Positions 1 through 45,069 of a DNA stretch of 45,069 nucleotides are shown here, piece after piece (position 1 is the first letter of the stretch; every line of letters starts with the position of its first letter). The stretch comes from Nitrososphaerales archaeon (GTDB taxonomy: Archaea; Thermoproteota; Nitrososphaeria; Nitrososphaerales; Gagatemarchaeaceae), in assembly GCA_014874415.1 (NCBI GenBank), contig JACWAI010000011.1:1-45069 (forward strand). The letters are read 5' to 3'. The notes under the pieces were generated by a model that saw only the letters and a program-made list of their open reading frames with translations, was not told the origin of the DNA and made no database searches. A program made the translations under genes and the position numbers.

Positions 1-1
1 G

Positions 2-457
2 CTCGCCGTCCTGCGTCCGTTCAACACCTTCGGGGAGTGGCAGAAGCCGTACAGGGCTGGCGCGGTCATACCCACCTTCATCCTGGAGGCTCTGCAGGGC
101 CGGAACCTCAGGATCCACGGGGACGGGGAGCAGACGCGGGACTACGTGTACGTCAAGGACATAGCGAGGGCCCACGTCGACGTCCTGGAGAAGGAGCGGG
201 AGGGGGTGTTCAACATCGCCACCGGCAGGGCGAGGTCGATCAATTCGATCGCCGAGTCGATAGTGAAGGCGGTGGGGAAGGGGAAGGTAGAGCACGTGCC
301 TGACAGCAGGAAGGGGGCGCAGCTGCTTTACAGCGTCGGCAACGCGGCGAAGATCGCAAAGGAGACTGGATGGAAGCCGGTCAACGGATTCGAGCCCACC
401 CTAAAGAAGGTGATAGGGTGGTATGAGACGCACGATCCACTGGCCCCCTCAAACTAG
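2..457 (+). CDS. NAD-dependent sugar-nucleotide epimerase/dehydratase, C-terminal part (5' end outside window)
   Basis: The frame is open from the left edge and stops with TAG at 455-457, so only about 151 C-terminal residues are present. They match the substrate half of extended short-chain dehydrogenases such as UDP-glucose 4-epimerase and dTDP-glucose dehydratase. The LRPFNTFG stretch follows the (missing) YxxxK catalytic segment in these enzymes. It is followed by the HGDGEQTRDYVYVKD motif of the sugar-binding region and a C-terminal GWKP segment. The Rossmann NAD site lies outside the window. A glycosyltransferase, a second glycosyltransferase and a flippase follow, so the product probably supplies a nucleotide sugar for a surface glycan. 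The exact sugar cannot be told. Confidence 0.85.
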   Translation, partial: LAVLRPFNTFGEWQKPYRAGAVIPTFILEALQGRNLRIHGDGEQTRDYVYVKDIARAHVDVLEKEREGVFNIATGRARSINSIAESIVKAVGKGKVEHVPDSRKGAQLLYSVGNAAKIAKETGWKPVNGFEPTLKKVIGWYETHDPLAPSN

Positions 458-482
458 CGAGGCCAGACCCCCGAGGGCCGAG

Positions 483-1676
483 TCAGGCGTGAGAAACTTC
501 CTCGTACACCCTGACGATCTTCTCTGCAAGGGCGTCCCACGAATAGGAAAGGGCGTGTGCCCTTATCGCCTGACTGTTCCACGGCCGCTCGATCGCGCCT
601 CGGATGGATTCGGCCAGCGCCTCGGCGTCCTTCGCATGGACCATCAGCCCGGTCTCTCCTGCCTTGATGAGGTCCTGGACGCCCCCTACTTCAGTGGCCA
701 CCACCGGCTTTCCGCAGGCCATCGCCTCCGGGATCACCGTGGGGGAGCCTTCGCTTACGCTCGGCAGGACGAAGAGGTCGCAGGCATTGATCCAGGTCGG
801 AATCTCCTGGTGGGGACGCGGGCCCGCGAATGCCACGCTCTGGCCCACCCCGAGCTTGGTGGCCCTGGAACGTAGGTCACTCGCAAGCTCTCCTCCCCCC
901 ACGAAGACGAGGACCAGGTCCTTCCTAGACTTCAAGACCATGCTGAAGCTCTCCAGGAGGTACGACTGCCCCTTCTGGGGGACGAGATTCGCGACGTTGA
1001 GGATGATCACCTTCTGCTGAGGCAGACCGAGCCGCGACCTTGCCTCCTCTTTCGGAGCAGGCGCGAACAGGGAGGCGTCGAAACCCGTAGGTATGACCCT
1101 GATCTTGCCCGGGTCGGACCCAAGGGTGACCAGGTTCTGCGCGATGGGCCTGCTGACGGCTATCAGCCCGTCGGCCCCCCTGACCTCCGACTCGGCCAGC
1201 TTCCTGCTGCCTGCATCTCTGAAGGGGACGCTGTAGGCATCCCCTCCGTAGGCTGACAGGACCAGGGGCTTCCTGAACTCTTCCTTCAGGCTCAGGCCGA
1301 CGTACCCGTTGAGCCCGAGGAAATGGGAGTGGATCACGTCGAAGGCCGTCCCTCCGCGCAAAATTGCCCGCGAGGCGCTCCTGGCAGCGAGCGAGTTGGT
1401 CAGTCCCCTGGAGAAGCCGCCTGGGAGGTCGAAGTATCTGGGCCGGAGCGGGTCCCCCCCCGATTCCCGGGCCCTCCGCAGCGCCGTGAACCTCCGGGAG
1501 ACGAATGGGAGCTTCAGCGCGATTGTGGAGAACCTGGGGGAAGGGATGAGCACCGAGACCCGACCGACCCTCTTCTCCACCGACCTGAGCTGGTCGCCGA
1601 TGAAGTACAAGGTATGAGGTGCGACGAAGAGCGGGCTCCCGTGCCACCCCGCCCCAGGGGAATGCTCAGTGTCCAA
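483..1676 (-). CDS. Glycosyltransferase family 4 (GT-B fold)
   Basis: A 397-residue protein with the two-domain GT-B layout. The N-terminal half begins with a beta strand (LFVAP) and carries DVIHSHF, typical of the acceptor domain. The C-terminal half has a linker strand (ILNVANLVPQKG) and the donor-sugar signature E-x7-E at Glu309 and Glu317 (SEGSPTVIPEAMACGKPVV). This is the GT4 family pattern of retaining transferases that use nucleotide sugars. The best available start is TTG at 1676, because no ATG or GTG in frame precedes the first strand. The N-terminus is slightly short for the family. It is convergent with the epimerase and divergent from the GT2 gene. Acceptor and sugar are unknown. 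Confidence 0.88.
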   Translation of the reverse strand: MDTEHSPGAGWHGSPLFVAPHTLYFIGDQLRSVEKRVGRVSVLIPSPRFSTIALKLPFVSRRFTALRRARESGGDPLRPRYFDLPGGFSRGLTNSLAARSASRAILRGGTAFDVIHSHFLGLNGYVGLSLKEEFRKPLVLSAYGGDAYSVPFRDAGSRKLAESEVRGADGLIAVSRPIAQNLVTLGSDPGKIRVIPTGFDASLFAPAPKEEARSRLGLPQQKVIILNVANLVPQKGQSYLLESFSMVLKSRKDLVLVFVGGGELASDLRSRATKLGVGQSVAFAGPRPHQEIPTWINACDLFVLPSVSEGSPTVIPEAMACGKPVVATEVGGVQDLIKAGETGLMVHAKDAEALAESIRGAIERPWNSQAIRAHALSYSWDALAEKIVRVYEEVSHA

Positions 1677-1822
1677 GAGCTGACCGAAGCGATTCTCCCC
1701 GGACCGGCTTATTCAATCCTTCAGGAAGGCCGAGGGGGGTCGCCCAGTTGGATGGAGGGAGGGAAAGGAGCGGGGAGACCACTCGCCTTCTCTGCGGTCC
1801 GCTCCGAGTCTCCGCAAAGAAC

Positions 1823-1832
1823 CCAAAAATAC
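1823..1832 (+). promoter_or_regulatory. TATA box of the GT2 glycosyltransferase
   Basis: The A/T-rich box CCAAAAATAC stands out in GC-rich intergenic DNA. Its centre lies about 24-27 bases before the ATG pair at 1852/1855, the distance expected from TATA to transcription start, so the mRNA is probably leaderless. Confidence 0.5.
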
Positions 1833-1851
1833 CCGCAGGCAGGCTCGGGCC

Positions 1852-2796
1852 ATGATGGGCATGGTTGTCCCGGACCCCGGCTCAGGAGCGGAGAGAGCCC
1901 GCATCTCAGTCGTCATACCGACCTACAACAGCGCGCGCTTCCTCGCCGAAAGCATCGATTCAGTCCTTGCCCAGCAGCTTCCGCCCCAAGAGGTGATAGT
2001 CGTCGACGGCCCTTCCACGGACGACACGCCAGCCATCTGCCGCTCCTACGGGGAGAGGATCTGGTACCTCAAACAGAGCGGCAAGGGCTACGCCGCGGCC
2101 CTGAACCAGGGGGTCGAGAGCATGACGGGAGATTGGTACATGGAACAGGACGGAGACGACATCCTCGAGCCCGACGCCCTGAAGGTCCTGTCCAGAGAAG
2201 CTGCGTCGACCCGGGCGAAGATAATCTACAGCGACTTCGCGCACGTCGATGTCCACGGCCGCCACATCAGGGACTATCGCGCGATGTCGAGCGAGCCGTG
2301 GGACGACTTCGCCGTCGAGTGCTGGCGCTGGCTGGTGGCGACCCACCTAGGCTCCATAGTGCACAGGTCGTGCTTCGACGTGGTAGGGCCCTACGACGAA
2401 ACACTTGGGATGGCCGAGGACTATGACTGGTCTCTGCGGGCCGCCCTGGTACACAGGCTGAGCTTTCGCCACGTGCCACGGGTCCTGGCTAGATACAGAC
2501 GGCATCCTGCTCAGGGTTCGAGATGGTCACGCTCCCGCTGGCTGAGGAACAGGAGGACGATACACGACAAGGTCAGAGGCATGCTGCTTTCGGGGTCGGT
2601 GACAGACCCTCGGCTGTACCTTTACTACGGGGAAGTGACAAGACAGTTCAGACGGAGGTTCGCGCCTTTCGTAGCCGCAGCGCCGTTGCTCGGAAAGCCT
2701 CCCCGTTCAGTCTCCGCGGCCTACTACCTCTCGAAGCTGATGCCAAGGACGACGAGCCGGATATACTGGGCTCTGAACCCGCCGGTGGGTCCATAG
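1852..2796 (+). CDS. Glycosyltransferase family 2 (GT-A fold)
   Basis: A 314-residue GT-A enzyme. The N-terminal ISVVIPTYNSARFLAESIDS strand-loop-helix binds the nucleotide, VVDGPSTDDT follows, and a QDGDD segment around residue 104 supplies the DxD-type metal site. A later DYDWSLRAAL segment corresponds to the ED-like catalytic-base region of GT2 enzymes. The arginine-rich C-terminus has no clear membrane helix, so the enzyme is probably soluble or peripheral. The start is ATG at 1852 or 1855; the TATA box upstream cannot separate them. It lies in a glycan cluster with a GT4 enzyme and a flippase, so it probably adds a sugar to a lipid-linked oligosaccharide. The substrate is unknown. Confidence 0.9.
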   Translation: MMGMVVPDPGSGAERARISVVIPTYNSARFLAESIDSVLAQQLPPQEVIVVDGPSTDDTPAICRSYGERIWYLKQSGKGYAAALNQGVESMTGDWYMEQDGDDILEPDALKVLSREAASTRAKIIYSDFAHVDVHGRHIRDYRAMSSEPWDDFAVECWRWLVATHLGSIVHRSCFDVVGPYDETLGMAEDYDWSLRAALVHRLSFRHVPRVLARYRRHPAQGSRWSRSRWLRNRRTIHDKVRGMLLSGSVTDPRLYLYYGEVTRQFRRRFAPFVAAAPLLGKPPRSVSAAYYLSKLMPRTTSRIYWALNPPVGP

Positions 2797-2916
2797 CTCC
2801 CGCCCCTCTTTCCACAGGCCTGTCCGGTCGAAGCTTAAGTGCGCAGACGTCGGAACCACGTAAGGTGAGGCCTGAAACGAGGGTCGCAACGATGGGGGCT
2901 TGGGCGAAAGGGTAAC

Positions 2917-4404
2917 TTGGGCGTGAGCATCGGCCTTCGTTCGACCGGCCTCGTAGTCTTCGCCGGCAGGATCATCAGCGCCTTCACCGGCCTCCTGTTC
3001 ACCGTCATGGTCGCGAGGTGGCTCGACCCGGCGAACTTCGGAATCTGGGAGGTCATCGTGACCCTGGTCACCTTCTCCGCCTACCCGGTCGGGGTTGTGG
3101 CTTTCTGGGTCACACGGGATGTCGCGAGGGGGAGGATGGTCGGACGGACCGCTCTGGCATTCGGAGGGCTCCTGAGCGGCCTAGGGCTAGTCCTTTACTT
3201 CGGATTCACCGCATTCACCTATCAGAGAATCGCAGCGTCGGTGCTGCCGTTCCTTCTGGGAGCTCTGCTCGTCCCGCTGAGCTACTGGAGCGCGGTCACG
3301 AACTCGATAGTTTCAGGCTTCAGGCCCAGCGTCTACGGGTACTCTCTGGTCATATCCGAATTGGCGAAGCTCGGGGTAGCCTACGAGGGGCTCTTCGTGT
3401 ACAAGCTAGGCATCGAAGGGGTCATCCTCGCCCTAATCTCCTCCTACTTCGTCCAGTCATTGGTAAGCACCTACTTCGTCCGCCTGACCCTGGCCGAAAA
3501 GTTCGATGTCGCCCAGGCGAGGCGCTGGTCCAGGCTTGCTTGGCTCCCAGCTGTGAGCTATCTCGCGACAGTCGTCGCCGTCGCAGACACGTACGTCGCC
3601 GCACTGTCCTTCGGCCCCGCCATAGTGGGCTACTACCAGGTCGCCTTCCTGGTGGCGGGGGTTGTGGGTTATTCCTCTTCGCTGACCATATCCCTGTATC
3701 CTCTCCTCCTGAGGGGGGGGAACGAGCGTCTTCCCGCAGTCACCATGGACTTCACCCTCCTCTTCAGCATCCCCATGGCCGCGGGGTGCATCGCGCTGGC
3801 GGGACCGATCCTGTACCTCTTCGGAAGCAGGTACGCCCCGGGAGCCGAGGGGCTGGCCATCCTGGCGGTCATGTCTCTGGCCACGAGCGTCTCGGGGATC
3901 GTCGACCAGGCACTCCTCGGGACGGAGAAGGCGGACGCGGTGGAGAAACCAAGGGTCTGGGACCTTTTGAGGAGCAACCTCCTCTTCGTCCCGGTCGCCA
4001 ACATACTCTACGCCGTGGTCTACGTCAGTTCCCTGTACCTTGCCCTCTCCTACGGGATCGCCCACGGATTCTCGACGTCGTCCCTCGTGGCTGCCTGGGC
4101 GACCGCCCAGCTCTTGGCCACGGCGGTCTTCGTAGCGGTTAAGGCCCGGCGAGCGAAGAGGGTTGCCAGGCTGATGCCCGGGAAGAGCGTGATCTACTAT
4201 GCCATAGCCTCCGTGGTGATGGCTGCCGTAGCCTCATCCGTCACAGGCCTTGTGGCCAACCAGTCCATGGGGACTCTGACCTACGGACTCCGCCTCCTGG
4301 TGGTGGTGCTTCTGGCAGCTGTTGTATACTTCGGACTCGTCTATGCGATGGACCGGAAGTTCAGAGAACTGGCAGACTCCGTGCTCGGCAGGATGCGCCG
4401 ATAA
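2917..4404 (+). CDS. Lipid-linked oligosaccharide/polysaccharide flippase (MOP superfamily)
   Basis: A 495-residue integral membrane protein with about 12-14 predicted transmembrane segments. The N-terminus (GLVVFAGRIISAFTGLLFTV, then ARWLDPANFG) matches the Wzx/RfbX-type polysaccharide flippases of the MOP (MATE-like) superfamily, where helix 1 is followed by a conserved R-xLxPxxFG loop. It would move lipid-linked glycan across the cytoplasmic membrane. The start is TTG at 2917, preceded by a purine-rich AAAGGG stretch; GTG at 2923 is a possible alternative. A CTTAAG-rich box near 2835 may be the promoter. It is co-oriented with the GT2 gene about 120 bases upstream, so the two probably act in the same surface-glycan pathway. 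Confidence 0.85.
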   Translation: MGVSIGLRSTGLVVFAGRIISAFTGLLFTVMVARWLDPANFGIWEVIVTLVTFSAYPVGVVAFWVTRDVARGRMVGRTALAFGGLLSGLGLVLYFGFTAFTYQRIAASVLPFLLGALLVPLSYWSAVTNSIVSGFRPSVYGYSLVISELAKLGVAYEGLFVYKLGIEGVILALISSYFVQSLVSTYFVRLTLAEKFDVAQARRWSRLAWLPAVSYLATVVAVADTYVAALSFGPAIVGYYQVAFLVAGVVGYSSSLTISLYPLLLRGGNERLPAVTMDFTLLFSIPMAAGCIALAGPILYLFGSRYAPGAEGLAILAVMSLATSVSGIVDQALLGTEKADAVEKPRVWDLLRSNLLFVPVANILYAVVYVSSLYLALSYGIAHGFSTSSLVAAWATAQLLATAVFVAVKARRAKRVARLMPGKSVIYYAIASVVMAAVASSVTGLVANQSMGTLTYGLRLLVVVLLAAVVYFGLVYAMDRKFRELADSVLGRMRR

Positions 4405-4409
4405 GTCGC

Positions 4410-4676
4410 CTATTCTTTCTTGGTCTCTGGGGCCGCAGCGGGAGGTGCCGGCTTCTCCGGTGCCATCTCGGGGATGTCCGTTATCGGTTCCGGAGGCGGG
4501 GTCGTAGCCATCGTGTACCCGATCCAGGCGAGGATCGCCAGGAGGACGAGCACCGCCACGAAGGCCGTGATCTCCAGGACCGCCAGCGGCCAATAGTAGA
4601 TCAGCAGGCCGTAGACGATTATCCCCAGGACGCTTCCCAGGAGGATTCCTCCGCCGATTGCTCTATCGTTAGCCAT
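4410..4676 (-). CDS. Small two-helix membrane protein with proline-rich acidic tail
   Basis: An 88-residue protein of unknown function. Two adjacent hydrophobic helices (about residues 8-30 and 33-56) are followed by a hydrophilic tail rich in Pro, Ala, Glu and Lys, ending ETKKE. The start ATG at 4676 is preferred over an ATG at 4703 because a TATA box at 4701-4710 would place transcription initiation almost on 4676. It overlaps nothing but ends only 5 bases from the flippase stop, convergently. Small membrane proteins of this layout are common in archaea and no specific role can be assigned. Confidence 0.65.
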   Translation of the reverse strand: MANDRAIGGGILLGSVLGIIVYGLLIYYWPLAVLEITAFVAVLVLLAILAWIGYTMATTPPPEPITDIPEMAPEKPAPPAAAPETKKE

Positions 4677-4700
4677 GAAACGCATTTGCGCCCCAAGACG

Positions 4701-4710
4701 CAAATATAAC
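4701..4710 (-). promoter_or_regulatory. TATA box of the small membrane protein gene
   Basis: On the minus strand the sequence reads GTTATATTTG. Its centre is about 30 bases before the ATG at 4676, which fits a leaderless transcript and decides between two candidate starts. Confidence 0.5.
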
Positions 4711-4727
4711 GGTTGTGGGCTGAGAGT

Positions 4728-5561
4728 TCAGCCGAGTAGCCTCGAAGGGACGCCGGGGTCACCGCGCGTGTTGAGGTAGACCCCTGGCAGCTTTGCCTCC
4801 CTCATACGAATGACCGCGTCCTTCTCTGCTTCGAAAAGGGCCGTAGGTCCCCTGGCAGCAGTAAGATGCAGGCTCCTCGGAAGATGCCAGCCGAAGAACC
4901 GCTCGCACCCCTTGACGTCCTTCGAATCGCGGAACGGGAACATGTTGAGGAGCACCCGGTTCCTCAGCCCTGCCTTGTCGAGGAGCTCCATGTGCCGGTC
5001 GGCCTCCCGTGAGTCTGATGTCGGCGGTTGAGCCAAAAGGTAATCGGCGCCCGCCCTCAGCCTCCCCTTCGCCAGAGCCACCCCCTCAGGGTTGGCGAGG
5101 CGCTCGACGTCCACCGGCGCAAGGAACAAGGCCGAGGACCTTACTCTATCCCGTATGTCCGAGGCCTGACGCAGCGCGCCCGCCAGGCTCGGGAAATCCC
5201 GCACGTTGCGTGCGCCGGATGGATAATTGTCACCCCAGGCTATCATCATCGACTTCAGGCCCAAGGAGAGCCCGGTCAGAACCGAGGAGAGGAACGCCGG
5301 TCGGTTGATGTCGCGCAACACGATCACAGGCGCCGCATCCACCCCGAGCCTCTCCCGCAACAGGAGGGCCGCCTGCAGGGTCGTGAACCTCAGGAACTTT
5401 GGGTTCTTTACGTCCGCGACTAGGACGATGTCGGCGACATCGCTTACCCTCCTTGCCTCATCTACGAAGCGTTCGACCCCTCCATCGACGTCGTAGCTCG
5501 CGCCACCTGGTCGGGAGGGAAACAGGGGGGGGAAGACTTCCACGACCCGGAGAAAGCCCAT
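4728..5561 (-). CDS. Methylenetetrahydrofolate reductase-like (MetF family) TIM-barrel protein
   Basis: A 277-residue protein with the MetF-type layout. The N-terminal VVEVFPPL strand carries the conserved glutamate of the family (E-x-x-PP). VLRDINRPAFLSSV is the folate-binding-like strand-helix, MIAWGDNYPSG corresponds to the GD segment near the flavin, and LLAQPPTS to the later Q-P strand. MetF enzymes reduce 5,10-methylenetetrahydrofolate (or act on tetrahydromethanopterin derivatives in archaea) using FAD. The length fits the 270-300 residues of the family. It stands alone on this strand, divergent from the acyl-CoA dehydrogenase. The family is fairly clear; the exact cofactor and the role in methionine or one-carbon metabolism are inferred. 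Confidence 0.7.
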   Translation of the reverse strand: MGFLRVVEVFPPLFPSRPGGASYDVDGGVERFVDEARRVSDVADIVLVADVKNPKFLRFTTLQAALLLRERLGVDAAPVIVLRDINRPAFLSSVLTGLSLGLKSMMIAWGDNYPSGARNVRDFPSLAGALRQASDIRDRVRSSALFLAPVDVERLANPEGVALAKGRLRAGADYLLAQPPTSDSREADRHMELLDKAGLRNRVLLNMFPFRDSKDVKGCERFFGWHLPRSLHLTAARGPTALFEAEKDAVIRMREAKLPGVYLNTRGDPGVPSRLLG

Positions 5562-5621
5562 CGGGCGGGACGCCTATCACAGGCTAGAAAACAGTTGTCC
5601 AGCCCGGCCGCAGGTCGGGTT

Positions 5622-5732
5622 CTACTTCTTCCTTGACGAAACGACCTGGATAGGCATCGCGACCTTCACGGGCTCCTTGGCCTTGGTGTCTACAGCCAGC
5701 TCTTCCAGTTCGTATTCGGTGCAGTCGCACAT
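5622..5732 (-). CDS. Possible 36-residue small protein with N-terminal CDC motif
   Basis: A short open frame starting ATG at 5732 and ending TAG. It encodes an N-terminal MCDCTEYELEEL segment, then an alternating charged/hydrophobic stretch ending SSRKK. Third positions are GC-rich, as in neighbouring genes. A weak A/T-rich box (CCCTTATCTG on the minus strand, near 5763) lies about 30 bases before the ATG, as for other leaderless genes here. It would fill most of the otherwise empty gap between the MetF-like gene and the acyl-CoA dehydrogenase. The function is unknown; the two cysteines could bind metal. It may also be chance coding. Confidence 0.4.
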   Translation of the reverse strand: MCDCTEYELEELAVDTKAKEPVKVAMPIQVVSSRKK

Positions 5733-5807
5733 GAACTGCCTTTGCTCTGACCTAACAGATAAGGGTTGGCGAAACCCGAAGCCCTCCAGCTGCGGCCCTT
5801 TGCATGG

Positions 5808-5816
5808 CCTAAATAG
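5808..5816 (+). promoter_or_regulatory. TATA box of the acyl-CoA dehydrogenase
   Basis: CCTAAATAG lies about 35 bases before the TTG start at 5847, giving a predicted transcript with a very short leader. Confidence 0.5.
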
Positions 5817-5846
5817 AATGGGGGACCGACCGGGCAGGCGGGTACC

Positions 5847-7487
5847 TTGGCACGCGACGTCTACGAATACCTGTCCAATTCCTATGGGAGGAACCACTTC
5901 GAGGTCGACAGACCCCTCCAGATGATGATCAGATACTTTGCGGGCGATGTCCCCGACCTCTCCCCGCTGGGCTCGTTCGCAGGGAAAGAGCTCTACGAAA
6001 TAGCCGACTACGTGGACAAGGTGGCCGACCCCAAACACGTGATGTGGAGCGTGAACGGGGAGCGGGTGGACGAGGTGTGGCTAGCCCCGTCTGAGCGCGT
6101 CGCCCTGGAGAGGCTCTTCAAGGAGTTCAAGGTGAACAGGTCCCCCTACAGGGGAGGGACGTGGTTTGACCACTTCGCCTCGATCTACCTGATCTCGGAC
6201 CCCGGCATAGCGTGCATCCTTACAGTGACGAACCAGACCGCCTACGCGCTCCACAAGTATGGCGACAGCGAGCAGAAGAAGCTCGTCGGAGGCATGATCG
6301 GGGAAGGGGACGCCGTGACCTATGGGGCGACCTGGTTCACGGAGCTCCAGGGGGGAAGCGACCTCGGCGCTAACGCTGTGGAGGCGGCGAACGTGGGGGG
6401 CAGGTGGTTCGTGAACGGGGACACGAAGTACTTCGCGAGCAACGCCGGATTGGCAGATTTCGCGCTCGTGACCGCCAGGCCGAAGGGGGGACAGCCGGGG
6501 GCCAAGGGGCTCGGGCTCTTCCTCGTCCCGAAGTACAACTCTGCCGGGGGGAGGAACTTCATCGTACGGAGGCTCAAGGAAAAGAGCGCGACAGTCAGCG
6601 TCCCCACCGGGGAGGTGGAGTTCCACGACTCAGAAGCGGGCGCGGTGGGGAAACTGAGCGAAGGGATCTACTACACCATGGAAGACCTCATGGTCTCGCG
6701 CCTGGCGAATTCCTTCGGTGCCCTTGGCGTTGCCCGGAAGTCTTACCTTGAAGCGTACTACTACTCGAAGAAGAGGAAAGCTTTCGGGAGGCTCCTGATC
6801 GAACAGCCGCTCGTCCAAAGGGACCTCCTGGAGATGGAGCTTTACCTCGAAGGGACGATGGCGCTTGCCTTCAAGGCAGTGGACCAGTTCCAAAAGTCGT
6901 GGCTCGAAACCCCTCCCTACGATGACGACTACCATTACGCGAGGCTGTTGACCCACATTGCGAAGAACGCCACAGCCGAAATGGCGTCGCACGTCACCAA
7001 GCTGGCCATGGAGCTGCACGGAGGGATCGGCTTCCTGGAAGAGTTCCCCGTCGAAAGGCTGCACAGGGAGGCCCTGATAACGCCCATCTGGGAGGGGCCG
7101 AGCAACATCCAGGCGCTCGACATGCTCGAGGTGATCGCGAAGAAGAACGCCCATCTCACCTTGCTGAAGGACATGGGGGAACTGAGAGACGGAATGACAC
7201 TCGAGAGGGATGCTGCGTCGCGGGCGCTCGATGCGATAGGTGATTCTGTCGGCCGGCTCGCATCTTCAGGTGAGACCGAGGCGCAGTTCCAGGCAAAGGA
7301 GGTGCTCAGCTCCCTCGGGAGCGGGATATCCACGATCATGCTCCTCGCCATGGGCGAGAAGCTTGGAAGCGAGAGATTCCTCACCGCGGGGAGGCTCTAT
7401 GCCCAACGCTTCCTCGACCGCGGACCGTTCCCCGTCGGCGCGATGGGCAAAGCCAGAGAAATCTTCGCCATAGACGAGGCTTCCTGA
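5847..7487 (+). CDS. Acyl-CoA dehydrogenase, AidB-like subfamily
   Basis: A 546-residue flavoprotein of the acyl-CoA dehydrogenase family. It is longer than the usual 380-residue enzymes and close to the E. coli AidB length. It has an alpha-helical N-terminal domain, a middle beta domain with TWFTELQGGSDLGAN (AidB has a similar TEKQGGSDV flavin-contact loop), then the C-terminal helical bundle with RKAFGRLL and the HGGIGFLEEFPVERLHREA segment. PIWEGPSNIQALD carries the glutamate at the position of the catalytic base. It should oxidise an acyl-CoA or related thioester with FAD; the chain length is unknown. AidB-type proteins can also bind DNA, which cannot be judged here. TTG at 5847 is chosen because no in-frame ATG or GTG precedes the conserved N-terminus and a TATA box fits. 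Confidence 0.87.
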   Translation: MARDVYEYLSNSYGRNHFEVDRPLQMMIRYFAGDVPDLSPLGSFAGKELYEIADYVDKVADPKHVMWSVNGERVDEVWLAPSERVALERLFKEFKVNRSPYRGGTWFDHFASIYLISDPGIACILTVTNQTAYALHKYGDSEQKKLVGGMIGEGDAVTYGATWFTELQGGSDLGANAVEAANVGGRWFVNGDTKYFASNAGLADFALVTARPKGGQPGAKGLGLFLVPKYNSAGGRNFIVRRLKEKSATVSVPTGEVEFHDSEAGAVGKLSEGIYYTMEDLMVSRLANSFGALGVARKSYLEAYYYSKKRKAFGRLLIEQPLVQRDLLEMELYLEGTMALAFKAVDQFQKSWLETPPYDDDYHYARLLTHIAKNATAEMASHVTKLAMELHGGIGFLEEFPVERLHREALITPIWEGPSNIQALDMLEVIAKKNAHLTLLKDMGELRDGMTLERDAASRALDAIGDSVGRLASSGETEAQFQAKEVLSSLGSGISTIMLLAMGEKLGSERFLTAGRLYAQRFLDRGPFPVGAMGKAREIFAIDEAS

Positions 7488-7543
7488 GCCCAAAGAGAAA
7501 CCGCCAGGTGGAGGAGCTAGAGCGACGGCAAGAGCGGGCTCCG

Positions 7544-8026
7544 CTACTGTCCCTTCCCTGTCATGTACCAAGTGCCAAGAGCCTTGGCACAGAGAAGACC
7601 GCCCCGGTCGAGTATCTCCCCCTCGGCCACCGCCACGGAGCGTCCTGCCCGGATCACTTTCCCCGTCGCTCTGAACGGCCCCTTCCTGAGGGGCTCGAGG
7701 AAGTTGACCTTGAGCTCCATGGTCACCTGGTCCATCCCAGGGTTCACCGTCATCACGGCGATGCCGCAGATGTTGTCCAGGGTGTACATCACGATGCCGC
7801 CGTGGACCATCCCGCCCCTCCGGCCTATCGCATTGCTAAAAGGAAAGGCAAACTCGGCGACGCCCTCTCCCACCTTCGCCACCTTGTAGCCGACCATCTT
7901 GAAGATCTCGCTGTCCATGGTCATCGCCTTCTGCACCTCAGCCTCGACATCGGCACCTGCCTTCCTGGCCAGAGCGAAGAGGTTTCTGAAGCTCCCTGCT
8001 TCCTTCAGGAGCTCATCGAAGCTCAC
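7544..8026 (-). CDS. PaaI-type hotdog-fold thioesterase
   Basis: A 160-residue single hotdog domain. GGMVHGGIVMYTLDN at about residues 71-85 holds the family HGG motif (His75) and the acidic residue Asp84 on the central helix that activates water. The following strands (VTMELKVNFLEPL, AVAEGEILD) complete the fold. PaaI-like enzymes hydrolyse acyl-CoA or aryl-CoA thioesters. The gene is convergent with the acyl-CoA dehydrogenase, so a linked role in fatty-acid or aromatic acyl-CoA turnover is plausible but not proven. The start ATG at 8026 is supported by a TATA box about 27 bases upstream. Confidence 0.85.
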   Translation of the reverse strand: MSFDELLKEAGSFRNLFALARKAGADVEAEVQKAMTMDSEIFKMVGYKVAKVGEGVAEFAFPFSNAIGRRGGMVHGGIVMYTLDNICGIAVMTVNPGMDQVTMELKVNFLEPLRKGPFRATGKVIRAGRSVAVAEGEILDRGGLLCAKALGTWYMTGKGQ

Positions 8027-8048
8027 GGGTCGACCCCTCTAGCAAGTG

Positions 8049-8058
8049 GGTTTAATTC
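8049..8058 (-). promoter_or_regulatory. TATA box of the thioesterase gene
   Basis: On the minus strand the box reads GAATTAAACC, centred about 27 bases before the ATG at 8026. This matches the leaderless pattern seen elsewhere in the window. Confidence 0.45.
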
Positions 8059-8190
8059 TTGCAGGCTTCCCTCAGAGAATGTCGCGTTTAATTTGAGAGA
8101 GAAGGAAGGCCAATAATTCAGGGCAAATAGTTTCGCGGACCTCCATGGACGATGGCAGCCGATACCGAACCGAGTTCATAAGCAGGATTA

Positions 8191-9621
8191 TTGTCGTACC
8201 GAATTTCGACGGCCCCCGAGCCCTCCCTCAGTCTCGGAACACAGCCGGCGCCCGAAAAGGAGAACTCGATATCCAGGCGCACCCATTGGAGTCGCAACGA
8301 TGAAGACGTTCAGAGATGGGCCAAGTTGTTCCGAAGCGGCATTACCATCGTCCACATAGCCGAACGGGATCATGTCGACCCGGGCACTGTCAGCCAACAG
8401 CTGCACGGGCTCGGGCTCACCATCACGCAGGGCCATCACATGGTAGAACAGCTACCTCTTAGGTACTCGCCACAGTTCATCGAGCTTATTGACAATGGAC
8501 CTGACGCTATTCTCAGGTTCGTTACGGACAGAGTGTGGGGGATATCCGCCACGGAACTAGGCAGACAGCAACTTCACGCATTCTATGAGTTCTTTCAACT
8601 TCACCACAAAGGAGTGGGCGTCAAGGAGATTGCCCGAAGGCTATCCTTGCATCGTTCAACCGTCGCTGAATGGAGAGAAGGGACGGACCAGCCGTATCTC
8701 ATCAGAGCCGTGACTGACACACTTCCCATTACGCTGAGGCCCGGATGGAAGCTACTCCCGTTGCATCTGTCATCGGGCGGCAATGAGCCCTCAGATTGGA
8801 TTCAGGTACCTTTGAAAATCAATTCGTTCAGTGATGTGGTCGACGTAATCCATCAACTCCACCCATTGGAGAGCACCTATGGGAGGGCGACGCAATTCGG
8901 TCTATCAAGAACTCAAATCGATGCGATGAGAATTGATCTGTTCGGGTATCTGTTGGGTATAATGGTGGGGGATTCGGGGAAACAGGGGGGACAGCAGTTC
9001 CGATATGCTTCAATGAACCTCGATCTCCAACTTACGAAGAAGAAACAGTCGAACGAGAAGCTAGGCGAATTCGTTATGCTGTGCGCAAATAGCGTTGGAA
9101 TCCTGATGGAGAGGAAGCTGGACAAGAAACCCACGGGAGCAACAGCCCTCAGCAAAGAGCCATCTGATGCGTTTCGATGGATTTCAGAACGGTCCCCTTT
9201 GCTTGCATGGATCTTCTCCGTGTGTCTCGGACTGTCGTGGGAGGAGACGACGACTACGCACCAAGTGCGCATGGATTGGATTTTCGACACTCCTTCATTG
9301 TTTCGAACAAGGTTCGTACAAGGGGTCGCGGATTCAGACGGGTGCGTCAAGAGCTACGAAGTCGAGATTGCGAGCGTCCCAAACTCACACTTCATGACTA
9401 AGCTGCTTCAGAGCTTAGGCATGACCACTGCGCATGTCGCCTTCGAAGGTGGAGAGCCTTTGAAGACCAGACTCGATGCGAGACAAGCATCGGCTCTGCC
9501 TATCTTCAATGAGTTCGTTAAGAGCTACCGTTATCAAAAGATGCTAAGTTATTCTAAGGACTGCTATCTACCTTCGCGCCTCAGTTTGCGCCTAGCCTCT
9601 AAAAATCAGAGCCTAAAATGA
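8191..9621 (+). CDS. Freestanding LAGLIDADG homing endonuclease with N-terminal helix-turn-helix modules
   Basis: A 476-residue protein that is not an intein: it lacks splicing blocks and has its own start and stop. The first half holds two helix-turn-helix-like segments: ITIVHIAERDHVDPGTVSQQ near residue 50, and GVKEIARRLSLHRSTVAEW near residue 150. The second half has the two LAGLIDADG motifs, LFGYLLGIMVGDSG (about residue 250) and FVQGVADSDGC (about residue 380), each with an acidic metal-binding residue, so it can fold as one double-motif nuclease. DNA here is visibly richer in A/T than the neighbouring genes, a sign of transfer. The only usable start is TTG at 8191, 10 bases after an in-frame TAA. 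It is convergent with EF-1A, 6 bases apart. The target site is unknown. Confidence 0.8.
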   Translation: MSYRISTAPEPSLSLGTQPAPEKENSISRRTHWSRNDEDVQRWAKLFRSGITIVHIAERDHVDPGTVSQQLHGLGLTITQGHHMVEQLPLRYSPQFIELIDNGPDAILRFVTDRVWGISATELGRQQLHAFYEFFQLHHKGVGVKEIARRLSLHRSTVAEWREGTDQPYLIRAVTDTLPITLRPGWKLLPLHLSSGGNEPSDWIQVPLKINSFSDVVDVIHQLHPLESTYGRATQFGLSRTQIDAMRIDLFGYLLGIMVGDSGKQGGQQFRYASMNLDLQLTKKKQSNEKLGEFVMLCANSVGILMERKLDKKPTGATALSKEPSDAFRWISERSPLLAWIFSVCLGLSWEETTTTHQVRMDWIFDTPSLFRTRFVQGVADSDGCVKSYEVEIASVPNSHFMTKLLQSLGMTTAHVAFEGGEPLKTRLDARQASALPIFNEFVKSYRYQKMLSYSKDCYLPSRLSLRLASKNQSLK

Positions 9622-9627
9622 GTATGG

Positions 9628-10956
9628 CTACGCTTTTGCGGCCACTTTCTTCTCGACTGAGCCCTTCTGGGTGATTTCCTGAATGATTCCGGCTGCAACG
9701 GTTGCCCCAGAATCACGCAAGGCAAACCTCCCCAATTCTGGGTACTCTTTGAATGTCTCGGCCACTATGGGCCTCAATGGCGTAATCTTGACGATTGCAG
9801 AGTCCCCCGTCTTCAAAGTCTTCGGTTTATCCTCGGTTGGTTGCCCAGTCCTCGGGTCTATCTTTGCTACCAATTCGGAGATTGTTGCTGCCGTTTGGCT
9901 CGTAGCGAGGTGCAATACTGGCGTATAGCCCGCAGCGATAGCCGTCGGGTGGAAGACCACTATGATCTGGGCCTTGAACTCCTTGGCGATTGTGGCCGGG
10001 GCGTTCGAAGGTCCAAGCACGGAGCCTCTCCGGAATTCACCCTTTGAGACGCCTCTCAGGTTGAACCCGATGTTGTCCCCTGCCATGGCTTCCTGCATCT
10101 GCGTGTGGTGCGTCTCGATGGATTTCACCTCGGCCGTCAGGCCTTCGGGCATGATTGACACCGACTCACCGACCTTGATCTTGCCTGTCTCGACCCTCCC
10201 CACCGGGACCGTACCGACGCCTGTGATGGTGTAGACGTCCTGTACCGGGAGCCTGAGCGGCTTGTCGATGGGCTTCGGCGGCTCCACGAACGAGTCCAGC
10301 GCCTGGAGCACGGTCGGCCCCTTGTACCAGGGCATGTTGGTCGAAGGCTTCACCAGGTTCTCCCCTGTCCAGCCGGATATGGGGATGAAGTTGATCTTCG
10401 ATGTGTTATAGCCAACGGTCTTCAGCAGCGTCTCGATGTCCTGCTTCTGCTCGTTGTACCTCTGCTCCGAGTACTTCACAGTCTGGTCGTCCATCTTGTT
10501 GATGCAGACGACAAGCTGGGTGACGCCTAGTGTCCTGAGGAGGAAAGCGTGTTCGCGAGCCTGGCCACCAGCCCCGAGGGCGACGTCTGCCTCTCCCTTC
10601 TTGGCGGAGACCACAAGGACGGCCGCATCCGCTTCGGAGGCGCCTGTGATCATGTTCTTGATGAAGTCGCGGTGTCCGGGCGCGTCGATCAGGGTGTAGA
10701 AGTACTTCGGCGTCTCGAACCTCTGGAACGCGAGGTCGATGGTGACTCCCCTCTCCCTCTCGTCCTTCAGCTGGTCGAGCACCCAGGCGTACTTGAAAGA
10801 GTCCCCTGCCCCAGTCTTCTCGGACTCTTTGGCAAACTCCTCGATCATCCTCTGGTCGACCACGCCGAGGTCGAACAGGAAGTGCCCCATGGACGTGCTC
10901 TTGCCGTGGTCCACGTGGCCTGTCACTATCAGATTCAGGTGAGGCTTATTCGCCAT
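9628..10956 (-). CDS. tuf: Translation elongation factor EF-1A (aEF1A)
   Basis: A 442-residue GTPase that brings aminoacyl-tRNA to the ribosome. The P-loop GHVDHGKS is at residues 13-20, the switch II DAPGHRDF near residue 92, and the guanine-specificity NKMD near residue 154. Domains 2 and 3 follow. The length and the long insertion after the P-loop are typical of archaeal/eukaryotic EF-1A rather than bacterial EF-Tu. The start ATG at 10956 is supported by a TATA box about 45 bases upstream. The gene is not in the rps12-rps7 operon as in many archaea; about 7 kb of mostly unrelated genes separates them. No intein is present. Confidence 0.97.
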   Translation of the reverse strand: MANKPHLNLIVTGHVDHGKSTSMGHFLFDLGVVDQRMIEEFAKESEKTGAGDSFKYAWVLDQLKDERERGVTIDLAFQRFETPKYFYTLIDAPGHRDFIKNMITGASEADAAVLVVSAKKGEADVALGAGGQAREHAFLLRTLGVTQLVVCINKMDDQTVKYSEQRYNEQKQDIETLLKTVGYNTSKINFIPISGWTGENLVKPSTNMPWYKGPTVLQALDSFVEPPKPIDKPLRLPVQDVYTITGVGTVPVGRVETGKIKVGESVSIMPEGLTAEVKSIETHHTQMQEAMAGDNIGFNLRGVSKGEFRRGSVLGPSNAPATIAKEFKAQIIVVFHPTAIAAGYTPVLHLATSQTAATISELVAKIDPRTGQPTEDKPKTLKTGDSAIVKITPLRPIVAETFKEYPELGRFALRDSGATVAAGIIQEITQKGSVEKKVAAKA

Positions 10957-10996
10957 ACTACGTCACTCGTTACAAGAAAAACTCCTTGTCCGAGCG

Positions 10997-11005
10997 TATT
11001 TAAGG
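10997..11005 (-). promoter_or_regulatory. TATA box of the EF-1A gene
   Basis: On the minus strand the sequence reads CCTTAAATACGC. It is nearly the same as the box in front of rpoH (TCTAAATACGCG), as expected for strong housekeeping promoters. Predicted transcription start is about 20 bases before the ATG. Confidence 0.6.
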
Positions 11006-11225
11006 CTAATGGCCTCACGGGCAAAACTGGCCGTCGGGAGTTGACGCATTCGCCCCCGATTGAGATCTGATACGGAAGTAAGGTCACAGGTGAATCAGAC
11101 GGAGGGCCCCCATGTATACGGGAACATGGAGAACTGAAGAGATTTGGAAAAGCGCTTGAGTTTCGGCTCCGGTCGGAGAAATCGTGGGTAGTGACTCGAG
11201 ATTGGAGCAGGGGGAGTAGCCGGGA

Positions 11226-11519
11226 TTGAGCCTCGGCCTGGACCTGGGAACTTTTGACGCGGTGATGATTATTGGCGTCTCGATTCCAGCGCTGATCATT
11301 GCCTTCTTCATCGGGAATCGGAAGCTCAGGACGCTTGCTTTTCTCCTTGCCGGGTTCCTGCTTCTGCACGGCCTCTACCATGCCACTGCGGTTCTCGGAT
11401 TCTACTATGGCAATGACGCACTGCAGTTCATTTCCATCGGCGTCGCCCAGCCGCTCAGCTATCTCGTCCTCCTGATCTTAGCATATGAGTTGCTGCGACT
11501 GGGGGAGGCGAGCAAATGA
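11226..11519 (+). CDS. Small three-helix membrane protein, first gene of a three-gene operon
   Basis: A 97-residue protein of unknown function with three predicted membrane segments (about residues 11-29, 36-55 and 66-89). A conserved-looking LLLHGLYHATAVLGFYYG stretch with two histidines lies between helices 2 and 3; the histidines could bind a metal or haem. TTG at 11226 is the apparent start. Its stop codon overlaps the ATG of the next gene by 4 bases, so the two are translationally coupled and probably work together in the membrane. Confidence 0.6.
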   Translation: MSLGLDLGTFDAVMIIGVSIPALIIAFFIGNRKLRTLAFLLAGFLLLHGLYHATAVLGFYYGNDALQFISIGVAQPLSYLVLLILAYELLRLGEASK

Positions 11520-11818
11520 GCGCATTCACCCTCGCGAACGATGTCGGGGACGTGCTGTCGCTCGTGCTCATCTTCGCGGCCCTGATGATACTCGCCACGG
11601 CAGCGTTGAGGACAAGGACCGTCCGGAGCTTTCAGACAGAGATGCTCGCCTTCGTCATAATCCTTTTCGCGGCAGAAATCCCCGAGATATTCAGCACACT
11701 GGGGCTGGTGAATCTCGCTCCGATACAGGACATAGGGGAGGAGCTGCATGCTGCATCGATGGTCATCCTCACGGCCTTCGTGGCCCTTCGCGTCTACGGA
11801 TTCATGAAGAAGAAGTGA
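11516..11818 (+). CDS. Small three-helix membrane protein, second gene of the operon
   Basis: A 100-residue protein with hydrophobic segments at about residues 12-31, 44-60 and 77-96 and a lysine-rich end (MKKK). Acidic residues in the middle (AAEIPEIFSTLG) sit between helices 2 and 3. It overlaps the preceding gene by 4 bases (ATGA) and is followed 4 bases later by a third gene, so it is part of one transcript. Size and topology resemble the upstream protein, which suggests a small paired membrane complex. No family is recognised. Confidence 0.65.
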   Translation: MSAFTLANDVGDVLSLVLIFAALMILATAALRTRTVRSFQTEMLAFVIILFAAEIPEIFSTLGLVNLAPIQDIGEELHAASMVILTAFVALRVYGFMKKK

Positions 11819-11822
11819 TAGG

Positions 11823-12125
11823 ATGCAGAGTGTGCCCAATAGGGACGAGCAGGTTGTGGAGTCGATAAGGGCGCAACTGAGGGCTAGTTTCGGGACGACT
11901 GCAGCCAGCGCCATGGAATTCTATGCGGACTCGCACATAGCTGTCGCCAACCCGCCAGAGTATACGAGGATGCTCCTGAACATATTCGGGAGTGGGACGG
12001 AGCACATCTTGGTCGCGATTATTGCGGGGCTGGCCAAGCAGTTTGGAGTCAAGGCCACCGAAAGCACGACCCTGGAAGATGTCATCCACTCACTGAAGCC
12101 GAAGCCACCCCGACCCCCGGCCTGA
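11823..12125 (+). CDS. Soluble hypothetical protein, third gene of the operon
   Basis: A 100-residue, mostly helical soluble protein with no membrane segment strong enough for insertion. The centre (YTRMLLNIFGSGTEHILVAI) looks like an amphipathic helix pair, and the C-terminus is proline-rich. It begins 4 bases after the stop of the second small membrane protein and is therefore probably cotranscribed with the two membrane genes, perhaps as a cytoplasmic partner. No family is recognised. Confidence 0.6.
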   Translation: MQSVPNRDEQVVESIRAQLRASFGTTAASAMEFYADSHIAVANPPEYTRMLLNIFGSGTEHILVAIIAGLAKQFGVKATESTTLEDVIHSLKPKPPRPPA

Positions 12126-12221
12126 CCCAGAGCGAAAGGAACTGGGGCCAGTCTGGAATCGGACAAAAGCGGGTGCGCGAGCAGGGTCGAGCTGTCCCGC
12201 TCTACGCCTTGTGCCTACAGT

Positions 12222-12431
12222 TTAGCTCGAGGACGAAAAGTAGCTCCACATGATTACGCCCACGAGCATCACCAACGACCCGGCGAAGCCCGTTATGAGG
12301 GCGCCGGCTGCGTCGGAGCTCAGGCCTATGTTCTCAAGGCCGCTGATCACCGGGCCCCTTACGAGCCAGGCGAAGAAGCCCAGGAAGTAACCCAGGAGCC
12401 AGAATCCGAGTAGGATGATTTTTCTTCCCAT
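12222..12431 (-). CDS. Small two-helix membrane protein
   Basis: A 69-residue protein starting with MGRK, followed by two hydrophobic helices (about residues 5-24 and 40-63) separated by a short loop (NIGLSSDAAG), and ending in a run of serines. The positive N-terminus suggests it faces the cytoplasm. It is transcribed against the three-gene operon. Its function is unknown. Confidence 0.55.
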   Translation of the reverse strand: MGRKIILLGFWLLGYFLGFFAWLVRGPVISGLENIGLSSDAAGALITGFAGSLVMLVGVIMWSYFSSSS

Positions 12432-12511
12432 GCTGTATCGATGGCCGATATCAAGGAAAAAGTTGGTAAATGCGGGGAAGATAGTATTCCTTTACGGCTT
12501 GGTTGAAATCT

Positions 12512-12685
12512 TTAGACGAGGACGCCGGCGAGAGACAGCAGGTATGTCGTGAAGACGCTGCTGCAGGCGCCCAAGATCACGAAAAGGACCCCTTCCCTCA
12601 GCAGCCTCCCCTCCTCCTTCACAAAGTCGTCTCTTATGCAGGCCCCGAGGAGCCCTCCGAAAATCGAACCAGGGTCTTGAGGCAA
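12512..12685 (-). CDS. Possible 57-residue membrane protein with TTG start
   Basis: This open frame fills most of the roughly 340-base gap between the neighbouring genes. From TTG at 12685 it would encode a short polar start (PQDPGSIFGG), a hydrophilic helix (RDDFVKEEGRLLREG) and a hydrophobic C-terminal helix (VLFVILGAC, then SSVFTTYLLSLAGVLV), ending TAA. The pattern of a charged helix followed by a membrane helix is protein-like. There is no ATG or GTG and no clear ribosome-binding site. The gene is plausible but unproven. Confidence 0.35.
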   Translation of the reverse strand: MPQDPGSIFGGLLGACIRDDFVKEEGRLLREGVLFVILGACSSVFTTYLLSLAGVLV

Positions 12686-12770
12686 TTCAGACTCGAGAAA
12701 AAACGGCCCCTGAGCCCTATTAACGATTGTGGAGACGGGGTCTGTGACCGTCGCTGAGCTAGAGTCTGGA

Positions 12771-13478
12771 CTATTTGCCCCTGGACAGCTGGATCAGGTC
12801 CCTGGCAAGCTCGTCGGGCTTCGTTATCATGGGCCAGTGGCCCGTCTCAATCACCTTGTATGGACCCTCGAGCTTTCCCCATTTGCCCGCAATGATCTCG
12901 TCAACCGGGTCGCCGCTCAGTGTGCAGAAGATGTATGCGCTCTTCACCTTCTCGATGTTCTTCGAGAGTGTTATCGGGTCCATGGCGTACTTCACGGGCC
13001 AGGGCGTCGCCTTGGACATCATCCATTTCCGGTTCGCACCCTTGACGTCCTTTCCGATGTTGTTGATGATCTTCTCCGTGAGCGGAATCCCGTTGGTTCC
13101 CGCCGGGGGTGGTCCGAACTCGTTGGCTGGGTTGAAGCCCCCCTGAGAAGTCGTCACCTTCTCGGGACGGAACGAGTCGAGGTAGATTACCTTCTTCACT
13201 TTGTCGTGAGCGCGGTCGGCGACCGCAGCCGCAACCTTCCCCGCGAAGCTATGCCCCACGAGCACGAAATCGTCGAGGTCGTTGTACTTTATGACGTTCA
13301 GCACGTCCTGGATGCCTGTCGCCATGCCCACTTCCTTCGAAGCTAGGTGGACCCTCTCGCCCATCCCCGTGAGAGTGACGGGGTAGGCCTCGTGCCCCTT
13401 CTCCTCAAGCGGGGGAACCACGTTCTTCCACGCCCATGCACCGAGCCAGGCGCCGGGGACCAGAACGAATTTCGTCAT
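12771..13478 (-). CDS. Alpha/beta hydrolase, plant-esterase-like
   Basis: A 235-residue alpha/beta hydrolase. FVLVPGAWLGAWAW forms the first strand and oxyanion region, the nucleophile elbow GHSFAG has Ser77, and the late histidine is in ETGHWPMI (near residue 215). The HG-type start replaced by PGAW and the GHSFAG elbow resemble small esterases of the EstC/plant methylesterase group. It should cleave an ester; the substrate is unknown. A strong TATA box about 29 bases before the ATG at 13478 points to a leaderless transcript. It is divergent from guaB. Confidence 0.85.
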   Translation of the reverse strand: MTKFVLVPGAWLGAWAWKNVVPPLEEKGHEAYPVTLTGMGERVHLASKEVGMATGIQDVLNVIKYNDLDDFVLVGHSFAGKVAAAVADRAHDKVKKVIYLDSFRPEKVTTSQGGFNPANEFGPPPAGTNGIPLTEKIINNIGKDVKGANRKWMMSKATPWPVKYAMDPITLSKNIEKVKSAYIFCTLSGDPVDEIIAGKWGKLEGPYKVIETGHWPMITKPDELARDLIQLSRGK

Positions 13479-13503
13479 CGCTCCTGGTTATCGCAAGAAG
13501 TTG

Positions 13504-13512
13504 CTATAAAAG
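13504..13512 (-). promoter_or_regulatory. TATA box of the alpha/beta hydrolase
   Basis: On the minus strand the sequence reads CTTTTATAG, centred about 29 bases before the ATG at 13478. Confidence 0.55.
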
Positions 13513-13605
13513 TCAGGCTGGAGCAAGTCCCTAAACGGGGAGGGAGGTCGGTGAAGGTGACCCCCACCGAATGAGGCTGGTCAACTAATCGCGACCGGGG
13601 CGAGC

Positions 13606-13615
13606 CTTGATATAC
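13606..13615 (+). promoter_or_regulatory. TATA box of the guaB-guaA-deaminase cluster
   Basis: CTTGATATAC lies about 40 bases before the TTG start of guaB. The next three genes are separated by gaps of only 3-17 bases, so this is probably the promoter of the whole purine cluster. Confidence 0.5.
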
Positions 13616-13649
13616 CCGAGAAGAATCCCGATATCGGCAAGGCCTCCCC

Positions 13650-14753
13650 TTGCCAGAAAACTTCGTTTCGAAACTGAGCTCCGCCCAGAACGTGTTCACC
13701 TTCCGTGACTTTATCCTCCTGCCGGGGAGGAGCGAGGTCGAGCCGAGCGGGATAGACATTTCGTCGAGGCTCACCAAGAGAATCAAGGTCAAGGTCCCCC
13801 TCGTGTCTTCTCCCATGGACACGGTGACGGAATGGAGGCTGGCCCTGGAGATGGCGAGGCTCGGGGGGGCAGGAGCGATACACCGCAACATCCCGATTGA
13901 CGTGCAGGTGGAGCAGGCGAAGAAGGTCAAGGCCGCCAAGGTCGATGTCGTCAGCACCGACGACAGAGGTAGGCCCCTCGTCGGCGCCTCGGTGTCCCCC
14001 CTCGACCGGGAGAGGTGCCTCGCCCTCGACAGGGTCGTCGACTTCCTGGTGGCGGACGTAGCCCACTTCCATACCTCGAAGGTGATGGACGCGGCCAGGA
14101 AGGTCATACCAGACATCAGCGCCGACTTCGTCGCGGGCAACGTCGGCTCGAGGAAGGCGGCTTTCGACATCGTGGACGAGCTGCCCCGGGTGGACGGCTT
14201 CAGGGCAGGCATTGGTTCGGGCTCCATCTGCATAACGTCGGAGGTCACAAGGGTCGGGGCGCCGACCCTCTTTGCGGTGGCTGAAGTTGCCAGCGCGCTC
14301 GAAGAGAGGGGGCTTGACATCCCGGTAATCGCGGATGGAGGGATAAGGGGGCCGGGGGACGCCGCTCTTGCGTTTGCTGCCGGAGCCTCCACGGCGATGC
14401 TGGGCTCGATGCTCGCCGGGACCGACGAGGCGCCGAGCAGAATCATAGTCAGGGGAGGGAAGAAGTTCAAGACGCACAGGGGGATGGCGAGCGCCGCGGC
14501 CCGCAAGGTGAGGTTCGCCATAGACAGGTACAGCGTCCCCGCCAAGGGGCTGGACGAAGGGGTCGAGGCCTACGTCCCCTACGCGGGGAAGGCCGAGGGC
14601 GTTGTGGCGATGATGGAGAACGGGCTGAGGGCAGCCTTCGGCTACGCAGGCGCCGGGACCGTCGCAGAGATGTGGAAGAAGGCCACCTTCGGCTCCATGA
14701 GCGCGGTAGGCGCGGGGGAGCTCGGCGCGCACTCCTTCGAGATCAAGAGGTAG
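13650..14753 (+). CDS. guaB: IMP dehydrogenase without CBS domains
   Basis: A 367-residue TIM-barrel enzyme that oxidises IMP to XMP with NAD, the first step toward GMP. VSSPMDTVTE is at about residues 52-61. The catalytic loop GIGSGSICITSEV holds the nucleophile Cys194, IADGGIRGPGD binds the phosphate, and a flap-like EGVEAYVPYAG segment favours IMP dehydrogenase over GMP reductase. The CBS pair normally inserted between strands 4 and 5 of the barrel (total about 480 residues) is absent. The start is TTG at 13650, with a TATA box upstream. guaA begins 3 bases after the stop, confirming the pathway. Confidence 0.9.
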   Translation: MPENFVSKLSSAQNVFTFRDFILLPGRSEVEPSGIDISSRLTKRIKVKVPLVSSPMDTVTEWRLALEMARLGGAGAIHRNIPIDVQVEQAKKVKAAKVDVVSTDDRGRPLVGASVSPLDRERCLALDRVVDFLVADVAHFHTSKVMDAARKVIPDISADFVAGNVGSRKAAFDIVDELPRVDGFRAGIGSGSICITSEVTRVGAPTLFAVAEVASALEERGLDIPVIADGGIRGPGDAALAFAAGASTAMLGSMLAGTDEAPSRIIVRGGKKFKTHRGMASAAARKVRFAIDRYSVPAKGLDEGVEAYVPYAGKAEGVVAMMENGLRAAFGYAGAGTVAEMWKKATFGSMSAVGAGELGAHSFEIKR

Positions 14754-14756
14754 AGC

Positions 14757-16301
14757 ATGGACCAGGCCCTTGCAGGGGGGATCGCGGTCCTCGACTTCGG
14801 CGGACAGTATGCGCACCTCATCTGCAGGAGGATAAGGGCGCTCGGCGTCTACTCGGCCCTGCTCCCGCACGACACGCCCCTGGGCGAACTCAAGAGGATG
14901 GAGGTGGCTGGAGTCGTGCTCTCCGGAGGCCCGGCCAGCGTCTACACCGAGGGGGCGCCGAAGGCCGACCCCCACATCTTCGAGGGGACGCTCCCGATGC
15001 TCGGGATATGCTACGGATACCAGTTGATGGTGAAGGCCCACGGGGGGGAGGTGGTGCGTGCGGACCGGAGGGAGTACGGTAGGGCGAGCGTCAAGGTTGT
15101 GGACGGGGGAGGGCTCCTCGACGGGCTGGGCGTGGACAGGCTCGCCTGCTGGATGAGCCATTCCGACTCCCCTGCACGGATACCCCCGAGCATGCACGTG
15201 CTCGCTTCGAGCGAGAGTTCCCCCTACGCCGCGGTCAAGCTGGCGGGTTCTCCACAGTTCGGGGTCCAGTTCCACCCCGAGGTCTCACACACTGAAAAGG
15301 GGCAGGAGGTGCTCTCGAACTTCGTGCTGGGAGTATGCAGGGCGCAGAAGAACTGGAGCATGCAGAGCTTCCTGCGCCAGTCCGTCGAGTCGCTTTCGAA
15401 GCTCGATGGGAGGGTCCTTTGCGCCGTCTCCGGAGGGGTCGACTCGTCCGTCACAGCGGCCCTCCTGAGCAGGGCGGTGGGGGACAGGCTCCGCAGCGTG
15501 TTCATAGACACGGGGCTCCTCAGGGAAGGCGAAGGAGAGCAGGTGAGGAGGTTCCTCGGACAGGAGTTGGGGGTCAACGTCGCCATCGTGGACGCGACGG
15601 ACCGGTTCTTGGAGGGACTGGAAGGGGTGCGCGACCCTGAGGAGAAGAGGAAGGTCGTGGGGAAGACGTTTGCTGACGTTTTCGAGGAGTTTGCAAAGGA
15701 CGAAGGCCCGTTCGCCTACCTAGCCCAGGGGACGCTCTACCCGGACGTCATCGAGAGCGGGAGGTCTACGGGACCGGCGTCGGTGATCAAGACGCACCAC
15801 AACGTCGGGGGCTTGCCGGCAGGCCTTTCGATGAAGGTCGTCGAACCGCTCCGCGAGCTGTACAAGGACGAGGTCAGGGAGCTCGGGACCCTGATGGGGC
15901 TGCCGAGCACCGTCGTGGAGAAGCACCCGTTCCCGGGCCCGGGGCTGGCCGTGAGGGTTGTCGGAGAGGTGACGAGGGAGAAGCTGAGGATATGCAGGGA
16001 GTCAAGCCGCATAGTCGAGCGGATCCTTGGTGAGGAGGGGCTCTACGGAAAAGTCTGGCAGGCGTTCGCCTACGTCGGGGACGACAAGGTCACGGGAGTC
16101 CTCGGGGACGAGCGCAAGCTCGGCTACCAGGTCACGGTCAAGGTGGTGGAATCTGTCGACGCGATGACGGCAGACTGGAGCAGGTTGGACCCGAGGGTGC
16201 TGGAGCGGATATCCAACGCCATCACGAACGAGGTTTCAGAGGTGGTGGCCGTCGCCTACTCCATCTCCTCCAAGCCGCCCGCGACCATCGAGCCGCAGTG
16301 A
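14757..16301 (+). CDS. guaA: GMP synthase, glutamine-hydrolysing, fused form
   Basis: A 514-residue enzyme that aminates XMP to GMP using glutamine and ATP. The class I glutamine amidotransferase domain (about residues 9-190) has the nucleophile Cys85 in MLGICYGYQ and the partner His and Glu in FHPEVSH (about residue 174). The ATP pyrophosphatase domain has the AVSGGVDSS P-loop near residue 222. The C-terminal dimerisation part contains HPFPGPGLAVRVVGEVT and ends KPPATIEPQ-like. Many archaea split this enzyme into two subunits; here it is one chain. It starts 3 bases after guaB and ends 6 bases before the deaminase gene. Confidence 0.95.
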   Translation: MDQALAGGIAVLDFGGQYAHLICRRIRALGVYSALLPHDTPLGELKRMEVAGVVLSGGPASVYTEGAPKADPHIFEGTLPMLGICYGYQLMVKAHGGEVVRADRREYGRASVKVVDGGGLLDGLGVDRLACWMSHSDSPARIPPSMHVLASSESSPYAAVKLAGSPQFGVQFHPEVSHTEKGQEVLSNFVLGVCRAQKNWSMQSFLRQSVESLSKLDGRVLCAVSGGVDSSVTAALLSRAVGDRLRSVFIDTGLLREGEGEQVRRFLGQELGVNVAIVDATDRFLEGLEGVRDPEEKRKVVGKTFADVFEEFAKDEGPFAYLAQGTLYPDVIESGRSTGPASVIKTHHNVGGLPAGLSMKVVEPLRELYKDEVRELGTLMGLPSTVVEKHPFPGPGLAVRVVGEVTREKLRICRESSRIVERILGEEGLYGKVWQAFAYVGDDKVTGVLGDERKLGYQVTVKVVESVDAMTADWSRLDPRVLERISNAITNEVSEVVAVAYSISSKPPATIEPQ

Positions 16302-16307
16302 GCCCCG

Positions 16308-17291
16308 ATGGCAGGCATCAGCCCTTCCACCAAGCTGGCCGAGCTCCATGTCCACCTGGGTGGATCGGTGGACCCCGCGGTGATGTGGGAGATAGCCCAC
16401 GCCCAGGGGATAAGGCTCCCGACCAAGGACTACTGGAAGTTCGTGGACCTGGTCACGGTGGACCCGGCCCGGAGCAAGACGTTCGACGGCTACCTCTCGC
16501 TCTTCCACTGGACCGAGCTGATACAGTCGAGCCCCCTCGCCATCGAGAGGTCGGTCTACCAGACGATCGCCGGGGCGTACAGGAAGAACAACATCACCCT
16601 CCTTGAGCTGAGGTTCAACCCGATGAAGAGGAACAGAGGGGGGGAGCAGGACCTGGACCAGATCATGATGGCCGCCGTGAGGGGGATAGACCGCGCCTCG
16701 CTGGAATACCCCGTGAAGACTGGGCTCATAGTCTGCCTGGACAGGTCGTTCAGCAGGAAGCTCAACGAGATCCTCCTGGAGAAGGCGATCCTCTTCTCGG
16801 AGAGGGGGGTCGTGGGGATAGACATGGCGGGACCAGCGAGGGACGGCTTCAGATACTCTGGATATGCGGAGATATTCAGGCGGGCGCGGAAGTCGGGGCT
16901 GGGCCTGACAGTCCATGCCGGCGAGGACGAAGGCTACCGGTCCGTCGTCGAGGTCATGGAAAGCCTACAGCCCGACAGGATAGGCCACGGGGTGAGGGCC
17001 GTCGAGGACCAGAAGACGCTCGGAAGGCTCGCGAAGGCCGGGATCACGCTCGAGGTCTGCCCGACGTCGAACCTGAACACGGGCGTGATAAAGGACGTCT
17101 CGGATATGAAGAGGGTGCTGGCCTCCCTGAAGAAGGAAGGGGTGGAGTTCACACTCAACACCGACGGTCCCGAGATGCTGAAGACGAACCTGAGAGGCGA
17201 GATAGACTATCTGCTCAGAAACGGGCTGCTCACGGAGGCAGACGTCCTGGTCGCGAACAGGAACGCCTTCGACGCGGCGTTCGCGCGATAG
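16308..17291 (+). CDS. Adenosine deaminase family amidohydrolase
   Basis: A 327-residue metal-dependent deaminase. The zinc ligands His14 and His16 are in HVHLGGS (residues 14-20). The later motifs are in family order: LTVHAGED (third His and catalytic Glu), PDRIGHG, VCPTSN and LNTDGP (last metal ligand Asp). This set is diagnostic of adenosine/adenine deaminases, which turn adenosine into inosine or adenine into hypoxanthine. Which base form is used cannot be decided from the motifs. It starts 6 bases after guaA, so it would feed salvaged adenine nucleotides into the IMP-to-GMP route of the two upstream genes. Confidence 0.9.
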   Translation: MAGISPSTKLAELHVHLGGSVDPAVMWEIAHAQGIRLPTKDYWKFVDLVTVDPARSKTFDGYLSLFHWTELIQSSPLAIERSVYQTIAGAYRKNNITLLELRFNPMKRNRGGEQDLDQIMMAAVRGIDRASLEYPVKTGLIVCLDRSFSRKLNEILLEKAILFSERGVVGIDMAGPARDGFRYSGYAEIFRRARKSGLGLTVHAGEDEGYRSVVEVMESLQPDRIGHGVRAVEDQKTLGRLAKAGITLEVCPTSNLNTGVIKDVSDMKRVLASLKKEGVEFTLNTDGPEMLKTNLRGEIDYLLRNGLLTEADVLVANRNAFDAAFAR

Positions 17292-17308
17292 CAGAGAAAG
17301 GAAAAGGT

Positions 17309-18064
17309 TTGAAAAGCGACTCCACAGGCTCGCCCAAGTTGGAAGCCACCGAGAGTGAGATCTCAGTCGGGGAGTTCAAGCTCAACTTCGGATCGATAGG
17401 CGGCGGTGAGCCGCTCCTCCTCCTGCACGGGAGCGAGCCACAGGAGACGTGGCGCGTCTGGGAGCCCCTGCTTCCTCTGTCCGACTCTCATAGGCTCATA
17501 GCCCCGGACCTCCTGGGACACGGCAAGTCGACCAGGCCGGAGGAGACCCCCGACTACACTGAGCAGGCGAGGATAGTCAGGGACCTGGTCGAGAAACTGG
17601 AACTAGACAAGCTCAGCGTGATGGGGGGCGGCTGGGGGGGACAGGTGGCGCTCGAGTTCGCGCTCGAGTGGCCTGACAGGGTCAAAGCCATCATCCTCTT
17701 GGCGAGCGCCTACGACAAGGACCAGCTGAGGAGGCTCCAGAAGCTGAGGAAGCCGACGCTCATCATCTACGCCGAGGACGACATGGTCACGCAGGTCAAG
17801 GCGGGGTATCTCCTGAGGGATGCCATAGGGACGTCCCGGCTCGAGGTACTCGACACCGTTGCGCGGGACCCCAGGTACGACTTCCGCATGTCCCACAGGC
17901 TCCAGAAGTTCAGGGCGCCCCAGGTATTACAGCTCGCTAGGCTCTTCCTCTCAAACCCGGAATCCATGGTGGCGGAGCCCCCCGAGATGGAGAACGAGCT
18001 GAAGGGGATGGAGCTGAGGAAGGAGGACCAGAAGGAAGGGACTGCGCCTACCTCGACGCCATAG
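17309..18064 (+). CDS. Alpha/beta hydrolase-fold protein lacking the nucleophile serine
   Basis: A 251-residue protein with a clear alpha/beta hydrolase fold. LLLLHGSEPQETW is the HG oxyanion segment, LIAPDLLGHGKS (about residues 63-74) the usual P-D-x-x-G-x-G-x-S loop, and PTLIIYAEDDMV holds the normal acid. The nucleophile elbow, usually G-H-S-W-G-G, reads GGGWGG (residues 106-111), so Gly108 replaces the catalytic Ser. The usual GHxP histidine is also not evident. A hydrolase reaction is therefore unlikely; it may be a binding or structural protein. The Lys/Glu-rich C-terminal tail is hydrophilic. The start is TTG at 17309, 17 bases after the deaminase. Its 3' end overlaps the end of rps7 by 17 bases, convergently. 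Confidence 0.8.
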   Translation: MKSDSTGSPKLEATESEISVGEFKLNFGSIGGGEPLLLLHGSEPQETWRVWEPLLPLSDSHRLIAPDLLGHGKSTRPEETPDYTEQARIVRDLVEKLELDKLSVMGGGWGGQVALEFALEWPDRVKAIILLASAYDKDQLRRLQKLRKPTLIIYAEDDMVTQVKAGYLLRDAIGTSRLEVLDTVARDPRYDFRMSHRLQKFRAPQVLQLARLFLSNPESMVAEPPEMENELKGMELRKEDQKEGTAPTSTP

Positions 18065-18659
18065 CCACTCGTTCCTGTTCGTTCTTCTTCCTGACAGAGT
18101 AGCTGTTCGCGTCCGCCGAAGCGGCCTGGATTATCTCGTCGGCGAGCACCTCTTCGACTGTCCTGGGGGAGCCGAACGCCGCCTCTCTGACACCCTCTGA
18201 CATGAACCTGAGGGCCAGGTCGACCCTGCGGACGGGAGAGATGTCGACTGACTGGTGGTAGACCACTCCCCCGTAGCTGAGCCTCGTAGTGTCCTCGTTG
18301 GGAGAGGCGTTCTCGATCGCCTTCACCAGCTGCTGGACCGGGTTCTGACCAGTCTTCAGCTCGATTATCACGAATGCCGTCTTCACTATGTTCATCGACT
18401 TCTGCTTCTTGCCGCCCATGCGCCCAGTATTTTTTGCGTATTTCTTCCCGAAATGCATGCTTTCGTTCACGAGCCTCTCGACGATGTTGACGCGCGTCTT
18501 CCCGAACTTCCTGTGCTCGTGCCTGCCGCCAGAATGTGGGATGAGCATCGGTTTCAGGTTGATGACCGTCTGCAGCCCCGGGTCTTCGATTTTCACCCCG
18601 GTGAGGTCCCAGCGCTCCCAAAGGAGGAGGTTCGGGTATTCGAGGGATTGCCTGCTCAA
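18048..18659 (-). CDS. rps7: 30S ribosomal protein S7 (uS7)
   Basis: A 203-residue archaeal uS7. VNIVERLVNESMHFGKKYAKN, then KQKSMNIVKTAF, VVYHQSVDISPVRRVDLALR and the C-terminal YSVRKKNEQERVA segment are the conserved 16S rRNA-binding parts. It nucleates the head of the small subunit. The N-terminal extension before the conserved core is usual for archaea and eukaryotes. It begins 3 bases after the stop of rps12, the conserved str-operon order. Its C-terminus overlaps the hydrolase-fold gene on the other strand by 17 bases. Confidence 0.96.
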   Translation of the reverse strand: MSRQSLEYPNLLLWERWDLTGVKIEDPGLQTVINLKPMLIPHSGGRHEHRKFGKTRVNIVERLVNESMHFGKKYAKNTGRMGGKKQKSMNIVKTAFVIIELKTGQNPVQQLVKAIENASPNEDTTRLSYGGVVYHQSVDISPVRRVDLALRFMSEGVREAAFGSPRTVEEVLADEIIQAASADANSYSVRKKNEQERVAMASR

Positions 18660-18662
18660 GGA

Positions 18663-20630
18663 CTATCTCCTCGGCTTCTCCTTGCGGCCGTAGACGAGCT
18701 CGTTGAGAGATACGCCATTGACCTTGAAGACGGTCCAGCGGACCCCGGGTATGTCCCCCATTGCCCTCTTCATGGAGCCCCCGATCCCCTGCAGCATGAC
18801 CTCGTCGTGCTCGTCCACGAAGTTAAGGGCGCCGTCCCCCGGAAGGAAAGCGGTTACCTGTTTGCCGTTCTTCACAATTTGCGCGCGAATGCAATTCGAT
18901 GTCAGGAAGCCGTTAGCGAAGAAGTTGTGGCTATCGTTTGCTATTGTGATATCTTGGAGCCTCGTGCTGGGTCTCTTGTTCACGCTCGTCACTTCGTCCC
19001 AGACTAGACCGTTCTTCGGAAGGTTTGTAGTTGCGGCCACTATCCACTTGTCGAAATTCTCGCCTTTGGCGGTCGTGTGAAGCAAATCAAGGTTCTGGAC
19101 TCCGTGCCACATCCACGAATTTACATTGCCTGTTGTGACCCAAGAGAATCCCTCTCTTTGGAGGGTTTCCGCAATTTCTCGGTAGGAAAGCTTCTCTGCT
19201 CGAAGTTGAACTGCTCTGGCATAGGCTTTCTTGGTTGCGTTCGTTCTTGAAACTCTTAGTGAGATATATTGAAAGGCGTATCTCGATAGAGTCTGCTTTT
19301 TCTTGGAGTACTCATAGCCGATTCTTCCGTAGAGTTTCAACAGATTGACGTGGGTCGATGAAATAGCCATTCGGATTTTGAACGAACGAGTCCCGTCTTT
19401 CCTGAAGACTGAGGGCCTGATTCTCAACCCAGCGACCTGAATATCGAAGTCGGAGAGCATCCGTTGGATATCGAGCATGAAATCTACTCCTGACTCTATC
19501 AAGTCCTGCCTCTTGCTCACTTCGAACGTCGGCGGCTGGAATGTTGAATTCCTGTGTCTTGGTTTCTCCAGCTCGCTCCCGAAATATGATGACAGGAACT
19601 CCTTCTTCAACCAACCAGGGCCGTTCAGAATCCAGTCAGGGACCCCGTACGCCTTGTTAGCCTTGGCTCCATCGGGCACTCCTAGAGCTTGGAGCAGTGA
19701 GTAAAGAGCGATGGACGTGCATGACACGTAATGATATGAGCCCGAAATCGTTCTTGTTCCGGATTCGGTTGTGACTATGCTTGTCGACGAGCCCTCGTAA
19801 ATCGGGGAAACGTGGAAACCCAGAAATTCGATGTCTCCGGTAACGCTCGCTAGGTCGTCCGGGTCGCCCGAACCCATGATCTTACCCGCATATCCGGTGC
19901 CCGAACTCTCGTAACTCGTGTGGCCGTCTCCGAAGATATGACCTACAAGTCTGGTTAGCGCCGGGAGTTTGGGATTGTCATATCGGAGTGGCAGAAGGCC
20001 CCTTTGATTAAGGGCCGAGATGACTCCGGACCTGTCCGAATTCGGTGGGATACCGTGAATGACGGAGCCTTCGTCCAAGATGAGTGATGATGCATCTTCT
20101 CTCTTTAGGGGGTCTGAAGGCATCACAACGACCCGGTCACCAGGCTTCAGGTTCCTTGCCTCTACAATCCCCCTCTCCCCATAGAATGGATGGTCACCAC
20201 TCGCTTGCACTCGTCTTCCGGAGAGAGCAATTACTTCGTACACGTCGCTTTCGGCAGTTTCCGACTTGGTGAGCTCGAACGAGTCGACGACTCTCGATTC
20301 TCCAATGGTGAAATCCTTCTGGTCGAAGTATGCTACGTCAGGCCTGAGTCGAGATTCTACGATTTCCCCCATCGTCAAAAATGTGTCATCGCTCAGGAGC
20401 ACCTTCGTCTCTGGGGTTACGCATTTACGGATCGCAGAGTTTGGTTGCTTTGACTCGATCCCGACCTTCTCGAGGACGATACCCCTCGCCTGGGGAGCGC
20501 CTTCCAACGGGTCTGACTTGTAGTCGAGCCCCAGCTTCCGCCTCTTGTACCACTTGTTGGACCAGCGGAGCCTCTGGCGCTTGTTAGCGACCTGCCTCGC
20601 AGCGAACTCTCCGCGTGGTGACCCTGCCAT
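18663..20630 (-). CDS. rps12: 30S ribosomal protein S12 (uS12) precursor interrupted by an intein
   Basis: A 655-residue precursor. Residues 1-69 and 580-655 form a normal archaeal uS12 of 145 residues. The junction after splicing would read [17 protein letters not shown], continuing to [17 protein letters not shown]. uS12 lies at the decoding centre and the PNSA-RK loop contacts the A-site codon-anticodon helix; the bacterial equivalent carries streptomycin-resistance sites. The intein (residues 70-579) is inserted exactly in this loop, before a conserved Cys. A TATA box right after the nusA stop gives this gene its own promoter and supports the ATG at 20630. There is no second S12 copy in the window, so splicing must work for translation unless a copy exists elsewhere. 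Confidence 0.95.
18894..20423 (-). other. Intein in uS12 (510 residues) with LAGLIDADG endonuclease domain
   Basis: Residues 70-579 of the precursor. It starts with Cys ([13 protein letters not shown], block A). Block B reads VQASGDHPF, with the conserved His and Ser in place of the usual Thr. The first LAGLIDADG motif is [13 protein letters not shown] (about 226-237). The second motif appears decayed ([13 protein letters not shown], missing the usual aspartate-glycine). It ends with block [14 protein letters not shown] followed by Cys+1. The penultimate residue is Ser instead of the usual His, which may slow the final cyclisation step. Its layout and many short stretches match the RpoB intein. 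Base composition is visibly more A/T-rich than the S12 exteins. Confidence 0.92.
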
Positions 20631-20654
20631 GCTTCAGACGCCGCCTTTTCTCAT

Positions 20655-20665
20655 CGTATATAACC
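20655..20665 (-). promoter_or_regulatory. Internal TATA box in front of rps12
   Basis: On the minus strand the sequence reads GGTTATATACG, immediately after the nusA stop and centred about 30 bases before the rps12 ATG. It suggests that rps12-rps7 can be transcribed separately from the upstream RNA polymerase genes, as a leaderless message. Confidence 0.6.
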
Positions 20666-20667
20666 AC

Positions 20668-21123
20668 TTACAGCTCGCTCGTGATCTGGACGTTGCTTAT
20701 GTCGAAATAGCGCTTCGCGAGGAGCCTCACCTTCTCGGCGTTTTTCCCCCCGAGGCCGAGCACGGCCCCCTTCTTGCGCGGGTCGACAACGACCACCACC
20801 CCCTTGGTCCCGTCCAGCCTGTCGCTCACCCTGATCTCCTGGACGAACTTCGCCCCCAAGGAGTTCCTGACCAGCCCTTCCACGTCGTCCGCCCACTCGA
20901 CCACCTCCACCGGCCGCCTGACCGCTCTTTCGATCTTCTTGACCGAGGCTCCTTCCTTCCCGATGGCGAGCCCCATCTGCCCCTGTGCGATAACGAATAT
21001 GACCCGGTCCCTCTTGTCGTCGATCACGCAGTCCCTGGCCGTCGCTCCCGTCATGCCCTGGAACATGGATATCAAGGAAAGCTGGTCCGAAGTCAGTTTG
21101 ATCTCTGTCGTTGACCCTTTCAC
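20668..21123 (-). CDS. nusA: Archaeal NusA-like KH-domain transcription factor
   Basis: A 151-residue protein consisting of two KH domains only, the archaeal form that lacks the RNA-polymerase-binding N-domain and S1 domain of bacterial NusA. KH1 has GLAIGKEGASVKKIE (about residues 51-65) and KH2 has AVLGLGGKNAEKVRLL (about 119-134), both with the GxxG RNA-binding loop. It is thought to act in transcription elongation/termination by binding RNA. Its ATG overlaps the stop of rpl30e by 4 bases, and rps12 follows 37 bases downstream, the conserved archaeal gene order. Confidence 0.93.
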   Translation of the reverse strand: MKGSTTEIKLTSDQLSLISMFQGMTGATARDCVIDDKRDRVIFVIAQGQMGLAIGKEGASVKKIERAVRRPVEVVEWADDVEGLVRNSLGAKFVQEIRVSDRLDGTKGVVVVVDPRKKGAVLGLGGKNAEKVRLLAKRYFDISNVQITSEL

Positions 21124-21422
21124 CTGGCGAGGAGCTTGACGTCCGAGTCGCTCACGTTGCGGACTGCGATGGCTGAGACCTTGTATGGGCGCCCGATCAG
21201 CCTTGCGAGCTCCACAGACGACTGGGTCAGCTCGACCACTGGGACGCCGTGCTTCTTCGCCTCTTCCCTCAGCCTGGCTCCAAGCGCTGCAGGTATAGAC
21301 CTGGTGCAGAGGACTGCTTTGCTCCCCTTGACGGCCGCTATGCTCTCCTTCGCCCCGACGGCCGACTTGCCCCCCTTCATGGCTTCCTTGAGCACCTTCG
21401 CGAGCTGAGCGTTTTCCACCAT
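21120..21422 (-). CDS. rpl30e: 50S ribosomal protein L30e (eL30)
   Basis: A 100-residue protein of the L7Ae/L30e RNA-binding family. KGGKSAVGAKESIAAVKGSK is the N-terminal helix-strand and GVPVVELTQSSVELARLIG the C-terminal helix that recognises kink-turn RNA. Ending in AIAVRNVSDSDVKLL, it is of normal family length. It sits between rpoA (5-base gap) and nusA (4-base overlap), exactly as in other archaeal RNA polymerase operons, which confirms the assignment. Confidence 0.93.
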   Translation of the reverse strand: MVENAQLAKVLKEAMKGGKSAVGAKESIAAVKGSKAVLCTRSIPAALGARLREEAKKHGVPVVELTQSSVELARLIGRPYKVSAIAVRNVSDSDVKLLAR

Positions 21423-21427
21423 GTCGA

Positions 21428-24400
21428 TCAGCTCATGTAGAGGTCTATCATCCCGGTCCCCACGGGTATCGGAAGACCGACGATGACGTTCTCGGTGACC
21501 CCCTTGAGGTCCTCGACCTCCCCCTTCACCGCGGCCTCGGCGAGTGTCGGCACCGTGATCTCGAACGCCGCCCTGGCGAGGACGCTGCTCTTCGTCCCTG
21601 CGATGCCGTGCCTCCCTATCTGCTGTATGTAGCCCTTCGAGGTCATGAGGTCTGCGACGAGGAATATGTGGCGTATGTCCACTTCCAGCCCCTGCTCGTC
21701 GAGGGTGCTCATGAGCTCCCTTACGAGGGTGGCCCGCGCCGCCTCTATGCCGAGCACCTGGGCGACCTCGTGCACGTTGTTGGTGTATACCCGCGTCGGG
21801 TCCACGCCCTGCACCTGCACCACCTTCCCCAGGTTCGACCCGGCAGTCTGGATGAACCAGTCCTCCCCTTCCTTCACGACTGTGACCCGGGTGATGCCTG
21901 GAATCCCCTTGAGCTTCATGTTGAGTATCTTGTTCCTGAGAGTGAAGAGGGCGGATAGGTCGGCGTCGGGCATGCTCACGTGGATGACGTTGGCGTTCCT
22001 CTTGTCCTGCTGGACCTTCCTCTTCCCTGTCTCGACCACCTTGGCTATCTCCTCGGGGTTGGTGTCCCTGTCGGCCATCATCTCAGGGCCCAGGTGCAGC
22101 TTGATCCCCTCCGTCGGGTCGACTTCGCTGAAGGCGACAACGTTCCCCACCTTGGTGAAGAGTATCTCCTTCGCCACCTTGACCGCCTTCTCGTTGCTTA
22201 GGGCGTAGTCCTTTGTCAGGTAGATGTCCATTGACGGCGTCGCCGGGATCTTCCTCGCGTCGACAAGCTCCATGAGCCTGGGGAGACCGAGGGTGACGTC
22301 CCTCTCCCTGACCCCTGCGAAGTGGAACGTACGTAGTGTGTTGTGTGTGACGACCCCGTCGGCGGTGACGAACGTCTCCAAGCCGGGGACGCTGAAGTCG
22401 TAGACCCTGTCCCTGGAAGCGTCGAGGGTCTCGATCGCGACTATTTCGTCCCAGGTTACGTCCTCATGGAGCAGGCTCCTGAGGTGATTCAGTTCGCGAG
22501 AGGCATCGACCCCCCTTTTGCCGGCCATGTCCTCGAACTCGTTGACATACCGAGCTAGTGCCGCCCTTCCTATCCTCTGCCGTCTGGTGAAATTGCTCAC
22601 CCTCCTCGTGGGCATGCCTAGACGCTTGGCGAGATCGCGGAGGATTGTTCCAAATCCACAGGTCATGTCCAAAGTGTCAAGAGTATAGCTCGCCTCGTTT
22701 GGACGGCAGATGGCCTCCAACGCCGCCTTCTTTTCAGGGGAGTTCAAACCCACCTTGTCCCTGAAGACAGGCGCGAACCTGGCAGGGACCCAGAGCGCGA
22801 AGCTCTCTCCATCCCTGACCTTGCTTGCAAATATGCCGAAGCGGCCAAGGAGCAGACAGACTCCGTCGATGAGTTCCTTTGACCTGGAACTCGCCCTGAT
22901 AGCCCTGTTCCCGGTATCTACGTACCCATCCCCATCGAAGTAAGCCCGCAGCAACATTCCAACGAAAGCGTCGCTGGCCCCAAGAGCGAATTCAGGGATG
23001 TGCTTGCCCACAGAAAGTTTGCCGCAGGTCTTCACCAGGAGCTCAGAGAGCAGTGAGGAGCGGAGTTGAAGGTCGTGCCCGTGGCCGAAGCCTCGATAGT
23101 TGTCCTTCTCGTCGAAGCCTATGCCGAACCTTCTCGCGAACGACCGCCCCTCTTCCAAGAACGTTTCGTCTGTATTCGACAGGCTGAGGAAGTACTTGGA
23201 ACCGTAGCCTTCCGAAAGGTAAGCCCCGAAGAGCCAGCCCAAGCCTGTGTCCAGGCTCATCGTTTCAGGGAGGCCCGAGTGCGAATGGTTCTGATATGGA
23301 TAGACGAAGCCCTCGTCGACTGCGAAGGAGGCTCTTCCGGCGAGTTGGTTCCGCAGCTGGTCGGGCCTGACAGGGACCTGATAGGCCACCCCATACCCCT
23401 TCTTCCAGTCACCCCCGAGTCCACGTGCCTTCGCCAGTTCGCTCCCGAACCAGTGAGTCGTCCTGGAGAAGACCTGATCCAAACCCAACCGCTCTGTGGG
23501 GTTAGGAATAGGGAGGTGCTTCAGGATCGGAATCATGTCCCCGGCTCTTAGTTCGCGCCCGAGGATCGGGACTAGCTCGCCGTCGAGCCTCGTCACGAAC
23601 GAATGATTGTCGGTGGCCACGATGGTTCTCCCAGACCTCGTCCGCACACGGATCAATGGACGGAAGTGGGTGTGGCGACTGACGGAGCGGAGTGGCTTCC
23701 ATTCGATTCCTCCCGCCGAGTTGAGCGACGGTACTTCAAAGCCCGACCCTTCCGAGAGGTCGCACCATTCGGTCTCGCCTTCCTTCACAGGCGGGATCTT
23801 CTCCATGAGCTCGTCGACGAAATCGCCGATCTTCACGGTGCGGACCTGCCCCTGCGCCCGAATTATCACCGACTCGTCCTTCGAGATGCTCATCTGAGTG
23901 CCAGGCTCACCTATGGACTGGGCTGCCACTATGCCTGAAGCCTCCCCCGGCTCGACCCTGGAGTAGTCCAGGGCCTCGGCGACCTTCTCCATCGTCTCCT
24001 TGAGCCCCTCCTCCGTCAGGTGCGAGTTCCCGAGCTTCTCCCTCAGCTCCCTTACCAGCCTGTCGTTGAGGGACGGCTCGTACTTCTTCATCAGCTTGTC
24101 AAGCCCGTCGGCGTCGACCTTCGCCTTGGACTTGTGCGACAGCTCCTCGGTCTCGATCAGCCTGTCGAGGTTGCTGGGGCGGCCGTGGTCGCTCTTGGCC
24201 GGGTCGACCCCGTCTTCGCCGTAAAGGAACTGGATGATGTGGCCGTGCGGGTCCCTGACGGTCAGGTCGTATTCGACCTTCAGGTGCTCTAGGGCGTTGA
24301 CGAGCCGCCTCTGCATGTAGCCGCTCTGCTGGGTCCTGACGGCCGTGTCGACCAGCCCTTCGCGGCCTCCCATGGCGTGGAAGAAGAATTCCGTCGGGGA

Positions 24401-26767
24401 AAGGCCGTCCCTGTAGTTGCTCCTCACGAACCCCTTCGCCTCCGGTGAAGGGTCGTTCCACGCGAAGTGGCTCAGGGCCCTCCCCTTCATGCCGTGGTCG
24501 ATGCGCTTGCCCCTTACCGACTGCTGCCCGAGGGCTGCGGTCATCTGGCCCACGTTGAGGCTCGAACCCCTGGCGCCTGTCCTCGCCATGATCATCCCAG
24601 AGTTCTCGGCAGGGAAAGCCCTGTCCGCTATCCTCCCGGCCTTGTCCCTCGCCCTCGCGAGCTCATTCACTATGTACGCTTCCAGCGAGTCTTCAGGAGA
24701 GAGCCCTCTGGTAAGCTGCAGGGTCCCGGCCTTGTACTTCTTCAGCAGGTCTGAAACGTTGGCGTACGCGTCGTCCAGCGCGTCTGTGATCCCCTTCTTG
24801 GCCTCGGCGGGGAGCTCGAGCTCGTTGAAACCGTAGGTGAAACCCCTCCGGGTGAGGAAGTTCTTCAGGACCTTCAGTATCGAGTTCAGGAAGTTGCGCG
24901 CCTCCTCGTTGCCGTAGTCCTTGGCGATGCGGTGCAGGAGGGAGTCAGGCTCCTCTGCCCCGATGACAGCCTTGTCCACGACCCCCGACACGAGCTGGCC
25001 CTCCCTGATCACGACGTCGTTCGTGGTCCCCGTCCGCTGGGCTTTGGCCCACTTCGAGGTGAGCACGTAGTTCATGTCCTTGGGGAGGAAGAGGGAGAAG
25101 AGCTGCTTGCCCGTGTACATCGGGTGGGCGCCCTTCACCGCCGGCTCCGGAAGGTCGCCGTCGAAGTCCCCCACGAGCGCCAGGTTCGAGAACTCGCCCG
25201 GCGTCAGGTTCGTCTCGTCTCTTGTGAGCATGAACGCGCCTGTGATGAAGTCCCTGATGCCCCCTATGATGGGTCCGCCGTATCTGGGGGAGAGTATCTG
25301 GTCCTGCACCCGCATCAGCATCAGCGCCTCTGATCTGGACTCCTCGCTCTGGGGGACGTGGAGGTTCATCTCGTCCCCGTCGAAGTCCGCGTTGTAGGGC
25401 GGACAGACTGACGGGTGGAGCCTGAACGTCCTGAATGGCAGGACGCGAACGAAGTGAGCCATGACGGACATGCGGTGGAGGGACGGCTGCCTGTTGAAGA
25501 GCACGACGTCGCCGTCCATCAGGTGCCTCTCGACGATGTACCCGGGGGCGAGGGAGTCTGCCAGCGCCTTCCTGTCGCTGGCGAAGTCGAGCCTGATCTT
25601 CACCCCGTCGGGCCTGATCACGTAGTTGGCGCCGGGATGCTCGAAGGGGCCCTTGTTTACCAGGTCCTTCAGGTGCTCGATGTTGAAAGGGGAGACCTTT
25701 TCGGGGATCGTCAGCTTCTTGGCCACCTCGTACGGGACGCCCACTTCGCCTATGTCCAGGCTCGGGTCAGGGCTTATCACCGTCCTGCTCGAGAAGTCGA
25801 CCCTCTTCCCGGAGAGGGAGCCCCTGAACCTCCCCTCCTTCCCCTTCAGCCTCTGGCTCAGAGTCTTGAGGGGCCGGCCCGAGCGGTGGTGTGCCTGCGG
25901 TATGCCCGAGACTTCGTTGTCAAAATATGTCGTGACGTGATAGTGGAGCAGGTCCACCAGGTCCTGGACGATCAGGTGAGGCGTCCCGGACTCCTTGGAC
26001 TCCCGCACCCTCTGGTTGACCCTGAGTATGTCGACCACCTTGTGGGTCAGGTCGTCCTCGGAGCGGATCCCCGACTCCAGCGTGATCGACGGCCTCACGG
26101 TGAGTGGGGGCACAGGGAGGACCTGCAGCACGAACCACTCTGGCCTGGCAGCCTTCGAGTTGAATCCCAGGAGCGCCAGGTCGTCATTGTTTATCCTCTC
26201 CAGCCTCTCGCGTATTGCCACCGGGAGGAGACGGGTGGCGCCCCCTTCCTCCGTTATCTCGTGGAAGATGGTCGGTTTGGTGAACTCGATCTGGTACTGC
26301 TGCTTTCCGCAGTGGGGGCAGAGCTTGACCTTCTTCGCCTTCGTCGCTATCTCCTTGGCGACAGTCTGGAGGAGGGCGGGGGTGAAGTCCGTCTGGCTCT
26401 TTATCTTCGCGTGGTAGGCGTCAAGCTCCTGCTGCGGAAGGAGTATCCTGCCGCAGGACCTGCACGTCGTCTGGACGAGCCTGTTGATCTCGTCCACGAA
26501 CGCGATGTGGAGCACAGGCTCGGCGAGCTCGATGTGGCCGAAGTGGCCGGGGCATCTCCCCGCCGTGCTGCCGCATGTGCCGCACTTCTGTCCTGGCTCG
26601 AGAGTCCCGAGGCGGCTGTCCATGAGCCCGCCCTGGACAGGCATCCCGTCCTCGTCGTAGGTCTCTGGCTGGGTTATCTCGGCGACCGAGTACTTCCTTA
26701 CCTCGCTCGGGGAGAAGACCGCGAAGTTGATCCCGCCTATCGTCTTGAGCGCCTGTTCCATCGACAT
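21428..26767 (-). CDS. rpoA: DNA-directed RNA polymerase subunit A (unsplit A'+A'') precursor with intein
   Basis: A 1779-residue precursor; without the 517-residue intein the subunit is 1262 residues, the sum of A' and A''. The N-terminal zinc clamp has CGTCGSTAGRCPGHFGH near residue 62. The active-site metal loop YNADFDGDEMN is near residue 460. The A'' part carries VAAQSIGEPGTQM up to residue 959 and, after the intein, TLRTFHFAG, the trigger loop. In most archaea A' and A'' are separate genes; the unsplit form is characteristic of Thaumarchaeota. The gene begins 3 bases after rpoB and is followed by rpl30e, so it lies in the operon's core. ATG at 26767 fits the conserved start (KTIGGINFAVFSPSEVRK). 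Confidence 0.97.
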   Translation of the reverse strand: MSMEQALKTIGGINFAVFSPSEVRKYSVAEITQPETYDEDGMPVQGGLMDSRLGTLEPGQKCGTCGSTAGRCPGHFGHIELAEPVLHIAFVDEINRLVQTTCRSCGRILLPQQELDAYHAKIKSQTDFTPALLQTVAKEIATKAKKVKLCPHCGKQQYQIEFTKPTIFHEITEEGGATRLLPVAIRERLERINNDDLALLGFNSKAARPEWFVLQVLPVPPLTVRPSITLESGIRSEDDLTHKVVDILRVNQRVRESKESGTPHLIVQDLVDLLHYHVTTYFDNEVSGIPQAHHRSGRPLKTLSQRLKGKEGRFRGSLSGKRVDFSSRTVISPDPSLDIGEVGVPYEVAKKLTIPEKVSPFNIEHLKDLVNKGPFEHPGANYVIRPDGVKIRLDFASDRKALADSLAPGYIVERHLMDGDVVLFNRQPSLHRMSVMAHFVRVLPFRTFRLHPSVCPPYNADFDGDEMNLHVPQSEESRSEALMLMRVQDQILSPRYGGPIIGGIRDFITGAFMLTRDETNLTPGEFSNLALVGDFDGDLPEPAVKGAHPMYTGKQLFSLFLPKDMNYVLTSKWAKAQRTGTTNDVVIREGQLVSGVVDKAVIGAEEPDSLLHRIAKDYGNEEARNFLNSILKVLKNFLTRRGFTYGFNELELPAEAKKGITDALDDAYANVSDLLKKYKAGTLQLTRGLSPEDSLEAYIVNELARARDKAGRIADRAFPAENSGMIMARTGARGSSLNVGQMTAALGQQSVRGKRIDHGMKGRALSHFAWNDPSPEAKGFVRSNYRDGLSPTEFFFHAMGGREGLVDTAVRTQQSGYMQRRLVNALEHLKVEYDLTVRDPHGHIIQFLYGEDGVDPAKSDHGRPSNLDRLIETEELSHKSKAKVDADGLDKLMKKYEPSLNDRLVRELREKLGNSHLTEEGLKETMEKVAEALDYSRVEPGEASGIVAAQSIGEPGTQMSISKDESVIIRAQGQVRTVKIGDFVDELMEKIPPVKEGETEWCDLSEGSGFEVPSLNSAGGIEWKPLRSVSRHTHFRPLIRVRTRSGRTIVATDNHSFVTRLDGELVPILGRELRAGDMIPILKHLPIPNPTERLGLDQVFSRTTHWFGSELAKARGLGGDWKKGYGVAYQVPVRPDQLRNQLAGRASFAVDEGFVYPYQNHSHSGLPETMSLDTGLGWLFGAYLSEGYGSKYFLSLSNTDETFLEEGRSFARRFGIGFDEKDNYRGFGHGHDLQLRSSLLSELLVKTCGKLSVGKHIPEFALGASDAFVGMLLRAYFDGDGYVDTGNRAIRASSRSKELIDGVCLLLGRFGIFASKVRDGESFALWVPARFAPVFRDKVGLNSPEKKAALEAICRPNEASYTLDTLDMTCGFGTILRDLAKRLGMPTRRVSNFTRRQRIGRAALARYVNEFEDMAGKRGVDASRELNHLRSLLHEDVTWDEIVAIETLDASRDRVYDFSVPGLETFVTADGVVTHNTLRTFHFAGVRERDVTLGLPRLMELVDARKIPATPSMDIYLTKDYALSNEKAVKVAKEILFTKVGNVVAFSEVDPTEGIKLHLGPEMMADRDTNPEEIAKVVETGKRKVQQDKRNANVIHVSMPDADLSALFTLRNKILNMKLKGIPGITRVTVVKEGEDWFIQTAGSNLGKVVQVQGVDPTRVYTNNVHEVAQVLGIEAARATLVRELMSTLDEQGLEVDIRHIFLVADLMTSKGYIQQIGRHGIAGTKSSVLARAAFEITVPTLAEAAVKGEVEDLKGVTENVIVGLPIPVGTGMIDLYMS
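22340..23890 (-). other. Intein in RpoA trigger loop (517 residues, Ser1/Thr+1) with LAGLIDADG domain
   Basis: Residues 960-1476. It is inserted in GEPGTQM-TLRTFHFAG. It begins with Ser (SISKDESVIIRAQGQ), so the first nucleophile is serine. Block B is TIVATDNHSF. The two LAGLIDADG motifs LGWLFGAYLSEG (about 1176-1187) and MLLRAYFDGDG (about 1271-1281) both keep acidic residues, so the nuclease may be active. A helix-turn-helix-like stretch RDLAKRLGMPTRRVSNF follows. It ends ETFVTADGVVTHN before Thr+1. It differs from the S12 and RpoB inteins in sequence, and its base composition is closer to the host gene. Confidence 0.93.
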
Positions 26768-26770
26768 ATT

Positions 26771-29700
26771 CTACACCTTGTCCTTGAGCTGGAGCCGCGG
26801 TGCAATGTTCAGGCTCATCATCTCCTGCAGGAGTAGCTTGAAGGCGTACGCCACGACGACGGTGGATATCTTGGCCTGGTCGCCGTCTATCTTGCAGGTG
26901 TACTTCCTCTGCTTTGCGTCGTAGTAGGCGATGAGGCCGCACTTCTCGCAGACGTAGATCTCTGTCTTGTCCGCCTCGTCGAGCAGCCTGTCCTTCAGCA
27001 CCATGGAAGCCCCGTAGGCGATCAGGCAGTCCCTCTCCATCTCTCCGAACCTGAGGCCGCCGCCCCTTGCCCTCCCTTCCGTGGGCTGCTTGGTGAGCAT
27101 CTGCACCTGTCCGCGAGCCCTGGCATGGATCTTGTCGGCGACCATGTGGTGGAGCTTCTGGTAGTAGACCACCCCGACGAAGACGTCGGCGGCGAACTTC
27201 TTCCCGGTCTTGCCGTCGTACATCACCTCCCTCCCGGTCGCCTCGAACCCCCTCGAGCGGAGGACCTTCTCCATCTCTTCTATGCTCTCCCCTGCGAAGG
27301 CCGAGCCGTCGACCGCGGACCCGCGGAACGCGGCCGCCTTGCCAGCGATCGATTCGATGAACTGGCCCACGGTCATCCTGGAAGGGAAGGCGTGCGGGTT
27401 GATTATCACGTCGGGGACGATCCCTTCTGCAGTGTAGGGCATGTCCTCCTGGGGGACGACGAGCCCGATCACCCCCTTCTGGCCGTGCCTGGAGGCGAAC
27501 TTGTCACCGATCTCGGGGACCCGCATGTCCCGCACCCTGACCTTGAACATCTTCCCTCCCTCGACGTTCTCCGTCATGAAGATGGAGTCCACCACCCCTG
27601 CCTCCGACGGGCGCACCGCGACCGACGTGTCCCTCCTGTAGGGGCCCTTGATCTCGAATTCCTTGTATTCCTCCATGAACCTCGGAGGGCTGGTCCTTCC
27701 GATCACCACGTCCCCGCCCGCCACCTGGGATTCGTGGGCGACCACGCCGTCCCCTTCGAGGAGGCGGTAGAACTTCTCCCCGCGATAGCCCCTGATGTTG
27801 GACTCTGCTGCCGGGACCTCGAATGTGTCCCTCATCCCTCCCAGGTACTGCTTAGCCTCCCCGTCGTAGAGCCTGTAGAAGAACGACCTGGCCAGCCCTC
27901 TCTCGACGCTGGACTTGTTCATGATGATGGCGTCCTCTATGTTGTATCCTTCGAAGGACAGCACGGCCACGACGCAGTTCTGTCCGAGGGGACGCTCGTC
28001 TATCTTGAGGAGGTCGAGGGTCCTGGTGCGGACCACCGGCGCCTGCGGGCTCACGAGCAGGTGCTGCCTGACGTGAGGGGATATGGGGTACGTCGGGGAG
28101 CTGAATCCGAGGCTCTGCTTTGCCATGGCCGACTCGTATGTGTTCCTGGGGGACTGGTTGTGCTCGGGGTAGGGGATGATGGAAGCGGCTATGCCGAACA
28201 TGGCTGCGGGGAAGAGCTCCATGTGGGTGTTCTTGGTGGTTACCTCTTCGGGGCCCATGGAGACGAGGCAGTTCTCCTCCTCGTTGGCGTCTATGAGCTC
28301 GATCACCCCCTGCTCAACCAGGTCGCGCCAGGAGTTCTGGCCCGCCGTCACCTTCTCGATGAGGTCCGGGTTGAGGAGAGGCCTGCCGCTTTCGATCACT
28401 ACGAGCGGCCTGAGGACCCTCCCTGAGCTGAGGCTGATGTATATGCGCGGGTACGCCTTGTCGTTGACCGGGGAGATGTGGAGGACGCTCGCGCTCGGGT
28501 TGATCTGACCTTCCCTTCTGAGCTTCCTGAACGCCTTCGCAAGCCTCTCTCCGTCGTCGACGTAACCAAGGAACCTGCCGTCCATGAAGATCCTGCACCC
28601 ACCCACCTGCAGCTTCTGGTCGGAGTCGCGTATCTGCTTCGCGCCGAGCTCCCAGAGCTTCTCCTCGACCTCCTGCGAAGGGACGCTGACAGAGATTATC
28701 GCAGAAAGCGCCAGGTTCTTTACGAGACCGCAGTTGTGAGTTACGAAACCATTTGCGATGAAGTTATGTGTATCGGCTGTTGTCGTGACGTCTCTCACAT
28801 CACTGACTCCTGTGACAGGTTCCTTCAGAACGACCTGTTCCAGGACGTAGTCGTCGTTTCCGATGGCGACGACATTCCTCTCGCTCCATTCGTTGAATGG
28901 CAGGAGGAGCGACTTCGGTTTGTACGTATGCTCATACCTTGCCCCATAGACCCAATGTTCGATGGTCTTCCCTTTCTCACCCAAAGTAAGGGCAATCTGT
29001 GATGGGAACTGGCCCTGGTTGTAGAGGTTCGCGGCAGTCTCCTTCTTCCCGATGCGTTGGCGTATGAGTTGGCGGGATATTCTGAGGTATTCCCCGGCGA
29101 GTGCAGACCGACGTTGCTTCGTCCTAGAATACCGATAACCTATTTTTTGGGTGACAGCCTCCAGAGTGGTCTTGGAACCTCTCAAGACGACAGATATTCT
29201 CGAAACCAGTTCACCGTCAGCCCGCTTGTAATCTGTCTTCGAAACTATCCGTGACGTTTCGCAACCGAACTCTGCCAGCAGCTCACTGAGCTGCTTGGCC
29301 AACGCCAATCCACTGCTTCTCAATCGTTCGACCTTGTGGAAGTTGATTGGTGGCATTCGGATGGAGTATTTCCTTCCCTTCAAGTGATTAATGGCGGGCT
29401 TCGGTCCATCGCCTCCAAGGTATGCCGAAAGGAATTCCAATTTTATTTGTGAGGACCCGTTTATGATCCAATTTGGAATCAGGTATCCAGTGTCTGTCTT
29501 CTTGCCCTTGGGGGCACCCAGCTTTTCAAGAAGAACGCACAGGGATTTCGAGTAACATGTAACCGTGTAGACCTCCATTTCGTACTCCCTTTCGGGACGT
29601 ACAATGCGCTTCTTTTCGAACTCCATCCTTGATTTGAAGCCGAGTACTTCCAAGTCGCGTTGGACTTCCAGTCCGTCGTCTTTGGTTCCCAATGAGAATT

Positions 29701-31630
29701 CTACGAAGGGCGAGCTTCCCATGTGGAGGTGAGCATCCGAGAAGACCTCCCCGATGATTCGGGCGAGGATAGGCAGTTTCGGATTGTCTTCTGCGAGCGG
29801 CAGGAGATCAAGTCTCTCGAGTTCCGATGGGACGAAGACCTTCTCCCACTTACGCCGATTCTGGAATCTCCTCGGAGTCAGGAGGGTTCTCTTCGAGGAT
29901 TTTGAGCGACCTCCGACCCGGTCCAGCGTTGGGTATACTACGACCCTATCACCCGGTTTGATTTCGCCGGCCGGCTTCCAGGCCAAATTGTCCGTGAGTA
30001 GCGGATGATCTTTCGTGGCGATGAGTTCCCTACCTGCTTCAGTGACCACCCTGTAGACGGGGGTGCCATCGTGGGAGGGGTCAGTTTTGATGTATTTCGC
30101 TATCGTCGTCTGAGCCATGTCGTTCTGTAGTATGTCGACGGTGGCGAGTTTTGTGCCCCGCCAGTTATCGCCGATTTCTGCAATCGTGGCTTGAGTGCGG
30201 TCCGGCAAGAGAACGTTTGTGGACGGCACGACGCAGTTGACGCCCTCAGGCGTTTCCGACGGGCAGATCCTGCCGAAGTGGGTCGCGTGGAGGTCCCTTG
30301 CCTCGAAGTTAGGTTGGCTCCGGCTGAGGGGGGACTGGACCCTCCTGAGGTGGCTGAGGGTGCTCAGGTAGTTCGTCCTGTCGAGGAGCTGCGTGACGCC
30401 TACCTTCCCCCTCCCCCAGTTCCCCGTCGCTATGGCGTTGTTCAGCTTGTCCGTGATTATGCCTGTCCTGATGGCCGCCCCGACGACGTTCCCCCCGCGC
30501 TTCTGCCCTGTCCTTTCGAGCTGGTACTTCATGTCCCTGACGAGGTTGCGGAACGCTGTCCGGAACAGGTCGGCGAGCATCTGCCCGGCGAACTTGATCA
30601 CTTTGTTCCCGTAGTGGTCCTTGTCGTCCGCCCCGATCCATCCGAGCCTCAGCTCGAGGAGCTTGCAAGCGGCCTCCCCCATGAACATCGACTTGTCGAA
30701 GCGCCTGTCGTCCGTCTTGCCAAGGTGAGGCAAAAGCCCCCAGTCCAGCATGGACAGGGCGCGCTTCACCCTGAACTCCTCAAGCATGCCGTGGGCGACC
30801 CTGTTCCCGATGAACACGAGCGCGTCCTTCTCGGTGGGCGCTTCGCTAGCCTTGTCGAAGGACACCTCAAGGAGGTCCTGGATCTCCGCCTTGGGGGAGA
30901 CCGCGTCGGCTATCTCCTTGTCCGACTTTATCCCCAAGGCCCGCATGACGATGACGAAGGGGAGGTCGACGGGGCAGCTGGGCACCTTCACGTTGATGGC
31001 CCCGTCCTGCTTCAGGGTCAGTTCGAGCTTCGAACGGTATCCGACGACGGACGAGTAGACCCTCGACTTGTAGGTGGTGGCCCCTGCGAGCTTCTCGGAG
31101 TCGACCAGTATCTTGTTGGGGGAGAGGTCTTCCAGCCCGACTATGACCCTCTCGGCGCCGTGGATGATGAAGTAGCCGCCCGGGTCGTTCGGGTCTTCTC
31201 CCGATTCTATGAGCTGGTCCTTGGAACGGTTGGAAAGCTGGCAGAGCTCGGACTTCACCATCACAGGGAGGTCTCCGACGTGCTGGCGTGTCGTGTCCCT
31301 CGGGAGCCCCTCCTCCTCGATGGTCATCTCCAGCAGGATGGGAGCGGAGTAGGTGAGGTTCCTCAGCCTCGACTCCATGGGGAGTATGCTGCTTACCGAG
31401 CCGTCTATCTCGACGACCCTAGGCGAGCCCAGCGTGAGCCTGCCGAACTTTATCTTGTAGGGGGTGCTAACAGTCTCGATATCCACATCTCCGATTTCGT
31501 CGACGATGTTCTGCAGCCCCCTTGTGACGAACTCGTTGTAGCTGTTCAGGTGCTGCCTGGCCACCCCTTCCCTCTGGAGGAGGTCGCTCAGGATGATCCA
31601 GGAGTTTGAAGTCGCGATCTGCCTGCTCAA
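26771..31630 (-). CDS. rpoB: DNA-directed RNA polymerase subunit B (unsplit) precursor with intein
   Basis: A 1619-residue precursor; without the 501-residue intein RpoB is 1118 residues, the normal unsplit archaeal length. The N-terminal lobe has GYFIIHGAERVIVGLEDLSPN. HFGRICPSETPEGVN (to residue 465) is the conserved fork-region motif, interrupted by the intein and resuming as CGLVKNLALSA. Later parts include GYNIEDAIIMN, KFASRHGQKGVIGL, GGLRFGEMERDCLIAYGA and the C-terminal zinc site CEKCGLIAYYDAKQRKYTC. It forms, with RpoA, the catalytic cleft. It starts just 2 bases after the rpoH stop and is followed 3 bases later by rpoA. Confidence 0.97.
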   Translation of the reverse strand: MSRQIATSNSWIILSDLLQREGVARQHLNSYNEFVTRGLQNIVDEIGDVDIETVSTPYKIKFGRLTLGSPRVVEIDGSVSSILPMESRLRNLTYSAPILLEMTIEEEGLPRDTTRQHVGDLPVMVKSELCQLSNRSKDQLIESGEDPNDPGGYFIIHGAERVIVGLEDLSPNKILVDSEKLAGATTYKSRVYSSVVGYRSKLELTLKQDGAINVKVPSCPVDLPFVIVMRALGIKSDKEIADAVSPKAEIQDLLEVSFDKASEAPTEKDALVFIGNRVAHGMLEEFRVKRALSMLDWGLLPHLGKTDDRRFDKSMFMGEAACKLLELRLGWIGADDKDHYGNKVIKFAGQMLADLFRTAFRNLVRDMKYQLERTGQKRGGNVVGAAIRTGIITDKLNNAIATGNWGRGKVGVTQLLDRTNYLSTLSHLRRVQSPLSRSQPNFEARDLHATHFGRICPSETPEGVNCVVPSTNVLLPDRTQATIAEIGDNWRGTKLATVDILQNDMAQTTIAKYIKTDPSHDGTPVYRVVTEAGRELIATKDHPLLTDNLAWKPAGEIKPGDRVVVYPTLDRVGGRSKSSKRTLLTPRRFQNRRKWEKVFVPSELERLDLLPLAEDNPKLPILARIIGEVFSDAHLHMGSSPFVEFSLGTKDDGLEVQRDLEVLGFKSRMEFEKKRIVRPEREYEMEVYTVTCYSKSLCVLLEKLGAPKGKKTDTGYLIPNWIINGSSQIKLEFLSAYLGGDGPKPAINHLKGRKYSIRMPPINFHKVERLRSSGLALAKQLSELLAEFGCETSRIVSKTDYKRADGELVSRISVVLRGSKTTLEAVTQKIGYRYSRTKQRRSALAGEYLRISRQLIRQRIGKKETAANLYNQGQFPSQIALTLGEKGKTIEHWVYGARYEHTYKPKSLLLPFNEWSERNVVAIGNDDYVLEQVVLKEPVTGVSDVRDVTTTADTHNFIANGFVTHNCGLVKNLALSAIISVSVPSQEVEEKLWELGAKQIRDSDQKLQVGGCRIFMDGRFLGYVDDGERLAKAFRKLRREGQINPSASVLHISPVNDKAYPRIYISLSSGRVLRPLVVIESGRPLLNPDLIEKVTAGQNSWRDLVEQGVIELIDANEEENCLVSMGPEEVTTKNTHMELFPAAMFGIAASIIPYPEHNQSPRNTYESAMAKQSLGFSSPTYPISPHVRQHLLVSPQAPVVRTRTLDLLKIDERPLGQNCVVAVLSFEGYNIEDAIIMNKSSVERGLARSFFYRLYDGEAKQYLGGMRDTFEVPAAESNIRGYRGEKFYRLLEGDGVVAHESQVAGGDVVIGRTSPPRFMEEYKEFEIKGPYRRDTSVAVRPSEAGVVDSIFMTENVEGGKMFKVRVRDMRVPEIGDKFASRHGQKGVIGLVVPQEDMPYTAEGIVPDVIINPHAFPSRMTVGQFIESIAGKAAAFRGSAVDGSAFAGESIEEMEKVLRSRGFEATGREVMYDGKTGKKFAADVFVGVVYYQKLHHMVADKIHARARGQVQMLTKQPTEGRARGGGLRFGEMERDCLIAYGASMVLKDRLLDEADKTEIYVCEKCGLIAYYDAKQRKYTCKIDGDQAKISTVVVAYAFKLLLQEMMSLNIAPRLQLKDKV
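28733..30235 (-). other. Intein in RpoB ETPEG motif (501 residues) with LAGLIDADG domain
   Basis: Residues 466-966. It begins CVVPSTNVLLPDRT (block A) directly after ETPEGVN. Block B is [23 protein letters not shown] follows, and the LAGLIDADG motifs are ILARIIGEVFSDAH (about 622-634) and FLSAYLGGDGPKP. A helix-turn-helix-like stretch PSQIALTLGEKGKTIEHW lies in the second half. It ends THNFIANGFVTHN before Cys+1, a canonical splice junction. It resembles the S12 intein in block order and in many short shared stretches (NPKLPxLxR, GYxYSxxKQ). The DNA is visibly more A/T-rich than the exteins. Confidence 0.93.
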
Positions 31631-31632
31631 CC

Positions 31633-31842
31633 CTAGCCCTCCACCACGTACCTGTAGTACGTGCTCGTCCCCGCCGTCTCGCTACTGCGTGTTATCCGGA
31701 CGAAGTCGCCCGGCTTCGCCCCGATCTCTTTGGCAATGGAGTCGGTCGACTGTATGTACGGGAACTGCGACGGGGAGGAGTTGAACCTTGCCAGGACCTG
31801 GGCGGATTCTTCCTTCGTCAGCAGCTCGTGCTTCGGAATCAA
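31633..31842 (-). CDS. rpoH: DNA-directed RNA polymerase subunit H (start uncertain)
   Basis: The 69-residue frame given here starts at TTG 31842 and reads IPKHELLTKEES up to AGTSTYYRYVVEG, the complete conserved RpoH/Rpb5 C-terminal domain that joins the polymerase jaw. In other archaea the protein extends several residues before the V/I-PKHE motif. The frame continues upstream here with a fitting VSTHFL and a basic RKTVRRKK stretch as far as a stop at 31936-31938. That extension has no ATG, GTG or TTG; an ATA codon at 31929 is a possible unusual start. It is the first gene of the operon, 2 bases before rpoB. Confidence 0.9.
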   Translation of the reverse strand: MIPKHELLTKEESAQVLARFNSSPSQFPYIQSTDSIAKEIGAKPGDFVRITRSSETAGTSTYYRYVVEG

Positions 31843-32215
31843 GAAATGAGTGCTTACTTTGAACGAGGGGACCTCGTCCTCGACCTTCTTCCGCCTGACT
31901 GTCTTCCTTGGCGCCTTGGTCGATACTATGCCTTCCTACCCCCATCGATAATACTGACTAAGTGGCACGAACAATACACGCAGCAGGGCCCAATGGGGGC
32001 CGATTTTGAACGCGTATTTAGATTTTACTAGACTGGGCGGCGTTACTCAGGGGCTCCTTCTCCGGTCGTTCGCTCCCCTCCATCGAAGGGTGAAGGATGA
32101 AGGCGGAAAGGGCGAAACTGGAAACCGAGACCCCCGATTCGCGAGAAGAGTCTCGAATAGGGCCATTCAGGGCCAACGAGGGTAGAATCTTACCACTCCT
32201 CCTTGGGCTTCAGGC
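31843..32215. other. Intergenic region between rpoH and ilvE
   Basis: About 370 bases without a convincing complete gene. The right part (32030-32215) holds a short open frame on the minus strand after the ilvE stop, but with no good start and low protein-likeness. The left part holds the rpoH promoter and the coding-like upstream extension of rpoH. No hairpin with a clear function was recognised by eye. Confidence 0.5.
32013..32022 (-). promoter_or_regulatory. TATA box of the rpoH-rpoB-rpoA operon
   Basis: On the minus strand the sequence reads TCTAAATACG, nearly identical to the EF-1A box. Transcription would start near 31990, leaving a leader of 60 bases or more before the possible rpoH starts. 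A second A/T-rich box (AGTATTATC near 31950) could give a shorter transcript. Confidence 0.55.
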
Positions 32216-33124
32216 TCAGACGCTCTCGGTCGCTGCCTCGTAAACGGGAGTCCCCTCTTCGGGACGCAAGACGACCTTCGAGAACTCTCCGTAGAGCTTC
32301 TTGGTGATGGGCCCCGCCGCACCGGTCCCTAGCCGCACTCCGCTGACGCTCCCGACGGCGACGAGCTCCGACTTCGTCCCGACCAAGAAGACCTCGTCGG
32401 CCGTGAGTAGCTCGAAGGGCGTGACCTCTCGCTCTGTGATGTCCAACCCTACGTCTGAGCAGAGCTTGATGATCCTGTCCCGGGTGATGCCGTGGAGAAT
32501 CCCAGCGGCTGTGGAGGGGGTCGAGACCTTCCCTCCCTTTGCAATGAATATGTTGGTGACGCTCCCTTCGGAGACGAACCCCCGGTGGTCCAGGAGGATG
32601 GCGTCGTCAGCGCCCGCGCTTGTCGCCTCCATCTTCGCCAGGATGCTGTTCATGTAGTTCAGGGATTTCACCTCGTGCGAGGTGGCGTCCACCGAGTCCC
32701 GTCTTATCGACGAGACGATCACCTTCACCACCATCGGCTCCCTCGGACCGAGGATGCTCGCCATCGGCTCGGCTATGATGAACACCGTCGGGTTCTTGCA
32801 GAGGGCCGGATTGATGCCGAGGTCTCCGCTCCCCCGCGTGACGACGAGCCTGATGTATGCGTCCTTCAGCTCGTTCCTTCTCACAGTCTCGAGGACAGCT
32901 TCCCCCATCTCGTGCTTGGTGAGCGGTAGGGAAAGACGTATGCTCTTCGCCGAGTCGTAGAGCCTGTCGATATGTTCCCTCAGCCTGAAGACGCTGCCAT
33001 TGTATGCCCTTATCCCCTCGAAGATGCCGTCGCCGTAAAGGAGCCCGTGGTCGAAGACGGAGACTACGGCCTTCGACTTTTCGAAGAACTTCCCGTCCAT
33101 GTATATGAGGGGCTCCCTGTCCAT
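32216..33124 (-). CDS. ilvE: Branched-chain amino-acid aminotransferase (PLP fold type IV)
   Basis: A 302-residue class IV aminotransferase. FDHGLLYGDGIFEGIRAYNG at about residues 24-43 is the conserved N-terminal segment. The pyridoxal phosphate lysine is Lys153 in EVKSLNYMNS. EGSVTNIFI and GITRDRII form the cofactor phosphate site, and DEVFLVGTKSEL the C-terminal strand. This pattern fits IlvE, which interconverts leucine, isoleucine and valine with their 2-oxoacids; D-amino acid aminotransferase or aminodeoxychorismate lyase are related but less likely. The start ATG at 33124 has a TATA box about 28 bases upstream, indicating a leaderless transcript. It follows aconitase on the same strand but with its own promoter. 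Confidence 0.88.
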   Translation of the reverse strand: MDREPLIYMDGKFFEKSKAVVSVFDHGLLYGDGIFEGIRAYNGSVFRLREHIDRLYDSAKSIRLSLPLTKHEMGEAVLETVRRNELKDAYIRLVVTRGSGDLGINPALCKNPTVFIIAEPMASILGPREPMVVKVIVSSIRRDSVDATSHEVKSLNYMNSILAKMEATSAGADDAILLDHRGFVSEGSVTNIFIAKGGKVSTPSTAAGILHGITRDRIIKLCSDVGLDITEREVTPFELLTADEVFLVGTKSELVAVGSVSGVRLGTGAAGPITKKLYGEFSKVVLRPEEGTPVYEAATESV

Positions 33125-33146
33125 TAGGAAGGACCGACTGCGCGGA

Positions 33147-33156
33147 CGTTAAAACG
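33147..33156 (-). promoter_or_regulatory. TATA box of ilvE
   Basis: On the minus strand the sequence reads GCGTTTTAACG, centred about 28 bases before the ATG at 33124, just beyond the aconitase stop. Confidence 0.5.
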
Positions 33157-33162
33157 CTTGCG

Positions 33163-36100
33163 CTAATGCCCCGATTTGGACAGTCGTCCAAAAACGTACG
33201 GTAGGACTCCGCCCGACTGGACGTATTGCATTTCGGTGTCGTTGTCCACCCGGACAAGCGTCCTGAACCTCTTTTCCCCGGAGGCGCTCTTTGCAGTCAC
33301 GTCGGCCCACTGCCTGGGTGAGGTCATCGACTCGATGCCGACAATGTCGAGGGTCTCCTCGCCAGTGAGCCCCAGCTGCTTGACCCCCTCCCCTTCCTTG
33401 AACTGGAGAGGGATGACCCCCATGGCTACGAGGTTGCTCCTGTGAATCCTTTCGAAGCTCTCGGCGATGACGGCCCTGACCCCCTGCAGCTTCGGCGCCT
33501 TCGCCGCCCAGTCTCGCGAGCTCCCGGCGCCGTACTGCTTCCCGGCAAGGACTACCAGAGGAACCCCCTCTCGGGCGTATTTCGTCGAGGCGTCATAAAT
33601 CGTCATGATCGCGCCGTCAGGAAAGTGGGCGGTAAAGCCCCCTTCCTTGCCTTTGGCGAGCAGGTTCTTGATCCTGATGTTGAAGAAACCGCCCCGGACC
33701 ATGACCTCGTGGTTGCCGCGCCTGCTCCCATAGGTCGAAAGGTGGAGCAGGTCGACCCCTCTTTCTTTGAGGTAGACCCCCGCCGGGCTGTCGACGGGTA
33801 TCGTCCCGGCCGGCGAGATGTGGTCGGTGGTTATCTTATCCTCGAAGACGGCGAGCACCCTGGCCCCGGAAATGTCCCGCTTCGCCGACTCTGTCTGGGA
33901 GGGGTCGAACCAAGGTGGGTTCCGGATGTAGGTGGAGTTGGAATCCCAGTGGTACACTTCGTCTTCGAAGGAGGTGAGCTTCTCCCACCGCTCGTCCCCC
34001 TTCATGGCGTCTGCGTACCGTTTCTCGTAGAGGCCGGAGTTGAGCGAAGCCTGGACCGTCCGCTTGACCTCTTGGAGGGAGGGCCACAGATCCCTGAGGA
34101 AAACCATCTTGCCGTTGGTTCCCTTTCCCAGCGGCGTGGACGCGAAGTCGAAGTCGATCCTCCCGGCGAGGGCGTAGGCAACCACCAGCATCGGGGACAT
34201 GAGGAAAGATCCCCTGACTAGTGGGTGAATCCTCCCGTCAAAGTTCCTATTCCCCGACAGGACTGCGACCGAGTATATGTCCCGCTCTTTGATCTCCTTC
34301 TCGACTTCTGGAGCTAGCGGACCGCTGTTGCCGATGCAATTGTGTACTGCGACTGTCCCTGCGGTGAACGCGTGGACACCCTCAACAGTCAGGTCGTAGA
34401 CCTGCCTCTGGCCAGCAGACCGACGGTCAATAACCCTGAGGGAGAATGTCGGTAGTGTGGTTGCCTCCTTTCCTACGCAATAGTGCTTGGCGTGTCCCGC
34501 ATCATTCCCCTTTCGGAGTGGGGCAAACCAATCCCGCACACCGAGCTCAGTGAACAGCTGAGCAGGCGAAGGGAAGTGGCAGTTTTCTCGATGCAGCGGG
34601 TAGAACTTGCGCCCGCTCTCTTTCGGAAGTCGGGAGAAACGGTCGTATCCCTCGAGCAGTGCATAATGCGGAGACACAACAGGAGGCAGCGATTCTTCCT
34701 CCTCACGGCCCTTGAGCGAAACCGCAGCTACCTGACGGGCTTTCGAGAAAGAGAGCGTTGGTTGGGACCGGTGCAATTGCTCCAATCGGGCAGACATCCA
34801 AAGCCTCTGCACGTGGATTCCTTCTATCAACCTCCAGTAGACTGCCGCTGCGCTTGCGTGCAGCATCTTGTCGACGCAATAACGGTAGCCGACTCTTTCG
34901 ACGAAAGAGAGCCCGTCCGTGAGCTCCAAGCGCACCTCTATGCGGGGGATTCCGTCGATTGGCTCGGGGTAGGTCGTATTGCTTCTTCGTGTCGGGTAGT
35001 CGTAGATTCTGGCCCTCTCGGCTTTGACCCCGCACTTTACCAGAAGTTGAACAAGTTCATTCATGAACTCTCTTGACCGAACCAAATGCACGGGAATTGT
35101 GCTTCGCGAATACGCAGGGGTCTGGAGGCTTGAGTCTTCATCACTTGTGCCCCAGTAATGCAGAGTGGGCGCGTGTCCATCCGCCCCGAAGAGACCGCCA
35201 AGGAATTCCCGTACCACAGCTACAGGGCAAGAAGACTCTAGAATGAACGCGGGAAAAGTCGGCGGCTGATCAATCTTTGTTCCGACCTGCACTCCAGGAA
35301 CAGCGGCCATCGCCTTCGTGAGAACCGAGGGCAGGACAATCGACCATTTTCGCTCATCGTATCGGTTTCCAACTGGGTGAAGACCAGTGATTGAATCTAT
35401 GTCATTAAGGATCATCTCACGATCCACCGCCTGGCCTGCGTTTATTCGGCCCTGCCCAAGGACACTTATCGAACCGTCGCCTTGAAGGAATCCTAGCAGC
35501 CGCGCGAACGCGAGGGTGCGGATTCTCTCCGGTTCAGAATCCATTCGGAAGGCCAGATTGCCCGCCCGAAGGACATACCCTGTTTCGTCGTTGCCTGGGG
35601 CATCAAGTGGGCCTTCGAGCCCTGCGATGACGCGATCTTCGCCGAGATTGAGTTGGTCAGCCCTCACCCAGCGCCCGTCTGAACAGAGAATCCTGTGATC
35701 GGGTGTGCAAACAAGCGTCCGACCGTCCTGCAGAACCAATGTTACACATTCCCGCAGGCCGTTGTTCATCAGCATCGACTGCCTGGCGATGCCGAGCCGG
35801 TTCTGGGAGCTAGGACCGAAGAGCAAGCCACCGCCAGCGTTGGGCATCGCTTCGATGGGCCTGGTTGTCCCATCCGCCATCAAGATGGGGGTGCCTTCTG
35901 ATATGCACGTGGTGCACCCGTAGCCGACCAGGACGAACCCGAGCTTGTCGAGATAGCCCAACAGGTCAGAATTCTGGAGGTAATCGGTGACGACCGTCGA
36001 GCCCGGGGCCAGGCTCGGCTTGACCCATGGCTTTACGGAGAGTCCTGCTTCGACAGCCCTCTTGGCGATGAGCCCTGCCCCCACCATGACCGTCGGATTA

Positions 36101-37425
36101 GAGGTGTTTGTGCAGCTAGTGATGGCCGCTATCACTACGGCTCCGTCGGAAAGGCCGGCGTGAATCGGGCCGTCTTCCTCCAGCATCAGCTGAGCCCTGG
36201 TTGCCGATGACGAGGTTGGCGAAGATGCTGCGCGGCGCTGGTCAAGTAGAGAGCGGGTGAAGCCAGGGACCGAGACGAGCGTGTGGCGCTCCTCGGGGTT
36301 CCTGGGTCCTGCTATCGAAGGCTCGATCTTGTCTAGCTCTAAGTGGATGACTTCAGTGTAAACAGGCTCAACGTCGTTGACGAAGAAACCGAATTGCTTC
36401 GCGTACCTGGTTACGAAGTCGACGTGCGCCTTCGGCCTCGCTGTCCCGGTCAAGTAGGCTATGGTCGCGTCGTCGACAGGGCAGAACCCTGCCGTCGCTC
36501 CGTACTCGGGCGACATGTTGCCAATGGTGGCCCTGTCCGGTACCGACAGCTGGCCGTACCCTTCCCCGAAATATTCCACGAACGAGCCTACCACGTTCTT
36601 CTCCCTGAGCCTCTCGGTGACGGTCAGGACGAGGTCCGTAGTGGTAACCCCCTCCTTCAGGCTGCCCGTGAACTTCACCCCGAACACTTTCGGTATGGGC
36701 ATGTGGTACGGTTCCCCAAGCATCACGGCCTCGGCCTCGATTCCCCCTACCCCCCAGCCGAGGCACCCCAATCCGTTCACCATGGTTGTGTGGGAGTCGG
36801 TCCCGACTAGAGTGTCTGGAAACGCTTCCAGTTTCCCTCCAGCGTCCCCGACAGCGACCACATGCGAAAGGTACTCGAGGTTGAACTGGTGGCAAATCCC
36901 TTTGCCAGGAGGGAAGACCCTCATCCCCTTGAAAGAGGACTGAGCCCACTTCAGTAGTGAATAGCGCTCCGAGTTCCTTTCGTACTCCTTCTCGAGGTTC
37001 ACGGCGAAAGCCATGTCGTTCCCCCAGGCGTCCACCTGAATCGAGTGGTCGATGACGAGGTCTACGGGCACCTTCGAGTTAACGCTGTCAGTCCTCAAAC
37101 CAGCTGCCTTTGCAGCATCCCTCATGGCGGCGAGGTCCACAACCAGGGGCACCCCCGTGTAATCCTGGAGCAGGACCCTATAGGGCATGAAGGGCGTCTC
37201 GGAGTCTACAGACTTCGGCCACTGGGCGAGGGCGTGGGCTGCCTCCAGGGCCCCATGGACCCTGTTGGAATGGCGGGCCGCGTTCTCGAGGAGGATTCGG
37301 ATGGAATACGGAAGCCGCTCAATATCGTACCCCATATCCTTGAGCTTCAGGATGTTGACTGCGCTGGCCTTGCCTGTCGGGAGGTCGACGTTCTCCCTCA
37401 GCCGGTCAAGAGTTTCGAGAGGCAT
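33163..37425 (-). CDS. acnA: Aconitate hydratase (AcnA type) precursor with intein
   Basis: A 1420-residue precursor; without the 523-residue intein the enzyme is 897 residues, the normal AcnA/IRP1 length. It isomerises citrate to isocitrate in the TCA cycle with a [4Fe-4S] cluster. The cluster ligands are Cys438 (ITSCTNTSNP), Cys504 (GYGCTT) and the Cys that follows the intein (CIGNSGPL). Substrate-binding motifs include GTDSHTTMVNGLG, and GSSRDWAAKAP in the swivelling C-terminal domain. The intein lies between the second and third cluster ligands, so an unspliced chain cannot form the proper site. A TATA box is placed about 35 bases before the ATG at 37425. The gene is divergent from a small membrane protein. 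Confidence 0.96.
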   Translation of the reverse strand: MPLETLDRLRENVDLPTGKASAVNILKLKDMGYDIERLPYSIRILLENAARHSNRVHGALEAAHALAQWPKSVDSETPFMPYRVLLQDYTGVPLVVDLAAMRDAAKAAGLRTDSVNSKVPVDLVIDHSIQVDAWGNDMAFAVNLEKEYERNSERYSLLKWAQSSFKGMRVFPPGKGICHQFNLEYLSHVVAVGDAGGKLEAFPDTLVGTDSHTTMVNGLGCLGWGVGGIEAEAVMLGEPYHMPIPKVFGVKFTGSLKEGVTTTDLVLTVTERLREKNVVGSFVEYFGEGYGQLSVPDRATIGNMSPEYGATAGFCPVDDATIAYLTGTARPKAHVDFVTRYAKQFGFFVNDVEPVYTEVIHLELDKIEPSIAGPRNPEERHTLVSVPGFTRSLLDQRRAASSPTSSSATRAQLMLEEDGPIHAGLSDGAVVIAAITSCTNTSNPTVMVGAGLIAKRAVEAGLSVKPWVKPSLAPGSTVVTDYLQNSDLLGYLDKLGFVLVGYGCTTCISEGTPILMADGTTRPIEAMPNAGGGLLFGPSSQNRLGIARQSMLMNNGLRECVTLVLQDGRTLVCTPDHRILCSDGRWVRADQLNLGEDRVIAGLEGPLDAPGNDETGYVLRAGNLAFRMDSEPERIRTLAFARLLGFLQGDGSISVLGQGRINAGQAVDREMILNDIDSITGLHPVGNRYDERKWSIVLPSVLTKAMAAVPGVQVGTKIDQPPTFPAFILESSCPVAVVREFLGGLFGADGHAPTLHYWGTSDEDSSLQTPAYSRSTIPVHLVRSREFMNELVQLLVKCGVKAERARIYDYPTRRSNTTYPEPIDGIPRIEVRLELTDGLSFVERVGYRYCVDKMLHASAAAVYWRLIEGIHVQRLWMSARLEQLHRSQPTLSFSKARQVAAVSLKGREEEESLPPVVSPHYALLEGYDRFSRLPKESGRKFYPLHRENCHFPSPAQLFTELGVRDWFAPLRKGNDAGHAKHYCVGKEATTLPTFSLRVIDRRSAGQRQVYDLTVEGVHAFTAGTVAVHNCIGNSGPLAPEVEKEIKERDIYSVAVLSGNRNFDGRIHPLVRGSFLMSPMLVVAYALAGRIDFDFASTPLGKGTNGKMVFLRDLWPSLQEVKRTVQASLNSGLYEKRYADAMKGDERWEKLTSFEDEVYHWDSNSTYIRNPPWFDPSQTESAKRDISGARVLAVFEDKITTDHISPAGTIPVDSPAGVYLKERGVDLLHLSTYGSRRGNHEVMVRGGFFNIRIKNLLAKGKEGGFTAHFPDGAIMTIYDASTKYAREGVPLVVLAGKQYGAGSSRDWAAKAPKLQGVRAVIAESFERIHRSNLVAMGVIPLQFKEGEGVKQLGLTGEETLDIVGIESMTSPRQWADVTAKSASGEKRFRTLVRVDNDTEMQYVQSGGVLPYVFGRLSKSGH
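34339..35907 (-). other. Intein in aconitase cluster motif (523 residues) with LAGLIDADG domain
   Basis: Residues 507-1029. It starts CISEGTPILMADGT (block A). Block B is LVCTPDHRILC. Its LAGLIDADG motifs are FARLLGFLQGDGS (about 642-653) and FLGGLFGADGH (about 740-750), both with intact Gly-Asp-Gly or Ala-Asp-Gly, so the nuclease looks functional. It ends VHAFTAGTVAVHN before Cys+1, a canonical junction. Its sequence is not closely like the other three inteins, indicating separate acquisition. The DNA is visibly more A/T-rich than the exteins. Confidence 0.93.
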
Positions 37426-37455
37426 TTTCGACCTGATTCCGCGCCATTGCGGCCG

Positions 37456-37465
37456 CTATTTGAAG
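37456..37465 (-). promoter_or_regulatory. TATA box of the aconitase gene
   Basis: On the minus strand the sequence reads CTTCAAATAG, about 35 bases before the aconitase ATG, predicting a very short leader. Confidence 0.45.
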
Positions 37466-37555
37466 TTAGGTCAGACCCCTAACATTCTTCGTGTTGAGTC
37501 TGTTGAAATCACCGAAGCGTTCAAATGGCCGAGCCTGATTCCGCCAAGGGTGCAA

Positions 37556-37954
37556 ATGAACACCCAGCTTCTGTTCCGCATCACCGGCGCAGCTCTCGGA
37601 ATTCAGCTTGCCCTCGGAGGAGCGGTCACGTTCTTCAATCTCGACGTAAACGTGCACACGCTGTGGGGGGTCATCCTCGGAATCCTCGCCCTCGTCACCC
37701 TTGTCTACGTGATGAGGATGCCCAGGAGGCCGAAGCCCCTCATGGGCCTCGCAATAGGAATCGCCGTGGATATCCTGGTGCAGGGACTGCTCGGGTTCGC
37801 GACGGTGGCTACGAGCGGGAACAGCGCCAGCGCCCTGGCCTTCGTCCACTTCCTCAACGCCCTGGCCATTTTCGGCATGACCCTGATGGCCGCGGGTATG
37901 GCAATGGCCGGAGCGAGGATGGCTCAGGCGCCGCCGATGGCTGCGACACCGTAG
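37556..37954 (+). CDS. Four-helix membrane protein of unknown function
   Basis: A 132-residue protein with four predicted membrane segments: about residues 6-27, 34-55, 64-84 and 95-118. A basic loop (RMPRRPKP) lies between helices 2 and 3, suggesting it faces the cytoplasm. The tail is rich in Met, Ala and Pro. ATG at 37556 is chosen because the longer upstream frame is not hydrophobic and would overlap the aconitase start region; GTG at 37550 is also possible. It is convergent with the MFS transporter gene. Four-helix topology is shared by several haem-binding and small sensor families, but no motif decides. Confidence 0.65.
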   Translation: MNTQLLFRITGAALGIQLALGGAVTFFNLDVNVHTLWGVILGILALVTLVYVMRMPRRPKPLMGLAIGIAVDILVQGLLGFATVATSGNSASALAFVHFLNALAIFGMTLMAAGMAMAGARMAQAPPMAATP

Positions 37955-37974
37955 AAAGGGAGAACAGCGGGAAC

Positions 37975-39480
37975 CTAATCGGGCTCCGGGGATTGTACCT
38001 GCTGTACCGCCTCGGCCCTCCTTCCCCTTAGGTACGACGGCAGGATTGCCACGGTGTTTATGGCGGCGAGGACGAGGAACACGTTGTCGAGCGCGCTGGC
38101 GAACCGGGCGGCGTTGGCGTTGATCGTGACCTGCGCGCCTTTAGACGCAATGATCTGGGTTATGAGAGGATAGGGGAGGTAGAAGGTGAGGACTAGGATG
38201 ACGATGTTGAAGCTCAGGACGAAGCCGATGTTGAAGAACGTGGCCCTGAAACCCGACGCCACCCCTCTCCGGTGGGGAGGGACGGAGCCCATGGCCGAGC
38301 TCATGTTCGGGGCGTTGAAGAGGCCCATGCCAGCTCCCCCCACCACCATGAAGACCAGCAGGGTCGCGTAGGGGGTGTCGGCACCGAGTGTGGACATGAG
38401 GAGGAGGGAGACCGTGACCACCGCGAGCCCGGAGGTGGCGAAGGGGCGGGTGCCGAACTTGTCGGAAAGTCGCCCGCTTACTGGCGTCACCGCGAGCATG
38501 GCTATGTCGAAGGGGACTATCGCCAACCCTGCGCTTAGCGGGCTCAACCCCTTTACTAGCTGGAGGTAGAGGCTGATCAGGAGAATGAAGGCGCCCCAGG
38601 ACATGGCGTTGATGAGCTGTGCGGTCACCGCTCCCATGAACTCCCGGATGTGGACCAAGGAGAAGTCAAGCAGGGGAGCCGGATGCGCGTGCTCGAACCT
38701 CACGAATGCGTAGAAGCTGACGAAGGAGACCACGAAGAAAGCCGAAAAGTACGTCGAATCCCCGATGCCGTAGGCGGCGTAGGTGAGCCCGAGAAGCAGG
38801 AAAGCCACAAAGAAGGTAAACGTCACGAAGCCCGGCCAGTCCATTGGCGCGGTTCGTTCGGGCTCGTTTTGCTCGTGGAGCCGCCAGTGTGCCCACAGGG
38901 TCCCGAAGACCCCCACGGGGATGTTCACGTAGAACAGGTACCTCCAGTCGAAGAACGAAAGGATGAGCCCGCTCAGGGTCAGGCCGAACATTGAACCCGC
39001 CCTGAAGGCGATCGAGTTGATCCCCAGGGCCGTCCCGAGCTCGCCGTGAGGGAAGGCGTCTGTTATGATGGCCGCGCTGTTTGAGAAGAGGGCGGCCGAC
39101 CCGAGCCCTTGGAAGATTCTCGCAGCGATGAAGAAGTATGGGGTGGGGGAGACCGACGTCAGGAGCGAGCCGACGGTGAAGATGGCGAACCCCGCGTTGT
39201 AGATCTTCACCCTTCCGTACATGTCGCTGACCCTGCCGAGGAAGAGCAGCGCCACGGTGCTCCCGATGATGTAGGCTTGGGTGAACCAGATTGCCTGCTC
39301 GGCGTCCGCCTTCAGGGCCGCAGCCACGGTGGGGAGCCCGATGACGACGATCCTGCTGTCTATCCCCGACATAAGCACCCCCACCGTCGTGACCGTCAGG
39401 ACCGTCCACTTGTACTGCAAGTCTAATCTCCCCGAAGACCCGAATTCCAGGTTGCGCCGCGGCGATGGCGTGTTAAGCAT
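37975..39480 (-). CDS. MFS transporter, DHA2-type (14-helix) drug or metabolite exporter
   Basis: A membrane protein of about 501 residues from ATG at 39480 (a TTG seven codons upstream is an alternative). It has about 14 predicted helices, the count typical of the DHA2 drug:H+ antiporter family. Motif A-like [14 protein letters not shown] follows helix 2. The [13 protein letters not shown] segment of helix 4 and the repeated [14 protein letters not shown] after helix 8 mark the second half. These proteins export toxic compounds or metabolites using the proton gradient; the substrate is unknown. It is divergent from the YyaL-type gene with a very short shared promoter region. Confidence 0.87.
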
Positions 39481-39490
39481 TGCTCGAGCG

Positions 39491-39502
39491 CAAAAATTCA
39501 AT
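39491..39502 (+). promoter_or_regulatory. Possible TATA box of the YyaL-type gene
   Basis: The stretch CAAAAATTCAAT lies about 30 bases before the TTG at 39529, matching the leaderless spacing used elsewhere. It also overlaps the upstream end of the divergent transporter gene. Confidence 0.4.
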
Positions 39503-39528
39503 TAGAAGGAACGGGCGCCGGCCATCGT

Positions 39529-41547
39529 TTGGAGAAGAAGACCCCCAACAGGCTCATCGAAGAGAAGAGCCCCTATCTGCTTGAGCACGCCTTGAATCCT
39601 GTCCGGTGGTACTCCTGGGGTAAGGAAGCGCTCGTGAAGGCAAAGAACGACAACAAGCCCATATTCCTGAGCATCGGCTATTCCACCTGTCACTGGTGCC
39701 ACCAGCTGGCGAAGGAGTCATTCGAAGACGAGAAAACTGCCGCATTCATCAACAAGAACTTCCTCCCGATAAAAGTCGACAGGGAAGAGAGGCCAGAGAT
39801 AGACGCATACTACATGAAGGCAGTCCAGGCGATGACAGGAGGGGGCGGGTGGCCGCTCAGTGTATTCCTGACACCTGACCTCAAACCTTTCTACGGCGGG
39901 ACCTACTTCCCTCCGGAACCTCGCTACGGGATGCCGAGCTTCATGCAGGTCCTGGAGTTCGTCTCGAACCTCTGGAAGGACAAGAGGGACGAGGTGACCG
40001 CGAATTCCACCCGAGTGCTTGAGGCGATAGCTCCATCCGTCGGGGCCAAGAGCGCGGAACTTCAGGCGTCCGTCTTAGACGAGGGGTATTCTTCCCTCAT
40101 CTCCTCTTTCGATCCTGAAAGGGGAGGGTTCGGCGGGGCGCCGAAGTTTCCTCTTCCAGGAACGCTTGGCTTTCTGCTGAGATATCACCACAGGACAGGA
40201 AAGGAGCTCGCGTTGAAAGCTGTCCTGAAGACTCTGGACGAGATGATGGCAGGGGGCATCAGAGACCACGTCGGCGGAGGATTCCACAGATACTCTACGG
40301 ACAGGGTCTGGCTCGTCCCGCACTTTGAGAAGATGCTCTACGACAACGCCCTGCTGGCGAAGGTGTACGCCGAAGCATATCAGATCACCCGAAAACCGGA
40401 ATATGCAGAGGTCGTCAAGGAGACCCTCTCCTGGGTCACTGGAGAGATGAAGGATGAGCAGAGGGGCTTCTACTCGGCCCAGGACGCGGACACCACCGAG
40501 GGGGAAGGGGTATACTACACTTGGACCCCCAGGGAGGTGGAAATCGCAGCGGGCGGTGAAGGGGGCGTTTTCAACAGGCTCTATGGAGTTACCAGGACGG
40601 GAAATTTCGAGGGAAGGTCGATACTTCATATGGAGCCAAGCGCCCGGGTTACCGAGGAAGAGCGCGAATCAGTGGTAAGGGCAAAAGGGTCGCTCTACGC
40701 AGAGAGGATCAAACGTCCCAGGCCTGCTACCGACACCAAGGTACTGACGTCCTGGAACGGGCTGGCGATTTCGGCACTCGCCTTCGGGAGCTTGGTTCTT
40801 GACGAGCCGAAATTGGCCCTGGAAGCAGAGGGGGCGGCCAAGTTCGTGCTCAAAACGAACAGAAGGGACGGGCGCCTGCTCAGGAGGTACGCTGGGGGAG
40901 AGGCGGCACTCGAGGGTACCCTGGAAGACTACGCCTTCTTCGTCCAGGGGCTGCTGGACCTCTTCGAGGCGACTTCAGACCCTCTATGGCTGGAAGAAGG
41001 AGTCTCGCTCGCCAAGATGATGATTGACAATTACGAAGACAAGAAGGCCGGAGGTTTCTACCTGAGCCTCTCGGCTCAGCCAGCCAGGCTGAAGGAGGGG
41101 TACGACGGGCCGACGCCTTCGGGGAACTCCATCGCCGCCCTCGATCTGCTCCGACTCGCCGAGCTGACTGGGGAAGAGGGGTTCAGGAAGGCCGCTGAGA
41201 GGACCTTGAGGTTCTTCGGAAGCGACCTGGAGAGGTCCCCCTCCTCCCACGCCGTGATGCTGGGGGCGCTCGACCTCCTCCTGAACGGGACCAAAGAGAT
41301 AGTGATAAGCTCCAAGACGCTGAAGGGCGCAGAGGAGCTGAAGGCTGAGACTTTCAGGAGCTTCCTGCCTGACAAGGTCGTTCTTGTCGCCACGTCGGCG
41401 ACCTTCGAGAAGCTCTCCAGGATGAGCACCCTCCTCGAGGGAAGAGAGCCCAGAGCCAAGGCGAGAGCCTTCGTTTGCGAGAACTTCGCCTGCAAGGTCC
41501 CGGCGGAGACGGCAGAATCTCTTCGGGAACAGCTATCGGGCCGCTAG
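39529..41547 (+). CDS. YyaL/SPATA20-type protein: thioredoxin-like domain plus (alpha/alpha)6 barrel
   Basis: A 672-residue protein of the DUF255 family. The N-terminal thioredoxin-like domain begins [19 protein letters not shown], a family hallmark. It has the CHWCH motif at Cys54-Cys57 and [20 protein letters not shown]. The rest is a helical barrel of the cellobiose-epimerase/glycosidase type (HYDNA-like [32 protein letters not shown]). Members are widespread in all domains, but the reaction is not settled; a redox or carbohydrate role has been proposed. The start is TTG at 39529, with no in-frame ATG before the conserved N-terminus. A small gene follows about 50 bases downstream with its own promoter. 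Confidence 0.9.
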
Positions 41548-41553
41548 GGCTAC

Positions 41554-41562
41554 CGTTTTAAC
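41554..41562 (+). promoter_or_regulatory. TATA box of the 95-residue protein gene
   Basis: CGTTTTAAC, the same core as the ilvE promoter, is located about 37 bases before the ATG at 41595. Confidence 0.5.
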
Positions 41563-41594
41563 ACCCTGAAGACGGTGGGAGGTTCCGCACGGCC

Positions 41595-41882
41595 ATGTGG
41601 GAGATTCGGGGACTTTTTGGGAACGAGTACGCCATGGAGCAGGCAATCGAGGAGCTGAAGAAGCACAAGGGGTTCGAATGGACCGTCCTGGACAGGAGGA
41701 ATCTCTCCGTACGCTTCGCAAAGAGGGACCCGGAGACAGAGGAGATAGTGAAGAGGGCGCTGGAGATGTACCATGGGTACGCGGAGCATGAAGGACCGCT
41801 GGGGGAGTACGACCGCCAGCGCCGCGAAGAGCGGGAAAAAAAGCTCAGGAAGGAAGAGAAGAAGAAACGCGAAGGCCGCTGA
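41595..41882 (+). CDS. Small hypothetical protein with lysine/arginine-rich tail
   Basis: A 95-residue protein of unknown function. The first 55 residues look like a compact strand-helix-strand unit (WEIRGLFG, then a helix with MEQAIEELKKHKG, then FEWTVLDRRNLSVRF). The last 30 residues are strongly charged (REEREKKLRKEEKKKREGR) and probably form a single helix. It could bind nucleic acid, but nothing proves this. ATG at 41595 has a TATA box upstream. It is convergent with the universal-stress protein gene, 9 bases apart. Confidence 0.65.
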   Translation: MWEIRGLFGNEYAMEQAIEELKKHKGFEWTVLDRRNLSVRFAKRDPETEEIVKRALEMYHGYAEHEGPLGEYDRQRREEREKKLRKEEKKKREGR

Positions 41883-41891
41883 TTTCCGGGA

Positions 41892-42782
41892 CTAGGGCGC
41901 AGGTACGGTCACTATCACGACACAGGGAGATTTGCGGACTAATTCATATTCGTCCTTGGTCAGGAAGCTGTAGAAGCCTGTCTCGCGGTTGCTGAACATC
42001 ACGACGACATCTATCTGCTCGTCTTTGATGTACTGGGCAACATCTCCGCCAACTTCTCGTACGGGGAGAATCTTTGGGCTGATCAGCCTTCCCAGAGTCT
42101 TGATGGCGAAGCTGGTGAAGGTGGAGAACTCCCTCTCCTCGCGTCGCAGTGGAAGGGCCATCTCGACGGCGTCGAGAGGGACAGTGCGAGGAAGAACGAA
42201 GATTTTGGCGGCGGTGATTTCGACGTCTGCCACAGAGGCCGACGACGTTAGTGCAGCTGCGATTATGAACGGGTCGGGATGCTGTTCCTTCAGGACAGGC
42301 ACGAGTATCCGTTTGGGATTCTTTGGTACCTTCACTCCCTCTTGGGGGGTTTCGACCAACACCACGCGCGAGGGGGACGTGCGACCTACGTGGTCAGAGA
42401 CCCTCCCGAACAGCTCCCTGAAGAGCGGTTCTCTGTGGGCGCTCATGACGACTGCCTGGGCTCCCTTCTCCCTGACAGTCCGCACCAGGGCCTCCGCGAC
42501 CTCCTCGACTCCCGGCGGTTGGGAGGTGGGCTTGACCTCGACGAACTCGTACTTGACAGAGAGGGACTTCGCAAGACCGTCGATGTCTGCTTTGAGCTTC
42601 TCTTCGAACCCATGGTCTTCCTCCCCTTCGAGCACGTGGGTGACGTAGACTTTCGAACCGGAGTATTCGGCGATGTAGAATGCGATGAAGACGGCGTTCC
42701 ATTCCCTGGGCCGGTAGGCCAACGGGAGGATGAGGGGAGCATCGCTCCAGGACCACTCCACAGCGGGCTCCTTCTCAGGCAT
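41892..42782 (-). CDS. Tandem universal stress protein (Usp) paired with the amino-acid permease
   Basis: A 296-residue protein made of two Usp-like alpha/beta domains: the first from APLILPLAYRPREW to SRVVLVETP, the second from PKRILVPVLKEQHPDP to CVVIVTVPAP. Usp domains bind nucleotides and often regulate transporters or respond to stress. The typical ATP-binding G-2x-G-9x-G(S/T) motif is not obvious, so nucleotide binding is doubtful. ATG at 42782 is chosen because it overlaps the stop of the upstream permease gene by 8 bases, showing translational coupling. A longer frame upstream lies inside the permease. The two probably form a regulated transport unit. Confidence 0.78.
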   Translation of the reverse strand: MPEKEPAVEWSWSDAPLILPLAYRPREWNAVFIAFYIAEYSGSKVYVTHVLEGEEDHGFEEKLKADIDGLAKSLSVKYEFVEVKPTSQPPGVEEVAEALVRTVREKGAQAVVMSAHREPLFRELFGRVSDHVGRTSPSRVVLVETPQEGVKVPKNPKRILVPVLKEQHPDPFIIAAALTSSASVADVEITAAKIFVLPRTVPLDAVEMALPLRREEREFSTFTSFAIKTLGRLISPKILPVREVGGDVAQYIKDEQIDVVVMFSNRETGFYSFLTKDEYELVRKSPCVVIVTVPAP

Positions 42783-44226
42783 CAGCCTTTCTCCTTCCCT
42801 TCCACTTCTGATAGATAAGGTATCCAGCGATGCCAATCGCGAACCACGCGGCGCCGGCAACCCTTCCGTCCGGGTTCGTGGCCACGAGGATCAACCAGAT
42901 CAGGGCAGTGAAAGCTATCCCGATGAACGGGATGATGGACACGCGGTAAGGTATGCCAGCGCGGTGGACGGTCACGTTGAGAGGCATCTTCCAACCTTTC
43001 TGTGTGGGCTCCTTGAAGCGTAGCACGATGGCCGCAGCATTGACGTAAAAGTAGGCGATCAGGGCCCCGAAGTTGTACACGGAGGCTATCAGGGGTATTA
43101 TCTGGTAGGTCGACAGCTCCACCCCGAAGGCGAGAAGGAGGCAGGCGACAGCTGTGAAAAGGATGAGCGTCAGGTAGGGGGTCCTGAACCTCGAGCTGAT
43201 GCGGTTGAAGCCCTTCGGCAGGAGGCCGAGCCTGCTCATGGAGAATGTCACCCTTGAAACCCCGATCACGCCCGTGTTGGTGGAGACATAGCAGACCAGG
43301 GTCCCCATGATGGCCACCCAGACCGCGAAGTACGGTCCGATGTACGGCATGTACTTGGCGAGGGACCAGGCGGGTGAGGACGTGTTCCCGGATACCGCAG
43401 ACAGCGGGGCGAGGGTCACAGAGAGGAGAGAGAGGATGATGGCGACCGTCACCACGGCGAATATCGCCGCTTTGGTCGCCCGGGGTATCACCCTGGACGG
43501 GTTCTTTGTCTCCTCTGCCGCCTGGGATATGGACTCGATCCCGATGTACGAGACCGTCGCCAGTGAAAGTGCCACTACGAAGGTGGACCAGTTGGCTGTG
43601 CCCCCGAAGCTCCCGGATGAGATCGCTGCCGGCAGGCTGGACAGCCATCCTGAAAGAGCCCCCGAAGCGATTATCGAAGGGAGACCGAACACAAGGAAAA
43701 GGGCCACGGTAACGAGGTCCACCGCGACGATGAACTCGTTTAGCTTGGAAGAGTACCTAATCCCAACGAGGTTGAGCGCGAGGAGGAGCAGGATGAGCGC
43801 TATCGATACCAGGGCGTAGTATGGCGGAGTGATGAGGGAAATGTTGGTCAGGACTGGGCCCACTACGACCTGCAGGTAGCCCACGGTGGCGAGGGCGAAA
43901 AGGGCGATGTCCACGGTGTAGCTGAGCATCAAGCCCCAGCCTGCGACGAATCCGTGGAATGGCCCGAAAGCCTTCAGAGAGAAGAAATGGCCTCCGCCTG
44001 CGACAGGATATCTGGTGGAAAGCTCGGCGTAGCAGAGGCCTGTGCTGACGTACACCACCGCGGCGACGGCGAAGGCGAGTGGAGAGAGGATTCCGGCGAA
44101 GAGGGCGATTACGCCAAGGACGACGTAGATGTCAGCTCCGACATCGGCGTACCCCATGGAGAAGGAGCCCCAGGCTCCGACCTCGCGTTTGAGCTCCCGA
44201 GATTCCTCTACCTTGGTCTGAGACAA
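42775..44226 (-). CDS. APC-family amino-acid permease
   Basis: A 483-residue protein with about 12 transmembrane helices. Helix 1 contains GAWGSFSMGYADVGADIYVV, the unwound substrate region typical of APC transporters. YAELSTRYPVAGGGHFFSLKAFG after helix 2 matches the conserved E-L-x-x-x-x-P-x-x-G-G motif. SYIGIESISQAAEETKNPSRVIPRA marks helix 6 and the following cytoplasmic loop. It should import an amino acid or polyamine by proton symport or exchange; the substrate is unknown. The start is TTG at 44226, the only in-frame candidate before the conserved N-terminus. Its end overlaps the Usp gene, which suggests joint regulation. Confidence 0.88.
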   Translation of the reverse strand: MSQTKVEESRELKREVGAWGSFSMGYADVGADIYVVLGVIALFAGILSPLAFAVAAVVYVSTGLCYAELSTRYPVAGGGHFFSLKAFGPFHGFVAGWGLMLSYTVDIALFALATVGYLQVVVGPVLTNISLITPPYYALVSIALILLLLALNLVGIRYSSKLNEFIVAVDLVTVALFLVFGLPSIIASGALSGWLSSLPAAISSGSFGGTANWSTFVVALSLATVSYIGIESISQAAEETKNPSRVIPRATKAAIFAVVTVAIILSLLSVTLAPLSAVSGNTSSPAWSLAKYMPYIGPYFAVWVAIMGTLVCYVSTNTGVIGVSRVTFSMSRLGLLPKGFNRISSRFRTPYLTLILFTAVACLLLAFGVELSTYQIIPLIASVYNFGALIAYFYVNAAAIVLRFKEPTQKGWKMPLNVTVHRAGIPYRVSIIPFIGIAFTALIWLILVATNPDGRVAGAAWFAIGIAGYLIYQKWKGRRKADA

Positions 44227-44288
44227 GCATCATGGCACGCTCCTATGAAATATCGGCGCGTTTCCGAAGGCCATTTAACGATTACCAC

Positions 44289-44298
44289 GGATAAATAA
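44289..44298 (+). promoter_or_regulatory. TATA box of the VTT-like membrane protein gene
   Basis: GGATAAATAA is centred about 28 bases before the TTG at 44322, predicting a leaderless transcript. Confidence 0.55.
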
Positions 44299-44321
44299 CG
44301 ACAATCCTGTGCGGAGCTCAG

Positions 44322-44954
44322 TTGCACCCCTTGGTGTGGGTCTCGATCTTCGTTTTCGTGGTGTCCTTCCTTTCGAACGTCTCGCCCTTCGTCGGTGCGT
44401 CCTACACCATCCTTGCGGCGCTCCAGCTGACCCTGATCGGAGCCACCCCGCTGAACTTCGTCGTCATTGTGGTGGCGTCGGCAGTAGGTGCCACTTTGGC
44501 AAAGGTGGTGATCTACTTTGGAGCGTTCGGATTCAAGGACCAACTTGTCAGGAATAGAAATGTCAGGCTCATAGGCAGATACTCATCCCGAGAAAGCTTC
44601 TACGTCGTCCTCTTCGTGGCCTCGCTGTTGCCGGTGTTCCCATTCGATGATTTCATCTACATCGGGGCGGGCGCTACCAATGCTTCGCTTGAACTGATGT
44701 CTCTGGTGTCGTTCGGTTCGAAGCTTGTCAAGAGCACCGTCGAAATCGCGTTGGAGGTTACGATCTTGAGAGATCTTTCTAGCATCCTCGATCTCCGCCG
44801 GCTCGACCTCACCCTTGCTCTGACGGCCGCTTTCATCGTGGTGGGGATAATCGTATACAAATTGGACTGGGAGGCTCTCTACGCAAGACTGAGGGGAGCC
44901 AAGAGCCAACCCGGAACGGTTCCCACTCCCGAGGGCTCGGACAAACGATTATAG
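44322..44954 (+). CDS. DedA/VTT-like integral membrane protein
   Basis: A 210-residue membrane protein with about five predicted helices. The central part (helix, then RYSSRESFYVVLFVASLLPVFPFDDFIYIGAGA) resembles the VTT/DedA family, whose members have a re-entrant loop with a similar F/G-R-x-P or P-x-P-x-D segment and are linked to lipid scrambling and membrane homeostasis. The family match is weak and the canonical arginine-proline motif is altered. The last 30 residues are polar. The start TTG at 44322 is supported by the TATA box. Its stop codon lies within the likely promoter of the downstream tRNA. Confidence 0.6.
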   Translation: MHPLVWVSIFVFVVSFLSNVSPFVGASYTILAALQLTLIGATPLNFVVIVVASAVGATLAKVVIYFGAFGFKDQLVRNRNVRLIGRYSSRESFYVVLFVASLLPVFPFDDFIYIGAGATNASLELMSLVSFGSKLVKSTVEIALEVTILRDLSSILDLRRLDLTLALTAAFIVVGIIVYKLDWEALYARLRGAKSQPGTVPTPEGSDKRL

Positions 44955-44955
44955 T
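44947..44955 (+). promoter_or_regulatory. TATA box of tRNA-Leu
   Basis: GATTATAGT is centred about 29 bases before the 5' end of the tRNA at 44980. It overlaps the stop codon of the preceding gene. Confidence 0.5.
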
Positions 44956-44979
44956 TTGAAGTTCGGGCCGTCTCGTGCT

Positions 44980-45064
44980 GCGGGGGTCGCCCAGCCTGGT
45001 CAACGGCGCGAGGCTTAGGACCTCGTCCCCTAGGGGTTCGTGGGTTCGAATCCCACCCCCCGCA
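44980..45064 (+). tRNA. tRNA-Leu (anticodon UAG)
   Basis: An 85-base class II tRNA. The acceptor stem GCGGGGG pairs with CCCCCGC (45057-45063). The D stem is GCC/GGC around a loop with GG. The anticodon stem is CGAGG/CCTCG with loop CTTAGGA, giving anticodon TAG. The long variable arm contains a CCCC/GGGG hairpin, typical of leucine. The T stem is GTGGG/CCCAC with loop TTCGAAT. Discriminator A at 45064 fits leucine. CCA is not encoded (CGTTA follows), so it is added after transcription. No intron is seen. Confidence 0.95.
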
Positions 45065-45069
45065 CGTTA

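Follow-up and report, generated by a model that had tools for sequence, protein, structure and literature searches.

The window analyzed here, the whole 45,069-nucleotide stretch of contig JACWAI010000011.1 from a Nitrososphaerales archaeon, carries on its minus strand a single open frame of 655 codons (18663–20630) that encodes ribosomal protein uS12 interrupted by an intein. The first 69 and last 76 residues of the frame belong to uS12, and a 510-residue insert lies between them. The N-extein (20424–20630, minus strand, 69 codons) ends in PNSAIRK, and the C-extein (18663–18893, minus strand, 76 codons plus the stop) begins at Cys +1 with CIRAQ; both were delimited by domain matches and by alignment with empty alleles. 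The intein itself (18894–20423, minus strand), which is 3.5 times as long as its 145-residue host protein, runs exactly from Cys1 to Asn510 and is followed by Cys +1, as supported by domain matches, its ends, trees, and a predicted model. PF00164 matches the frame in two halves (E 1.8e-38), and the uS12 halves score 222 bits with NF003254 (cut-off 196) and 214.5 bits with TIGR00982 (cut-off 140.2). Between these halves lies a PF14890 intein domain (E 3.9e-11, 43.4 bits, cut-off 35.8), and the insert also matches TIGR01445 (35.0 bits) and TIGR01443 (22.2 bits), each above its own cut-off. The first-pass annotation had placed an insert of about 510 residues here, between PNSAIRK and a Cys of uS12, and called it an intein; its coordinates prove right to the base, and the domain models and exact ends bear the identification out. 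The in-frame position, the terminal residues, blocks B and F, and the predicted Hint fold confirm the insert as a class 1 intein.

The gene directly downstream of S12 encodes uS7 (18048–18659, minus strand) and adjoins S12 in all 32 loci that were read. Upstream are a NusA-like (KH) gene (20668–21123, minus strand) and an L30e-like gene (21120–21422), both named after the usual make-up of the archaeal operon. Two separate inteins occur in the same gene string, one of 517 aa in a fused RpoA'/A'' (22340–23890, minus strand; Ser1, THN|T) and one of 501 aa in RpoB (28733–30235, minus strand; THN|C), the latter only distantly related to the S12 intein (A2 profile match, E 5.6e-83). Among relatives, an insert at the RpoA site was seen only in G034 (29 loci with an RpoA match), and no RpoB insert was seen among 27 loci with an RpoB match, some of them partial. 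The window holds four inteins in all, the fourth being a 523-aa element in an aconitase-like protein (34339–35907, minus strand, within frame 33166–37455) between GCTT and CIGNSGPL. The Cys right after it is presumably a cluster-binding Cys, and the unspliced enzyme should lack its Fe-S cluster. The window's genome (G000) is intein-rich, with 13 open frames matching PF14890 at E 0.01 or better. Inspection by eye placed further inteins in MCM, PolB, RadA, and a topoisomerase VI A-like protein, as well as near Cys motifs in a radical SAM protein and in the beta subunit of a 2-oxoacid:ferredoxin oxidoreductase.

The N-terminal splicing region of the S12 intein spans approximately residues 1 to 110 (20094–20423, minus strand), a limit of our choice, and contains Cys1 and the block B residues Ser75-Gly-Asp77-His78, as located by TIGR01445 and a residue table. 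The C-terminal splicing region, whose limit at residue 466 was likewise chosen by us, covers residues 466 to 510 (18894–19028, minus strand) with Asp491, His499-Asn500-FFANG, Ser509, and Asn510, located by TIGR01443 and the residue table. Between them, alignment and inspection by eye revealed two LAGLIDADG-type motifs, the first at residues 158 to 168 (19920–19952, minus strand; Asp166 in GDG) and the second at residues 277 to 286 (19566–19595, minus strand; Glu284). A helical segment at residues 405 to 440 (19104–19211, minus strand) appears HTH-like in the model, with helices predicted at 374–409, 414–423, and 431–440. The Pfam LAGLIDADG models gave no match to the window's S12 intein by sequence, and the endonuclease call therefore rests on the motifs and the predicted fold. 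The model itself has a mean pLDDT of 93.0, and its best solved Foldseek matches are the TliVMA intein (7qss, E 1.3e-17), PI-PfuI (1dq3, 2.9e-14), and PI-SceI (4.1e-9). Its splicing domain superposes on the Mtu RecA intein at 2.0 A over 104 columns. Whole-length Foldseek superposition is loose (TMq 0.26–0.30, rmsd 17 A), with a good fit domain by domain, and the predicted fold thus resembles that of bifunctional homing inteins.

Across the 25 complete S12 inteins collected here, Cys1, Asp77, His78, Asp491, His499, Asn500, and Asn510 are kept in every one, and Cys +1 is present in all 26 carriers read. Both LAGLIDADG acids, Asp166 and Glu284, are retained in 23/25. The block B position is Ser in 22/25 and Thr in 3/25, and the penultimate position is occupied by Gly in 15, by Ser in 8, and by Lys in 2, never by His (0/25). 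A penultimate His is usual in class 1 inteins and is not obligatory; since exceptions are known, its absence does not exclude class 1 membership. Either this absence or the Ser in place of Thr in block B can slow splicing of the S12 inteins.

In an alignment with Escherichia coli S12 (41% identity), the insertion point falls just after the equivalent of Lys51, counting Met as 1, which is four residues after Ser47 and eight after Lys43 in the same numbering. These residues lie at the decoding site, Lys43 (Lys42 without Met) is a streptomycin site, and the loop bearing the insertion touches the codon–anticodon helix. The protein uS12 is universal, essential, and made in large amounts. In solved ribosome structures retrieved with an intein-free S12, archaeal uS12 chains have 142 to 147 residues, and none of the 60 matches listed contains an insert. 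In a single model of the unspliced precursor, built from a shallow alignment and without a control, the intein is confidently predicted and the S12 parts mostly have pLDDT <55, which is suggestive of S12 being unfolded before splicing. Small-subunit assembly would presumably wait on prior splicing of S12.

The first-pass annotation had named an uninterrupted, expressed second rps12, or an earlier report of this insertion, as what would speak against its reading. When all six frames of the window's genome (1,688,941 bases, 114 contigs, 91.6% complete) were searched, just the two halves were recovered and no second S12. Scans with the S12 family found none in 24 of 24 carriers, a set that comprises the window's genome, four others of its genus, and 19 more (all but G994 and G1103 of the 26); in the 19, every match fell within the interrupted frame. 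In one of these, G035, the scan shows one S12 half only, and its contig begins inside the intein. Two carriers (G443 and G500) are one-contig genomes, 99% complete, each with a single interrupted S12; because a second S12 is absent there, an unspliced product would leave them without uS12. It is extremely unlikely that the intein no longer splices, with S12 functioning in two pieces or coming from another gene. The atypical penultimate residue and the incompleteness of the window's genome are in keeping with such a loss, but all directly reacting splicing residues are kept in 25/25 inteins, the carriers scanned lack a second S12, and the splicing part is under selection. The expectation that intein-free relatives would align across the junction without a gap also held, as the 24 intein-free S12 proteins read from the window's family (f1) show 0 gaps and no detectable insert and are 86.5 to 96.3% identical to the window's spliced S12. 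The other six intein-free S12 proteins of f1 were judged from single strong matches.

An S12 match was obtained in 364 of 400 genomes drawn from the order. Within f1, S12 is interrupted in 8 of the 38 genomes with an S12 match, namely five of the window's genus (G000, G002, G024, G026, and G027) and three of other genera (G033, G035, and G162). No S12 intein was seen elsewhere in the order among the matches listed, where S12-positive genomes were judged from single strong matches (E 4.3e-43 or better). Split or partial matches in G060, G198, G220, and G308 were traced to contig overlap, insert-free frameshifts, or an intact junction and were rejected as interrupted S12 genes, while the contig of G384 starts past the insertion site and leaves that genome outside the count. 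A scan of public genome contigs with only two peptide patterns returned 22 loci, of which 17 are S12 inteins at the same codon, six of them in f1 genomes already counted. These 17 come from Thaumarchaeota and Nitrososphaerales MAGs, Bathyarchaeota, two Crenarchaeota soil MAGs, Diapherotrites, Woesearchaeota, Micrarchaeota, Aenigmatarchaeota, and one 'Euryarchaeota' MAG. Profile searches added five carriers in family f38, which belongs to the same phylum as the window (398 genomes gave 6 S12 inteins, including the window's), G994 (2 in 279 genomes, including the centre), and G1103 (6 in 250 genomes, including known ones), while three carriers found among 87 genomes around G727 had all been counted already. 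In total, at least 26 genomes share this S12 insertion site and its intein family, the intein being complete in 25 of them, and no stop interrupts the reading frame across the intein in any of the 26 carriers, as far as the contig of G035 extends. These carrier counts are lower bounds, as few candidates per genome were scored. The database search proposed in the first-pass annotation has thus yielded a same-site family, of which the window's intein is one member rather than a unique case. Among IMG/VR viral contigs there are 12 weak relatives of the S12 intein, none in an S12 gene, and a viral origin was rejected on this ground.

Most carriers are metagenome-assembled, which might invite the explanation that the interruption is an assembly artefact or chimera. 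The probability of this is negligible, and we regard it as refuted, given that the same codon and an open frame recur in 26 genomes sequenced in different projects, including two one-contig assemblies. Chance and assembly error are excluded by the E-values, the 26 same-site genomes, and the 24 gap-free empty alleles.

The history of the element was examined by comparing an intein tree with a host tree of 31 rows built from the S12 extein, S7, NusA, L30e, RpoA, and RpoB, without G035. The rows of the intein tree were hand-chosen, and partial inteins (including that of G035) and some RtcB matches were left out. Intein presence requires at least 6 changes on the host tree, and because 197 of 500 label shuffles do as well, presence does not follow descent. 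The genomes G000 and G024 pair as closest hosts (support 88/83, 95.0% identical), and that such a close host carries an intein only 48.3% identical points to horizontal movement of the element. The window's intein pairs instead with that of G026 (60.1% identical, support 100/100), whose host proteins are 88.9% identical. The intein data reject the host pair G000 + G024 (AU p 1.2e-5), just as the host data reject the intein pairs G000 + G026 (AU p 3.4e-66) and G024 + G002 (6.2e-7). In the opposite direction, the AU test does not reject a single clade for the five inteins of the window's genus (p 0.084). Sporadic presence and the conflict between intein and host trees together indicate that the S12 intein moves horizontally.

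Vertical descent of the intein from an early archaeon, followed by repeated loss and without homing, could explain why the DPANN S12 inteins group together (95/91) and why the inteins of Nitrososphaeria and of Bathyarchaeota/Crenarchaeota MAGs do so as well (96/95). However, the intein tree within f1 decisively contradicts the host tree, and the inteins diverge far beyond their hosts (48% versus 95% for G000/G024). We consider such inheritance very unlikely as a general account, and at the family level these tree comparisons reject it. At the deep level, the intein branches follow host groups, in keeping with old vertical descent and with long-ago transfers alike. The S12 element is a genuine, probably active or recently active homing intein with a presumptive DNA-cleaving activity.

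The best NCBIfam relative of the S12 intein is NF038162 (intein-containing RtcB), which matches with 287.6 bits over the intein part only and does not reach its whole-protein cut-off of 1150 bits, RtcB included. In the intein tree, 24 of the 25 S12 inteins form one branch (support 100/98), near which lie inteins from RpoB and RpoA' in DPANN and Asgard MAGs. The remaining one, L108 of G994, floats; a single clade of all 25 appears in 22% of bootstrap trees (AU p 0.55), and a single source for all 25 is neither rejected nor shown. Two Diapherotrites genomes, G727 (L163/L062) and G731 (L162/L066), contain related RpoB and S12 inteins on one contig, approximately 7 to 8.5 kb apart, and intragenomic spread between the two genes is possible in them. 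That the element jumped from one gene to the next within the RNA polymerase/ribosomal gene string is a plausible conjecture at most. In G727, the RpoB frame shows another intein end, HSFIANGFVTHN, located 10 residues upstream of the RpoB intein, and in G982 (L110 and L130) a single RtcB frame holds two adjacent inteins that belong to one family. One intein family is spread over RtcB, RpoB, RpoA', and S12, the last three being neighbouring genes.

In G614 and G697, Ser and Ala stand at the LAGLIDADG acid positions, and the intein has lost approximately 65 residues from the helical stretch that follows the endonuclease, including the HTH-like segment 405–440, while every splicing residue is kept. 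Their endonuclease is decaying with the splicing part staying in place, a pattern to be expected were splicing needed but not the endonuclease. The Nei–Gojobori dN/dS between these two is 0.07 in the N-terminal splicing part versus 0.22 in the middle. Over the whole S12 intein, dN/dS is 0.08 to 0.28 in 5 of 5 pairs tried, with dS >1 and hence saturated in two of the five.

This purifying selection, together with persistence in very distant archaea, may also be read as a sign that the intein is a regulator, in which splicing made slow or conditional by the missing penultimate His gates 30S assembly and the cell gains. The absence of that His from 25/25 S12 inteins fits this reading, the more so as the window's two RNA polymerase inteins end in THN. 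However, that His is also missing from most of the related RtcB, RpoB, and RpoA' inteins (SN, GN, or KN), so that its absence looks like a family trait; selection on splicing alone would give the same dN/dS; most relatives do without the S12 intein; and its presence is sporadic, no more clustered than shuffled labels (197/500 as low). A regulatory role is therefore improbable in our estimation, though it is the likeliest of the alternatives considered. If true, it would amount to a control layer on ribosome biogenesis in several archaeal phyla while the element homes. The open-access literature searched holds no description of splicing control of ribosome biogenesis.

We favor, with high confidence, the interpretation that a homing class 1 intein occupies the only rps12 found and splices itself out to leave normal uS12, as judged from sequence. 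The 655-residue precursor would be translated whole from the interrupted rps12, after which the Hint domain would excise itself via Cys1, Cys +1, and Asn510 and ligate PNSAIRK to CIRAQ. Splicing would restore a normal 145-residue uS12 able to join the 30S subunit. The nested two-motif LAGLIDADG endonuclease presumably recognises the highly conserved rps12 of intein-free archaea, and the element would be copied into the empty rps12 by double-strand-break repair. Each S12 molecule of a carrier should need protein splicing before taking its place, and because there is no second S12 copy, failure of splicing should be lethal. The locus offers a natural, testable system for asking if ribosome biogenesis can be limited or regulated by protein splicing, and it shows that even a core ribosomal protein as short as 145 residues can host a homing intein.

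The first-pass annotation held inteins in ribosomal proteins to be rare or undescribed. As to description this stands, since the open-access literature, to which the search was confined with subscription surveys outside it, yielded no intein in any ribosomal protein; as to rarity it needs tempering, given an S12 intein in 26 genomes. It is likely that S12 is unreported as an intein host, with a listing in an intein database possible. The element is of a known kind in a very striking and apparently unreported host. In a table excerpted from a 2023 survey (PMC10643990), taken here by what we read as its column for single-intein genes, inteins are few in the relevant groups (10 in 56 Crenarchaeota genomes, 1 in 18 Thaumarchaeota, and 1 in 2 DPANN).

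Comparing the S12 intein with known systems, the TliVMA intein, PI-PfuI, and PI-SceI likewise combine a Hint domain with a LAGLIDADG endonuclease, as in the predicted S12 intein fold. However, they share only 11 to 15% identity with it, reside in V-ATPase or ribonucleotide reductase, and differ in domain orientation. Archaeal RtcB inteins (site GYDIN|CGVRL) are similar to the S12 inteins in size, layout, Cys1/Cys +1, and the HNF-ANG block, and mostly lack the penultimate His as well, whereas their host protein and site are different and they form a branch of their own (30/30 rows, support 100/99). The branches nearest to the S12 inteins are those of archaeal RpoB inteins at ETP(D/E)GP|CGLVKN and RpoA' inteins at NP|CxPYNADFDGD, which again have other host proteins, and the window's own RpoB intein is just a distant relative. 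Excerpts of a study of Halobacteria (PMC4071816) describe inteins as mobile elements with a homing cycle, their presence being sporadic and at odds with host phylogeny, as for the S12 intein. In those excerpts, ribosomal proteins serve only as the reference tree, whereas the S12 intein has one as its host.
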